Shown: positions 1 through 64,000 of the stretch, in pieces | How positions within the stretch are numbered: position 1 is the first letter of the stretch | How the letters are laid out: the number at the start of each line of letters is the position of its first letter | Assembly (NCBI GenBank): GCA_013041745.1 | Contig: JABDRN010000026.1 | Span: 96,051-160,050 of the forward strand | DNA from: Gammaproteobacteria bacterium | GTDB lineage: Bacteria; Pseudomonadota; Gammaproteobacteria; SZUA-229 | Reading direction: 5' to 3' | Length of the DNA: 64,000 nucleotides | Position numbers and translations under genes: made by a program | The notes under the pieces: model-generated | Database searches by the model: none | What the model saw: only the letters and a program-made list of their open reading frames with translations | Told to the model about the DNA's origin: nothing

Positions 1-2
1 AC

Positions 3-59
3 CTGCTCAACCGCCTGGATAAAGTTTTCGGGCAGGAACAGATAGAGATAATGTACTAG
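3..59 (+). CDS. C-terminal end of an unidentified CDS cut by the window edge (...LLNRLDKVFGQEQIEIMY*)
   Basis: Open frame from the window edge to TAG at 57-59; too short to assign. Confidence 0.3.
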   Translation: MLNRLDKVFGQEQIEIMY

Positions 60-150
60 ATAGCAGTGAATAACTAACAATTAATAGTGAATAGTTAAAA
101 ACACATGCTTTGAAATAACCTGGATGCTTTAATTAATTGTCAGGTTAAAA

Positions 151-217
151 TTCACTATTCACTATTCACTATTCACTATTCACTATTCACTATTCACTGT
201 TCACTATTCACTATTCA
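151..217. repeat. Tandem heptamer array, nine TTCACTA units (one TTCACTG) plus partial unit
   Basis: Direct reading: perfect 7-bp period from 151 to 213, then ttca. Confidence 0.95.
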
Positions 218-463
218 TTTGTAATACTTGGCATGATCGGTTACTTCACCGGTGTCGTACAAACACCGATAACCGCCTTTGTCATCGTCATGGAGATGAC
301 CGACAATCAGGAACTGGTGCTTGCGATGATGGCCACAGCTTTGATCGCATCGGCGACATCCAGGCTAATCTGCAAGAAGCCGATTTACGAAGCACTGGCG
401 GAAAATCTGCTGGCTATGATGTCAGACAAACAAAGCCGAGAAGCGAAAGGTACTCACCAGTAA
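218..463 (+). pseudogene. 5'-truncated voltage-gated ClC-type chloride channel, C-terminal fragment
   Basis: FVILGMIGYFTGVVQTPITAFVIVMEMTDN is ClC-like; homology begins right after the heptamer array and no upstream channel sequence is present. Confidence 0.75.
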
Positions 464-469
464 AAGAAA

Positions 470-1582
470 TCATTTTGACGGACAGCATTCGTCATACCGG
501 GTGATGCCGTCACGCTTCTCATACCAGTCTACGGTTGAATTGACAACACGAACGGCTAACAGCATGACCGGCACTTCGATCAGGACGCCGACGACAGTCG
601 CCAGTGCAGCGCCTGACTCAAAACCAAATAGAGCGATTGCAGTAGCAACGGCAAGTTCGAAAAAATTACTGGCACCGATCAATGCGGAAGGTCCAGCGAC
701 ACAGTGCGGTGACTTTACGGCACGGTTGAGCAGGTAGGCTAGTCCTGAATTGAACAATACCTGTATCAGGATAGGTACAGCCAGCAATAAGATAATCAAA
801 GGCTGCTTTAAAATCTGCTCACCCTGAAAGCCGAACAGTAAAACCAGTGTCGTAAGTAATGCGCCCAGAGACCAGGGGTGAAGTGTCCTGAGTGCACTGT
901 CCAGCCGCTTTGGTCCAGCGTCGCCAGCAAGGAATAGTCTGCGCAATATATTGGCGATTATCAGTGGCACAACGATGTATAGCAACACGGATAGAAACAG
1001 TGTGTCCCAGGGAACCGAGATGGACGACAAGCCAAGCAACAGGGCAACGATCGGCGCAAATGCAAACACCATGATGACATCGTTTAATGCGACCTGTGTC
1101 AGCGTGAAATGGGGTTCACCGCGTGACAGGTTGCTCCAGACAAACACCATCGCAGTACAGGGCGCAGCTGCTAACAGGATGAGCCCGGCAATATAGCTGT
1201 CGATCTGGTCTTCCGGTAACCAGCCTCGAAACAGGTAGCCAATAAACAGCCAGCCCAGTAATGCCATCGAAAACGGTTTTACTCCCCAGTTAACAAACAG
1301 GGTGACACCAATACCACGCCAGTGTACACCGACATCTTTCAATGCTCCCAGATCGATCTTGAGTAACATCGGAATGATCATCAACCAGATCAGGAATGCA
1401 ACGGGCATGTTTATCTGCGCGATTTCTAGTTGGCCGATGCTCTGAAAAAACTGTGGTGCCAGATGACCGAGTCCGATTCCGGCAATGATGCAAAGTGCCA
1501 CCCACAGGGTAAGGTAACGTTCGAAAATACCCATATCAGCATTCGCTGATCGTTTTACAGTGGCCTCACATTGCAATGACAT
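470..1582 (-). CDS. acr3: ACR3 family arsenite efflux transporter
   Basis: 370 aa, multi-TM, NMPVAFLIWLMIIPMLLKID and AAPCTAMVFVWS motifs typical of Acr3; adjacent arsC/arsR. Confidence 0.92.
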   Translation of the reverse strand: MSLQCEATVKRSANADMGIFERYLTLWVALCIIAGIGLGHLAPQFFQSIGQLEIAQINMPVAFLIWLMIIPMLLKIDLGALKDVGVHWRGIGVTLFVNWGVKPFSMALLGWLFIGYLFRGWLPEDQIDSYIAGLILLAAAPCTAMVFVWSNLSRGEPHFTLTQVALNDVIMVFAFAPIVALLLGLSSISVPWDTLFLSVLLYIVVPLIIANILRRLFLAGDAGPKRLDSALRTLHPWSLGALLTTLVLLFGFQGEQILKQPLIILLLAVPILIQVLFNSGLAYLLNRAVKSPHCVAGPSALIGASNFFELAVATAIALFGFESGAALATVVGVLIEVPVMLLAVRVVNSTVDWYEKRDGITRYDECCPSK

Positions 1583-1587
1583 AATGC

Positions 1588-2025
1588 CTACCTACTCATA
1601 TCTTGACGAAGTTGCTGCAACAGGTCGTTAACACGTTGCCTGATATCATCACGACTGGCACGAAAGACATCCATGATCTCTTCTTCAGAACCTTCCGCTT
1701 TCGCGGGATCATCCAGCGGCCAGTGGATTTTGTCAGTACCAGCTGGTAATACAGGGCAATGCTCATCGGCATGGCCGCAGACTGTGACTACCAGGTCTGC
1801 CTGTTCGAGCATCTCATCGCTTACTTTAGTCGATTCCTGTTCGGAGATATCGGCACCTGCCTGCTTCATTACTTCGATAGCACGCGGATTTTTTCCATGT
1901 GTCTCGATGCCGGCAGACTGAACTTCAAATAATGCACGGCCATATAATTTGGCCCAGCCTTCAGCCATCTGTGATCGGCAGGAGTTACCTGTACATAAAA
2001 ATAAAATGTTGTATTTTTCTTTCAC
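1588..2025 (-). CDS. arsC: Arsenate reductase, low-MW phosphatase type
   Basis: [23 protein letters not shown]-loop; probable GTG start at 2025 rather than the longer ORF overlapping arsR. Confidence 0.9.
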
Positions 2026-2047
2026 GATAATTCCACATGCTGCAGGC

Positions 2048-2401
2048 CTAGGCGCAGCAGGCTTTTCCTGGTCTGTCGACCATATTGTCGAGTATCTTTC
2101 TGTCTGAGATAAACGGTTCAGTTTCACGAACACCGTCAAGGGTCGTCTGCAGGATCTTTAGTGCCCAACCCTGCAGATCAGGATTGATGCGGTAGTTCAT
2201 CCAGGTGCCATCGCGGCGGGCGATGAGCACGCCGGCTTCGCGCAGGTGTGCCAGGTGACGCGATATTTTGGGTTGCGACAGGTTAAGTGCATGTGTCAGC
2301 TCACAGACGCATAATTCACCTTCCGTCTGCATCAAAAGCAGGCAGCGTAACCGGGTACTGTCGGCCAGCATCTTAAAAAAAGTATCGGTTTCATTTAGCA
2401 T
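2048..2401 (-). CDS. arsR: ArsR family metalloregulator
   Basis: [31 protein letters not shown]: wHTH with CVC arsenite-sensing motif. Confidence 0.93.
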
Positions 2402-2407
2402 CGGTAC

Positions 2408-2436
2408 AATATACGTATAAACATATATATGGTCAA
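2408..2436 (-). promoter_or_regulatory. Putative sigma-70 promoter of arsR-arsC-acr3 (-35 TTGACC, 17-nt spacer, -10 TATATT)
   Basis: Minus strand TTGACC (2436-2431), TATATT (2413-2408); AT-rich dyad atacgtat/cgtatat overlaps. Confidence 0.6.
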
Positions 2437-2730
2437 GCGTATATAACAGTTTTTCAGAAACATTTATCTAGTGTCTATCAATTACATCTAACGTCCGCTA
2501 TTGGCTGATAGCAGGGCAGATCTGATTCAAGCTCGAGTCCCATCGGCTTAGGCTTTTCGTTTTTCGCCTTCGACTTCTAACTGGAGTAAACACATATGAA
2601 GGTTCCATGAGTTAGCCTAATGATAACTGAGTGAGGCTTTCATTATTATTCAGTTTAACCGTGTCTGGTCTGGACATGAGTTTCATGTAAGAATATATCT
2701 TCTTTGTTTGATCGCTCAGGAAATCTCTTC

Positions 2731-3117
2731 ATGAACTTAATACATCGTACTCTGCTACTAGTTTTATCGTTTACCTTGGTTTTGCTACCCGTGGCTAATG
2801 CTCAGGCTGCTCTGGTTGCAAATGGTCAACTCATTCAACAGTTTCAGCAGGTCAGTGATAAAGATGCTTTGCTGCAGACCATTAATCGCTCAGACGTTCA
2901 GGAACAGCTGTCAGATATGGGTGTGAGTACTGCTGATATCGAGAATCGCATTAACCAGATGACCGGTGAAGAGATCGCTCAACTGAATCAGCAGATAAAT
3001 GAACTGCCGGCTGGCGGTGATATTGTTGGCATCATAGTCCTTTTATTCATAGTCTTTGTAATAACGGATGTGATAGGTGCAACGGATATCTTCCCATTCA
3101 TTCATCCCGTTAAGTAA
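2731..3117 (+). CDS. PA2779 family protein (small secreted/membrane protein)
   Basis: Signal peptide, amphipathic middle, C-terminal TM; directly upstream of a PA2778-like peptidase; ATG at 2731. Confidence 0.7.
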   Translation: MNLIHRTLLLVLSFTLVLLPVANAQAALVANGQLIQQFQQVSDKDALLQTINRSDVQEQLSDMGVSTADIENRINQMTGEEIAQLNQQINELPAGGDIVGIIVLLFIVFVITDVIGATDIFPFIHPVK

Positions 3118-3127
3118 CTTATAATGA

Positions 3128-4096
3128 ATGAAAATTCTAAGCCTGGTTTTAAGCCTGCTGATGCTGTGCAGTTGCGCTTCAACACCACAGAGCAGGGAGA
3201 TACATAATAACGGGCCAGGTTCGTTGCCGACTGCAGTCGAACTGTCAGATACACCGTTCTTTCCGCAGACAGACTACCAATGCGGACCTGCTGCACTGGC
3301 GACAGTGTTGCAAACCCATGGTATCGAAGCTTCACCTGAAAAGTTATCCAGTCAGGTTTATATTCCCGGGCGTAAAGGTAGCCTGCAGATTGAGATGACT
3401 GCGGCGACCCGACGCTATGGAATGCTTCCTTATAAATTAGAACCAAGCTTGCTTGACCTGTTCGCTGAAATACATGCTGGTAATCCGGTACTGGTACTGC
3501 AGAATCTTGGATTTGAATGGTATCCCAATTGGCATTATGCGGTTGTTGTTGGCTATGATACTGATAATAATGAGATCATTCTACGTTCCGGTACGACAAG
3601 ACGTTGGGTTGCACCTCTCGAAGTATTTGAGCGCACATGGCAGCGCGCTGATTTCTGGGCGCTGGTCATCGTACCAGTCGGCCAGGTACCAGACACTGCC
3701 AGGCCCCTGTCTTTTCTAAAAACAGTTTATGCCTTCGAAGAAACAGGTAAGCCGAAACTGGCATTTAAGTCTTATCGATCTGCCAGCGAGCGATGGCCTG
3801 AAATTAGTCTCACCTGGATGGCACTTGGTAATATAGCCCTGGTTAACCAGGATCTGCCAGAAGCAATCCGCGCATTTAATATTGCGATAAGTCTTGAACC
3901 TGATTTAAGTTCGGGCTGGAATAACCTGGCTTATGCATTACGTGCCTATGGTTGTGCAGGACAGGCTCAGGCGGCGCTTTCCTGCGGGTTGAGTATCACC
4001 CCCGATGACAGCAACCTGCAGGATTCAAAGCGAGACCTTTTCGATGGGTCTATAGATAGTAGTAATGTCGAGTGTCCAATCATTCAGTGTGATTGA
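3128..4096 (+). CDS. PA2778 family cysteine peptidase (C39-like domain plus TPR), lipoprotein
   Basis: Lipobox LLMLCSCAS, FFPQTDYQCGPAALATVL (C39-type Cys), TPR-like C-terminus. Confidence 0.8.
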   Translation: MKILSLVLSLLMLCSCASTPQSREIHNNGPGSLPTAVELSDTPFFPQTDYQCGPAALATVLQTHGIEASPEKLSSQVYIPGRKGSLQIEMTAATRRYGMLPYKLEPSLLDLFAEIHAGNPVLVLQNLGFEWYPNWHYAVVVGYDTDNNEIILRSGTTRRWVAPLEVFERTWQRADFWALVIVPVGQVPDTARPLSFLKTVYAFEETGKPKLAFKSYRSASERWPEISLTWMALGNIALVNQDLPEAIRAFNIAISLEPDLSSGWNNLAYALRAYGCAGQAQAALSCGLSITPDDSNLQDSKRDLFDGSIDSSNVECPIIQCD

Positions 4097-4230
4097 ATGT
4101 GCAGCTAGCATTATAAATGGTGCATGGTTGGGCGCTAATATCAGACTGATGTTTGCTGCGGTGCCAGCACTAAAAATCATTGATCGATCGAAAGCGTTCC
4201 TTTAAGCAAAGCTGATAACTGATAGCAGGA

Positions 4231-4788
4231 CTAAGTGGTGAAGGACTGACTGGCTTTTGGCTTCTTCAGCAAAACATAAACCGCACCGTTGCCGCCATCT
4301 TTAGGCTGCGCCGAATGAAATGCCAGCACATTATCAACGGCTCTAAGCCAGCGGTTAAGCATTGGTTTGATGACTGGTTTGTCCTTGGAACGAAAACCTT
4401 TGCCATGCACGATGATAACATGGCGCAGGCCGGCGGCCTCACAATCGCCGAGAAATACCTGCAGCTCTTTTCTAGCCTCTGCCACGGTTAGTCCATGCAG
4501 GTCGAGTAAGTGCTCGACGGGCTGCTTTCCCTGGCGCAGTTTTTTCAGCACGCTGTGTTGCAACCCGCTGCGGGAAAAACTGAGGATGTCGGGGCACTCT
4601 TCGATAATTTCCGCATCGGAGAACGCATCGTCGATAGTAAAGCTGTCTATATTCGCGATGGCCTGCTTAAGCGGTTTTTTAGGTGGTTTCTTAATCTTTA
4701 CCTTATTATCAGATTTTAACGGCGTAACATCACGCATTTCCGCGAGAAATAGCGATTCTTCTTCATTTTTTGTTGAATCATCACTCAT
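4231..4788 (-). CDS. Smr domain protein
   Basis: LDLHGLTVAEARKEL...VIIVHGKGFRSKDKPVIKPML is the Smr signature. Confidence 0.88.
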   Translation of the reverse strand: MSDDSTKNEEESLFLAEMRDVTPLKSDNKVKIKKPPKKPLKQAIANIDSFTIDDAFSDAEIIEECPDILSFSRSGLQHSVLKKLRQGKQPVEHLLDLHGLTVAEARKELQVFLGDCEAAGLRHVIIVHGKGFRSKDKPVIKPMLNRWLRAVDNVLAFHSAQPKDGGNGAVYVLLKKPKASQSFTT

Positions 4789-4854
4789 CAGGACTCGCTC
4801 AATAAGGTATAGTTACGGCTTATTTTATCGTTAATTATTGATCTTGTAACGCGT

Positions 4855-5604
4855 GTGAATATTTTAGTTTCCAATGATGATGGTTACCGGGCACCGGGCA
4901 TTGCGGTGCTCGCCGAGGCGCTTTCGCTTGAGCATGAGGTATCGGTGGTAGCACCTGAGCGTAACTGTAGCGGAGCGAGCAATTCGCTGACCCTGGAACG
5001 CGGTCTGCGTGCCAGCAAGGTTGCCGAGAATTCTTATTTTGTCGATGGTACCCCGACCGATACGGTGCACCTGGCCGTGACCGGCCTGCTGGATAAAACA
5101 CCTGATATGGTCGTATCCGGTATCAATGCCGGCGCCAATATGGGTGATGATGTTTTATATTCGGGCACCGTTGCCGCAGCAATGGAGGGCAGGCATCTCG
5201 GCTTGCCGGCGATCGCGGTGTCGATGGATTCTTTTACCCCGGAGCATTATGAAACAGCTGCCAAAGCAGTAGTAAAACTGCTTGCTGATCTGAAACAGGC
5301 GTCCTTTGCTGCTAATACGATTCTGAACATAAATGTGCCTGATATACCCTGGACTGAGATCAAAGGATTTAAGGCGACCCGCCTGGGTAACCGGCATAAG
5401 TCCGAAGGGATGATAATCCAGAAAGATCCCCGCGGTGATCCGATGTACTGGGTCGGCCCGCCAGGCGAAGCGCAGGATGCTGGTGAGGGCACTGATTTTC
5501 ATGCCGTCAGCCAGCATTATGTGTCCATTACACCACTACAGATCGACTTAACCCGATATAATACCCTGAACGAGCTGGAAGACTGGCTGAAGATACATAT
5601 ATAG
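4855..5604 (+). CDS. surE: 5'/3'-nucleotidase SurE
   Basis: [16 protein letters not shown]..., [26 protein letters not shown]. Confidence 0.97.
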
Positions 5605-5619
5605 ATAAAGCACGACTAG

Positions 5620-6288
5620 ATGATTAGTAACGACATTCAGGGTATAGGTATGACCTCGCAGAGAACAAGGGATCGCCTTGTTGACCGCCTGCGTGATAAA
5701 GGTATAAAGAACGAAAGCGTGCTCGAAGTGATACGGACCACACCGCGGCATATCTTCGTCGATGAAGCGATGGCACATCGTGCTTATGAGGATACTGCAT
5801 TGCCGATCGGCCATGGCCAGACAATCTCTCAGCCATATATCGTTGCCAGGATGTCGGAGATTTTACTCGAAGGCGGTACGCCTGACGTGGTCCTCGAGGT
5901 CGGAACGGGCTCTGGTTATCAGTCGGCGATCCTGTCACGCCTGGTGCCTAAGGTTTATACGGTGGAGCGGATCAGCGCGCTTTTGCAAAAGGCACGAGAT
6001 GCGCACAGGAAGATGGGATTGATGAATGTTTTCTCCAAGCATAGTGATGGCTCATGGGGCTGGGAGCCAAATGCACCCTATGCTGCAATCATGGTGACAG
6101 CAGCACCAAAGACCGTGCCGCCAAGTCTGCTGCAACAACTTGCTGTCGGTGGTCGCATGGTAATTCCTGTTGGCTCTAGTGGTGGTGTTCAGGAACTGAA
6201 ACTTTATCTGCGAACGGCAGATGGTATAGAGGAGTCTACCTTGGAAATAGTGAACTTTGTTCCTCTTCTTGACGGAGCTGTACGATAA
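5620..6288 (+). CDS. pcm: Protein-L-isoaspartate O-methyltransferase
   Basis: [48 protein letters not shown]. Confidence 0.97.
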
Positions 6289-6857
6289 TGATTTTTGCTG
6301 GTTTATATAATCGGGTGATGCGCTGGGCCGCACATCCGCATGCCGAGAGATACCTCGTTGGTGTCAGTATATTCGAATCGATCTTTTTTCCAATACCAAC
6401 TGCATTGATGGTCGCACCGATGGCGGTGGCTAAACCTGATAAGGCTGTTCGGATAGCATTGATCGCCACCTCGATGTCGGTTCTTGGGGGTGTTTTTGGA
6501 TATTACCTGGGCTATTTCGCAATCAGTGCAATAGAACCTGTGCTGCATGATGTCGGTTACTGGGATAAGTATATGACCGCACATCGCTGGTTTGAGGAGT
6601 GGGGCTTCTGGGCAGTGGTGGTAGCAGGATTTTCACCTATACCGTTTAAACTGTTCACCATATCTGCCGGTGCATTATCCATGGCACTGTTGCCTTTTGT
6701 GCTTGCGGCTATCGTCGGGCGGTCAGCGCACTTCTTCCTTGTTTCTTTGCTGATGGCGTGGGCAGGACCCAAAATGGAACCAGTCGTTAAAAAGTATATC
6801 GAATGGTTAGGCTGGGCCACTGTTGTATTGATCGGTGTTTTTATCTATTTCCACTAA
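6288..6857 (+). CDS. yqaA: YqaA family (DedA/SNARE-associated-like) membrane protein
   Basis: 190 aa multi-TM protein between pcm and nlpD; VVAGFSPIPFKLFTISAG. Confidence 0.8.
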   Translation: MIFAGLYNRVMRWAAHPHAERYLVGVSIFESIFFPIPTALMVAPMAVAKPDKAVRIALIATSMSVLGGVFGYYLGYFAISAIEPVLHDVGYWDKYMTAHRWFEEWGFWAVVVAGFSPIPFKLFTISAGALSMALLPFVLAAIVGRSAHFFLVSLLMAWAGPKMEPVVKKYIEWLGWATVVLIGVFIYFH

Positions 6858-7833
6858 TTTTAGGATTCTGTTTCGACAAGGTTGTTTTTTACTGGCAACG
6901 TTGGCGCTTTTTGTCTCACTTCAGTCCTGTTCGAGCAGTGGTAAAAAGTGGAATCCTGATGACTATACCGTCAAGTCGGGCGATACTGTTCATTCCATTG
7001 CCTGGCGATACGAGCTTGATGCTGATGATTTTGCTGCCTGGAATGGCATTTCAACATCTAAATCTATAAAGCCGGGACAGCGTTTACACACTCGCAAACC
7101 GGCTAATTTCGATTCTGAGAGGCGTAAACAGGTCGACAGATCGGTGGCTTACGCACCGAAGCCTGCAGCAGAACCGGTCAAAACAGAGCGCAACCAGGTT
7201 TATAAAAAGTGGGTGAAAGCTGAAAAAGGCGACACGCTGTATGGTATATCAAAACAATATGGTGTCAGTGTTGAACGGCTAGCGCAGCTCAACCAGTTGA
7301 AAAAGCCTTATCTCATCAAACCCGGGCAGACCATCTTTCTAAAACCACTGAAAGCACAAAGCCGTACCCCAGTCAGCGTACCCGGTAAATCTACGGTGAA
7401 AACAGACAAGAAATCACAGAGCGTCTCATCATACACACAATCGCAATCAGTCAGCTGGCCAAAGACCTTTCGCTGGCAGCGTCCTGCAAATGGAAAGATA
7501 GTAAAAAAATTCAGTCGCTGGCGTAATGATTCGAAGGGTATCGATATCGAGGGCAAACTGGGCAATGCTATTGTAGCATCCGCAGATGGCAAAGTTGTAT
7601 ATAGCGGCAATGGCCTGATAAGTTATGGCAACCTGATCATCATCAAACACAATAAATCATTCTTGAGTGCATATGCATATAACCGTAAATTACTGGTGCA
7701 GGAAGGGGATATGGTAAAAGCCGGGCAGAAGATTGCAGAGATGGGACGAAAAGATAAACTCAGCCCACGCCTGCATTTCGAGATTCGAAAAAATGGTAAA
7801 CCGGTTGATCCTTTAAAATATCTTCCGTGGTAA
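6835..7833 (+). CDS. nlpD: NlpD-like lipoprotein: LysM x2 and M23 peptidase domain
   Basis: Two LysM segments, LytM-like C-terminus (LHFEIRKNGKPVDPLKYLPW), lipobox LQSCSS; precedes rpoS. Confidence 0.92.
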   Translation: MFLSISTNFRILFRQGCFLLATLALFVSLQSCSSSGKKWNPDDYTVKSGDTVHSIAWRYELDADDFAAWNGISTSKSIKPGQRLHTRKPANFDSERRKQVDRSVAYAPKPAAEPVKTERNQVYKKWVKAEKGDTLYGISKQYGVSVERLAQLNQLKKPYLIKPGQTIFLKPLKAQSRTPVSVPGKSTVKTDKKSQSVSSYTQSQSVSWPKTFRWQRPANGKIVKKFSRWRNDSKGIDIEGKLGNAIVASADGKVVYSGNGLISYGNLIIIKHNKSFLSAYAYNRKLLVQEGDMVKAGQKIAEMGRKDKLSPRLHFEIRKNGKPVDPLKYLPW

Positions 7834-7959
7834 TTTTCAGGTTTATTCAAGCAATGTTGATCATTGACTTAAATGCTTCGTTTTATGTAATTTCTTAAAA
7901 AGCTATTAAAAAAGCGACATTTCATATCTACCCTCACTACCCAAAGTGAATATTAGCTC

Positions 7960-7999
7960 TTGTGGTGTAAATTTGTAAAACCACAATATCATGTGGTTT
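7960..7999 (+). promoter_or_regulatory. Overlapping, mutually exclusive stem-loops in the rpoS leader region
   Basis: TTGTGGT(7960-7966)/ACCACAA(7980-7986) versus AAACCACA(7978-7985)/TGTGGTTT(7992-7999). Confidence 0.45.
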
Positions 8000-8076
8000 A
8001 GCGAATAAACATAAATTAAATTCTAGTTTTTTTTAATAAATACTTGCTAATTAATTAGTTTTGATGATATAAGTTT

Positions 8077-8102
8077 TTCTAACGTAAGGGCTAACGTTAG
8101 AA
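8077..8102 (+). promoter_or_regulatory. 9-bp perfect inverted repeat upstream of rpoS
   Basis: TTCTAACGT-aagggcta-ACGTTAGAA. Confidence 0.6.
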
Positions 8103-8209
8103 GAACCTTGTAAGTCTATGGAATTAAAGGGAGTAGTGATTTCTCCAGCTTGCAAACTAAATGCGTAAAAAAAATAACTATAAAACACATTTTGGGGTGG
8201 GGTAAAATC

Positions 8210-9235
8210 ATGATAGAAGCGATCGCTGATATTAAAGAGGAACTGGAGACGGGTGTCTTAATGATACAGGATGGGGATGACGTTGAAAGTGATGGTGTCG
8301 AACTAGACGACGAGGACCATGGATCTAGCAAAGAAACGAAGAAGAAATCAGTCAGTGCCAAGAAGACTGATGTGGATCCTGATGCAAAAGTTAACCGAAA
8401 AGAACTCGATGCAACACGTCTATACTTACGTGAGATAGAAGGATCACCACTGCTTACAGCAGAGGAAGAGGTTTTCTATTCCCGTAAAGCGCTAAAGGGC
8501 GATATGGATGCTCGTAAGAAAATGATCGAATGCAACCTTCGTCTGGTAGTGAAGATTGCTCGACGTTATATGAATCGCGGTCTGGCTCTACTTGATCTCA
8601 TCGAAGAAGGTAACCTTGGTCTGATTCGAGCGGTCGAAAAATTTGATCCGGAAAAAGGATTCCGTTTCTCTACCTATGCTACCTGGTGGATACGTCAAAC
8701 CATCGAGCGTGCACTGATGAATCAGACCCGCACTATCCGTTTACCTATCCATGTAATCAAAGAATTAAATGTATACCTGCGTGCTGCTCGAGAACTTGAG
8801 CAGACTATGGATACAGAACCTACCGCAGAAGATATCGCGAAAATGTTGAACAAACCGGTTGCAGGCGTTGAAAAGATGCTGGGCTTACGTGACCGGGTAA
8901 CCTCTGTCGATGTGCCCGTAGGTAAAGAGAATGATCGTCCTTTACTGGAAATCGTTGCTGATGAGCGTGTTCCTGCACCACCTGAGATGTTGCAGAATGA
9001 CGATGTCATGGCAAACCTGAGCGTATGGCTCGACCAGCTGGATACCAAGCAGCGTGAAGTGCTTGTGCGTCGTTTTGGTTTAAATAATCACGAGCGTACT
9101 ACGCTTGAAGATGTCGGTAAAGAGCTGGGTGTTACACGTGAACGTGTACGTCAGATCCAGATGGATGCACTAAAGCAATTACGTAAGATTCTGGAAAACC
9201 AGGGGTTTACCGAAGAGTTATTGTTCCAGGATTAA
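8210..9235 (+). CDS. rpoS: RNA polymerase sigma factor RpoS
   Basis: [21 protein letters not shown], sigma-70 region 2 and 4 motifs; ATG 8210 preceded by GGGGTGGGG. Confidence 0.95.
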
Positions 9236-9290
9236 TATTTCATTCTCCTGTGCAGGGCTGATTTGATGACAGCCTGCATATGGTATTATT

Positions 9291-9319
9291 AAGCAGATAC
9301 TGTGTATCTGCTTTTTTTT
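9291..9319 (+). terminator. Rho-independent terminator after rpoS
   Basis: AAGCAGATACtgtGTATCTGCTTTTTTTT. Confidence 0.9.
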
Positions 9320-9335
9320 GCCTACATGGATGTAG

Positions 9336-9520
9336 GTAAGGGGCGTGAGCAGGATGCGGAAGCTTTGCCTACATGGAAGGCAAAAATTGTTCCAGACAAT
9401 TTATTTGCATTTTCGCCATCCCTGGCGGTCATAGTAAGGGGTGTGAGCATTAGGGCAGGACGCCCGTAAGTAGAATAACGCAGGAGCAGTTATCGAGGAT
9501 GCGGAAGCTTTGCCTGCATG
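9336..9520. repeat. Intergenic repeat region with two partial direct repeats
   Basis: gtaagggg[c/t]gtgagca at 9336-9351 and 9434-9449; aggatgcggaagctttgcct[a/g]catg at 9351-9375 and 9496-9520. Confidence 0.8.
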
Positions 9521-9538
9521 ATTAGTGTAGAGGCATCA

Positions 9539-9907
9539 TCATAATATCAGCCCGGCGACCACATCACGCCCCTCACTCATGAGAATGTTATATGTCCTGC
9601 ATGCTGCACCGGTATCCATAAAGTCAACGCCGATACCGTGCTTGATGATAGAGGAATAGACCTCGATCTCAGGAAAAACAAGTCTGTTACCGGTGCCTAT
9701 GATCACCAGTTCGGGCTGAAAGCATAAAATCTCTTCGATGTGACTTGAGGAGAGCCGTTTGATATCAGCAATATTCCAGTTTTCATTAAGCCTGGTAGTG
9801 GTGACAACAAGGCTTTGAGTGAAAGATTTACCGTTAATCGAGACACTGTTTTCGTCATATGCAGTGATCACATAGCCATCTTCCTGGCTGTCTTGAGCAA
9901 ACTTCAT
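9539..9907 (-). CDS. Mth938-like (DUF498) domain protein
   Basis: EILCFQPELVIIGTGNRLVFPEIEVYSSIIKHGIGVDFMDTGAACRTYNILMSEGRDVVAGLIL. Confidence 0.88.
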   Translation of the reverse strand: MKFAQDSQEDGYVITAYDENSVSINGKSFTQSLVVTTTRLNENWNIADIKRLSSSHIEEILCFQPELVIIGTGNRLVFPEIEVYSSIIKHGIGVDFMDTGAACRTYNILMSEGRDVVAGLIL

Positions 9908-10018
9908 TTCATAGTATTCGTAGTATCAGGAATGACATATGTTACACGTTATATGGTGAATGCAGTAGAATATGCGGCTTTAGAATAAGTGTTGCCCTAG
10001 GGTATTGAGGAGGCAGTT

Positions 10019-11329
10019 TTGAGCGCAGTTAAAGTTGGTCTATTGGGGCTGGGAACAGTCGGTGGCGGTACGGCCACAGTTTTGATAAGAAATGCCGAAG
10101 AGATTCAGGCACGATTGGGTCGTACTATCGAGATATCTCATGTTGCCGGATTACACATTGCGTCACAGACCATCGTCGATCCGGCAAAAACAAAACTGAC
10201 AGAAGATGCTTTTGAGGTAGTCAATGACCCGGATGTGCAAATCGTAGTAGAGCTCATCGGTGGTTATACCCTGGCAAAAGACCTGGTATTAAAAGCTATA
10301 GAAAACGGCAAACATGTTGTTACGGCAAACAAAGCATTGATCGCGACGCATGGCCCTGAGATCATGCGGGCTGCAGCGGCGCAGGGGGTCAGTGTCAGCT
10401 ATGAAGCAGCCGTTGCTGGTGGTATACCTATCATCAAGGCGATGCGTGAAGGCCTTGCTGCGAACAAGATTCAATGGATTGCAGGTATCATCAATGGAAC
10501 TGGTAATTTTATTTTGACAGAGATGCGCGACAAGGGGCGTGATTTTGCTGATGTACTCAAAGAGGCGCAGCAGCTGGGTTATGCCGAAGCTGATCCTACC
10601 TTCGACGTAGAAGGTATCGATGCGGCGCATAAGTTAACAATACTTGCTTCGCTGGCGTTTGGCATCGAGCTCCAGTTTGATAAGACATATACAGAAGGCA
10701 TCAGCAAGATTACGACGGAAGATGTCAACTACGCTGAAGAGTTGGGTTATCGTATAAAACATCTGGGTATTACCCGTAAAACTGATAAAGGTATAGAGCT
10801 ACGTGTGCATCCGACTCTGATACCTGAGAAACGACTGATAGCAAATGTTGACGGTGTAATGAACGCAGTGCTGGTGCAGGGTGATGCTGTTGGCCCGACC
10901 CTGTATTATGGTGCAGGTGCCGGTGCTGAACCGACCGCATCTGCAGTCGTTGCAGATATTATAGATACGGTGAGAACTATCGATGCACCTCTACATCACA
11001 AGGTTCCGCTACTGGGTTTTCAAGATGATGCGATCAGAGATACCCCGGTACTCGCTATTGATGATGTCGAGTCAGCATATTACCTGAGGATGCTTGCCGA
11101 AGATCATCCGGGTGTTTTAGCTGAAGTGTCAGATACTTTCGCCAAGAACAGTATCAGTATCGAAGCCGTTATACAAAAGGAGCCTGCAACTGGAGAGAAC
11201 ACGGTGCACTTGGTGATGCTGACGCAAAAATGTGTTGAGTCGACTGTCAATCAGGCGATAAAAGCTGTTGAGAGCCTGGGTTCAGTGCAGGGTGCTGTCG
11301 TGCGTATTCGGATGGAGCACCTGGATTGA
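10019..11329 (+). CDS. hom: Homoserine dehydrogenase
   Basis: VGLLGLGTVGGGTATVL, NGTGNFILTEM, ACT domain C-terminus; TTG start with upstream GAGGAGG. Confidence 0.95.
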   Translation: MSAVKVGLLGLGTVGGGTATVLIRNAEEIQARLGRTIEISHVAGLHIASQTIVDPAKTKLTEDAFEVVNDPDVQIVVELIGGYTLAKDLVLKAIENGKHVVTANKALIATHGPEIMRAAAAQGVSVSYEAAVAGGIPIIKAMREGLAANKIQWIAGIINGTGNFILTEMRDKGRDFADVLKEAQQLGYAEADPTFDVEGIDAAHKLTILASLAFGIELQFDKTYTEGISKITTEDVNYAEELGYRIKHLGITRKTDKGIELRVHPTLIPEKRLIANVDGVMNAVLVQGDAVGPTLYYGAGAGAEPTASAVVADIIDTVRTIDAPLHHKVPLLGFQDDAIRDTPVLAIDDVESAYYLRMLAEDHPGVLAEVSDTFAKNSISIEAVIQKEPATGENTVHLVMLTQKCVESTVNQAIKAVESLGSVQGAVVRIRMEHLD

Positions 11330-11383
11330 TTTTTGCTTTTTGAACGATGCATTTTTCTTGCACTTCTAACATCATTTCTCTTT

Positions 11384-12115
11384 CTCTGTAGGAGCGGAAC
11401 CTTGTTCCGCGATCTCCCTTAGACGCTGCCCAGGTACGTGAATTGTTACCGTGAGTTTCGCCTTTTACGGCGAGTCACTTTTTTTCAGTAGCAAAAGAAA
11501 AGTAACCAAAAGAATGCCATCCCACCTTGTTTGCCCCGAGAAAAGGACTCGGGGTGCCTGAATTCATCACTGTTATCAACGAGCCCGCTCTGATGCGCCG
11601 TCCGGGCGCACAGAGCTAAATTCGCCTTCCCTGGCGAATTTACTCTACCAATAGTGATGAATTCAGCAAACAAAAAGGGAGCAAAAAACCTAAAAGCAAA
11701 ACGGGCGCTTATTAAAGGGTCTGGCAATACTCAGCAACACCTGTTTTTTCTGTTGATTTTTATCCACCTCCACAAGCCACCGAGACAGTGCAGTGATCAT
11801 GGGCTTTCTGTGAAAACTGTCTGAGCGCTTTCTGCGAGTTTTTTCACAACATGATCACTGCACTGTCTCGGTGGCTACCCCTGTGTTTTCTACAGGGGCG
11901 TAGTGGTAGTGGCGGCTTTTTTTGGTTACTTTTTTTAGCTGCTGAAAAAAAGTGACTCGCCGTAAAAGGCGAAACTCACGGTAACAATCCACGTACCTAA
12001 GTGGCATCTAAAAGAGAATTCGCGGAACAAGACTATTCAGTATATCCCTATGCTTCACCCTTATCGGGGCTTACTTGAAAAACTGTTCCAGACTGTTTTT
12101 TCTGCTCCTACAGAG
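11384..12115. repeat. Nested palindromic element with REP-like ends
   Basis: 12-bp terminal IR CTCTGTAGGAGC (11384-11395 / 12104-12115); 60-bp IR with 2 mismatches (11433-11492 / 11938-11997); inner IRs at 11558-11571/11653-11666 and 11775-11801/11850-11876. Confidence 0.9.
11775..11876. repeat. Perfect 27-bp inverted repeat with 48-nt loop
   Basis: AGCCACCGAGACAGTGCAGTGATCATG ... CATGATCACTGCACTGTCTCGGTGGCT. Confidence 0.97.
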
Positions 12116-12147
12116 TGCATCATCTGCACAGTGAGAACCGCAGAAAC

Positions 12148-12177
12148 AAAAAAGCCTCGTGAAAACGAGGCTTTTTT
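12148..12177. terminator. Bidirectional terminator between hom element and yccA
   Basis: AAAAAAGCCTCGT-gaaa-ACGAGGCTTTTTT. Confidence 0.92.
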
Positions 12178-12196
12178 AAATTGAAATCAGCGGAGC

Positions 12197-12856
12197 TTAA
12201 TCATTACCAGAGAATGCACCCAAAATATGCAGCAAACTCAGGAACAGGTTGTAGATGCTGATATACAGTGAAACTGTCGCCATGATGTAATTAGTCTCGC
12301 CACCATGGATGATTTCACTGGTCTGGTACAGGATCATACCTGACATCAATAATACGAACATACCCGATACTGCAAGAGATAGTACAGGCATACTGAATAT
12401 GAATGCACCCAGTCCGGCAAGGAAAGCAACCATGATGCCGACCATCAGGAAACCACCCATGAAGCTGAAATCCTTACGGCTGGTCAATACATAGCCTGAG
12501 AGAGCCAGGAATATTGCACCAGTACCACCTAATGCTGTCATTACGAGCTGTGCGCCATTAGTGGTAGCGAGGTATGCATTAAGAATTGGACCCAGGGTTA
12601 AACCCATGAAACCTGTCAGCATAAATACGAAGAATATGCCCAATCCGCTGTCTCGGAACTTGGCAGTCAAGAACAAAAGTGCTATGTAACCTACCAGTGT
12701 CATCAGTCCGAAGTGGGGCAGGTTTAATGTCATGGAGATACCAGCCGTAGCCGCACTGAACAATAATGTGAGTGCTAGCAAGGCATAGGTATTCTTTAAA
12801 ACCTTGTTGGTCGCAAGTATCTGTGATTCTGAACGAGCGGTTGATATAGATTGCAT
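12197..12856 (-). CDS. yccA: Bax inhibitor-1/YccA family protein
   Basis: 7-TM BI-1 profile, GLTLGPILNAYLA, SLYISIYNLFLSLLHILG. Confidence 0.9.
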   Translation of the reverse strand: MQSISTARSESQILATNKVLKNTYALLALTLLFSAATAGISMTLNLPHFGLMTLVGYIALLFLTAKFRDSGLGIFFVFMLTGFMGLTLGPILNAYLATTNGAQLVMTALGGTGAIFLALSGYVLTSRKDFSFMGGFLMVGIMVAFLAGLGAFIFSMPVLSLAVSGMFVLLMSGMILYQTSEIIHGGETNYIMATVSLYISIYNLFLSLLHILGAFSGND

Positions 12857-13193
12857 AGTTTTACCTTTAAAAATTTAACTAGTTTTGGTTGCTGATAAGC
12901 TTAGCATTGTTTACAGCTAAACTGTTATTTATGTTACCTGTTCTGATGATCATATTTTGACCATTTCAGTCAGAAATGAGACTCGAAATATAGCATAAAG
13001 TTTCAGATTATTACCGCCATTTCCGCTGTTACAGGACAATATGGGGATAATATTTAGAAATTCAAACGTGACATAATGGCATCTAAAAACCTGACAATTA
13101 TCAATAAGGGGTCATGACACCGTCACTATAATCTATCAGTATCGAAGTCAAAAAGAGCAGCGCTCCTGGTACGTTGCAGCTGCACACTGAACA

Positions 13194-14499
<1,306 letters not shown>

Positions 14500-14519
14500 A
14501 TATACTTTCATAATAAAAA

Positions 14520-14536
14520 GCCCGGTATACCCGGGC
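14520..14536. terminator. Convergent terminator stem between sqr and the sigma-54 regulator
   Basis: AAAAAGCCCGGTATACCCGGGCCTTATT. Confidence 0.6.
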
Positions 14537-14565
14537 CTTATTACAACTAAAAGAAACCTTGATAA

Positions 14566-15954
14566 CTAGGATTGAATCCTGTTTTTGCCTACATCCTGAA
14601 GGTTGTACTGTTTTAACTTGCGATATAGAGTGCGTTCGCTGATACATAGTTCTTCGGCGACCTTTGCACGATGCCCGCCATGTTGATGCAGCAGTGACTC
14701 TATGTGAGTGGCTTCTACATCGGTCAAGGAACGATTGGTGCTCGGTGTGTTGGTTTTTATGTCACGAGTTTGTTTGCGACGGTCAGCCAGTGGATTGATG
14801 TATACGTTTGTAAAATTATTTAGTTGTAATTGTTCGCTGCTTATCAACCCGCTGGTCGCAATAGCGGCAGCTTTCTGTAATATGTTGTAGAGCTCTCTGA
14901 TGTTTCCGGGGTAATCATAATTTTGCAGTACCTCAAGAGCTTCTTCTGATATACGGTTAACGGAACCATTATGTGACCTGGTCTTTTCCAGCATGGCTTT
15001 GACCAGTGGAGCGATATCTGTCCGACGTTCGCGTAGAGGTGGGATGGTGATCGATATACCCGCAATACGATAATATAAATCTGCCCTAAAAGTTCCGTTC
15101 TCCACCATCTTGCGAAGATTGTTATGTGTAGCGCAGACGACGCGGACATCAACATGAAGGTCTTCACGACCACCTAAGCGTCTGTAATAGCCAGTCTCCA
15201 GTGCCCGTAATAAGCGCCCCTGTAAGGGCAGTGGCACTTCACCGATCTCGTCGAGGAAAAGCGTGCCATGCTCGGCTGACTCTATCAGTCCATGTCTGCG
15301 ACCAACACAGCCAGTGAAGGCGCCGCGTTCATGACCGAACAGCTCACTTTCAAAGATTCCTTCAGAAATCGAGGTGCAATCAATCGAAATAAAAGGGTGT
15401 GCTTTACGGTGTGATTTATTATGAATAAACTTCGCTGCCAGCTCTTTGCCGACGCCGCTTTCACCATTAAGCAATATCGGTACATCTGATGCTGCAGCAC
15501 CTGACATCTCTTCAATACAGGCAAGAAAGGCGGGAGAGGTGCCGAGCATGCGCTGTTGATCACAGCCTAATTCGTCTGTTTTTGCGATAGGAAATACTGC
15601 TTCACCAAGAAACAGTTCACCATCGGTGCCAAAAATCGGTGAGCCCTTGATCCGTACATGCTCTTCTTCATTGTTATGATCGTAATGGATATGTAAAACC
15701 TGGTGAGGCGCTTTTGTTTCAAATACTTTTTTGTGGGGGCAGTCTTCACCATTTAAATGGCAGGGAACGTCCGAGTGGTGTGATACCTGGTGGCATTTTT
15801 GACCAACAATTTTTTTACGGTCAGTAGCGTAAGCGCTGCAGTAGGCCTCGTTAGCGGCGATGATGTTGTAATCTTTATCTATGACAACAAAACCATTATC
15901 TGACGCATCGATAATACTCTGTAAGCTAATCGGGAACCGGTTTGAGAATGTCAT
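14566..15954 (-). CDS. Sigma-54-dependent Fis family regulator with N-terminal PAS domain
   Basis: PAS segment, AAA+ GESGVGKELAAKFIH, ESELFGHERGAFTG, C-terminal Fis HTH. Confidence 0.93.
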   Translation of the reverse strand: MTFSNRFPISLQSIIDASDNGFVVIDKDYNIIAANEAYCSAYATDRKKIVGQKCHQVSHHSDVPCHLNGEDCPHKKVFETKAPHQVLHIHYDHNNEEEHVRIKGSPIFGTDGELFLGEAVFPIAKTDELGCDQQRMLGTSPAFLACIEEMSGAAASDVPILLNGESGVGKELAAKFIHNKSHRKAHPFISIDCTSISEGIFESELFGHERGAFTGCVGRRHGLIESAEHGTLFLDEIGEVPLPLQGRLLRALETGYYRRLGGREDLHVDVRVVCATHNNLRKMVENGTFRADLYYRIAGISITIPPLRERRTDIAPLVKAMLEKTRSHNGSVNRISEEALEVLQNYDYPGNIRELYNILQKAAAIATSGLISSEQLQLNNFTNVYINPLADRRKQTRDIKTNTPSTNRSLTDVEATHIESLLHQHGGHRAKVAEELCISERTLYRKLKQYNLQDVGKNRIQS

Positions 15955-16210
15955 ATTGCCTCACTGTGCTGTCATAATGACATGAGATTTCCGAAGTATA
16001 ATTTAATTATATTAACAAATCAATATGTTATAACAATGTCGCGCTAAAGTGAGATATGACATCGAAGAAAAACATGTCATGAATAATCAATGAAGTGTAA
16101 AGATTTGCTGACGATTACCCGTGTAATTATTTTTACAAAACTATTCAAAGGTCTATTGAATACTTGATGAAATCACGTAATATACGCGCTTTCTCGGATT
16201 ACGAGATCTA

Positions 16211-16301
16211 GGAAGGGTGGCTGAGCGGTTGAAAGCACCAGTCTTGAAAACTGGCAAGGGTTTATAGCCCTTCGTGGGTTCAAATCCCACCTCTTCCGCC
16301 A
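16211..16301 (+). tRNA. tRNA-Ser (anticodon TGA)
   Basis: Acceptor GGAAGGG/CTCTTCC, anticodon loop cttgaaa, long variable arm, T-arm GTGGGTTCAAATCCCAC, encoded CCA. Confidence 0.96.
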
Positions 16302-16306
16302 TACAT

Positions 16307-16338
16307 AAAAAAAGGCCCTCTACGCGGGGCCTTTTTTT
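16307..16338 (+). terminator. Rho-independent terminator after tRNA-Ser
   Basis: AAAAAAAGGCCCtctacgcgGGGCCTTTTTTT. Confidence 0.9.
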
Positions 16339-16357
16339 ATTTTGTAAATTCCCGGTT

Positions 16358-16690
16358 TTAGTGACGAGCTCTTGGTAATTGTGAGTGAACCGCCGGTTCA
16401 CCGGATGGTTGTGGATGACGTCTGTATTTGTTTAGTCTGACTAATTTGCAGCCATCATCAGTTAAATCATCATATCTAAAAAATCCAGATCGATATGCTT
16501 CGACTACGAGCTCTCTAGCAACAGAATCGGTCGGATCGCTTTTCTGGTATGGTAATTTTTTTAATTTTTCGACAGCGTCCTGCAGCAGGATTTCATTGAT
16601 TATTATCGGGTCTTTAACGTAGCTTCGTAAATGTGCCTTAATCCTGAACTCTTCTAAAACGTCATTTTGCTTCTTGTTTGAATTAAACAT
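16358..16690 (-). CDS. Hypothetical protein, about 110 aa
   Basis: MFNSNKKQNDVLEEFRIKAHLRSYVKDPIIINEILLQDAVEKL: soluble protein-like composition. Confidence 0.55.
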   Translation of the reverse strand: MFNSNKKQNDVLEEFRIKAHLRSYVKDPIIINEILLQDAVEKLKKLPYQKSDPTDSVARELVVEAYRSGFFRYDDLTDDGCKLVRLNKYRRHPQPSGEPAVHSQLPRARH

Positions 16691-16890
16691 AGATTTCTCC
16701 GGCTTGTTGTATGACTTAATGGTAGCCAGCTAGCCTTGGTGATAATTGACTAAATACGCCAATGGTTTGACGAGTATTTGAACGTAGGACAGAATATGTC
16801 AGTGGCATGATTAGATAGACGCAAGACAACTTGAATCTGATAAAAATACCCATATTAAATGTCTAATCAACTGATTTAAAAGAGATAAAT

Positions 16891-17325
16891 ATGAGTGATC
16901 TAATACATGTTGTGTGTCCTTCATGTGATGCAGTAAACCGAATTCCGGCAGCTAAGCTGACTGCAGCCCCTTCTTGTGGTAATTGTCGAAAAAGTCTGTT
17001 TAGTCAACACCCTGTGAACCTTCATTCAGGTAACTTTCAGAAACACATAAGTCGCAGCGATATCCCTGTTGTTGTTGATTTCTGGGCACCCTGGTGTGGT
17101 CCCTGCAAGATGATGGCGCCTGCCTTTGAACAAGCCACGGCGGCACTGGAACCGAGAGTTCGCTTCGCCAAATTGAATACCGAAGATGAGCAGGTAATAG
17201 GATCTAATTTAAACATCAGGAGCATACCAACCATGGTAGTGTTCAAGAATGGCAGAGAGGTGGCCAGGCAGTCTGGTGCAATGAGTGCGTCAGATATACA
17301 AACCTGGGTAAGAAATCTCGTCTGA
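16891..17325 (+). CDS. trxC: Thioredoxin 2 (TrxC), Zn-finger N-terminus
   Basis: CPSCDAVN...CGNCRKSLF plus WAPWCGPCKMMAP. Confidence 0.95.
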   Translation: MSDLIHVVCPSCDAVNRIPAAKLTAAPSCGNCRKSLFSQHPVNLHSGNFQKHISRSDIPVVVDFWAPWCGPCKMMAPAFEQATAALEPRVRFAKLNTEDEQVIGSNLNIRSIPTMVVFKNGREVARQSGAMSASDIQTWVRNLV

Positions 17326-17518
17326 GATATTATGATTTTATTAGTTTGGTGAATTCTTACTCATTTTTTTTAAATTTCAGGCAAGTATTCCGAATAATCG
17401 CGATTAGAATGTGTATATAAGGAGAAATGGAAGTTACTGAATTTTTTGACAAAAACTAATTTTTCATAGAAACTCCTACAACCTAATATAAATTTACAAA
17501 AATAACAGGATTTACTTG

Positions 17519-17917
17519 ATGGCAGATTTATTCTCAGATGAATGGGCGCAAGCCTATAAGGACGCATGGAACTCAGATGATGAAATAACTGGCTCATTGG
17601 CGCGTGCAGGCTTTAATTCGGTCGTGGCTTTTGGCTTACAGGGTGATAGCGATCCGGCATTTGTCATGTCTATTCAAAACGGCATGATTTCGGCAGTAAA
17701 TAACTCATCAATAGATGACGTTAAATGGGATATCCGGGCAAACAAAGATGACTGGATGTCGCTCATCGTTAAACCGCCAGGTTTGATGAAGCTGGGGATT
17801 GCTTATACTTCACGAAAACTCCGCTTTATTAAAGGTGACTACGCGACGATGATAAAAGACCCTAGTCTGGCGGGAGCTTTTGTTAAATCATTCGCTCTTA
17901 TGGGGAAAGTACTTTAG
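17519..17917 (+). CDS. SCP2 sterol-carrier-like domain protein
   Basis: 132 aa; FVMSIQNGMISAV... WDIRANKDDWMSL... LKFIKGDYATM-like arrangement. Confidence 0.6.
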   Translation: MADLFSDEWAQAYKDAWNSDDEITGSLARAGFNSVVAFGLQGDSDPAFVMSIQNGMISAVNNSSIDDVKWDIRANKDDWMSLIVKPPGLMKLGIAYTSRKLRFIKGDYATMIKDPSLAGAFVKSFALMGKVL

Positions 17918-17969
17918 TCGGTCTGTTTTAAATTTTTTGCATGAACTTTTGAGTAGCAGTAGTTTCTGC

Positions 17970-17999
17970 AAAAAAGGCTGGTATATACCAGCCTTTTTT
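17970..17999. terminator. Bidirectional-type terminator
   Basis: AAAAAAGGCTGGTATATACCAGCCTTTTTT, perfect palindrome. Confidence 0.92.
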
Positions 18000-18133
18000 A
18001 TTTTCACCTGTGTTTGACTCTCATTCATTGATGATGACAAGTCATATAACATGCTGAACAATGCTTAAGGTTTGGTGTCGGTATACTATCAGTAGATTTT
18101 TTCTTAATAGATTATTTTTATGTTTGAGTTCAA

Positions 18134-19561
18134 TTGATGACAGAGTTACGTGATCTGGTAGTAATCGGTGGTGGCGCTGGCGGCCTGGTCGTCGCCAGTG
18201 TTGCAGCACAGTTAGGGCTCGATGTTGTCCTGATCAACAAAGAAGAAGCCATGGGAGGTGATTGCCTGCATTATGGCTGTGTGCCGAGTAAGGCATTACT
18301 CAAGAGTGCATCAGTTGCTCATACTGTGCGACATGCTGGCCGCTGGGGTATTGGTTCCGGAGCGCCACAGGTAGATATGCAGGCCGTCAACCAGGTCATT
18401 AAAAATGCCATCGATACGATACAGGTCCATGATAGCCGTGAACGCTTTGAAGCACTGGGTTGTGAAGTGCTCACCGGTGAAGCGCGCTTTAGCGGTCACT
18501 CCCTTGTCGAAGTCGGTGACACTAAATTATCTGCAAAACATTTCGTCATCGCTACGGGCTCTTCAGCATGGCTGCCACCAATCAAGGGGCTGCGAGGTGT
18601 TCAGTTTCTCACCAATGAGGATATGTTTAGTCTACCGACCCTGCCCAAAAGCATGATAGTGCTTGGTGGCGGGCCCGTGGGAGTAGAAATGGCGCAAGCT
18701 TATTCTCGATTGGGTACAGACGTTACCATTATCGAGTTGGCGCCCCGTCTGTTGCCTCGGATGGATCAGGCGCTGTCCGAAATACTGGCCGATGTACTGC
18801 TGTCAGAGGGTGTCGTTCTCGAATTTAACCAGGAGGTTGTCGAGGTTTCTGAAGGTGCTGGCGCAGATGGTAGAACTGAAAAGCAGGTTACTCTAATAGA
18901 CGGTACATCACACCGTGCCGAGGCACTGCTCGTTGCCATCGGTCGTCGACCTGTTGTTGATTCATTGAACCTTGATCAGGCTGGTATCGATTTCACTGCT
19001 CAGGGAATTACAGTAAACAGAAAGATGCAGACCAGCAACAGAAAAGTTTTTGCCTGTGGTGATGTCACCGGTGAAATGCCGTTGACGCATGTGGCTGAAC
19101 TTCAGGCCGGCATCGTCATAGCCAACTTGATTTTCAAGTTTCCGAAAAAAATAAATTATGATGTCGTACCTGCCGTGGTATACAGTGAACCGGAAGTTGC
19201 ACAGGTGGGTATAAGTGTCGAACAATGTAATGCTCTGGCAAAGGGAGAGGTTTATCAGTTTGAAGTTGAGCAGCTGGACCGAGCGGTGACTGATAATAAA
19301 AAAGCTGGGATCGCAAAAATCCTGACAGATAACGGACGTATCGTCGGTGCACATATCATAGCGCCACATGCTGGGGAGCTTATCCATGAGCTGGCACTTG
19401 CTGTGCAGAACCGAATGAAGGTTTCAAAATTAACAGCGCTGGTCCACGCATATCCAAGTTATTCTCAGCTTAACAAACGTCTGGCAGGGCAGTATTATAA
19501 GGACAGGCTGTTCAGTCCATTTACAAAAAAGATGGTCGCCATTTTAAACCGAATATTTTAA
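18134..19561 (+). CDS. MerA/dihydrolipoamide dehydrogenase-like FAD-NAD disulfide oxidoreductase
   Basis: GGDCLHYGCVPSKALLKSA redox CxxxxC; no HMA domain and no C-terminal CC of true MerA. Confidence 0.85.
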   Translation: MMTELRDLVVIGGGAGGLVVASVAAQLGLDVVLINKEEAMGGDCLHYGCVPSKALLKSASVAHTVRHAGRWGIGSGAPQVDMQAVNQVIKNAIDTIQVHDSRERFEALGCEVLTGEARFSGHSLVEVGDTKLSAKHFVIATGSSAWLPPIKGLRGVQFLTNEDMFSLPTLPKSMIVLGGGPVGVEMAQAYSRLGTDVTIIELAPRLLPRMDQALSEILADVLLSEGVVLEFNQEVVEVSEGAGADGRTEKQVTLIDGTSHRAEALLVAIGRRPVVDSLNLDQAGIDFTAQGITVNRKMQTSNRKVFACGDVTGEMPLTHVAELQAGIVIANLIFKFPKKINYDVVPAVVYSEPEVAQVGISVEQCNALAKGEVYQFEVEQLDRAVTDNKKAGIAKILTDNGRIVGAHIIAPHAGELIHELALAVQNRMKVSKLTALVHAYPSYSQLNKRLAGQYYKDRLFSPFTKKMVAILNRIF

Positions 19562-19605
19562 ACCAATCGCAACTCACAGCAGTTCGTGCCGACTGATGAA
19601 AAACT

Positions 19606-20583
19606 ATGAAAGATACATTTGATCTATTAACAGATACCGATTTCCCACGTATAAAGCGTAATCACCTGGAAACGCTACAGGTTAACCTGGGATACCTGTG
19701 TAACCAACAATGCCTGCATTGTCACGTCGATGCAAGTCCTCGACGTAAAGAGATCATGACGGCAGAGACGGTTTCGGATGTGCTTAATTTTATAGAGCAC
19801 AAAAATATCAAGACACTGGACCTGACCGGTGGAGCTCCGGAAATGAATCCTGAATTCTTTTCGCTGGTCAGGCAGGCGCGAGATATCGGTGTACATGTTA
19901 TCGATCGCTGTAACCTGACAGTGTTGCTGGAACCGGGATATGAGGATACGGCTTCTTTTCTTGCTGAGCATAGGGTAGAAATAGTGGCGTCGATGCCTTG
20001 TTATCTGGAAGAGAATGTCGATGCTCAACGCGGTAAGGGCGTATTCGAACAGAGTATTGAAGGATTGAGATTATTGAACAGTCATGGCTATGGTATCGAC
20101 GAGCATCTATCGTTGAACCTGGTCTATAATCCGCAGGGCATCAACCTGCCACCATCACAACATGAGCTCGAGCGTGATTACAAAAAAGAATTGAAACAGC
20201 GGTTCGATATCTCGTTCAATAATTTATTCACCATTACCAATATGCCGATCAAACGCTTTGGCAGTACGCTAATTTCAAAGGGGTTATTTGATGAGTATAT
20301 GCAGCTGTTAAAATCATCTTATAGCAAAGACAATCTCTCCGGAGTGATGTGTCGTACAACCTTGAGTGTTGACTGGCAAGGAAATGTCTATGACTGTGAT
20401 TTCAACCAGATGCTGGGTTTGCCTGCCGGTCTCTCGATCGGTCATGATGTTGAATCGTCTTCTAATAAACATATCAATGAGCTTTTAGATAGTGATCTGA
20501 GGGGTGGTGATATCGCGATTATGGATCATTGTTACGGCTGCACTGCCGGTAATGGCAGTAGCTGCGGTGGTGCTCTGATATAG
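19606..20583 (+). CDS. arsS: Radical SAM protein, arsenosugar biosynthesis ArsS family
   Basis: LGYLCNQQCLHCHVDASPRRKEIM, LTGGAPEMNPEF, C-terminal DHCYGCTAGNGSSCGGALI. Confidence 0.87.
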   Translation: MKDTFDLLTDTDFPRIKRNHLETLQVNLGYLCNQQCLHCHVDASPRRKEIMTAETVSDVLNFIEHKNIKTLDLTGGAPEMNPEFFSLVRQARDIGVHVIDRCNLTVLLEPGYEDTASFLAEHRVEIVASMPCYLEENVDAQRGKGVFEQSIEGLRLLNSHGYGIDEHLSLNLVYNPQGINLPPSQHELERDYKKELKQRFDISFNNLFTITNMPIKRFGSTLISKGLFDEYMQLLKSSYSKDNLSGVMCRTTLSVDWQGNVYDCDFNQMLGLPAGLSIGHDVESSSNKHINELLDSDLRGGDIAIMDHCYGCTAGNGSSCGGALI

Positions 20584-20600
20584 CGCGCCGGCTGACTGCA

Positions 20601-21269
20601 GTGAAAATATCGGTTGTTGTTCCAGTACTAAACGAAGAGATGAACCTGTCTCGTCTTGCTAATTGCTTACGAGCGATTATAGAGCAGGGGCATGAGGTCA
20701 TAATCGTCGACGGGGGAAGTACTGATAACACGCTAGCCATGGCTTATGAAATCAGTAAAAAGGTGGTCATCTCGAAAAAAGGTCGTGCTATTCAGATGAA
20801 CAGCGGCGCTTCGATGGCTTCGGGTGACGTAGTACTTTTCTTGCATGCTGATACCTGTCTGCCTGAAGGCGTGCCCCAGGTTTTTTCGGATATGTCTATA
20901 GCTGAGCATTTCTGGGGCTGTTTCGATGTTCGCCTGTCAAATAAAAGCTATGTGTACCGCTTGATCGAATTCATGATGAATTTACGTTCCAGGCTTACTT
21001 CTATCATAACCGGTGATCAGGTAATTTTTGTCAAAAAAGAACTGTTCGAAGAGATTGGCGGTTTTCCTGAGATCGCCTTGATGGAAGATATCGAGATCAG
21101 TCGTCGTCTGAAGAAAATATCTAAACCTGTTCGCTTGAAACACAATGTGGTTACATCAAGCCGCCGTTGGGAAACCAACGGGGTTGTTTCGACTATCCTG
21201 TTGATGTGGAAACTGAGACTATATTACTTCTTCGGTGTCTCACCCGAAAAACTGAGTCAGATGTATTGA
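20601..21269 (+). CDS. TIGR04283 family glycosyltransferase
   Basis: KISVVVPVLNEEMNL, VDGGSTDNT, KKGRAIQMNSGA; downstream of arsS. Confidence 0.85.
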   Translation: MKISVVVPVLNEEMNLSRLANCLRAIIEQGHEVIIVDGGSTDNTLAMAYEISKKVVISKKGRAIQMNSGASMASGDVVLFLHADTCLPEGVPQVFSDMSIAEHFWGCFDVRLSNKSYVYRLIEFMMNLRSRLTSIITGDQVIFVKKELFEEIGGFPEIALMEDIEISRRLKKISKPVRLKHNVVTSSRRWETNGVVSTILLMWKLRLYYFFGVSPEKLSQMY

Positions 21270-21270
21270 A

Positions 21271-21894
21271 ATGTTATACCAGGATGCGGTCGTGCTCTTA
21301 TTTGCAAAAGCGCCGGTCGAAGGCAAAGTTAACACCCGCTTGATCCCGGATATCGGTGTAAAGGCTGCGACAAAATTACAGCATGATCTGATACATGATC
21401 GCCTGACCATGCTAACTTCTGCAAGTTTGTGTGAAGTGCATCTCATGTGTGCGCCAGATCAGCACAGTGAGTATTTTTTACAATGCGGTCAAAAATACCC
21501 GGTTGCCCTTTATGACCAGACAGGTGCTGACCTTGGTGAGCGTATCTATGATGGTATCAGGCGTGCGCTGTGTGATTATAAATACTGTGTCGTCATCGGC
21601 ACTGATGCGCCATCACTGGAAATTGATGTCATCACGCAGGTGCTGGATAGATTACATGAAGGCGCCGAGGTTGTAGTGGTGCCGGCTGAAGATGGTGGCT
21701 ATGTTTGTATCGCAATGCGAAATGCATATGACTTCCTTTTTCAGGGTATCAGCTGGGGTAGTGCTGAGGTAATGCAGCAGACTAGAGATAAACTCAATGA
21801 TGCGAGAATTTCGTTTGTAGAGCTTCCTGCATGCTGGGACGTAGACCGGCTTGAGGATTATCGACGATACCTTGAACTCTACAGCAAGAATTGA
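21271..21894 (+). CDS. TIGR04282 family glycosyltransferase
   Basis: VLLFAKAPVEGKVNTRLIPDIG, VVIGTDAPSL, VVVVPAEDGGYV. Confidence 0.85.
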   Translation: MLYQDAVVLLFAKAPVEGKVNTRLIPDIGVKAATKLQHDLIHDRLTMLTSASLCEVHLMCAPDQHSEYFLQCGQKYPVALYDQTGADLGERIYDGIRRALCDYKYCVVIGTDAPSLEIDVITQVLDRLHEGAEVVVVPAEDGGYVCIAMRNAYDFLFQGISWGSAEVMQQTRDKLNDARISFVELPACWDVDRLEDYRRYLELYSKN

Positions 21895-21939
21895 TTGTCA
21901 CTGTGATGGGCGAGTATTGAGCAGCACTTAGGCAGCTTG

Positions 21940-22668
21940 TCAGGATATCAGTGAAAATATCTGGGAAGGGCTCTGGATACTATAATCGGCATGCCAGTCT
22001 TCAGTGTTCTCTGAGTCTTCGATATAACCATATTCGGCAATAATGGTTGTCATGCCGGCATTATGTCCGGCCTCTATATCACGTCGCGCGTCACCGATGT
22101 AGACGCATTCTTCTGGTTGTGCCTTGGTCAGCTTGCAAGCATAGAACATGGGCTCTGGATGGGGCTTACGATTATTTGTTGAATCAGAACTGACGATGCA
22201 TGCAGCACGCTCGTGCAGGCCGAGGGACTGCATAAGTGGTTCAGTTAACCACCCCGGTTTATTGGTGACGACCCCCCACTTTATGCCATTTTTTTCGAGC
22301 CGCTGCAACAGGCTGTCCATCTCTTCAAATAACCGTGAATGAACAGCGAGATGCTCGAGGTAGATTTCCAGGTAACGCTTCTTTAAGCGTTCGAAGGATT
22401 GTGTATTCATGTCGTCGCCAAAAGCGAGTTTAAGCAGTGCTACACTGCCATTTGAAACGATCGGCCGGACGTCAGAGTAGGCGCAGCGCGCGTGTTGTTT
22501 TTCATCGCACAGGATATCTAGTGCAGCTGCCATATCTGGTGCGGTATCGATCAATGTGCCGTCGAGATCGAATAACACGGTGTTGATCCTGGTGTTTGCT
22601 TTATCTCTCACTACAGCTGTATCTTCAGAGTCATTCTGGGCGTGTATATCGAACCATGTAGTTGACAT
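21940..22668 (-). CDS. gph: HAD family phosphoglycolate phosphatase
   Basis: VLFDLDGTLIDTAPDMAAAL, GDARRDIEAGHNAGM; start uncertain, possibly overlapping ubiG. Confidence 0.88.
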   Translation of the reverse strand: MSTTWFDIHAQNDSEDTAVVRDKANTRINTVLFDLDGTLIDTAPDMAAALDILCDEKQHARCAYSDVRPIVSNGSVALLKLAFGDDMNTQSFERLKKRYLEIYLEHLAVHSRLFEEMDSLLQRLEKNGIKWGVVTNKPGWLTEPLMQSLGLHERAACIVSSDSTNNRKPHPEPMFYACKLTKAQPEECVYIGDARRDIEAGHNAGMTTIIAEYGYIEDSENTEDWHADYSIQSPSQIFSLIS

Positions 22669-23338
22669 CGATGTCACCCGACTGGCTGAACAGCCCGGTG
22701 AATAGATTATAGCTAACACCTTTCAGATCTTGAAGTGTAAGTCCTGCCGCCCTGGCCCATTCGTCAAGCTCGGAGGGTTTTATGAAGCGTGCATAATCAT
22801 GTGTGCCACGAGGCAGCATTTTCATCATGTATTCTGCTCCGACGATGGCGAACAGGTATGATTTTGGATTTCTGTTGATGGTCGAAAGATAAACAGAACC
22901 GCCAGGTTTGACCAGTTGGTAACAGGCATTGATGACAGATGCAGGGTCAGGCACATGCTCCAGCATCTCCATACAGGTGACTATGTCGTAGCTCGCCGGA
23001 TTGTGCCTGGCAAATTCTTCAGCAGTGATCTGCTGGTAATCGATTTCGAGCTCGCTCTCCATGGCGTGTAAACGCGCGACTGATAGAGGGGCTTTACCCA
23101 TATCGAGACCGGTGGTTATGGCGCCACACCTGGCCATACTCTCGCTCAAAATGCCGCCGCCGCAGCCGATATCACAGGCAGTTTTACCTTCGAGAGGAGA
23201 GCCGCTATTGATGAAGTTCAGGCGTAACGGGTTCATTTCATGCAGCGGTTTAAACTCGCCATGTTCATCCCACCAGCGTGAAGCCAGGTCTTCAAATTTT
23301 TTTATTTCTGAGGGGTCGATATTTGCACTTTGGCTCAT
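22631..23338 (-). CDS. ubiG: Ubiquinone biosynthesis O-methyltransferase
   Basis: WWDEHGEFKPLHEMNPLRLNFI, CDIGCGGGILSESMA. Confidence 0.95.
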   Translation of the reverse strand: MSQSANIDPSEIKKFEDLASRWWDEHGEFKPLHEMNPLRLNFINSGSPLEGKTACDIGCGGGILSESMARCGAITTGLDMGKAPLSVARLHAMESELEIDYQQITAEEFARHNPASYDIVTCMEMLEHVPDPASVINACYQLVKPGGSVYLSTINRNPKSYLFAIVGAEYMMKMLPRGTHDYARFIKPSELDEWARAAGLTLQDLKGVSYNLFTGLFSQSGDIDVNYMVRYTRPE

Positions 23339-23406
23339 AACACGGTTACTTCAGCGGTTGTATAGTAAATTACGTTTTAAATTTTGATTAACTGATTGAA
23401 CATCAA

Positions 23407-24723
23407 TTAGTTTTCTCTAATATTTTCACTTATTCTAATACAGTCTGCTTTTAAGCGGGACTCATCGATGGTATTGAGTACTCTGTCTGTTAAACGTTGT
23501 CTGCCTGCTATCCAGACATCGCTGACATGTTCTCTGGAACTGCAATACACCAGGTGAGAGACAGGATCATATACTGGAACAGTCTCTATTGTATCGAAAT
23601 TTACTGCAACGATATCAGCAAATTTACCAGGTTCTAATGAACCGGTGATATCATCGATGCCAAGGGCCCGGGCGCCATTGATGGTAGCCATCTGCAGGGC
23701 CTGCTCGGCTGGTACAGCGGTCGCGTCCATGGTGCTGATTTTTGCCAGCATGGCAGCGCTTCGCATCTCTCCGAACATATCCAGATCATTGTTGCTAGAA
23801 CTGCTGTCGGTGCCCAATGCTACATTGACGCCAGCATCGTGTAGTGCTTTTACCGGGCAGGTGCCACTGGCCAGTTTCATATTCGATTCCGGGCAATGTA
23901 TGACATGGCTACCGCTAGAAGCAAGCAGAGGAATCTCATCATCATGCAGCTGGGTCATGTGTACAGCCTGTAAAGCGGGTGTCAACAGGCCAAGTTCATA
24001 CAGCCGAGTCAACGGACGTACTCCGGTGTTCTTTCTCGCTTCACTGACTTCGTGTGCAGTCTCATGGATATGCATATGGATGCTTAATTCCAGCTCGTCA
24101 GATAGTGTCCGAATTCGCTTCAATGGCTGATCAGAGACAGTATATGGCGCATGTGGCGCAAAGGCTGTTTTGATCAGTTCATGACCTTTATAGTGGTCAA
24201 AAACGGCAAGTCCCTTGTCGATGTATTCTTCGCTGTTGTTAGCCCACACCGTGGGAAAATCGATGAGTATAAGGCCTACACTGGCACGCATGCCGATGTC
24301 GGCAGCGACTCGAGCTGTTATATCCGGAAAGAAATACATGTCATTGAAACAGGTGGTACCGCCACGGATCATCTCTGCGATCGCCAGCTCGGTACCGGTG
24401 TGCACAAAAGCTTCATTGACATGCAGGGATTCTGCCGGCCAGATATGGTTCTCTAGCCAGTCCATCAGTCCCAGGTCGTCGGCCAGTCCGCGAAACAGGT
24501 TCATCGCTGCATGGGTATGGCTGTTGATCAAGCCTGGAATCAGAGCATGTTGGTCATAGTTTCTGCTCACTGAAGCGCTGTATTTTTCTCTGGCATCATC
24601 GCACGGCAGGATTTCGAGGATCCTGTCATCATGAATTGCGATGCAATGGTGTTCCAGAAAACGGTTCTTGCCATCGACAGGGATGACCCATCGTGCATGT
24701 AAGAGTGTATCGATATTTTTCAT
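23407..24723 (-). CDS. mtaD: TRZ/ATZ family hydrolase (MTA/SAH deaminase-like)
   Basis: LIPGLINSHTHAAMNLFRGLADDL, GTDSSSSNNDLDMFGEMR; ATG 24723. Confidence 0.88.
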   Translation of the reverse strand: MKNIDTLLHARWVIPVDGKNRFLEHHCIAIHDDRILEILPCDDAREKYSASVSRNYDQHALIPGLINSHTHAAMNLFRGLADDLGLMDWLENHIWPAESLHVNEAFVHTGTELAIAEMIRGGTTCFNDMYFFPDITARVAADIGMRASVGLILIDFPTVWANNSEEYIDKGLAVFDHYKGHELIKTAFAPHAPYTVSDQPLKRIRTLSDELELSIHMHIHETAHEVSEARKNTGVRPLTRLYELGLLTPALQAVHMTQLHDDEIPLLASSGSHVIHCPESNMKLASGTCPVKALHDAGVNVALGTDSSSSNNDLDMFGEMRSAAMLAKISTMDATAVPAEQALQMATINGARALGIDDITGSLEPGKFADIVAVNFDTIETVPVYDPVSHLVYCSSREHVSDVWIAGRQRLTDRVLNTIDESRLKADCIRISENIREN

Positions 24724-24964
24724 CTCGCGACAATACCTGTTGCACAGCATGAGTGCAACTTCTTGCATAATCTCCAATAGAAAACGGATCTTTATACTGT
24801 GTTAGGACAGCATTAATGTGAAATATGTCATTATTTTTTAATAAATATTCTGGATAAGCTAGTCACTTTGGAAACTTAGTGTTATAAATTCTATCATTAA
24901 CAACTTAAATTAATTTTAATTACACATAATATAAGTTCAGGCCTGGGCTTAAAAGGAGCAAAAA

Positions 24965-25576
24965 ATGAATCTTTGTATGTCTTCAAGAAACCTGTTAATT
25001 CCACTTCTCGCTCTGTTGTTTTTATCAGCGGGATGTAATCCGACCGTCAGTCGTGTGGAATCAGATACTGTTACAGATTTGAGCGGAAACTGGAATGATA
25101 CAGACTCACGCCTGGTAGCACAGGAGATGATCCAGGATGTGCTCTCTCGCAACTGGCTCAATAAATTTAATCGTAATAAGGGGAAAGCACCTACGGTCAT
25201 CGTCGGCACTGTTCGCAACCTGAGTCATGAACACATCAATACGCGTACTTTCATCGCAGACATGGAACGTGAACTGATCAATTCTGGTGAGGTCGAGTTT
25301 GTCGCATCTGCAGAAGCCCGTGAGGAAGTCCGCAGTGAAGTAAAAGATCAGGATCTGAATGCAACAGAAGAAACACGCAAAGCGATGGGTAATGAGGTCG
25401 GCGCCGATTTCATGCTGCAGGGCTCGATCAACAGTATCGTTGATGCAGTCAGTGGTGAGCAGGCGCGTTTCTACCAGATAGACCTCACTCTGATCGAGCT
25501 GGGTACCAACCGTAAGGTATGGGTAGGCCAGAAGAAGATTAAGAAAACGGTAGAGAAGGGTGGCTTCCGTCTATAA
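24965..25576 (+). CDS. lpoB: Penicillin-binding protein activator LpoB
   Basis: Lipobox LFLSAGCN; VIVGTVRNLSHEHINTRTFIADMERELINSG. Confidence 0.85.
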   Translation: MNLCMSSRNLLIPLLALLFLSAGCNPTVSRVESDTVTDLSGNWNDTDSRLVAQEMIQDVLSRNWLNKFNRNKGKAPTVIVGTVRNLSHEHINTRTFIADMERELINSGEVEFVASAEAREEVRSEVKDQDLNATEETRKAMGNEVGADFMLQGSINSIVDAVSGEQARFYQIDLTLIELGTNRKVWVGQKKIKKTVEKGGFRL

Positions 25577-25608
25577 GATAATCCATAAGAACACGGAAGT
25601 TAAATTCT

Positions 25609-27051
25609 ATGTCTGCTATTCGTGACGCATATCAATTGCTGACTAATCAGCCATCGTTCTCCTGCAAGCTGATGCATCACTCATCGTTGTCCTTGTTTCT
25701 AAAGCTTTCTTTAGTACTTGTCCTCGGTGTATCCATACAGTCATGTGCCAGTTACGGTAGTCATGCAACTACTATGCGTGACGGCCTTTTGACCGGGCGC
25801 CCCGAGCTCTCACTTGCTATCGCAGAAGAGAAGGACAAGGATATGGATGATGTTGTCTCTTCCTTAGATAAAGGCATGCTGCGTCGCATAAATAAAGATT
25901 TTACAGGTAGCAATGAGATCTTTGAAGTCGCAAAACAGGAGATCGAGAAACTGTATGGTATCAGTCTCACTGAAAATCTTGCCGCGGTCTCTATCAATGA
26001 GACCTTACGAGGTTATGAGGGGGATCGTTACGAGCAGCTTTTGTTACATGCCTACATGGCGATGAATTATATTCAGCTAGGCCAGCTAGATAGTGCTCGT
26101 GTCGAGATGTTGCAGGCTAATGTCAAAATGATGGAGTGGGGCGACGAGCCTGACGAAGATGCATTCCTGCGTTATCTTGAGGGCATCATATACGAAAACC
26201 TTGGAGAAGATGACTCAGCACTAATTTCTTATCGAAAAGCATATACTGTTTACAAAGATAAAGCTGGTGAGCAATATCCTGTAATGCCTGAGCGTATCAA
26301 GAAAGACCTGTTGCGTATGCTGGCATGGCAGGGGTTATGGGACGAGTATAAAACGTATAAAAAAGAAATGAATATGCCGGATTTCAAGCCGGTTCAAGAC
26401 AGTAATAAGTATGGTGAACTGGTTGTTATTCTGAACAATGGATTGGCGCCGATAAGGAATGAAAAGGCGCTGTATATATTCTCTCAGGAAGTCCAGCAGA
26501 ACCTGCGTGTCGCATTTCCCGCATACGATCAACCAAAACAGAAGCTGTATCTCGCACAGGTAAATATAGACGGTAAACAGTTTCCCTTAGAGACGGTGGA
26601 AGACATTGACAAGCTTGCCCGTTACTCTCTCGAGCAGGAGATGCCTGGTATTATGGCGAGAGCGACAGCCCGTGCTGTGGTTAAGTACAATAGTCAAAAA
26701 ACGGCTTCAGATAAAAGCTCGATCGCCGGCTTGTTGATGACGGTGACCAACCTGGCGACAGAGCGTGCAGATACACGGAGCTGGACAACACTGCCGCTGG
26801 AGATCCAGTTGCAGAGAGTGCTTTTACCGGTTGGTGAGCATACAATACAGATTCAGTTTTTGAATGCTGCGGGTATGGTCGTCGATGTTATCGAGGAAGC
26901 AGTTTCCATAAAACCCAAGCGCCAGAGCTTTGTTATCAAGCATTGGAATACTCCTGTACCTAAGATTAAGTCCGGGAAAAAAATGAGCGCGGAAATGCCG
27001 GGTGCGCAGGACCATGCTAGAGAGACCGATGTTGCTACATCGGCAAAATAA
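25609..27051 (+). CDS. COG3014 family lipoprotein
   Basis: SIQSCASYGSH; TPR-like region; located between lpoB and an LPP20-like gene. Confidence 0.75.
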   Translation: MSAIRDAYQLLTNQPSFSCKLMHHSSLSLFLKLSLVLVLGVSIQSCASYGSHATTMRDGLLTGRPELSLAIAEEKDKDMDDVVSSLDKGMLRRINKDFTGSNEIFEVAKQEIEKLYGISLTENLAAVSINETLRGYEGDRYEQLLLHAYMAMNYIQLGQLDSARVEMLQANVKMMEWGDEPDEDAFLRYLEGIIYENLGEDDSALISYRKAYTVYKDKAGEQYPVMPERIKKDLLRMLAWQGLWDEYKTYKKEMNMPDFKPVQDSNKYGELVVILNNGLAPIRNEKALYIFSQEVQQNLRVAFPAYDQPKQKLYLAQVNIDGKQFPLETVEDIDKLARYSLEQEMPGIMARATARAVVKYNSQKTASDKSSIAGLLMTVTNLATERADTRSWTTLPLEIQLQRVLLPVGEHTIQIQFLNAAGMVVDVIEEAVSIKPKRQSFVIKHWNTPVPKIKSGKKMSAEMPGAQDHARETDVATSAK

Positions 27052-27096
27052 TTTTATAGCCACATTTCATGGTTTAGTCTAGAAGGTGATTTTAAG

Positions 27097-28113
27097 ATGA
27101 AATCAATATTCAGATTCAAGATATTAATGAGTGTGTTAATGGTGACTGCCTGTATGCAGTCAACAACAGTGATGAGTACTGCAGATGCACCGGAATGGGT
27201 GCGTAGCGAACCGGATATGTACCCTAATTTCAAATACATGTCTGCCACTGGTTCGGCATCTAAAGCAGAACAGGCAAAAGCCAGGGCCTTATCTAACCTG
27301 GCAAAGATATTTGAAGTACAGATACGAGAAGTGTCTACTACTTCGCAGGATACACAGACCAGTAAAAAAGATGGTATCGAAACGGTTGCGTCAAGTGCGA
27401 GGATCGCCAGCACCGTCAATCTAAAAACAGATAAGATGGTTCAAGGTGCGCGCATAGCAGAGCAATGGCAGAGCAGTACTGATCTGACTTATCATGCACT
27501 GGCTGTGCTGGACCGTGCCCAGGCAGGGAATAATATTCGAGGTGAGATGAGAGATCTGGATGATCAGACAGAGCATGCACTGGACCAACATGGGCGAAGA
27601 GAAGATGTGCTCCTAAAAATAGCAGATTTGCATAAAGCGAATGAGTTGCAACAGGACAGGGAGACGCTGCAGAGGACATTGAAAATAATAGACGTAAAAG
27701 GAAAGGGATCACCAGCGAGATGGCAATTGGCAGAGTTAAACGAGCAGTTGGGCCGTGAGTTGCGAGACTTACCTGTTCAAACAGCCATTCGAGTCGATGA
27801 TATCGGTGGCCTGAGTAACATCTTGCAGGGGGCTGCGGCAAATGCGGGGTTTAATGTTGGAGGCTCAGGTTACCAGTTAGCAGCTAGCCTTGAAAAACAA
27901 CAGCCGATCGATCAGGGAGACTGGCACTGGTTGCGAGCGACATTAAAGATCGAACTCATCGCACAGGATGGTGTTACCGTTATCGGTTATCAGTCATGGC
28001 CGCTAAAAGTTTCAGCCAGCAATCCATCACAACTTGATGCGCGCATGTTGAAAGAAGTTGACAAGAAGCTTAAGAATGAGCTGTTAAATAGCGTTCTCCA
28101 ATTTGCAACATAG
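27097..28113 (+). CDS. LPP20 family lipoprotein
   Basis: PEWVRSEPDMYPNFKYMSATGSASKAEQAKARALSNLAKIFEVQI. Confidence 0.8.
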   Translation: MKSIFRFKILMSVLMVTACMQSTTVMSTADAPEWVRSEPDMYPNFKYMSATGSASKAEQAKARALSNLAKIFEVQIREVSTTSQDTQTSKKDGIETVASSARIASTVNLKTDKMVQGARIAEQWQSSTDLTYHALAVLDRAQAGNNIRGEMRDLDDQTEHALDQHGRREDVLLKIADLHKANELQQDRETLQRTLKIIDVKGKGSPARWQLAELNEQLGRELRDLPVQTAIRVDDIGGLSNILQGAAANAGFNVGGSGYQLAASLEKQQPIDQGDWHWLRATLKIELIAQDGVTVIGYQSWPLKVSASNPSQLDARMLKEVDKKLKNELLNSVLQFAT

Positions 28114-28496
28114 TATCAAATCATTATTATCTGAAAGAGCGCCGATTAATATATTAAGCGATTATCTGGAAATGATTGCTGTATCTGCCTCGTTTTCCGT
28201 GCTAGAAAAGGTTTGGTGACCGTCTTCTCTGGACTTAGAGAATCGGGTTTTTCTAGGAGATATGTCAAAAGATCTATAATTACATGGATTAGTTCTACGT
28301 ATTGATGTAGGTAAACTATGTGTGATCATTCAAGCATTTTTCCCATGTGCCAAAAAGCGTACAGCACGCCATACTCTTGTAAGCTTACTTCCGTTTTTTT
28401 TAGACTGCTTTTGGATTATGAGGCCGGTCATGTCTATAGATCGAAACATGATCTATCGAATAACGCTACCTGCAATTGCTGTTAACAGTCGCTCCA

Positions 28497-30152
28497 ATGA
28501 ATGCAAAGAAAAGCTTATATTGGCACTTTTTGAGCATTATCATACCTCTTATCGTATTCGTATTTATCGTATTGATCGGTGTTTATGAGTGGTTGAATTA
28601 CAATAACGATAAAGCAGCACTGGTCAATAAGCTAGAGAGTCTGACTTCAGCATATTCGTTACTACTGGCCGAACCTGTTGCCAATGGTAATGTTAAGTAT
28701 ATTAAGCTTTATAACACTTCTTTGATCGCAGACTCTGATGTTGCATTTGTCGTTATCAAGAATCAAGAGGGCGTAGTACTGGAACAGTATGGTGAAATCA
28801 AGGGTGATCCTTCACTGCAACGTTCGGTAGCAATTAACTATTCTCCCGATGCCAGTATAAGTAAAGTCGGAGAGTTCGTTATTGGACTTTCGACAAAAAA
28901 TGTTGTCAGCCAGCTTTTTGATCGGGTCAAGTATGAATTTATCTTGCTGGTTTCACTGGTTGCGATAGTGCTGTTCGCTGTAAGACGTGCTTATATCGAA
29001 ACTATAGGTAATCCACTTGATGCATTGATGTCGTCGATAGAGTACTTTAAAAGTCACCGTGTGCACCATGATGTTGAATATCAACAGGATGACGATCTGG
29101 GCGCTGTTATAAGGCGCTTCAACGAGATGCAGGTGCATCAGCTCGCAATCCAGCAAGAGTTGAAGAAACAGTACTTTTCCCTTGAAAATATAATCGAAGA
29201 GCGTACTCAGGAGCTGCAGGATGAGTTAGATAAACATGCCGAGACCTCGTCGATGTTGTATAACGAAAAACAGCGTGCGCAGATCACAATCAATTCTATT
29301 TCCGATTCTGTTATTACCACGGATGAGAATGGCTTGATCGAATTCATGAATCCTGCCGCATACAAGCTGCTTGATTATAAGAAAGGTTTTGTTGACGAGC
29401 GATATTTCTCAGAAATCTTCAAGCTGCTCAGCATAGATTCAAGAGAGCCTGTCAAGGATCTGGTGGCATGGTGTCTCGAATCTGAAAATAAAAGTTGTCC
29501 GCCCATCGAATTCTATTTGAAGGTTGATTCCGGCAAGGAGTATATCGTAGAAGCGATATTATCAGGCCTGTTTGATAATAAAGGCAGGTCGACTGGTGTG
29601 GTCGTATTGATACGTGATATTACAGCATCGAAAAAACGCAGCAATGAGCTCTCCTATCTCGCGCATCATGATATGTTGACTGGGCTCGTTAATCGTCGAG
29701 AGTTCGAGTCGCAAATGGAGGGATTGCTGGAAGATTCTCGCTTAAACGTATGCCAGCATGTTATGTTTTATCTTGATCTTGATCACTTTAAAACCATCAA
29801 TGATGAATGCGGGCATGCGGCGGGCGATAAGGTATTAAAGCTGCTCGCCGAGGAATTTAAGAATCATCTGCGAAAAGACGATTGTGTTGGTCGCCTCGGT
29901 GGCGATGAGTTTGGCGTTTTACTGGTTCACTGTAATGTGAAAAGTGCAAAGATCGTAGCTGAGAAAATGCGCCAGGATATCGATGATTTTGAGTTTGAAT
30001 GGGAGGGTAAGCATTTCAAGCTTGGTCTGAGTATTGGTGTTGTAGCCATAACGAAGCATGCCGATTCTATAGAGAGCCTCATGGAACAGGCTGATACCAG
30101 CTGTTATATAGCCAAGCAAAAAGGGCGAAACCAGATACACTTGCACAGTTGA
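28497..30152 (+). CDS. PAS-GGDEF diguanylate cyclase, membrane-anchored
   Basis: N-terminal TM, HAMP/coiled coil, PAS, intact GRLGGDEFGVLL. Confidence 0.92.
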   Translation: MNAKKSLYWHFLSIIIPLIVFVFIVLIGVYEWLNYNNDKAALVNKLESLTSAYSLLLAEPVANGNVKYIKLYNTSLIADSDVAFVVIKNQEGVVLEQYGEIKGDPSLQRSVAINYSPDASISKVGEFVIGLSTKNVVSQLFDRVKYEFILLVSLVAIVLFAVRRAYIETIGNPLDALMSSIEYFKSHRVHHDVEYQQDDDLGAVIRRFNEMQVHQLAIQQELKKQYFSLENIIEERTQELQDELDKHAETSSMLYNEKQRAQITINSISDSVITTDENGLIEFMNPAAYKLLDYKKGFVDERYFSEIFKLLSIDSREPVKDLVAWCLESENKSCPPIEFYLKVDSGKEYIVEAILSGLFDNKGRSTGVVVLIRDITASKKRSNELSYLAHHDMLTGLVNRREFESQMEGLLEDSRLNVCQHVMFYLDLDHFKTINDECGHAAGDKVLKLLAEEFKNHLRKDDCVGRLGGDEFGVLLVHCNVKSAKIVAEKMRQDIDDFEFEWEGKHFKLGLSIGVVAITKHADSIESLMEQADTSCYIAKQKGRNQIHLHS

Positions 30153-30458
30153 CTGCCATTGGCGTATAAAATAAGTGGTTATTTGTAGCTTGATTCAGGG
30201 GCAGGTGGAACCTGTTCAGGGCTGTTGTATCAGGTTCTTGTATTGTAAGATTATACCCATATGTTCTAGTAGTGTTTGAAGCTATATTTTAAATATATTT
30301 AACTGTAGCCAGGGAACAGCACTGTCGATTTCGGGTCGAAGTGGTCCTGCTAGAAGATTTTTCGAATTTGTAAATAAACCAAGCTGAAATTTATTATTGA
30401 TAAAAATGATTCCTGATTTAGAAAAATTATTAAGTTTGTCCTACACTGAAGGTGAGGC

Positions 30459-30836
30459 ATGAGTGTTTACCAGAGCCATGATTTTACCGATAGATGTATC
30501 ATTGCTAGCAATGCTGGTGATGATGACTGGGAACATGACTATGATGGCGGGCTTGCTGTTGAAGAAGATAAACCGAAGTTACAGCCGCCAAAACAATACA
30601 AAGTCATCGTAAATAATGATGACTACACGCCGATGGAATTTGTTGTACAGGTGTTGATGATGTTCTTTGCTATGGATAATGCAAAAGCGACACGTGTGAT
30701 GATGTCAGTCCACACAAAGGGTAGAGGTGTTTGCGGTACGTTTAGTCATGAGATCGCCGAGACCAAGGTTGATCAGGTAAATGAGTATTCACGAATTAAC
30801 CAGCACCCTTTGATGTGCACCATGGAAGAGGCCTGA
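30459..30836 (+). CDS. clpS: ATP-dependent Clp protease adaptor ClpS
   Basis: [39 protein letters not shown]. Confidence 0.95.
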
Positions 30837-30891
30837 CTATTGCAATTTATATTAGGTAAACTTTTTTAATGGTAACGTGTAAGGTAACGCC

Positions 30892-33153
30892 ATGTTGAGT
30901 AAAGAACTTGAAGCATCGTTAAATAATGCATTTAATGAGGCAAGAGAAAAAAGGCATGAATATATAACAGTAGAGCATCTGCTGCTTTCTCTGTTAGATA
31001 ATAATAGTGCCAGTGTCGTATTACAGGCCTGTGGCACTGACCTTAATCTACTCAGTGTCGAACTCAAAGAATATCTGGACAACAACACGCCTGTATTTGG
31101 TGATGTTGTCGGTGGCGAAGTACAACCTACTCTAGGCTTTCAACGTGTGCTGCAGCGTGCTGTATTCCATGTTCAGTCCTCCGGCAAAAAAGAAGTGGTC
31201 GGCGCGAATGTGCTTGTTGCTATGTTTGGTGAGCAGGAGTCACAGGCTGTTTATCTATTGAATCAACAAAATGTTAACCGTCTGGATGTGGTGAACTATA
31301 TCTCTCATGGCATCACAAAAGTGCCAAATGATACTGAGAAACTCGAAGATCATTCTGATCAGAGTGCTGGGCAGGATGCTGAAGCCCAACCACTGGAAAA
31401 TTTCACTACCAATTTAAATCAGCGTGCCATGCAAGGCCTGATCGATCCATTGATCGGCCGTGAGCACGAAGTTGAGAGGACGGTACAGATTTTATGTCGT
31501 CGTCGAAAGAATAACCCCTTGCTTGTCGGTGAAGCTGGTGTCGGTAAAACGGCTTTGGCTGAAGGCCTTGCTAAACGCATCGTTGACAAAGAAGTACCGG
31601 ATGTATTGCTAGATAGCACTATCTTCTCACTTGATCTGGGCTCTCTGGTCGCAGGTACCAAGTACCGTGGTGATTTTGAGAAACGTCTAAAAGGCGTGCT
31701 AAAGCAGTTAAAGCAGCGCCCAGGAGCCGTTCTCTTTATCGACGAGATCCATACCATAATCGGGGCGGGTTCTGCCTCTGGCGGCGTCATGGATGCCTCT
31801 AACCTGATCAAACCGATGCTGGCGAATGGGGAGCTCAAATGTATCGGCTCAACCACCTATGCAGAGTTTAGAAGCGTGTTTGAAAAAGACCATGCACTCG
31901 CTCGTCGCTTTCAGAAAATAGACATCGAAGAGCCTAATGTAGATGAAGCAGTGGAGATATTAAAAGGTCTGAAAACACGTTTTGAAGAACATCATGATGT
32001 CAAATATAGCAATAACGCCTTGCGTGCTGCGGTGGAGCTTTCTCAGCGTTATATCATGGACCGCTTTCTTCCAGACAAGGCCATAGACGTCATCGACGAG
32101 GCCGGTGCACAGAGGCAGTTACAGGCAAGCGCTGGCAAATCCAATAAAAATTCGATCAACGTGCATGATATAGAGAATATTATTGCCAAGATCGCGCGTA
32201 TCCCTGCGAAGACAGTTTCTACGTCGGATACTGACGCATTGAAGAACCTCGAACGTGATCTAAAGCTTGTGGTATTTGGACAGGATGATGCCATCGATAC
32301 ACTGACCACTGCGATTCGCATGTCAAGGTCTGGCCTGGGTGAACCGGAAAAACCGATAGGATCTTTCCTCTTTGCCGGTCCTACCGGTGTCGGTAAGACC
32401 GAAGTCAGCAAACAGCTTGCCAGTATCATGGGAGTTGAGCTGTTACGCTTTGATATGTCGGAATATATGGAGCGTCATACCGTGTCGCGTCTCATCGGTG
32501 CGCCGCCAGGCTATGTCGGTTTTGATGATGGGGGTCTGTTGACAGAGGCCGTCAATAAACATCCGCACTGTGTCTTGCTGCTTGATGAGATCGAAAAAGC
32601 GCATCCGGAAGTATTTAATATCCTGTTGCAGATAATGGATCACGGTACATTGACAGACAGTAATGGACGCAAGACTGATTTCCGTAATGTCATCCTGGTC
32701 ATGACCAGTAATGCCGGTGCACAGTTGATGTCTCGCCGATCAATGGGATTCACCGAGCAGCAGAACGAACTCGATGGTATGGAAGAAATCAAGAAGATGT
32801 TTACGCCAGAGTTCAGAAATCGTCTGGATTCGATCGTCAACTTTGGACCCTTGGACGCACACACTCTGTCTAATGTGGTTGACAAGTTCCTGGTCGCCCT
32901 TGAGCTGCAACTCAATGAGAAAAAGGTTACTATCAATGTCGATAAAGCGGCTCGTGAGTTGCTGGCTGTAAGAGGTTATGATCCCAAGATGGGGGCAAGG
33001 CCGATGGCTCGCATCATACAGGAACTGCTGAAGAAGCCACTGGCGAACGATCTCCTGTTCGGAGATTTAAGTAAAGGCGGCCATGTAGATGTAACGGTGT
33101 CTGATGACAATGAACTGGCTATAAATATTGCAGCGGAGACAGTAAAAGCCTGA
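30892..33153 (+). CDS. clpA: ATP-dependent Clp protease ATP-binding subunit ClpA
   Basis: Two AAA+ modules: GEAGVGKTALAEG and GPTGVGKTEVSKQ. Confidence 0.97.
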   Translation: MLSKELEASLNNAFNEAREKRHEYITVEHLLLSLLDNNSASVVLQACGTDLNLLSVELKEYLDNNTPVFGDVVGGEVQPTLGFQRVLQRAVFHVQSSGKKEVVGANVLVAMFGEQESQAVYLLNQQNVNRLDVVNYISHGITKVPNDTEKLEDHSDQSAGQDAEAQPLENFTTNLNQRAMQGLIDPLIGREHEVERTVQILCRRRKNNPLLVGEAGVGKTALAEGLAKRIVDKEVPDVLLDSTIFSLDLGSLVAGTKYRGDFEKRLKGVLKQLKQRPGAVLFIDEIHTIIGAGSASGGVMDASNLIKPMLANGELKCIGSTTYAEFRSVFEKDHALARRFQKIDIEEPNVDEAVEILKGLKTRFEEHHDVKYSNNALRAAVELSQRYIMDRFLPDKAIDVIDEAGAQRQLQASAGKSNKNSINVHDIENIIAKIARIPAKTVSTSDTDALKNLERDLKLVVFGQDDAIDTLTTAIRMSRSGLGEPEKPIGSFLFAGPTGVGKTEVSKQLASIMGVELLRFDMSEYMERHTVSRLIGAPPGYVGFDDGGLLTEAVNKHPHCVLLLDEIEKAHPEVFNILLQIMDHGTLTDSNGRKTDFRNVILVMTSNAGAQLMSRRSMGFTEQQNELDGMEEIKKMFTPEFRNRLDSIVNFGPLDAHTLSNVVDKFLVALELQLNEKKVTINVDKAARELLAVRGYDPKMGARPMARIIQELLKKPLANDLLFGDLSKGGHVDVTVSDDNELAINIAAETVKA

Positions 33154-33207
33154 TTTGAAACGCTGTTTGCTATACAGACAGCCAAAAACATAGAAGCTAT
33201 AAACTAG

Positions 33208-33241
33208 AAAGGCCGCTGATAAAAATTCAGCGGCCTTTTTT
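33208..33241. terminator. Bidirectional terminator between clpA and infA
   Basis: AAAGGCCGCTGA-taaaaat-TCAGCGGCCTTTTTT. Confidence 0.93.
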
Positions 33242-33249
33242 ATTGAAAT

Positions 33250-33468
33250 TTATTTGGCGCGGTAAACGATACGGCCTTTTTCAAGATCGTATGGGGTGAG
33301 TTCAACAGTTACTGCATCGCCAGTCATGATACGTATGTAATGCTTACGCATTTTTCCAGAGATGTGAGCTATTACTGTGTGTCCGTTTTCCAGTTCTACT
33401 CGGAACATGGTGTTAGGCAGGGTTTCTGTTACCGTGCCTTCCATCTGTATTGCTTCTTCTTTAGCCAT
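33250..33468 (-). CDS. infA: Translation initiation factor IF-1
   Basis: [47 protein letters not shown]. Confidence 0.98.
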
Positions 33469-33617
33469 ATAAAATTTTCTTGTTAAGTAAAAATAAAGTA
33501 AGCAGAATGATTCTAGAAAAAATTAAACAGGGTGAACATCTGGCTGACTTTTAATAATGTTGCGCAATTATCGTTATTTCTAGCACAATCGCAAGCTATT
33601 TATCGATTTTCTGCTGA

Positions 33618-34502
33618 TTATTGTTGTGAAGGCGCTGTTTTTTCAGGTGAACTGGCCATCGCCGGGTTGCCATTCTTTGGCAGCATGAAAATCGGGTCTA
33701 TAAGTGCCTGGTTGGCGTACACCGCAAAATGCAGATGTGGCCCGGTAACACGACCGGTCTGACCGACATTGCCGATGATATCTCCCTGCTTCACGGTATC
33801 ACCGGGTTTTACTGATATCTTGCTCAAATGTGCATATAAAGTAATTATGCCCTGGCCATGATCAAGATAGACCATATTACCGCTGAAAAAGAAATCACCA
33901 GTATCTACCACCGTGGCATCGGCTACCGCCATGACAGGCGTGCCCTCATCGGCAGCTATATCAAGCCCGCTATGCGGGCGTCTTTCCTGTTCATTGAAAA
34001 AACGTCTTAGCCCGAAGATACTGCTTATCCGACCAGTAACCGGCCAGATAAAATCTACCTTTGGATCGGTTTCACTATAAAGTTTTCTCGCCTTTTTTTT
34101 ACGCAGACTCTCGGCAGCGATACGCTCACTGTCCTGTTTGTTCGGGTTCACCTTGCGTTTGTTTTTGATAGTCAGGTGCTGCTCATCATATTTTTTATAC
34201 TCGACAGTAACGCTGGTATTAAGGCTAAGTCCATCGGCTCGGCGAATTGAAAACTCATAATTGCCGGGCTTTTTGGATAGCCCGATTCCTGCCATCGCCA
34301 CCCAGCTGTCCTTATAGGGAAATACGGCGATACGTTTATTGTCAAAATAAACCTTGGTTCCATGTTTGTAGTCGGGCAGTTGTAGCAATGCTATGCCGCC
34401 GGGTACCAGCGCCTGTTCTGGTAGGGCATGTAGGTAACTGCCGTAAAAAAAGATCACTGCGCTAAACAATATGCGTCTGAGAGAATGTAGGTACTTGATC
34501 AT
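33618..34502 (-). CDS. M23 family metallopeptidase
   Basis: RRPHSGLDIAADEGTPVMAVADATVVDTG...VTGPHLHFAVYAN. Confidence 0.93.
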   Translation of the reverse strand: MIKYLHSLRRILFSAVIFFYGSYLHALPEQALVPGGIALLQLPDYKHGTKVYFDNKRIAVFPYKDSWVAMAGIGLSKKPGNYEFSIRRADGLSLNTSVTVEYKKYDEQHLTIKNKRKVNPNKQDSERIAAESLRKKKARKLYSETDPKVDFIWPVTGRISSIFGLRRFFNEQERRPHSGLDIAADEGTPVMAVADATVVDTGDFFFSGNMVYLDHGQGIITLYAHLSKISVKPGDTVKQGDIIGNVGQTGRVTGPHLHFAVYANQALIDPIFMLPKNGNPAMASSPEKTAPSQQ

Positions 34503-34602
34503 CTGGGTATATCACCAAAAAAATAAAAACGTATTAGCAGGTTCTCAGTGTAAAATGCGCGCAGATGGAAATCAATGCTCATAAACCGTTAGCTGCTACA
34601 AA

Positions 34603-35769
34603 ATGACCAGGCCAAAACTATCCCGGCGTGCTGAACAGCTCAATCCATTTCATGTGATGGATATCCTTGCACAGGCAAAAGCATTGAGCAGGCAGGGCAG
34701 AACTATATTTCATATGGAAGTAGGTGAACCTGATTTTGCCACGGCTGAGCCTATCATAAGCGCAGGTATTGAAGCGCTACAACAGTACAGCACTCACTAC
34801 ACTCCAGCACTTGGTTTGCCAGAACTGCGTGAGGAGATCTCAGGGTATTATGAGAGGAAGTTTTCTCTGCAGCTTGATCCGCGGCGGGTAATAATAACGC
34901 CGGGTGCTTCAGGTGCATTGCAGCTGGCAATGTTATGCCTGCTGGATGCCGGTGAAAATGTGCTGCTGGCTGACCCAGGTTACCCCTGTAACCGGAATAT
35001 CGCGCGAGTACTGGCTGCTGATGCGATCTCAGTACCGGTGAGTGCGGAAAACTACTATCAACTGGATGCCAGTTCAGCAGCACAGCACTGGAATGAGCTG
35101 ACACGTGCCGCCATGGTAGCGTCACCGTCTAATCCGACCGGCACCATACTACCGAGAGAGCAACTGGAGTCCTTGTGCCAGCTTGTCGAGAAGAAACAGG
35201 GCAGGGTCATCGTCGATGAGATATATCAGGGGCTGGTTTATGAGCAAGAGGAATACACGGCACTGCAAGTGTCTAACGAATGTTTTGTCATAAACAGTTT
35301 TTCCAAGTATTTCGGCATGACTGGCTGGCGACTTGGCTGGATGGTGGTGCCTGATTATTATGTGGATGCGATCGACCGAATCGCGCAGAATATCTTCCTG
35401 GCGCCGCCTACTGTTTCACAGGTTGCAGCACTGACCGCTCTACAGACTGAGACCCAGGTTATACTCGATGCCCGCAGGGATGAGTTCAGACAGCGCCGGG
35501 ATTTCCTATTGCCGGCATTAGAGCAGATGGGCTTCGAAGTAGCAGTCAAACCACAGGGGGCATTTTATATCTATGCTAATTGTCATCGCTTTACCGATGA
35601 TAGTTTTAGCTGGGTGAAGAGGTTACTTATCGAGCAGGGAGTGGCGGTAACACCGGGTATAGATTTTGGCAGTCATCTAGCGAATATACATTGTCGGTTT
35701 GCTTATACACAATCCCTTGAGATATTACAGCTCGCAGTTGATAAGATTGATGCTTTTGTACGTACCTGA
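34603..35769 (+). CDS. PLP-dependent class I/II aminotransferase
   Basis: SPSNPTGTILP, INSFSKYFGMTGWRLGW. Confidence 0.92.
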   Translation: MTRPKLSRRAEQLNPFHVMDILAQAKALSRQGRTIFHMEVGEPDFATAEPIISAGIEALQQYSTHYTPALGLPELREEISGYYERKFSLQLDPRRVIITPGASGALQLAMLCLLDAGENVLLADPGYPCNRNIARVLAADAISVPVSAENYYQLDASSAAQHWNELTRAAMVASPSNPTGTILPREQLESLCQLVEKKQGRVIVDEIYQGLVYEQEEYTALQVSNECFVINSFSKYFGMTGWRLGWMVVPDYYVDAIDRIAQNIFLAPPTVSQVAALTALQTETQVILDARRDEFRQRRDFLLPALEQMGFEVAVKPQGAFYIYANCHRFTDDSFSWVKRLLIEQGVAVTPGIDFGSHLANIHCRFAYTQSLEILQLAVDKIDAFVRT

Positions 35770-35782
35770 TGGTAAAGCTTAG

Positions 35783-36613
35783 ATGACAATGACTGGAAAT
35801 ATATTAAAGATGCAAAGCTCACTGGGTGGCGAGGATCAAGCGGTTCAGTATCAGCTGCCTATCGGCGACAACCTGCTGCCGATGAATGAGAATATCGGCA
35901 GGACGATAAGGCTGAAATACCAGGACGAGATTAATTGCATCGCCTGTGGTCGAAAAACCAGCAAGAGTTTTGGCCAGGGACATTGTTTTCCCTGTTTTCG
36001 TAGCCTTGCTTCCTGCGATATGTGCATTATGAAACCGGAGACCTGCCATTATGCAGAGGGTACATGCAGGCAGCCAGAGTGGGGTGATGAAAACTGTTTC
36101 ATACCGCATTATGTCTACCTGGCAAATTCTTCGGGCATCAAGGTTGGAATCACCCGCGGTACGCAGGTGCCCACTCGCTGGATAGATCAGGGGGCGGCCC
36201 AGGCTTTGCCAGTATTTAAAGTGGCTAATCGACGGCAGTCAGGCCTGCTGGAAGTGGTCTTAAAGCAGCATGTTTCAGATCGAACTGACTGGCGTAAGAT
36301 GCTAAAAGCTGATGCCGAGCCGATGGATCTGAGATCGATCCGTGACAGATTGCTGGATGATTGTACGCTGCAGATTGCTGAGATAAAGAATGAACATGGC
36401 GAGGGTGACATAGAAGCTGTCGATGAGGCTGTCGTTGAGATAAAATTTCCGGTGTCCGAGTATCCGAAAAAGATAAAGTCATTGAACCTGGATAAACAGC
36501 CAGAGATCGACGGCCAATTGATGGGTATAAAAGGCCAGTACCTGATATTAGATACCGGGGTATTGAATATCCGTAAATTCTCAGGGTATAACATTCAAGT
36601 CGATTTCATATAA
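35783..36613 (+). CDS. DUF2797 domain protein
   Basis: CIACGRKTSKSFGQGHCFPCFRSLASCDMCIMKPETCHY; VGITRGTQVPTRWIDQGA. Confidence 0.85.
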   Translation: MTMTGNILKMQSSLGGEDQAVQYQLPIGDNLLPMNENIGRTIRLKYQDEINCIACGRKTSKSFGQGHCFPCFRSLASCDMCIMKPETCHYAEGTCRQPEWGDENCFIPHYVYLANSSGIKVGITRGTQVPTRWIDQGAAQALPVFKVANRRQSGLLEVVLKQHVSDRTDWRKMLKADAEPMDLRSIRDRLLDDCTLQIAEIKNEHGEGDIEAVDEAVVEIKFPVSEYPKKIKSLNLDKQPEIDGQLMGIKGQYLILDTGVLNIRKFSGYNIQVDFI

Positions 36614-36651
36614 CATAGCAACAGTGAACCAAAAGATCAGAGGGTAGTTTC

Positions 36652-37434
36652 ATCAGTATTCGTGAAGACATAAAGTGCGTATTTGAACGTGATCCGGCAG
36701 CGAGGAATGCATGGGAGGTCCTGACCTGCTATCCAGGGCTGCATGCGGTGGTCTTGCATCGCTTTAATCACCTGTTATGGAATGCCGGTCTTAAATGGCT
36801 GGCACGCTGGTTTTCACACTTTTCACGCTGGTTGACCGGTATCGAGATACACCCGGGTGCAACTATCGGCCATCGTTTTTTTATCGACCATGGCATGGGA
36901 GTGGTCATCGGTGAAACAGCCGAGATCGGTGATGATTGCACTCTGTATCATGGCGTGACACTTGGTGGAACCAGCTGGAAAGCCGGTAAGCGGCATCCCA
37001 CGCTTAGAAATAATGTGGTCGTTGGTGCTGGAGCTAAAGTACTGGGGCCTATCACTCTGTCAGAGGGCGTTCGTATAGGTTCTAATGCAGTGGTTACCAA
37101 AGATGTAGAACAGGATTCGACCGTGGTCGGTGTCCCGGGCAGGGTGATCCATCACCATGATGATGTACAGAAAAAACGTAATGAAATCGCTCAGAAACTC
37201 GGTTTCGACGCTTATGGTGCCACCAGTGATGCACCTGACCCGGTCGCTACAGCGATTAACAAGATGCTCGATCATATCCATGCGATGGACGAAAAAATGG
37301 AAACGATGTGCGCTGCACTCAAGCAGTTTGGCGCCGAGATAGACGTGACAAATTTACCTGACCTGGGATCCTGCAGTATCTCAACCGCTAGTCAAAGCGA
37401 CAGTGATGAACCTGAAAAAATAGAAACAAACTAG
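36652..37434 (+). CDS. cysE: Serine O-acetyltransferase; probable non-canonical ATC (or ATT) start
   Basis: Reading frame encodes (I/M)[36 protein letters not shown] upstream of the first GTG at 36748; hexapeptide repeat core [27 protein letters not shown]. Confidence 0.85.
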
Positions 37435-37506
37435 TCGTAACTTGCTGATATATATTTTTATTTCAATAAATATCAATCACTTAAGCCCTCCCGTATTACT
37501 TAAGTA

Positions 37507-37555
37507 ATACCTGACTAAATTACTTGGTTTAATACTTGACTAATTTAGTAGGAAT
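37507..37555. promoter_or_regulatory. Two tandem IscR type-1-like binding sites
   Basis: ATACCTGACTAAATTACTTGGTTT (37507-37530) and ATACTTGACTAATTTAGTAGGAAT (37532-37555). Confidence 0.75.
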
Positions 37556-37615
37556 TAAGTAAAATTAACGCTCAACTTAATATTGTTTTCCCTGTATTGC
37601 AGGGAGGTGTTTGAT

Positions 37616-38065
37616 ATGCGTTTAACCACAAAAGGGCGTTATGCAGTAACAGCAGTTCTCGATCTGGCATTACATCAGGACGAAGGTCCGGTATCACTTG
37701 CTGCCATTTCAGAACGTCAGGATATTTCTTTGTCATATCTGGAGCAGCTTTTTGCCAAGCTACGTCGCAATAGTATCGTAAGCAGCACGCGTGGCCCAGG
37801 CGGTGGTTATAAGCTGACAAATAATGTCGATGAAGTCAGTGTATCTGACATCATATTAGCTGTTGATGAAAGCTGTAAAGTCGTCGATTGCGGTGACAGT
37901 GATGGTTGCAATCATAGTGACTACCATTGTCTGACTCATGACCTGTGGCAGGAACTGAGTCATGAAATTCGTACTTTTCTAGATGGCATCACATTATCAG
38001 AGATCATGACTCAGGAAGCTGTGCATGATGTGAAAGTACGTCAGGACGAGGTTGTCGGTATTTAG
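37616..38065 (+). CDS. iscR: Fe-S cluster assembly transcriptional regulator IscR
   Basis: MRLTTKGRYAVTAVLDLALH; Cys cluster CGDSDGCNHSDYHCLTH. Confidence 0.96.
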   Translation: MRLTTKGRYAVTAVLDLALHQDEGPVSLAAISERQDISLSYLEQLFAKLRRNSIVSSTRGPGGGYKLTNNVDEVSVSDIILAVDESCKVVDCGDSDGCNHSDYHCLTHDLWQELSHEIRTFLDGITLSEIMTQEAVHDVKVRQDEVVGI

Positions 38066-38098
38066 CCTTTGCAGGTTTGAAATACTCGCAGTGTAAAG

Positions 38099-39244
38099 AT
38101 GGCGGTATATCTCGACAATAACGCAACCACTGCTCTAGACGAGAGAGTGTTGCAAGCCATGTTGCCATATATGGGGCAGGTAACTGGTAACCCTTCAAGC
38201 GTACATCGTTTTGGACGCTTGCAAAAAGACGCTATCGAGCAGGCACGCGAATCTGTTGCTCGGCTCGTCGGTGCCAGGGCCGAGCAGGTGGTTTTTACCA
38301 GCGGAGGCACAGAATCGAATAACTTACTGATAAACGGATTTTATCAGCACAACAGAGGCAGCCGTATAGCGGTCAGTGCAATTGAGCATATGTCTTTGTT
38401 AGAACCAGCGCAGAATCTTGGCGATATGGTCGATATCATTGAAGCAGATGAAAATGGCCATATAAATAATTCTGCACTTGAACAGGCTGTGGATGAGCGC
38501 ACATCACTGGTATCTGTGATGACAGCGAACAATGAAACGGGTGTGATCCAGGACCTGTCACTACTTATTGATTTCGCTGCTGAAAATAATTGCTTCTTCC
38601 ACACAGATGCAACTCAGGCGGCAGGCAAGATTGCGCTTGATTTTGCAGGAAGCGGCATCCATGCGATGACTGTTTCTGCGCACAAATTATATGGGCCTGT
38701 CGGTGTCGGCGCCTTGATCATCGATAAACGGCTGCCGATTAAGAAACTGCAGTTCGGTGGTTCACAGGAGAAGAACCTGCGAGCAGGAACAGAGAACGTA
38801 CCGGCGATAGTGGGTTTTGGAAAAGCTGCTGAGTTAGCGATGGCCGAGATGCAGATGAATGCCAGGAAAATGTATCAACTACGAGATGCATTGGAAAAAG
38901 GCTTAAAAGAATTGAACGAGGTCAGTGTATTTGCTGATCGGGCAGAACGTCTGCCGAATACGCTACAGTTTGGTGTCAATGGCTTCGATGGTGAGACCTT
39001 GCTGATGCAGCTCGACAGAAAAGCGATCGCAGTTTCCAGCGGATCTGCTTGCACTAGTGGAAAAACAGAGCCCAGCCATGTGTTGAAAGCGATGAAAGTG
39101 CCGGATGCACTGGCAAACTCGGCGATCAGAGTGAGTTTTGGGAAACACAATACGATGTCAGATGTCGAGGCGCTGTTAGCCGCGTTGCATGACATCATAG
39201 AAATCAATCAACAATCAGCAGTGATGATGGCTGCGACTGTATAA
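38099..39244 (+). CDS. Cysteine desulfurase, NifS-like (first of two)
   Basis: YLDNNATTALDERVL, VSAHKLYGPVGVGAL, catalytic [10 protein letters not shown]. Confidence 0.93.
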   Translation: MAVYLDNNATTALDERVLQAMLPYMGQVTGNPSSVHRFGRLQKDAIEQARESVARLVGARAEQVVFTSGGTESNNLLINGFYQHNRGSRIAVSAIEHMSLLEPAQNLGDMVDIIEADENGHINNSALEQAVDERTSLVSVMTANNETGVIQDLSLLIDFAAENNCFFHTDATQAAGKIALDFAGSGIHAMTVSAHKLYGPVGVGALIIDKRLPIKKLQFGGSQEKNLRAGTENVPAIVGFGKAAELAMAEMQMNARKMYQLRDALEKGLKELNEVSVFADRAERLPNTLQFGVNGFDGETLLMQLDRKAIAVSSGSACTSGKTEPSHVLKAMKVPDALANSAIRVSFGKHNTMSDVEALLAALHDIIEINQQSAVMMAATV

Positions 39245-39256
39245 ATAACATGTAAG

Positions 39257-40492
39257 GTGATTAGAGTGACTGAACAAACAATTAAACCAATCTATTTGGA
39301 CTATTCTTCGACCAATCCGATTGATGAGCGTGTTGTTTCCGAGATGCTCAAGTACATGGGGCCTGATAGCAGTTTTGGTAACCCTGCATCGCGCAGCCAT
39401 AGTTATGGCTGGACAGCTGAGGCTGCGGTAGAGACTGCACGTAAACATGTTGCAGACCTGGTCGGTGCCAACCCGAAAGAGATCATCTTTACTTCCGGTG
39501 CAACCGAGTCTGACAACCTTGCGATCAAAGGTGTTGCTCACTTTAACAAGAAGCGCGGCAAGCATATCGTAACCTGCAAGACCGAGCATAAAGCAGTGCT
39601 TGATAGCTGTCGACAGCTAGAGCGTGAAGGTTATGAGGTTACTTATCTCGATCCTATGGAAAACGGTCTGCTCGATCTCAAGGTTTTCGAAGATGCTCTG
39701 CGAGATGACACTATCCTTGCCTCCATCATGCATGTAAATAACGAGATTGGTGTGATCCAGGATATCGAGGCAATCGGCAAGATCTGTCGTGAGAGAAAGA
39801 TTATTTTCCATGTCGATGCAGCGCAAAGCCCGGGCAAGGTTGAAATAAACCTCGAAGAACTGCCGGTTGACCTGATGAGCTTCTCGGCTCACAAGATTTA
39901 TGGGCCCAAAGGTATCGGTGCCTTGTATGTGCAGAGAAAGCCGCGAGTACGCCTGGAGGCACAGATGCATGGCGGCGGCCATGAGCGCGGCATGCGCTCA
40001 GGAACACTGGCGACACATCAGATCGTGGGTATGGGAGAAGCATTCCGTATCGCGAAGCAAGAGATGGCTTCTGAGAACGAACGCCTGTTAAAACTGAGGA
40101 ACAAGTTATATGACGGTGTCAAGGACATGGAAGAGGTATATATCAATGGCGATATCGACCAACGTATCGCAGGCAATATCAATATCAGTTTCAACTATGT
40201 CGAGGGTGAGAGTCTGCTTATGGCATTGAATGACCTGGCGATATCCAGTGGTAGCGCCTGTACATCTGCCAGCCTGGAACCAAGTTATGTATTACGTGCA
40301 CTCGGTCGCAATGATGAGCTGGCACACAGTTCTATACGTTTTACCATGGGACGGTATACCACCGAGGAAGAGATCGACAGGACAATCGAACATGTCCGTA
40401 AAGCAGTTGAAAAATTACGTGAACTGTCTCCGCTGTGGGATATGTACAAAGATGGTATTGATCTCGACAGTATCGAATGGGCTGCACATTGA
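39257..40492 (+). CDS. iscS: Cysteine desulfurase IscS
   Basis: [52 protein letters not shown]. Confidence 0.97.
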
Positions 40493-40568
40493 TAAAAGTT
40501 TTGTCGAACGATATTTTAGTTTATACATCTAAGTCTTAACGGCTTGATTAAAAGGTAAAGGTGATAAA

Positions 40569-40946
40569 ATGGCATACGGTGAAAAAGTTTTAGATCATTA
40601 TGAAAATCCTCGCAATGTCGGCAGTTTTGATAATGCGGAAAATATCGGTACAGGTATGGTGGGTGCGCCTGCGTGTGGCGATGTGATGAAATTGCAGATC
40701 AAGGTAGGTGATGATGGTGTAATCGAAGACGCGGTTTTCAAAACTTATGGATGTGGAAGCGCTATCGCTTCAAGTTCATTGTTAACCGAATGGGTTAAAG
40801 GTAAAACACTCGAAGAAGCGCAGGCGATCAAGAATACCGAGATCGCTGAAGAACTGGCGCTGCCACCGGTCAAGATACATTGTTCAGTGCTGGCTGAAGA
40901 TGCGATCAATGCGGCCGTAACTGATTATAGAAATAAAAATAATTAA
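40569..40946 (+). CDS. iscU: Fe-S cluster scaffold IscU
   Basis: YGEKVLDHYENPRNVGSFD, GAPACGDVMKLQI, YGCGSAIASSSL, KIHCSVLAEDAI. Confidence 0.98.
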   Translation: MAYGEKVLDHYENPRNVGSFDNAENIGTGMVGAPACGDVMKLQIKVGDDGVIEDAVFKTYGCGSAIASSSLLTEWVKGKTLEEAQAIKNTEIAEELALPPVKIHCSVLAEDAINAAVTDYRNKNN

Positions 40947-40977
40947 TCGATAATACTAAACAAGTAGAGATACCGAG

Positions 40978-41301
40978 ATGGCTATAACATTAACAGAACC
41001 TGCTGCTGACCGTGTCAAAGCATTCCTGGATAATCGTGGTAAGGGTGTGGGTCTTCGTCTGGGTGTGAAAACCATGGGCTGTTCTGGTATGGCATATGTG
41101 CTCGAGTTCGTCGATGAAATTAACCCTGAAGACGAGGTCTTCGAAGACGCCGGTGTAAAGGTGATCGTCGACAAAAAAAGTCTCGTATATCTGGATGGCA
41201 CTGAACTGGATTATACAAAAGAAGGTTTGAATGAAGGCTTCAAGTTTAACAACCCGAAAGAAAAAGCAGCTTGTGGATGCGGCGAGAGTTTTACCGTCTA
41301 G
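40978..41301 (+). CDS. iscA: Iron-sulfur cluster assembly protein IscA
   Basis: [11 protein letters not shown]...[10 protein letters not shown]. Confidence 0.97.
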
Positions 41302-41348
41302 TTCCCCCGTTGTTTAAAACAGTTTAATTATTACTAGTTAGTATCGCC

Positions 41349-41897
41349 GTGCCAAAGGATATCCTGAGCAGCAACTTTTTCGAGTTGTTCGAACTCCCTG
41401 TTTCATATGATGTGGATCTAAACAAAGTCCAGCAGCATTATATGGCTCTGCAAAAAGAGGTGCATCCTGATAAATATACTGGTGCTACTGATCAGGAAAA
41501 ACGTCTATCGATGCAGCAGACTTCATGGATTAATGAAGCACAGGCGACTCTAAAAGACCCTGTAGCAAGAGCGACATACCTGTTGAAATTGAAAGGAGTC
41601 GATATCAATCTCGAAAATGAGACTACCATGGATGCGGGCTTTTTGATGCAGCAGCTAGAGGTGCGAGAACGATTAGAAAACATAAAGCAGGAAAATGACC
41701 CGCTGGATTCACTCGAGCAGATGTCAAAAGAGTTGAAGTCTGCATCTGATGATATGATGAAAAGTTTCGCACAGGCATATGAAGCGGGAGAGATCGATGA
41801 ATCGCGTGAGTGGATACGTAAATTACAATTCATGCATAAAGCGATAAAACAGATAAATACTTTATCAGCCGACCTCGAAGACGAATTGATGGGATAG
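41349..41897 (+). CDS. hscB: Co-chaperone HscB
   Basis: NFFELFELPVSYDVD...EVHPDKY J-domain HPD. Confidence 0.95.
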   Translation: MPKDILSSNFFELFELPVSYDVDLNKVQQHYMALQKEVHPDKYTGATDQEKRLSMQQTSWINEAQATLKDPVARATYLLKLKGVDINLENETTMDAGFLMQQLEVRERLENIKQENDPLDSLEQMSKELKSASDDMMKSFAQAYEAGEIDESREWIRKLQFMHKAIKQINTLSADLEDELMG

Positions 41898-41931
41898 CTG
41901 CCTGAGCAGGCACTTTAGATAAATAAAGATT

Positions 41932-43848
41932 ATGGCACTTATTCAAATAGCAGAACCCGGGCAATCAACAACCGCGCATCAGCATAGGCTTGCTGTCGGT
42001 ATTGATCTGGGTACCACCAACTCTCTGGTCGCTACCGTGCGTAGTGGAGAGGTTGATACATTGCCTGATGTGGATGGTAGCCACCTGTTACCTTCAGTCG
42101 TACATTATGGGAAAGATGAAGTGCATGTCGGTTTAACAGCGCAGCAGTACAGTGTCTCTGATCCCTGGAATACCATCGTATCGGTGAAACGATTTATGGG
42201 GCGCGGTGCTGATGATATATCCGCCAAAGATGAACATTATTCGTATAGTTTTGCTGAAACCGATAGCTCTGTACCGAGGATAAAAACTCGCAGTGGTGAT
42301 GTCAGTGCAGTCGAGGTATCTGCAGAGATTCTAAAAAATCTGAAGCAACGTGCAGTCAAAACACTGGGCGACGATTTATCCGGTGCGGTAATCACCGTGC
42401 CTGCCTACTTCGATGATGCCCAGCGTCAGGCGACTAAAGATGCCGCCAGGCTCGCAGAGATCAATGTTCTCCGCCTGTTAAATGAGCCCACGGCGGCAGC
42501 TGTGGCATATGGTCTCGATACCGGTAACGAGGGTGTCATAGCGGTCTATGATCTTGGTGGAGGCACCTTCGATATTTCGATATTACGCCTCAATAAGGGT
42601 GTCTTCGAGGTGCTGGCAACCGGTGGCAACAGTTCCTTAGGTGGTGATGATTTTGATTTCGTCATCACGCAATGGATAATCGAGCAGGCTGGCTTTTCGA
42701 ATATAGATGATCCAGCTTTCAGTCGTCTGATCATGCAACATGCGCGCTCGGCGAAAGAAGCCCTGGCCGAACATGACGCTGTCTCGATCAATATAGATGC
42801 AGAGAATGGCTCATGGCAGGGTAGCCTCGATCGAGACAAACTAAATGAGTTGTTAACGCCGCTGGTAAAGAAAACACTGATGTCATGTCGTCGTGCGCTG
42901 CGTGATGCCGATATTGATATCGAAGAGATACGCGAAGTCGTAATGGTGGGCGGTTCGACACGTACCCTGATAGTGCGAGAGATGGTCGCTGAGTTTTTTC
43001 AATGCGAGCCCCTGACCAGCATCGATCCAGATAAGGTGGTTGCCACCGGTGCAGCGCTGCAGGCTGACGTACTCGCTGGTAATAAGCCCGATGATGAGAT
43101 GCTGCTGCTCGACGTCATACCTTTGTCTTTGGGTATCGAAACCATGGGCGGCCTGGTTGAGAAGATAATCCATCGTAATACTGCTATCCCTGTCGCCAAG
43201 GCGCAGGAATTTACTACCTATAAAGATGGGCAGACCGCCATGGCTGTTCATGTGCTACAGGGAGAACGCGAACTGGTCAGTGATTGTCGTTCGCTGGCGC
43301 GTTTCGAACTGCGCGGCTTTCCACCCCAGGTCGCCGGTGCAGCACGTATCCGTGTAACGTTTCAGGTCGATGCTGATGGTCTGTTGATCGTCAGTGCACA
43401 AGAAGAAAACAGTGGTATCGAGGCCAGTGTCGATGTGAAACCATCTTATGGTCTGAGTGATAACGAGATCGAAACTATGCTGCGTGATTCAATCGAGCAT
43501 GCCGAGGATGACATGCATACGCGCACACTGCGTGAGCAGCAGGTTGAGGCGGACCGTGTCATCGAAGCGCTGGATTCTGCCATCGCCAGCGACGGTGACC
43601 AGTTGTTGTCCGAGGATGAGACAGAGCAGATCAATAAAGCCCGGCAGGTTTTAGTCGAGACGAAATCCGGGTCAGACGTAGATGCTATCGAACAGGCGAT
43701 CAAACAGCTTGAGGTGGCGTGTGAGGCTTATGTCGCCCGCCGGATGAACACGAATATCAAAACTGCGATGCAGGGGCATTCGATAGAAGAATATGCGCCC
43801 GAGCAGAGTTTAGATGCAAAAGCAGCAGAAGCGAAAGTAGAGGAGTAG
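41932..43848 (+). CDS. hscA: Fe-S assembly chaperone HscA
   Basis: [31 protein letters not shown], Hsp70 fold. Confidence 0.97.
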
Positions 43849-43853
43849 TTAAC

Positions 43854-44192
43854 GTGCCACAAATTATTTTCTTACCGCATGAAGAGTTGTGTCCTGATGG
43901 CATGGTAATCGATGCAGAGTCAGGTACCACGATCTGTGACGCAGCGTTGCAGAATCATATCGAGATCGAACATGCTTGTGAAAAATCATGTGCATGCACT
44001 ACCTGTCATGTATATATCCGTGAAGGAATGGATTCTCTAAATGAGAATACTGAAGATGAAGATGACATGCTGGATAAAGCCTGGGGGTTAGATCCTGATT
44101 CACGTTTGAGCTGTCAGACCGTGGTCGGTGACGAGGATCTGGTAGTAGAGATTCCAAAATATACCATCAACATGGTTTCTGAAAATCACTAG
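43854..44192 (+). CDS. fdx: ISC system 2Fe-2S ferredoxin
   Basis: EHACEKSCACTTCHVYIREG ... RLSCQTVV. Confidence 0.97.
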   Translation: MPQIIFLPHEELCPDGMVIDAESGTTICDAALQNHIEIEHACEKSCACTTCHVYIREGMDSLNENTEDEDDMLDKAWGLDPDSRLSCQTVVGDEDLVVEIPKYTINMVSENH

Positions 44193-44206
44193 CAGAGAGG
44201 AAGTAT

Positions 44207-44410
44207 ATGATACTTAAGTGGGTAGATAGCCTTGAGATTGCCATTGCACTGGATGAGGAACACCCTGATGTCGATCCGAGATATGTGAATTTTGTCGATC
44301 TGCGTCAGTGGGTGCTGGATCTTGAAGATTTTGATGATGCCGCTGATCACAGCGGTGAGCGTATCCTGGAAGCTATCCAATTAGCCTGGATCGAAGAAAA
44401 AGAAGATTAG
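44207..44410 (+). CDS. iscX: Fe-S assembly protein IscX
   Basis: 67 aa; HPDVDPRYVNFVDLRQWVLDLEDFDD. Confidence 0.95.
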   Translation: MILKWVDSLEIAIALDEEHPDVDPRYVNFVDLRQWVLDLEDFDDAADHSGERILEAIQLAWIEEKED

Positions 44411-44505
44411 AAACTTTTTCAGCATCTCGCAGTTAATTACTATCTGCGCGTTGATTTGCGGCCTAATAATAGGTTCTGCAGCCATAATCATGTAATATTT
44501 CCCTG

Positions 44506-45663
44506 ATGAGCGTAATTCAGCAAACAATCGAGTCAAATCCTGTGCAACAGGTGGTTTTTGATAATAAGACCACTAACCTGTTGGGGCTTGACCGTGCCGC
44601 TCTGGAAGCGTTTTTTGAGAGTATCGGTGAGAAAAAATTCCGCGCAACTCAGGTGATGAAGTGGATCCACCAGATGGGGGTCACTGATTTTCAGCAGATG
44701 AATAATCTGTCGAAGGATCTGCGTAGACAACTTTCAGAGACCAGTTGCATACAAAATCTGCATGTTGCAAAAGACCTCATTTCAAAAGATGGTACCCGTA
44801 AATGGCTGTTGCAGTTGCACGACGGCAATAATATCGAGACTGTCTTTATTCCTGAAGACGACCGCGGCACCTTATGTGTGTCATCCCAGGTAGGGTGCGC
44901 ACTTGACTGTAGCTTCTGTTCCACCGGGCGTCAGGGATTCAATCGCAACCTGACTGCAGCCGAGATCATCTCCCAGGTCTGGCTCGCATCGCAATTACTG
45001 GAAGAAGAAAAGAAACCAGGCAGAAAGATTACCAACGTGGTGATGATGGGTATGGGGGAGCCGTTATTGAACTTTGATAACACTATCACTGCGGTACGCA
45101 TAATGATGGATGATTTTGCCTATGGCTTAAGCAAGCGACGTGTCACCGTCAGTACAGCAGGCGTTGTGCCCGCTATGGAGCGTTTAGGTGATACACTCGA
45201 TATGAGGCTGGCCGTATCGCTGCATGCCACGAATGACGAGTTGCGTAATGAGCTGGTGCCGGTCAATAAGAAATATCCATTGAAAGAATTAATGGCTGCT
45301 TGCCGCCGATTTATTGATAAACAGAATACACGTTCTAGAATAACCTTTGAGTATGTGATGTTAGATGGTATCAATGATAAGCCTGAACATGCCCGCGAGC
45401 TGATCAGGTTATTAAAAGGCATTCCAACCTTGATGAATCTGATACCATTTAATCCGTTTGAAGGCTCGGGCTATAGTACTTCATCAAAGAAAGCTGTAAC
45501 CCGATTTCGAGAGATCCTGCATGCATCAGGAATGACCACAGTGGTGCGTAAAACACGCGGTGATGATATCGATGCCGCCTGCGGCCAGCTCGCAGGCAAG
45601 ATTGAAGATAAAAGCCGTCGACACCGACGTTTTGAAGAGCCCAGGTTTGGGATGGAAAAATAA
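44506..45663 (+). CDS. rlmN: 23S rRNA/tRNA adenine C2-methyltransferase RlmN
   Basis: [38 protein letters not shown]. Confidence 0.97.
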
Positions 45664-46488
45664 ATGCCTAAAGAAAGCAATACAATAACAATTATAAATA
45701 ATGCCTTCATAGCCTTACTGTTAGTGACATCATTGGCTGCTTGTACAACGACAGATGACAAGGCAGTAATAAAGACGATCAAGACCCAGAAGTCGACCGA
45801 ACCAAACCTGAAAGAAGCTGCCGAGTTAAATACCCAGTTAGCTATCGGCTATATTCAGCGTCAGCAGTACAAACCTGCCAAGGATAAGCTGGAAAAGTCA
45901 ATCGATCAAAATCCAGATTATCTGCCTGCATACAAGACTCTGGCTTACCTGTATGCACTGCTGGGCCAGTCAGAAAAAGCTGAAGAGAAATACGAGGAAG
46001 CGCTGGATCTGAAACCTGATGATCCCGACCTGTCAAATAGTTATGGTGCTTTTCTTTGTTCTTTAGGTCGCTATGACGAGGCTCAGGAACGGTTGAGAGT
46101 CGCGTATACTGACCCGTTCTATGAAACACTTTATCTGGCGGAGAGTAATGCCGGCAGTTGCTTTGTCAAACAGGGTGAATATAAACAGGCCGAAGCTTTG
46201 TTAAGAAGATCACTTCGCAAAGAACCCAAGTTGCCAGGTTCTCTGATATCGATGGCCGATGTAGGGATCAAAACAGAGCGATATCTCATGGCACGCGCCT
46301 ATATCCAGCGATACCATGCCATAAAGGCGCCAAGCGCAGAAAGTCTATGGATCCAGATTCAGGCTGAAAAATACCTGGGTGCTAAAGATCACTATATTAA
46401 ATATGCGCGCAAGTTGATACAGGATTTTCCTGATTCAGATCAAGCTGGCTGGGTCGAAGCTGAGGCTCGCAGCGAACAACTTAGATGA
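45664..46488 (+). CDS. pilW: Type IV pilus biogenesis/stability protein PilW
   Basis: Lipobox LAACTT, TPR repeats, position after rlmN. Confidence 0.88.
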   Translation: MPKESNTITIINNAFIALLLVTSLAACTTTDDKAVIKTIKTQKSTEPNLKEAAELNTQLAIGYIQRQQYKPAKDKLEKSIDQNPDYLPAYKTLAYLYALLGQSEKAEEKYEEALDLKPDDPDLSNSYGAFLCSLGRYDEAQERLRVAYTDPFYETLYLAESNAGSCFVKQGEYKQAEALLRRSLRKEPKLPGSLISMADVGIKTERYLMARAYIQRYHAIKAPSAESLWIQIQAEKYLGAKDHYIKYARKLIQDFPDSDQAGWVEAEARSEQLR

Positions 46489-47468
46489 TGAGCCAATCAG
46501 TGAATAAAAGCGACGTCGAAACAACAGAAAAAGATACCGATTTTGGCAGACAGCTAGCGCAAGCTCGAAAAGCGCAAAATTATACTGTCGAAGAGATAAG
46601 CGAGCATATAAAAATACCTGTCCACACGATATCAGTACTGGAATCCAGTGACCTGGAAAAGCTGCCGGCGCCAACATTTGCCAAGGGTTATATACGAGCC
46701 TATGCTAAATTCCTTGAGATATCCGAAGATGAGGTACTGGAAAAATACAGCCTCGCTGTGCCCCGGGACGAGGAGAGTTCATTAAGGCCTCGTTCAAACC
46801 TGCCAGGTGAAGCAAGTAGTCAATCACCGCTAGTAAAGAGCATCACCATGCTTTTGATAATCGCTGGAATTGCGGCGGTGATCTTTGGTAGTTTCAAATA
46901 TTACCAGGAGAAGGCCGGTGCTATGGAGGGGGAACTCGATAACAGGGCCCAGAGCTATACCGGGAGCTCTCTGGATTCCCCCGCCATTAATCCTTCGGAA
47001 ACTGAGCAGAATCCAGGTTTGAGTGGTGATGATAAATTACTCGTCGGGCAATTAGATTCATCTGAAGATATGTCTGCCGCTACGGACGAACAGGATGTAG
47101 CTGCTGTAGCTGGTGATACTGACAATGAAGAGAGGCCTGCTCTGGAGAGTGAGGTAGAAACAGTCACCGAGGAAGAAATTGTAGCTGAACAGGCAGCGGA
47201 GAATGATATCATCGAGTTTTTTGCTGAAAATGGCTCGTGGATGGAAGTTCGTGATGCCAATAACGCGCGTCTGTTTTATAATATGGTGCCAGTAGGCAGC
47301 ACTAAGGTAATTGTTGGAAAAGCTCCTTTTAGCGTGACCATGGGTAATGCGAAAACGACCCGGGTCGTAATAAATGACCTTGAGGTCGATATGACTGGAT
47401 ATATCCGGCCTAATAATACAGCAATTTTCAGAGTTTCAACGGATGGGCAGGATATCATTATCCAGTAA
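46485..47468 (+). CDS. rodZ: RodZ-like HTH/DUF4115 protein
   Basis: GRQLAQARKAQNYTVEEISEHIKIP HTH, single TM, C-terminal DUF4115-like ENGSWMEVRDANNARLFYNM. Confidence 0.9.
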   Translation: MMSQSVNKSDVETTEKDTDFGRQLAQARKAQNYTVEEISEHIKIPVHTISVLESSDLEKLPAPTFAKGYIRAYAKFLEISEDEVLEKYSLAVPRDEESSLRPRSNLPGEASSQSPLVKSITMLLIIAGIAAVIFGSFKYYQEKAGAMEGELDNRAQSYTGSSLDSPAINPSETEQNPGLSGDDKLLVGQLDSSEDMSAATDEQDVAAVAGDTDNEERPALESEVETVTEEEIVAEQAAENDIIEFFAENGSWMEVRDANNARLFYNMVPVGSTKVIVGKAPFSVTMGNAKTTRVVINDLEVDMTGYIRPNNTAIFRVSTDGQDIIIQ

Positions 47469-47545
47469 CTATCTTAAGCGATAGCTTCGTGCTTCTCACC
47501 GCTGCATACAATCTTAATCAAGTAATCAGATCACAAGTTTTTTAA

Positions 47546-48817
47546 ATGGCTAAATCAATCCAATCCATTCGTGGTATGCATGACGTATTGCCAGATGACA
47601 GCTATCGCTGGCAGTCATTTGAAACGGTTATCCGTCAGCTGATGGCAGCATATGGATACCGTGAGATACGTATGCCCCTGGTGGAATCTACTGATCTGTT
47701 CTGCCGCTCAATCGGCGAAGTTACCGATATCGTTGAGAAAGAGATGTATACCTTCGAGGACCGTAACGGTGACAAGCTCACCTTACGCCCTGAAGGGACT
47801 GCAAGTTGTGTGCGTGCCGGAATACAGCATGGTCTTTTGCATAACCAGGTGCAGCGCTTATGGTACAGTGGTCCGATGTTTCGCCATGAACGCCCGCAAA
47901 AGGGGCGTTATCGTCAGTTCCACCAGTTCGGTACTGAAGTTTATGGTATCGATACGCCCGATATCGATGCAGAGCTGATATTGATCAGTGCGCGATTATG
48001 GCAGCAACTCGGGCTGAAAGGTGTGCGCCTGGAACTCAATACATTAGGTTCCAACGAAGCCAGAGCGGAGTACAAGCAGGTACTGGTCAATTACTTGAAT
48101 GACCATAGAGAACAGCTAGATGAGGACAGCTTGCGTCGACTGGAGACAAACCCGCTGCGTGTCCTGGACAGTAAAAATCCTGCGATGAAAGAGATGCTGG
48201 ATAAGGCGCCTGCCCTGGTTGACCACCTCGATGATGAATCGAAGCAGCAGTTTGATAAACTGAAGGCCAGTCTGGATGCGGTTGGCATATCATATATCAT
48301 TAATCCGCGCCTGGTTCGTGGCCTGGATTATTATTGTAAAACGGTATTCGAGTGGGTTACCGATGATCTGGGTGCACAGGGTACAATATGTGCTGGTGGA
48401 CGTTATGATGGCCTCGTCGAACAACTGGGTGGCAAAGCGACTCCAGCCGTCGGTTTTGCCCTGGGCATGGAGCGAATCCTGGCGCTGCTGGAGTCACAGC
48501 AGCAACAGCCAGCACAGACAGTCGATATATATATGGTCTTGATCGGCGCTGAAACTGAAGTCAAGGGTTTACAGATTGCGGAGAATATCAGGAATGCAGT
48601 ACCTGGTGTTAAAATGATCACGCACTGCGGTGGTGGCTCAGTCAAGAGTCAGATGAAAAAAGCAGATAAGAGTGGCGCAGGTATCGCCTTGATCATCGCT
48701 GAAGATGAGCTTGAGAATGAACAGGTCACAGTAAAATACCTGCGTCAGAATAAAGAACAGGTAACGGTCAGCGCTGATGAGCTGGACGCATTTATTAGAA
48801 ATTTTGTAAAGGGTTGA
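47546..48817 (+). CDS. hisS: Histidyl-tRNA synthetase
   Basis: [43 protein letters not shown]. Confidence 0.98.
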
Positions 48818-48825
48818 TATCAACG

Positions 48826-49509
48826 ATGAATGAGTACGAAACAGAAGAGCAGCAAATCGAAGCCTTGAAGAAATGGTGGAAGGAAAACGGGACCTCCCTG
48901 ATCGTTGGCTTGTTTGTCGGTGTGTCTGCTCTATTTGGCTGGCGTTATTACGTCGAGCAGAACAACGTCCATTATGTGCTCGCCAGTGATCTCTATATGC
49001 AGGTGCTACAGGGTGCTAACAGTGGAACCATCGATGAGAAAACAGTCGATATCCACAACCAGCTGGTGAATGCGTATTCTGATACACCATATGCATCTCT
49101 GGCATCACTGGCACTTGCTAAGACTGAATATGAAAAAGATAATACGGACGGTTCAGTCGCGCAGCTCGAACTTGCGGTCAAGCATGCGAATGACGAAGTT
49201 ATCAAGCAGGTGGCTCATTTGCGTCTTGTTCGTGTCTACATTGAGCAGAAGAAATATGATGCAGCGATGGCGATATTAGATATGAAACATGCTGCTGCAT
49301 ATGATGCCCAGTATGAAGAGCTGAAGGGCGATGTATACAAGGCTCAGGGTGATATCGCTCAAGCTAGACTGGCTTATGATAAGGCTATAGAGCTGCAAGG
49401 TATAACGGCCAGTAAATGGTTAAGATTAAAACGACAGAATCTCGGACAGGGTTCGGCTGCTGAAGATCTCAGTGCCAGAAGTGTCTCTGAAGAAAGTTTA
49501 AACTCATAG
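48826..49509 (+). CDS. yfgM: YfgM family tetratricopeptide protein
   Basis: EEQQIEALKKWWKENGTSLIVGLFVGV; ATG 48826. Confidence 0.9.
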   Translation: MNEYETEEQQIEALKKWWKENGTSLIVGLFVGVSALFGWRYYVEQNNVHYVLASDLYMQVLQGANSGTIDEKTVDIHNQLVNAYSDTPYASLASLALAKTEYEKDNTDGSVAQLELAVKHANDEVIKQVAHLRLVRVYIEQKKYDAAMAILDMKHAAAYDAQYEELKGDVYKAQGDIAQARLAYDKAIELQGITASKWLRLKRQNLGQGSAAEDLSARSVSEESLNS

Positions 49510-49571
49510 ATCCGCTAGCGGTTCAGATTGCCGCCAGAAAGCTTCCGTAAAACTGAAGAATACGCCACCCC

Positions 49572-50786
49572 GTGAATAAATACGCCTACTGTTCATATCG
49601 CCTCCTGGTACTGCTGTTCGCTGCACTTTTCGTCAGTGCATGTGCAGATGATGACAACCTTGATCAGCCTGAAGAACTGGTACCATTCTATTCAGATTAT
49701 TACCTGGATGTCAGCTGGCATAAATCTTCAGGTGCTGGTGCTGAAGAACAGTATGTCTTTTTACACCCGCTGATATTAAGCGAAGTCGCAGTGACAAGCA
49801 GCCGTGATGGTGTAATCAATATCATCAGCCTGCAAACGGGTGAATATGATGAAGAAATCGAACTGGACTCGGTCATCAGTGCCGGCGTCGGTGGCGATGA
49901 GAATGTCTGGTTACTGGCAACCCGTGATGCACATGTTATCGCAGTCGATGCAAAAAGCCGCAGAGAACGCTGGCGTACACGCGTACCAAGCGAAGTGCTG
50001 GCAAGGCCGGCACTGTATGATGATAGTGTCATCGTCAGGTCAATCGATGGCAAGATCCTCAGCCTGGATGTCAACAGTGGCAAGATCCGTTGGCAATACC
50101 AGCGAGCGATTCCAGACCTGACCCTGCGTGGTACCAGTGAACCAGTCATCGCACGTGGAAAGATATTTGTCGGCCTCGAGGATGGACGGCTCATCGCGAT
50201 TTCACCTGACAATGGTGAAGTGATATGGGATGTGGCTTTATCTTTACCATCAGGACGCTCAGAGATTCAGCGACTGGTTGATATCGATGGTGATGCAGAG
50301 CTGTATGGCAGAGTTTTGTATGCCGCCAGTTTTCAGGGAAGGGTGGCTGCGATAGATGTCGATCGCGGACAGTTCTTGTGGGCACGAGATTTCTCGACAC
50401 ATACCGGTGTCATACTCGATGATAAAGTTTTGTACAGCAGTGATGACCAGGGACATATCTGGGCACTGGATAGATTGAACGGTGCAACGATCTGGAAACA
50501 GGAAAAGCTGGCACACAGGAAATTAACCCGTCCCACCATCATCGGTGATTATCTTGCAGTCGGTGACTTCGAGGGTTATGTTCACTTGATGTCTCGCTAT
50601 GATGGCCATTTTGTTGCTCGATTTCAGCTGGGACAGTTCGATGACCTGGGCTGGGACCTCGGCACTGGTATCATCGTACCGCCAATAGTGTTCAGAGGTG
50701 ACAGACTGGTCGTCGTCACCCGTGGCGGCATCGTCTATGTCCTTAGATTATTGAAGCGTGACGACGAGTTCGACGAGTTTAATTAA
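49572..50786 (+). CDS. bamB: Outer membrane assembly factor BamB
   Basis: Lipobox FVSACADD; PQQ-like beta-propeller repeats. Confidence 0.93.
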   Translation: MNKYAYCSYRLLVLLFAALFVSACADDDNLDQPEELVPFYSDYYLDVSWHKSSGAGAEEQYVFLHPLILSEVAVTSSRDGVINIISLQTGEYDEEIELDSVISAGVGGDENVWLLATRDAHVIAVDAKSRRERWRTRVPSEVLARPALYDDSVIVRSIDGKILSLDVNSGKIRWQYQRAIPDLTLRGTSEPVIARGKIFVGLEDGRLIAISPDNGEVIWDVALSLPSGRSEIQRLVDIDGDAELYGRVLYAASFQGRVAAIDVDRGQFLWARDFSTHTGVILDDKVLYSSDDQGHIWALDRLNGATIWKQEKLAHRKLTRPTIIGDYLAVGDFEGYVHLMSRYDGHFVARFQLGQFDDLGWDLGTGIIVPPIVFRGDRLVVVTRGGIVYVLRLLKRDDEFDEFN

Positions 50787-50795
50787 TCCCTTTCC

Positions 50796-52205
50796 ATGTC
50801 GTCGCAGAATATTACAGAACTGGTTGTCTCGTTAGTTGGTCGTCCTAACGTTGGCAAGTCGACGTTGTTCAATGTCCTTACCAGGTCGCGTGATGCATTG
50901 GTGGCTGACTATCCAGGCCTGACACGTGACCGTCAGTATGGCCGATTTAAATTTAAATCATCAGATATCATCATCATCGATACCGGTGGCTTGAGTGGCG
51001 AGAGCGAGGAGCTCGACAGCCATATGGAAAAACAGACGCGTCTCGCCGTCGATGAGAGTGATATCATCCTCTTTATGGTCGATGCCCGCGATGGTCTGAC
51101 ACCTGCGGACGAGGTTATCGCAGATTCACTGAGACGTACCGGTAAAGAGGTAAAGCTGATAGTCAATAAAACTGATGGCCTTGATGTCCGTACTGTTGCA
51201 AGCGAGTTTTTCTCCCTGGGACTCGGTACACCGGTCCCAATCGCGGCATCACAGAACCGGGGTATCCAGGCGATGCTCTCTGACGTGCTGCAATCTTATG
51301 ACCTGAGAGAAGACTCTGCCAGAGAAGATGAGATAGCTGAAGAACTGGATGACGATGAGGAGCAAGATAAAAGTATCAAGGTCGCTATCATCGGTCGCCC
51401 GAATGTTGGTAAATCAACACTGGTTAACCGTTTTCTTGGTGAGGAACGAGTCGTCGTTTTCGACATGCCGGGAACGACCCGTGACAGTGTATCCATCCCG
51501 TTCGAGCGGGATGGTAAGAAGTATACATTTATCGATACTGCCGGTATTCGACGCAAACGTTCGGTGCATGAAGCGATCGAAAAATTCAGTATCATCAAGT
51601 CTATGCAGGCAATCGAACGGGCCAATGTCGTCATCATGATGATCGATGCCAGAACAGAAATCGCTGATCAGGATCTTCATCTCATCGGCTATGTACTGGA
51701 AGCCGGCCGAGCGCTGATTTTGACTATCAATAAATGGGACGGCATGGATGATTATCAGAAAGAGCTGATACATAAAGGTATCGACAAACAGTTGCCCTTC
51801 GTTCGTTTTGCAGAGACCTTCTTTATCTCTGCTTTACACGGTTCGGGTGTTGGTAAACTCTATGAAGCCATCGATCGTGCATATGCTTCTGCGACGAAAA
51901 AATATTCGACCTCTGACCTTACTCGCCTGTTAGAGAAAGCAGTGCAGTCTCATCAGCCACCTCTGGTAAATGGCCGCAGGATAAAATTACGATATGCACA
52001 TCAGGGCGGTATGAATCCACCCCGCATCATCATCCATGGCAACCAGGTAAGTAAGGTGCCTTCCGTGTACAAACGATATCTTACAAACTTTTTCAGGAAA
52101 GAACTCAGCTCGGTTGGAACACCTATCATGATAGAGTTCAAGGGTAGTAACAGCAATCCTTACAAAGATAGTTCAAGGAAAAAATCTGCCTATAAGCGCA
52201 AGTAA
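50796..52205 (+). CDS. der: Ribosome biogenesis GTPase Der
   Basis: Two G domains: GRPNVGKSTLFN and GRPNVGKSTLVN. Confidence 0.98.
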   Translation: MSSQNITELVVSLVGRPNVGKSTLFNVLTRSRDALVADYPGLTRDRQYGRFKFKSSDIIIIDTGGLSGESEELDSHMEKQTRLAVDESDIILFMVDARDGLTPADEVIADSLRRTGKEVKLIVNKTDGLDVRTVASEFFSLGLGTPVPIAASQNRGIQAMLSDVLQSYDLREDSAREDEIAEELDDDEEQDKSIKVAIIGRPNVGKSTLVNRFLGEERVVVFDMPGTTRDSVSIPFERDGKKYTFIDTAGIRRKRSVHEAIEKFSIIKSMQAIERANVVIMMIDARTEIADQDLHLIGYVLEAGRALILTINKWDGMDDYQKELIHKGIDKQLPFVRFAETFFISALHGSGVGKLYEAIDRAYASATKKYSTSDLTRLLEKAVQSHQPPLVNGRRIKLRYAHQGGMNPPRIIIHGNQVSKVPSVYKRYLTNFFRKELSSVGTPIMIEFKGSNSNPYKDSSRKKSAYKRK

Positions 52206-52472
52206 TAGTGATTCGAAAAGATATATCGCTAAATCATTTATACACCCGCATATTAAAAAACCAAGCTCTCCTCCTTCAAAAATTTCATTTATTGTCTATA
52301 TTAATCCGTAAGAAGATGGTTAACATTTGAAATTGCGGGTTTGTTTCTATCTGTATTTCAAGCTACTAGCACTGCTATTAATAAATTACGACAATTTGGC
52401 AGCTTTGCTTGCCAAGCAGCATATTTCAACTATCTTCAGATTATTACAACAAGAATAGGGGAGTCCCTGAAG

Positions 52473-53768
52473 ATGAAAAAACAGTTTAACTTACTTAGTG
52501 CTGCTATCGTGGCAGTACTTGCCAGCACACCAGCACAAGCGATTCAGTTTGACGGTTTTATGACTGCAGGTGCTTCAAAGATTGTTACTATCGAAGATGC
52601 TGACAAAGGCAATATCTATATCGGTGGTTTGGGTGATCGTGGTATTACTGAAGACCTTACCTTCGAAAAAGATACCCGTTTCGGCCTGCAGATCAGCTCT
52701 GACGTTTCCGATAATATGTCTGTAGTAGCGCAGTTACTCGGTCGTGGTGATAAGGGAAATTTCAACGCTATCGTCGAGTGGGCATATATCGATTATGAAT
52801 TCCATGAGACTACCAGTTTACATGTTGGTAAGATCAAACAGCCGGTTTACCTGGTCAACGATTACGTGGAAGTAGGTTATGCTTATCCATGGATTCGTCC
52901 GCCACAGGAAGTCTACCTGCTGAATAATCCGTTGAATACGGTAAATGGTATCGAGCTGTTGCTACAGTTCTCAGTCGGTCCGGGTACTTTATCGTTCCAG
53001 CCTTACCTGGGTTCTAACCGTGATGATATTCCCAATGGTGGTGGCGCTTACTTCGAGGCTGAGAATATCTATGGTATCGATATCAAATACTCAGGCCGTG
53101 GCTACTCGGTGCATGCCAGTAATTTCCAGTGTGATGTGACGGTAAGTGGTAATTCCTTTACACAGTCAGCAGCTTTACTTGATGGTCTTTTCGGACAGGC
53201 TGATAGCCAGGTGCAGGTTAACCTGGGTGGCAGTGAAGGTAAATGTAATGTAACTGCAGCTGGTTTCAATCTTGACCTGGCAAATGTGGTGGCTTATGCC
53301 GAATGGACCCAACGGACAACTGATCAAACATTATCGCAGGCATTTGGTGATACCGAAGCGTATTACGCGACGATCGGTTATCGTATCGGTAAATGGTTGC
53401 CACATATCACCTTTGCGTCAATTGACGGTGAGGCATCGACCGTAGGCTTAGCTACAGGACAGGGTGCAGCAGTACCTCTTGATTCTTCTACTGGACAGCC
53501 ATTCGCTGCACCGGATCCAAGAGCAGGTATTACAATAAACTTCCCTGTGCCTCAGCAAACTTCGATAACTGCCGGTCTTCGTTATGAAGTCAATGACAGT
53601 GCTGCATTGAAGTTCGAGTACCAGGTTGTTGATGTGGAGACTGATCCTGCAACCTTAGCAGAAGCTAATCAACAATTTAACTATGGTCTGTTTAACACGA
53701 ATTTCGATCAGCTTGGTCCACAGGATAATGTGGGTATCATGAGTGTTGCTCTGGATGTGATTTTCTAG
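52473..53768 (+). CDS. Porin-like outer membrane beta-barrel protein
   Basis: Signal peptide MKKQFNLLSAAIVAVLASTPAQA, alternating strand pattern, terminal Phe (SVALDVIF). Confidence 0.75.
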   Translation: MKKQFNLLSAAIVAVLASTPAQAIQFDGFMTAGASKIVTIEDADKGNIYIGGLGDRGITEDLTFEKDTRFGLQISSDVSDNMSVVAQLLGRGDKGNFNAIVEWAYIDYEFHETTSLHVGKIKQPVYLVNDYVEVGYAYPWIRPPQEVYLLNNPLNTVNGIELLLQFSVGPGTLSFQPYLGSNRDDIPNGGGAYFEAENIYGIDIKYSGRGYSVHASNFQCDVTVSGNSFTQSAALLDGLFGQADSQVQVNLGGSEGKCNVTAAGFNLDLANVVAYAEWTQRTTDQTLSQAFGDTEAYYATIGYRIGKWLPHITFASIDGEASTVGLATGQGAAVPLDSSTGQPFAAPDPRAGITINFPVPQQTSITAGLRYEVNDSAALKFEYQVVDVETDPATLAEANQQFNYGLFNTNFDQLGPQDNVGIMSVALDVIF

Positions 53769-53863
53769 GTAAAGACTCGCGAAGAGTTTAAGCCAGATAA
53801 TGTGAAACCAATATATTAGTTAATTGTCAAAAATCGCATCATAATTTAACTGGTTTAGTTTTT

Positions 53864-54790
53864 ATGAACATGAACAGCTACAATACAACGACTGCATATC
53901 AATCTAGCATTGCCGGCATTGCCTGCAATGCCAGGTTCATTGTGTTAATGCTATTAACATTGCTCCTGAGCATGCCGACGCTTTTGCATGCAGACGGCTT
54001 ATTTGATTTTCAGATGAAACTCGCGCAAAAAGGAAACGCAGAAGCCCAGTTTAAAGTGGGTGAGATGTATGAGACCGGCTTCGGTGTAAAAGAGGACAGG
54101 GCAGAAGCAGAGAGCTGGATAACAAAGGCTGCTGGACAGGGGCATGAGACGGCCGGATTTAAACTTCTGTTCTGGGATATAGAAAAAAATGGTGTCACCG
54201 ACGCAAATAAAGGAGAGTTAGATGAATTGCGTGCAAAAGCAAAAGGTGGAAATGCACAGGCGCAGTACTACGTGGGTAAGATGTATTCACGTGGTGTCGG
54301 TGAAAAAAGGAATTCAGCAAAGGCTTTAGAATGGTTGAACAAAGCAGCTTTGGTCGGTGTCCTCGAAGCGGAACGTGAAAGCACGATGGTTAGAGAGAAT
54401 CAGCAGCGCTGGGCTATGGAAAAAAAGCGTCAGGAAGAAAAGAAGCGTGCTGAGATGAGGGCTAAAAAAGAGAAAGAGCGGTTAGCAAAGCAGGAACAGC
54501 AACGAAAACTGCAGGCACAGAAAGAAGCTGAAGCAAAAGCGCGTGCTGATGAGATGGCAAAGCAGAACAAGGCCGCCACTGCGGCACGAGAGAAAGCAAA
54601 TAAGCAGGCGGCTGAGAAGGCCAGGAAAGAGCAGTTGTTAGCTCAGCAACAGGCGGAAGCAAAGCGCAGAGAGGCAGAGAAACAGGCGCTGATCAAGAAG
54701 CGCGAGACTGAACAGAAGAAGCGTAAGGCACAGTTCGAGTCGGATCCCTGCAGTGGCAAATCAGCAAGGTTCCTGTCAACCTGTAAGTAG
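53864..54790 (+). CDS. SEL1-repeat protein with long charged coiled-coil C-terminus
   Basis: AQFKVGEMYETGFGVKEDRAEAESWITKAA, AQYYVGKMYSRGVGEKRNSAKALEWLNKAA, then K/E/A/Q-rich helix. Confidence 0.85.
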   Translation: MNMNSYNTTTAYQSSIAGIACNARFIVLMLLTLLLSMPTLLHADGLFDFQMKLAQKGNAEAQFKVGEMYETGFGVKEDRAEAESWITKAAGQGHETAGFKLLFWDIEKNGVTDANKGELDELRAKAKGGNAQAQYYVGKMYSRGVGEKRNSAKALEWLNKAALVGVLEAERESTMVRENQQRWAMEKKRQEEKKRAEMRAKKEKERLAKQEQQRKLQAQKEAEAKARADEMAKQNKAATAAREKANKQAAEKARKEQLLAQQQAEAKRREAEKQALIKKRETEQKKRKAQFESDPCSGKSARFLSTCK

Positions 54791-54810
54791 ACTCTACCAA
54801 CGACTAATAT

Positions 54811-54845
54811 AAAAAAGCAGGATGAGAAATTATCCTGCTTTTTTT
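54811..54845. terminator. Rho-independent terminator
   Basis: AAAAAAGCAGGAT-gagaaatt-ATCCTGCTTTTTTT. Confidence 0.92.
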
Positions 54846-54947
54846 ATGCGCGTTATATTTGTCGTAGAATTTATCAACTATCGCTGAGATAGTTGTCAGA
54901 AAAGAGGTATAATTTCTGCATTATTAATCGTTGTGTTACTCATTTAG

Positions 54948-57302
54948 ATGTCCTCTGACAAATCAAGTCCCCGCTCACAAAAAAAACGTAAGACTAAGGT
55001 TTCAACCAAAGCAAAAGCGAGAAAACGTCCTGCAAAGAAGCAACTGAGGAAAACAAAGGCACGTTTTCTAAAGCGCACCACGGTCATCCCTCTACTACTG
55101 ATTTCCCTGGTTCTTTTTCTTGGCTACCTGTTTTATCTTGATCAACGTATCACTGAGCGATTCGAAGGCAGGATATGGCAGTTGCCCGCACATGTCTATG
55201 CACGGCCGCTGGAACTTTACGTTGGCAAGTACATTTCAAAAGAACAGATAATGTTCGAGCTTGATTACCTCAATTATCAGAAAGTTGAAGACTTGCCGCA
55301 GCGCCCTGCACAATATCGTAACTGGAAGGATGTCTTTGAGATTAAAACACGCGATTTTATTTTCTGGGATGGTGAAGAGGATAGCCATACCATCAGGGTA
55401 ACGATAAAAGATAATAAGGTCACCGAACTAATTAATCTATACACGACACAAGGTGTTGACCTGGTGCGTTTTGATGCGGGATACCTGACAGGGATATTCC
55501 CATCACATTCACAGGACAGGGTTTTACTTAAACTTGATGATGTGCCTGATATATTTATCAAGATGCTGTTATTGATCGAGGACAGGCGTTTCTTCACACA
55601 CTGGGGTGTTGATCCGCTATCCATCGGTCGTGCACTGTTGGTCAATATCACCTCCGGCAGAACGGTACAGGGTGGCAGTACCCTGACTCAGCAGCTGGTG
55701 AAAAACCTGTTTCTTACCCAGGACAAGACCATCGTCAGAAAGATCAATGAAGCTTTCATGTCTTTATTGCTGGAGTTGCATTATGACAAGATGCTTATTC
55801 TGGAGACTTACATCAACGAGATATACCTCGGCCAGGACGGTCGTCGTGCTATCCATGGTTTTGGTCTTGCCAGTGAGTTTTATTTTGGCAAAGCGCTGAA
55901 ACAGTTGTCTATCGACGAGATGGCGGTACTGGTCGGTATCGTCAAAGGCGCCTCATATTATAATCCCAAGAGGAACCCGGACCATGCGCGAGAAAGACGC
56001 GATATCGTATTAACCACGATGCAGCAGGTCGAACTGATAACGCAGCGCCAGAAAGAGAAGTTATCAAGTAAAGCGGTAATGACGGTAAAACATGCCAGCT
56101 CTGGCCTGTATCCGGCATTCATCGATATGGTGAAATTGCAGCTGCAACAGGATTACCAGGCTGATGATCTGCAATCGGAAGGCCTGCGTGTATTCACTAC
56201 CCTGGATCCTTATATTCAGTTCAATACCGAACAGGCTATCGTCAATACCCTGCCATGGCTGTCTAAAAATGAAGAGCTGCAGGCGGCTGCGGTTGTGGTC
56301 TCACCATCTAACGGTGATGTACTGGCCGTAGTGGGTGGGCGTAAACCATCTTACAAAGGCTTTAACCGTGCCTTGAACGCGGAACGCCAGATCGGCTCGC
56401 TGATAAAACCTGTTATCTACCTGGCAGCATTACAGGACCCATCAAGGTATACACTATCGAGTATTCTTGATGATTCTGAGTTTTCCTATCAGGCACCTGG
56501 TCAGCCTGACTGGCAGCCGCAGAACTATGATAAAGAATATCATGGCGAGGTGACACTATATGAGGCGCTGCTCAAATCTCATAATATACCAGCCGTGCGT
56601 ACGGGTATAGACATAGGTCTTGATAATGTCATCGATACGCTTGCTGCCCTGGGTAGTAAGAAGTCAGTTTCAGCGCTGCCATCGATCACGCTCGGTGCCA
56701 TCGATATGTCCCCGGTGGAAGTAGCTACTGTCTATCAAAGTTTTTCAGCCAATGGTTTTCACAGCCCTCTACGAAGCGTGCATGCGGTTCTTGATAAAGA
56801 CAGGCAACCACTGGAGAGATACTCTCTGGAGGTCGATAACAAGGTGAAGCCCGAAGCGATCGCACTGGTGAATTCGGCCATGATCGATGTCACAAAATAT
56901 GGTACGGCTAAACGTTTATCTGACAGCCTGAGTATTCAGGTCGCGGGTAAGACGGGTACCTCGGATGATCTTAGAGACAGCTGGTTTGCCGGTTTTTCCG
57001 GAGACGTTATGGCCGTGGTCTGGACCGGCTATGATGATAACCGTCCGACTACACTGACCGGTTCCAGCGGTGCCATGAAGATATGGAAAAACCTGTTCAA
57101 AGAGGTTGCTTATAAATCCTATCGTGTACCTGAGGCTCCAGGCCTGGTTCGTAGCTGGGTCAGCGCCAAAGATGGCCTGTTGACCGGGAAAGATTGTGAA
57201 AATGCTGTAGAATTGCTCTTTATCGAGGGTTCTCAGCCGCAGCAGAAGGGTGATTGTGCAGCTGGCTCCAGTGGAAACTGGTTTTTGGATCTGTTTAACT
57301 GA
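54948..57302 (+). CDS. mrcB: Penicillin-binding protein 1B
   Basis: GT51 EDRRFFTHWGVDPLSIGRAL, QGGSTLTQQLVKNL; transpeptidase KTGTSDD. Confidence 0.95.
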   Translation: MSSDKSSPRSQKKRKTKVSTKAKARKRPAKKQLRKTKARFLKRTTVIPLLLISLVLFLGYLFYLDQRITERFEGRIWQLPAHVYARPLELYVGKYISKEQIMFELDYLNYQKVEDLPQRPAQYRNWKDVFEIKTRDFIFWDGEEDSHTIRVTIKDNKVTELINLYTTQGVDLVRFDAGYLTGIFPSHSQDRVLLKLDDVPDIFIKMLLLIEDRRFFTHWGVDPLSIGRALLVNITSGRTVQGGSTLTQQLVKNLFLTQDKTIVRKINEAFMSLLLELHYDKMLILETYINEIYLGQDGRRAIHGFGLASEFYFGKALKQLSIDEMAVLVGIVKGASYYNPKRNPDHARERRDIVLTTMQQVELITQRQKEKLSSKAVMTVKHASSGLYPAFIDMVKLQLQQDYQADDLQSEGLRVFTTLDPYIQFNTEQAIVNTLPWLSKNEELQAAAVVVSPSNGDVLAVVGGRKPSYKGFNRALNAERQIGSLIKPVIYLAALQDPSRYTLSSILDDSEFSYQAPGQPDWQPQNYDKEYHGEVTLYEALLKSHNIPAVRTGIDIGLDNVIDTLAALGSKKSVSALPSITLGAIDMSPVEVATVYQSFSANGFHSPLRSVHAVLDKDRQPLERYSLEVDNKVKPEAIALVNSAMIDVTKYGTAKRLSDSLSIQVAGKTGTSDDLRDSWFAGFSGDVMAVVWTGYDDNRPTTLTGSSGAMKIWKNLFKEVAYKSYRVPEAPGLVRSWVSAKDGLLTGKDCENAVELLFIEGSQPQQKGDCAAGSSGNWFLDLFN

Positions 57303-57324
57303 TATCAGGCGAGTGCAATAATCC

Positions 57325-57804
57325 ATGTCCCATCTTTTTCGACTTTTCAGCAGTATATTTTTACTCTTATTACTGGTCTCCTGTGCGTCGACTGAAAAAC
57401 ATTCTATAACTGAAGATGCTGCTGTGGCTACCGGTAACTATCGATATCAGGCCTGGCGACTGGATAACTCAGGTCAGTTCGAAGCAATCAATGTCCTGCT
57501 TGATGAAGCGGATCTGTTGATCGAAAACCAGTCTTATGACGCAGCGGTTGATAAGATCGAGCGTGCGCTGCGAATAAAACCTGAATATGCGCCTGCCTGG
57601 AGCAGGTTGTCATGGCTGGCATTACAGACGGACTCACCAAAACGATCAGTGCAGATGGCCAAGCGCAGTAACAGTCTTGCATTCTCAGACCCTGAATTAC
57701 AGTCTCTGAACTGGTCATTTATCCGTGAAGCGAGCGAGATGCTGAACGACGTGGAAGCGTACCAGCGTGCTAATCAGAAAATCGAATCTTTAAATGCGTT
57801 TTAG
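57325..57804 (+). CDS. TPR lipoprotein
   Basis: Lipobox LLLVSCAS, TPR-like repeats. Confidence 0.7.
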   Translation: MSHLFRLFSSIFLLLLLVSCASTEKHSITEDAAVATGNYRYQAWRLDNSGQFEAINVLLDEADLLIENQSYDAAVDKIERALRIKPEYAPAWSRLSWLALQTDSPKRSVQMAKRSNSLAFSDPELQSLNWSFIREASEMLNDVEAYQRANQKIESLNAF

Positions 57805-57820
57805 TCCCAGTCAATAAATT

Positions 57821-59788
57821 ATGCAGCGTGCATCAGAATACCTGGGCCAGGACGGCCCTTTTTGTGAACAGATACCCGGCTACCAGGTTAGGCAGAACCA
57901 GCTGGTGTTATGTGACGCCATCGAAGATGCTCTGCAGAGCGGTCAGGTGCTGGCGGCGGAAGCCGGTACTGGCATCGGTAAAACATTTGCTTACCTCGTG
58001 CCTTCATTGCTTGCCGGCAAAAAAGTGATCATCTCCACCGGTACGCGACATCTGCAGGACCAGTTGTTCCATACTGATTTACCGCGAGTCATCAAAGCAC
58101 TATCTATACAGTCAACACCTGCACTGCTGAAGGGCCGCAGCAATTATCTCTGTCTTCACCGCCTGACCATGGCGCCACACCTGGGTTTTATCAACCGTGA
58201 ATCACGCGCCAGCCTCGCCGAAGTTGAAGAGTGGTCGAAACTTACACAGTCAGGTGATATTTCAGAACTGAAAACGGTAGCGGAAGACTCTTATATCTGG
58301 CCGATGGTAACATCGACCGCTGATAACTGCCTGGGCAGCGAGTGTGACAAGTGGGACAGCTGCTTTATCGTCAATGCCAGGAAGAATGCCCAGGCAGCCG
58401 ATGTCGTGGTCATCAATCACCACCTGTTGCTGGCAGATATGACCTTGAAGAACGAGGGTTTCGCCGAACTGTTACCCGAGGCAGACGCTTTCATCATCGA
58501 TGAAGCACACCAGCTATATGATGTTGCTGCACGCTTCTTCGGTAATGTTGTCAGCAGCCGTCAACTGATCTCGTTAGCGCGTGACAGCATAGCAGAGCAG
58601 GTTAACGAGGCTTCTGATATGGCAGAGTTGCGTGACTATGCTGAAGAGCTCGAAAGATCAGCACGTGACTTCAGGATAACGCTAGGAGACAGTGGTCTGC
58701 GCGAGACCTGGTTGAAGGTACAGAATAAACCATCAGTAAAACAGTCGTTAGATAATCTCGAAAACACTTTAAAAGACCTGCTAGCCGTGCTCGAACTTGC
58801 CGCTGAACGCAGCAGGGGGCTGGAACAATGTTACGAACGTGCTCAGGGTCTGATGGCCCGTCTGAAAGTGTTTCGTGCCAATACGAATGATCCCGAGACG
58901 GGTTATGATGAAGCGGATGAGGATCGTTCGGTGTTGTGGTATGAGACCTATACTAAAAGTTTTATGCTGCATGCGACGCCGATCGATGTTGCTTTAATTT
59001 TTCGTAAGCATACCGATAACTTTTCAAAGACATGGCTGTTTACTTCTGCGACCCTGCAGGTCAATAAGAAGTTTGATCATTTCGCACATAACATCGGGCT
59101 GGAAAAATACAGCAGCGGGGTCTGGGACAGTCCGTTCGACTATCAACAACAGAGCCTGTTATATCTGCCTGAAGGCTTGCCGCAACCCTCAGAACCGTCA
59201 TATACCACGGCATTGATGGAGGCTGCAATACCGGTCCTCAATGCCAGCCGGGGCAGGGCATTTTTATTGTTCACCAGTTATTATGCCATGCATAAAGCCT
59301 ACGACTATCTGAAACAGAGGCTGCCTTTCGAGCTGCTGATGCAGGGTGATCTGCCAAAGCATCAGCTTCTGGAAAAATTTCGTGAGACCGACAATGCTAT
59401 CTTGCTCGGTACCTCGAGCTTCTGGGAAGGTGTCGACGTACGTGGTGAGAGTCTGAGCTGTGTCATCATCGACAAGCTGCCTTTTGCCTCACCGGGTGAT
59501 CCCGTGATGCAGGCCCGTATCGATGCGATCAAGCGAAGCGGCGGTCAGCCATTTATGGAGTTCCAGGTGCCGCAGGCAGTGATCGCGCTGAAGCAGGGCG
59601 TCGGCCGACTGATCCGCGATGTCAATGATTCGGGTGTAGTGATGATCGGCGACCCGCGACTCAAACAGAAAACCTATGGCAGGATATTCCTGAATAGTTT
59701 ACCGTCGATGCCGCAGACATCAGACATAAAAGACATCGAAACTTTTTTCAGTGCGCGTGTAACGCCCGGGATACCGGAGGCGGTATGA
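57821..59788 (+). CDS. DinG/YoaA-type ATP-dependent DNA helicase
   Basis: AEAGTGIGKTFAYLVP, Fe-S Cys set (NYLC..NCLGSECDKWDSC), DEAH, QGVGRLIRD. Confidence 0.93.
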   Translation: MQRASEYLGQDGPFCEQIPGYQVRQNQLVLCDAIEDALQSGQVLAAEAGTGIGKTFAYLVPSLLAGKKVIISTGTRHLQDQLFHTDLPRVIKALSIQSTPALLKGRSNYLCLHRLTMAPHLGFINRESRASLAEVEEWSKLTQSGDISELKTVAEDSYIWPMVTSTADNCLGSECDKWDSCFIVNARKNAQAADVVVINHHLLLADMTLKNEGFAELLPEADAFIIDEAHQLYDVAARFFGNVVSSRQLISLARDSIAEQVNEASDMAELRDYAEELERSARDFRITLGDSGLRETWLKVQNKPSVKQSLDNLENTLKDLLAVLELAAERSRGLEQCYERAQGLMARLKVFRANTNDPETGYDEADEDRSVLWYETYTKSFMLHATPIDVALIFRKHTDNFSKTWLFTSATLQVNKKFDHFAHNIGLEKYSSGVWDSPFDYQQQSLLYLPEGLPQPSEPSYTTALMEAAIPVLNASRGRAFLLFTSYYAMHKAYDYLKQRLPFELLMQGDLPKHQLLEKFRETDNAILLGTSSFWEGVDVRGESLSCVIIDKLPFASPGDPVMQARIDAIKRSGGQPFMEFQVPQAVIALKQGVGRLIRDVNDSGVVMIGDPRLKQKTYGRIFLNSLPSMPQTSDIKDIETFFSARVTPGIPEAV

Positions 59789-60501
59789 AGATCCTTGCCA
59801 TCGATACAGCGACAGAAGCCTGTTCCGCCGCATTGTATATAGAAGGTGCGCCTGATGAAGGCATCACCTCAGAATATCAGCTGGCTCCACGCGAGCATAG
59901 CCGGCTTATTCTAAAGATGATCGATCGATTATTATCGCAGGCTGAGATGACGGTAAACGAGCTCGACGCGATCGCTTTTGGTCGTGGTCCGGGTTCATTC
60001 ATGGGGCTGAGGATAGCTGCCGGCGTAGTGCAGGGGATCGCTTTTGCGCATGATATTCCAGTCATACCGGTATCGACCCTGAAAGCGATAGCGCAACGCG
60101 CTCATGAGCTGACAGGAAAAGAGCATGTACTGGCCGCGATCGATGCCCGTATGGACGAGGTTTACTGGGCCAGCTATTCATTGACAGCCAAGCAATGGTC
60201 GCTGAACGGGGAGGAGCGGGTTGTCTCACCGGATAAACTGCACCTGGCCGAGATATTATCCGGTCAGGAAAAAAACTGGGTAGCTGCCGGCACGGGCTGG
60301 GCCAGCTACGCTGACAGGCTGTTGCGGGATGCCGACCTGGAGCTGTTGACCAGGCTGGATGACTGTTTCCCCAGTGCCGAAGTCATCGCCTGGCTGGCTA
60401 TCGAGGAGCTGAAAGCCGGTAATACCGTGCCGGCAGCTGAAGCCATACCGGTATATCTGCGAAATGATGTCGCTAAAAAGCCAAAACCATTCGTGTTCTA
60501 G
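59785..60501 (+). CDS. tsaB: tRNA threonylcarbamoyladenosine biosynthesis protein TsaB
   Basis: KILAIDTATEACSAALY, FGRGPGSFMGLRIAAGVVQGIA. Confidence 0.95.
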   Translation: MKILAIDTATEACSAALYIEGAPDEGITSEYQLAPREHSRLILKMIDRLLSQAEMTVNELDAIAFGRGPGSFMGLRIAAGVVQGIAFAHDIPVIPVSTLKAIAQRAHELTGKEHVLAAIDARMDEVYWASYSLTAKQWSLNGEERVVSPDKLHLAEILSGQEKNWVAAGTGWASYADRLLRDADLELLTRLDDCFPSAEVIAWLAIEELKAGNTVPAAEAIPVYLRNDVAKKPKPFVF

Positions 60502-60595
60502 AATATCTAATTAAATCAACACAACAGATGAATCCGGAGGCATAGTCAGGTATCATGCCTGCTCGCCATAATCAGCTTTAAAAGTATAGTTTTCG

Positions 60596-61694
60596 ATGAT
60601 AGAGATTAACCCGATAACCAATCAGATCAATGACCTGCGAGAGCGTACCGATTCGCTTAGGGGGTATCTTTGACTTCGATCGCCGAAAAGAAGAGCTAGA
60701 AGAAGTCAATCGCGAGCTTGAACAACCCGGTATCTGGGATGATCCTGAGAATGCACAGAAACTCGGGCAGGAACGATCCCGGCTTGAGAAGATCGTTGTT
60801 ACCATCGAGGAACTGGATAACGGTCTAAACGATGCCGAAGAATTGCTGGAGATGTCTGTCGAAGAAGGCGATGAGGACAGCATCAACAGCATCATCGATG
60901 ATCTGAAGCTGCTCGAGAGCAATGTCGTCGACCTGGAGTTTCGCCGGATGTTTTCTGGTGAGATGGACGATTGCAATGCGTTCGTTGATATCCAGTCGGG
61001 TTCTGGCGGTACCGAGGCACAGGACTGGGCAGAGATGCTGCTGCGTATGTATCTGCGCTGGGGTGAAGCCCACGGTTTTAAAACCGAACTGATGGAAGTG
61101 TCTCCGGGCGATGTTGCCGGTATCAAGAGTGCCACTATCAACATCTCTGGCGACTATGTATTTGGCCGCTTGCGTACAGAGACGGGTGTTCATCGCCTGG
61201 TGCGAAAATCACCGTTCGATTCGGGTAACCGCAGGCATACCTCTTTTGCTGCAGTATTCGTTTCACCGGAGATCGATGATGATATCGAGATAGATATCAA
61301 TCCTGCTGATCTGCGTATCGACGTGTACCGTGCCAGCGGCGCGGGTGGCCAGCATGTGAACAAGACAGAGTCAGCAGTGCGTATCACTCATCTACCGACG
61401 AACGTGGTGGTACAGTGTCAGAGTGGCCGTTCGCAGCACAAGAATAAAGAAGCGGCCATGAAGCAGCTGAAAGCGAGGCTGTACGAACGTGAGGTGCAGT
61501 TACGCAACGCCGATCAGCAGGCACTGGAAGAGACAAAGTCGGATATCGGCTGGGGCAGCCAGATACGTTCATATGTATTAGACCAGTCGCGTATCAAGGA
61601 TCTGCGAACCAATGTCGAAACCGGCAATACCCAGGCAGTACTGGATGGTGATCTCGATCAGTTTATCGAAGCTAGCCTGAAGAGCGGGCTTTAA
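60596..61694 (+). CDS. prfB: Peptide chain release factor 2, join(60596..60670,60672..61694) by +1 frameshift
   Basis: CTT AGG GGG TAT CTT TGA C with in-frame TGA 60671-60673; GGQ motif [17 protein letters not shown]. Confidence 0.96.
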
Positions 61695-61697
61695 AGC

Positions 61698-61733
61698 AGT
61701 TAATAGTTAATAACGAATAGTGAATAGTTAAAG
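61698..61733. repeat. Short AGTGAAT-type repeat (reverse orientation of the 151-217 heptamer)
   Basis: gttaatagttaataacgaatagtgaatagttaaaga resembles aattaatagtgaatagttaaaaa at 79-101. Confidence 0.6.
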
Positions 61734-61749
61734 ACAGCTACTAATACAT

Positions 61750-61821
61750 TGTCATCTTGAGCGTTAGTGAAAGATCTTAGCTACTGAACAGATAAGATTT
61801 CTCCCGCTGGTCGAGATGACA
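61750..61821. repeat. 72-bp imperfect palindrome, miniature dispersed element
   Basis: TGTCATCTTGAGC...AAAGATCTT / AAGATTT...CGAGATGACA. Confidence 0.75.
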
Positions 61822-61854
61822 GCACATATTAAATACTAAATATATAGAAACATC

Positions 61855-63405
61855 ATGAGCACAGACAAGCAGAAAGAAGAGACACCGATCTCGGCAGAAG
61901 ACGAGAACAAACTGATCGCGCAGCGCCGTGAAAAACTGGCTGCGCTGCGTACCGCTGCCAGTGAAAATGGCGGAACGGCGTTTCCAAATACCTTCAGGCG
62001 TGACGCGCTTGCCGGTGAGCTGCTCGAGCATTACCAGGATAAGACAAAAGAAGAACTGGAAGAATTAAACTTTCGGGTAGCCGTCGGTGGCCGTATGATG
62101 GCGAAGCGCATCATGGGTAAAGCCAGTTTCTCCCAGCTGCAGGACATGTCTGGACGTATACAGCTGTTCGTTCAACGCGACAGCCTGCCGGAAGGCGTGT
62201 ACAACGAAGGCTTTAAAAAATGGGATATCGGCGACATCATCGGCGCCAGTGGTGTGCTGTTCAAAACGAAAACAGACGAACTGTCGATCAAGGTCGATGA
62301 TATCCAGCTGCTGACAAAATCCCTGCGCCCGTTACCGGACAAGTTTCACGGTCTCTCGGATACCGAGATCCGCTACCGCCAGCGTTACGTCGATCTGATC
62401 ATGAACCAGGAAGTAAAGCAGAACTTTTACCTGCGTTCTCAGATCATCAAATTCATCCGCGATTATTTTGATACCCGCGGCTATGTCGAAGTCGAAACAC
62501 CGATGATGCAGGTGATACCGGGCGGTGCTACTGCGCGCCCATTCGAAACTTTCCATAATGCGCTCAGCCTGCCAATGTTCCTGCGTATCGCGCCGGAGTT
62601 ATACCTGAAGCGTCTCGTCGTCGGTGGTGTCGAGCGTGTCTACGAGATCAACCGCAACTTCAGAAACGAAGGTGTATCGACCAGGCATAATCCTGAGTTC
62701 ACCATGCTGGAGTTTTACCAGGCGTATGCTGATTACAACGACCTGATGGATATCACCGAAGACCTGCTAAGACAGATCGCGACAAACCTGCTGGGCACTA
62801 CCGATGTGACCAGTGAAGGTAATACTTATGATTTCGGCAGCCCGTTTGCCCGGCTCTCTGTATTCGATTCGATACTGCAGTTTAATCCAGAGATCTCGGC
62901 AGAACAGCTATTAGATCTGGACGACGCCCGAGAACTCGCTAAAGGTCTCGGTGTTACATTAAAAGACAGCTATGGCCTCGGTAAAGTGCAGATCGAGATA
63001 TTTGAAAAGACCGTTGAGCACCGCCTGATGGATCCAACATTCATCACCGAATATCCGACCGAAGTCTCACCGCTGGCACGACGCAACGATGACAATCCGT
63101 TCGTCACCGACCGTTTCGAGTTCTTCGTCGGCGGCCGCGAGATCGCCAATGGCTTCTCCGAGTTAAACGATGCCGAAGACCAGGCAGAACGTTTCAAACA
63201 GCAGGTCGCAGAAAAAGATGCCGGTGATCATGAGGCCATGCACTTCGATGCTGATTACGTGCGTGCACTCGAGTTCGGCTTACCGCCGACGGCAGGTGAG
63301 GGCATCGGTATTGATCGACTGGTGATGCTGCTGACTGACTCGCCATCGATCCGTGATGTTATCCTGTTCCCGCACATGCGAGTAGAAGCTGACCAGACGG
63401 AATAA
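61855..63405 (+). CDS. lysS: Lysyl-tRNA synthetase
   Basis: [53 protein letters not shown]. Confidence 0.98.
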
Positions 63406-63429
63406 GGCATTGCCTTAATATTTCAGGCA

Positions 63430-63636
63430 TCAGATTAAATATAAGTGGATTATGGATTTCATCGCGAAGCCGAATATGCCCAGGCTCAGAGCAAAAAATA
63501 TCACAAACATGCCATATTTGCCGGCATTTGAGTCTTTGCTGAGTCTGTACAGAACGAATAACATGAAAAGCATCAGAAAAGAACAGCACACGATTAGTGA
63601 GACTTGTTCAAACTGCTGAATCGTAATGGTCGGCAT
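63430..63636 (-). CDS. DUF2788 family small membrane protein
   Basis: MPTITIQQFEQVSLIVCCSFLMLFMLFVLYRLSKDSNAGKYGMFVIFFALSLGIFGFAMKSIIHLYLI. Confidence 0.75.
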   Translation of the reverse strand: MPTITIQQFEQVSLIVCCSFLMLFMLFVLYRLSKDSNAGKYGMFVIFFALSLGIFGFAMKSIIHLYLI

Positions 63637-64000
63637 GTTGTACCCGTGCTTGTGATGTTTGTTCGCGTAATGATGCGTTAAAACTCTGAAAAAATATATT
63701 CGGAATAATGCCTGCAATAGTTCGTTTTTTTCGAGGAAAGCGACGCAGGGTAAATGACGGTTAATCCTGAAGACGCCATTTGAAGCTTTGCTATTAGTCG
63801 ATATTCAACGTCCAGAGAAAATCACTGGTCTTGACTGACGGTCTCTTAACGACCCAAAGCGGACGTTAATAAACCTTAATCTTTTTTTACAGTCAACTTT
63901 CAATGAGATCTGTCACTATTTTTTACAGTTATGCAATAGGATAAAAAGGAGAATATTGAAAAATCAATTAGATAGCTCTGTGGCCTGTATATTGCATAGT

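What the first reader, a model, noticed from the sequence alone, without database searches (positions are those of the whole stretch)
11384..12115. 732-bp nested palindromic element with REP-like ends between hom and yccA
Seen directly: 12-bp perfect terminal inverted repeats (CTCTGTAGGAGC); a 60-bp inverted repeat with two mismatches (11433-11492 vs 11938-11997) that continues more weakly through gtaaccaaaa; and nested inside it at least five further hairpins: CCCCGAG/CTCGGGG 11534-11554, TGAATTCATCACT arms 11558/11653, TGCGCC/GGGCGCA near 11594, AAATTCGCC/GGCGAATTT 11618-11641, and the 27-bp IR at 11775/11850. The outer end GTAGGAGCGGAACcttGTTCCGCGA resembles REP sequences, which carry a conserved GTAG foot recognised by RAYT (TnpA_REP) transposases. 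The interior contains no credible protein. Inference: a compound, possibly RAYT-mobilised non-autonomous element, or a large structured RNA/DNA cruciform.
Basis: partly seen in the sequence, partly recalled or inferred. Interest (0 to 1): 0.75.

Follow-up and report, generated by a model that had tools for sequence, protein, structure and literature searches.

The report
Twin structured-RNA ends of dispersed element
The palindrome is one copy of a previously unnamed, widespread bacterial DNA element whose two mirror-image ends evolve as folded, outward-facing RNAs (one is the orphan RNA TwoAYGGAY) that appear to end in a three-stranded pseudoknot; some copies carry genes between the ends, and what spreads it is unknown.

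Summary

Inside the REP shell sits an element of about 600 bp. It has two inverted arms, and each arm joins an inner half-module. Half A is the Rfam orphan RNA TwoAYGGAY (minus strand). Half B is a long hairpin (plus strand).

G.U versus C.A wobble counts show that A, B and the arm stems evolve as RNA read outward from the centre. The arms carry compensatory changes, a loop-tail pseudoknot and a third tract that mirrors the stem purines. On the outward strand this fits a telomerase-like triple-helix pseudoknot.

The own genome has 44 arms. About 11% of sampled Gammaproteobacteria (41 of 369) carry them, and arms within 2.5 kb of each other face inward in 38 of 44 cases.

One occupied site (yccA-tilS) is empty in six congeners. 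Some pairs enclose unrelated genes, including a Tae4 T6SS amidase gene. I found no transposase inside any copy.

The mover and the function remain unknown. TwoAYGGAY loops carrying GGA make CsrA titration one plausible role.

The parts
11384..11412 (+). left GTAG-REP (CTCTGTAGGAGCGGAACCTTGTTCCGCGA), outer shell
   Evidence: perfect 12-bp end; the same REP type occurs without arms elsewhere in the genome (L033) and flanks arms at constant spacing in copies of G000 and G010
12019..12115 (-). right REP-type block of the shell, itself a dispersed repeat (query 637-730)
   Evidence: solo copies at G000:C131, C13, C101 with 81-85% identity
11413..11511 (-). left arm (99 nt); the folded motif is 11449-11521 and the RNA-like strand is minus (outward)
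   Evidence: inverted repeat; R1 match G000:C128:107499-107571, 64 bits
11919..12017 (+). right arm; folded motif 11911-11981, RNA-like strand plus (outward)
   Evidence: R1 match G000:C128:107961-108031, 75 bits
11474..11506 (-). arm stem P2 (left)
   Evidence: compensatory changes; C.A read on the inward strand (G.U on the outward strand) 38 against 9 across 104 stems
11508..11518 (-). third-strand tract AAAAGAA plus TGCC that pairs with the P2 loop (left arm)
   Evidence: mirror identity 0.886 against 0.689 shuffled (0/2000); loop-tail complementarity 0/1000
11925..11956 (+). arm stem P2 (right); third strand T-tract and GGCGGC just 5' at about 11911-11924
11534..11554 (-). P3 hairpin CCCCGAG/CTCGGGG of half A
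   Evidence: nearly invariant in the genus alignment, so not informative for covariation
11543..11681 (-). half A: TwoAYGGAY RNA (RF01731), directly 5' of the left arm on the outward strand
   Evidence: 57.6 bits, gathering 43, E 3.8e-8; outer stem C.A 36 against G.U 5 on plus, so RNA on minus; z = -5.2
11682..11774 (.). centre between the two divergent halves; in other copies this position holds cargo genes
   Evidence: cargo copies
11775..11876 (+). half B: long hairpin with 27-bp perfect stem
   Evidence: 77 double changes, G.U 66 against C.A 5 on plus, so RNA on plus; z = -7.8 (folded on minus)
11878..11898 (+). P3 hairpin CCCCTGT/ACAGGGG of half B
   Evidence: sequence

Best explanation
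It is one copy of a dispersed, non-autonomous bacterial element built from two structured-RNA half-modules placed back to back. Each half is selected as RNA read outward from the centre: an inner domain (A = TwoAYGGAY, or B = long hairpin), then hairpin P3, then an arm in which stem P2, its loop and a pyrimidine third strand form an H-type pseudoknot with a major-groove triple helix, then the P1 hairpin/pseudoknot. The two arms make the terminal inverted repeats. Unrelated genes can lie between the halves and are then followed by a half as a structured 3' region. Copies spread within and between chromosomes, sometimes inside REP pairs, using a factor supplied in trans that I did not find. Shown: anatomy, covariation, strand of RNA selection, copy number, inward pairing, cargo, one empty site. 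Inferred: the triple helix itself, transcription, recognition of the folded ends by the mover, and active mobility.
For: 44 arms in the own genome. 41 of 369 sampled Gammaproteobacteria genomes, 36 genera. Arms within 2.5 kb face inward in 38 of 44 cases. Arm helices 95% paired, 12 of 21 pairs with double changes, 0/500 shuffles. Mirror third tract 0.886 against 0.689, 0/2000. Loop-tail pseudoknot 0/1000. Wobble strand bias B 66:5, A 36:5, P2 38:9, all pointing outward. TwoAYGGAY adjacent to an arm on the outward strand in 19 of 21 cases; in the other two the arm is interrupted by an insert. TwoAYGGAY beside arms in four other loci of other genera. Empty site yccA-tilS in six congeners against filled in G001. 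Cargo: Tae4, Tag, methyltransferase, nuclease-domain protein.
Against: No expression data. No transposase inside any copy and no target-site duplication seen. Only one clean empty site, and it is for a relative's copy, not the window's. Cargo could in some cases be a gene that happens to lie between two separate insertions. P1 wobble bias is weak and points the other way (14:7). The predicted energy of the arm alone is unremarkable (z = -1.6 and -1.2; pseudoknot and triples not modelled). Model E-values are rough. Shuffle tests do not correct for relatedness.
Confidence: 0.62

Rival explanations
1. A REP/BIME compound propagated by a RAYT (Y1) transposase that recognises the GTAG ends.
For: GTAG-REP ends and constant REP-arm spacing in several copies of G000 and G010. 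Y1 genes in 16 of 17 element-bearing genomes. REPs act as RAYT substrates (PMC3733652).
Against: Many copies have no REP shell. The own Y1 gene carries its own unrelated inverted repeats, as do 'TIRYT' genes (PMC3733652). No arm or GTAG-REP at the Y1 loci examined. G017, 97% complete and rich in the element, has no Y1 match. The base rate of Y1 genes in arm-free genomes was not measured.
Confidence: 0.1
2. Mainly a regulatory RNA repeat: outward RNAs titrate an RNA-binding protein such as CsrA through GGA loops of TwoAYGGAY, or protect and terminate transcripts; dispersal is incidental, by recombination.
For: RNA-level selection in all modules. GGA in the two loops of half A in 22 of 23 and 16 of 23 genus copies. 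CsrA binding was proposed for TwoAYGGAY by motif matching (PMC4333381).
Against: High copy number, variable sites, modular A/B combinations and cargo genes are more typical of mobile DNA. Half B has no such loop assigned. The CsrA idea is untested.
Confidence: 0.22
3. A folded single-stranded DNA cassette system (integron-like or HUH-type): half-modules are recombination sites, as suggested by a direct array of three halves each following a gene unit.
For: L208 array: three 300-nt halves at 1975 and 1972 bp spacing, with Tae4/Tai4 and another gene unit between them. No target-site duplication.
Against: Wobble bias shows selection on RNA, not DNA. Usual arrangement is inverted pairs, not arrays. 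No integrase linked.
Confidence: 0.12
4. Retro-mobilised element copied from the structured RNA by a reverse transcriptase.
For: A gene followed by a structured RNA 3' region (L208); the third-strand pseudoknot resembles that of telomerase RNA (known fold, from memory).
Against: No RVT_1 reverse transcriptase in 11 of 17 element-bearing genomes, including the complete or near-complete G149 and G265.
Confidence: 0.04

Closest known systems
TwoAYGGAY RNA (Rfam RF01731)
   Same: Half A is a member by score (57.6 bits, gathering 43; 37 matches in 10 of 18 genomes of the genus, all but a few over the cut-off).
   Different: Listed as an orphan RNA candidate of unknown function (PMC2864571). Here it is one domain of a larger outward RNA that ends in a triple-helix-type arm, and it sits in a dispersed paired element.
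GTAG REPs / BIMEs / REPINs and RAYTs
   Same: The outer shell is a GTAG-REP pair; multi-copy, intergenic, palindromic; possibly RNA-active (PMC3733652).
   Different: The element inside is about 600 bp, occurs without REPs, has pseudoknotted arms and cargo, and is not linked to a RAYT.
MITEs and Tn3-derived TIMEs (PMC4133298)
   Same: Non-autonomous, terminal inverted repeats, can enclose passenger genes.
   Different: The ends covary as RNA, with a mirror third strand. No parent transposase and no target-site duplication found. TIME membership was not tested directly.
Telomerase-type and ToxI H-type pseudoknots with loop-stem triples (PMC4627078 for topology)
   Same: L1 along the S2 major groove; here predicted U.A-U and C.G-C triples.
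   Different: Structural analogy only; not solved, different context.
omegaRNA of IS605/TnpB and bridge/seekRNA of IS110/IS1111 (PMC10097598, PMC11208160, PMC11187229)
   Same: Structured RNA encoded by a mobile element; the TnpB RNA has a pseudoknot and triple helix; some insertion sequences target REPs (PMC1525189).
   Different: No nuclease or recombinase gene in the element; RNAs at both ends; guide function untested.

Membership tests
TwoAYGGAY (RF01731) | score over the curated gathering threshold on one strand | tested here: met
   57.6 bits, gathering 43
TwoAYGGAY (RF01731) | two hairpin loops of AYGGAY type | tested here: inconclusive
   window loops read CCGGAC and AGGGAA; GGA core kept, flanking bases deviate
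GTAG REP / BIME | GTAG foot next to a short palindrome | tested here: met
   for the shell only (11384-11412)
GTAG REP / BIME | element consists only of short REP units | tested here: not met
   about 600 bp of unrelated structured sequence between the REPs
RAYT-mobilised element | cognate RAYT gene flanked by the same repeats | tested here: not met
   Y1 loci lack arms and GTAG-REPs; own Y1 gene flanked by its own repeats
MITE | terminal inverted repeats, no coding capacity, multiple copies | tested here: met
MITE | target-site duplication and ends matching an autonomous transposon | tested here: inconclusive
   no duplication seen by inspection of 64 copies, but exact ends not fixed; no autonomous parent found
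Integron cassette / attC | attC sites plus a linked IntI integrase | not tested
   no integrase search made; no integrase-like gene noticed in the fetched loci
Retroelement | reverse transcriptase in carriers | tested here: not met
   none in 11 of 17 carriers
RNA-guided IS (omegaRNA, bridge RNA) | TnpB/IscB or DEDD recombinase and guide-target match | not tested

The most novel reading that the evidence does not exclude
A new class of mobile gene-cassette system in which two outward structured RNAs at the ends, rather than DNA terminal repeats, are recognised by an unidentified trans-acting RNA-dependent enzyme. Such an enzyme might be guided as in omegaRNA or bridge-RNA systems. The system would move host-useful genes such as T6SS effector-immunity pairs around gammaproteobacterial chromosomes.
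Probability: 0.15. Interest if true: 0.95.

Novelty: new variant of a known kind. Interest (0 to 1): 0.74.

Why it matters
It gives the orphan RNA TwoAYGGAY a genomic context and extends it to a larger RNA with a testable third-strand rule. It describes a repeat family found in about a tenth of sampled Gammaproteobacteria genomes that I could not find in Rfam 15 (apart from TwoAYGGAY) or in the open-access papers searched. It links structured intergenic repeats to passenger genes, including antibacterial T6SS Tae4-type pairs. The mirror third-strand covariation is a rare sequence-only signature of an RNA triple helix.

Tried and rejected
RAYT as mover: rejected on Y1 gene context. Reverse transcriptase: rejected as a general mover. 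Purine-motif DNA triplex or H-DNA on the inward strand: considered because of the mirror repeat; set aside because the wobble bias and pseudoknot topology favour RNA on the outward strand. Plasmid and phage origin: no DNA match in plasmids or phages. Orthology of the window copy at hom-yccA: the relatives I could read do not have hom next to yccA, so the window site itself could not be tested as empty or filled. Viral-contig scans failed twice with a machine error. Literature search on the repeat sequence found nothing relevant. The 9.9-kb arm pair of G149 (L218) was judged likely fortuitous.

Full report
Check of the observation. The neighbours are hom (10019-11329, +) and a YccA-like gene (12197-12856, -), with no credible ORF between them.

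Copy number and modules. The own genome, a 2.97-Mb draft of 138 contigs, gives 85 BLAST matches. Sixteen of 17 other genomes of the genus have matches. Relatives share query 86-578 as the core. Separate matches to 86-306 (half A), to 354-578 (half B) and to 637-730 (REP-type block) show that the 732 bp is modular. Many copies in the own genome are B-B pairs, the window is A-B, and G004 has A-A pairs. G000:C131:24.1 kb shows a REP pair without the element.

Organisms. A pattern scan of named genomes found 25 contigs, all uncultured Gammaproteobacteria or Pseudomonadota MAGs; sample names such as HyVt and CSMAG suggest vents and cold seeps, and one is labelled Thiotrichaceae.

Arm structure. An alignment of 31 diverse arms gives helices with 95.2% of cells paired and 12 of 21 pairs with changes on both sides, 0/500 shuffles reaching either. 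After stem P2 comes a purine tract that is the mirror image of the stem's purine strand. Identity is 0.886 in mirror register against 0.689 after shuffling (0/2000), 0.52-0.61 in shifted mirror registers and at most 0.72 in direct registers; G positions match at offsets 1, 2, 3, 4, 3+5, 2+4 and 1+6. The P2 loop is complementary to the tail after that tract (mean longest word 3.35 against 2.16, 0/1000). Read on the opposite, outward strand this is an H-type pseudoknot whose pyrimidine L1 lies along the major groove of S2 in the parallel orientation needed for U.A-U and C.G-C triples. The triple helix is inferred, not shown.

Which strand and which molecule. On the plus strand the B hairpin has 66 G.U against 5 C.A, and the outer stem of A has 5 G.U against 36 C.A. 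Across 104 distinct P2 stems read inward there are 9 G.U against 38 C.A. G.U is well tolerated in RNA helices whereas C.A is not, so A and the left arm appear selected as RNA on minus, and B and the right arm as RNA on plus: both outward. P1 is weakly opposite (14:7) and may have another role. These counts do not correct for relatedness.

Link to TwoAYGGAY. Half A is RF01731 on the outward strand. In G000, G004 and G010, 19 of 21 TwoAYGGAY matches lie 3'-adjacent to an arm on the outward strand; the other two sit next to arms whose P2 loop is interrupted by an insert of about 77 nt. Outside the genus, matches lie beside arms in L203, L204, L206 and L208 (38-55 bits, gathering score 43), and a weaker one in L200. 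The loops keep GGA in 22 of 23 and 16 of 23 genus copies, which fits the published but untested idea of CsrA binding (PMC4333381).

Distribution and pairing. The arm model matches 41 of 369 Gammaproteobacteria genomes at E <= 1e-5, in 36 genera. The weakest single matches may be chance, since model E-values are rough. Of 44 neighbouring arm pairs within 2.5 kb in the twelve genomes searched in depth, 38 face inward; the gap is about 270-620 bp without cargo and mostly 750-2000 bp with it. Outside the genus the figure is 13 of 18.

Cargo. G004 pairs enclose a Tae4 T6SS amidase with a presumed immunity gene (L138), and a Tag glycosylase with a small protein (L140). G150 and G072 pairs enclose a methyltransferase (L202) and an SNase-domain protein (L206). 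In G369, three 300-nt halves stand in direct orientation, each behind a gene unit, one being Tae4/Tai4. The two Tae4 proteins are only 28% identical, which argues for independent capture. No recombinase or complete transposase gene was seen inside a pair; the ORF listing was not exhaustive for every copy.

Mobility. In G001 the element lies between yccA and tilS. In six congeners yccA and tilS are adjacent without it. No target-site duplication was apparent by inspection of 64 copies, but divergence prevents fixing the exact ends. Elements lie between convergent genes in 24 of the 45 copies with both neighbours called.

Movers tested. Y1/RAYT-type genes occur in 16 of 17 carriers, but the own gene sits in unrelated inverted repeats and no arm lies at any Y1 locus examined. 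This matches the TIRYT type described in PMC3733652. Reverse transcriptases are missing from 11 of 17 carriers. Y1 presence in arm-free genomes was not measured, so the correlation has no base rate.

Conclusion. The family, its modular anatomy and RNA-level selection of its halves are well supported. The triple helix is strongly suggested. Active mobility is likely but rests on copy number, cargo and one empty site. The mover and biological role are unknown. I rate it a new variant of the known kind 'non-autonomous intergenic repeat element', with features that could make it a class of its own if the RNA proves to drive mobility.

Noticed in passing
L208 (G369:C28:32500-40000), 1376-5622: Array of three direct 300-nt half-elements, each behind a gene unit (Tae4/Tai4, then a lipoprotein and a membrane protein), between psd and an EpmA/PoxA-like gene; looks like a cassette array.
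   Followed up: partly
L138 (G004:C64:5000-8500), 716-2847: A-A' pair between DsbD-like and TlpA-like genes encloses a Tae4 amidase, a presumed immunity gene and an MreB-like fragment.
   Followed up: partly
L098, L099, L100, L105, L040, L089: P2 loop of the arm is interrupted by an insert of about 77 nt that has its own hairpins (GAATAACATCCATGTTATTC... GGGCCGAGCAAAGCTCGTTC): a further nested repeat.
   Followed up: no
L009:1372-2209 (G000:C56): Only Y1/RAYT-like gene found in the genome, flanked by its own inverted repeats containing GGGGGCAGAGAGC; related GGGTCAGAG-type repeats flank Y1 genes in G149 and G106 (L238, L233).
   Followed up: partly
window 12020-12113: REP-type block with its own structure that also occurs as solo copies (L033, L034, L036).
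   Followed up: partly
G000 contig ends (C35, C120, C94, C51, C117, C16, C102, C126, C50, C87): Arms lie within the first few hundred bases of many contigs, so the element breaks the assembly and the true copy number is probably higher.
   Followed up: no
window 11329-12197: hom-yccA adjacency is not shared by congeners, several of which have yccA-tilS, so the element sits at a possible rearrangement point.
   Followed up: partly
L218 (G149:C1:751500-763000): Inward arm pair 9.9 kb apart around a 1778-aa ORF; probably two separate insertions.
   Followed up: no
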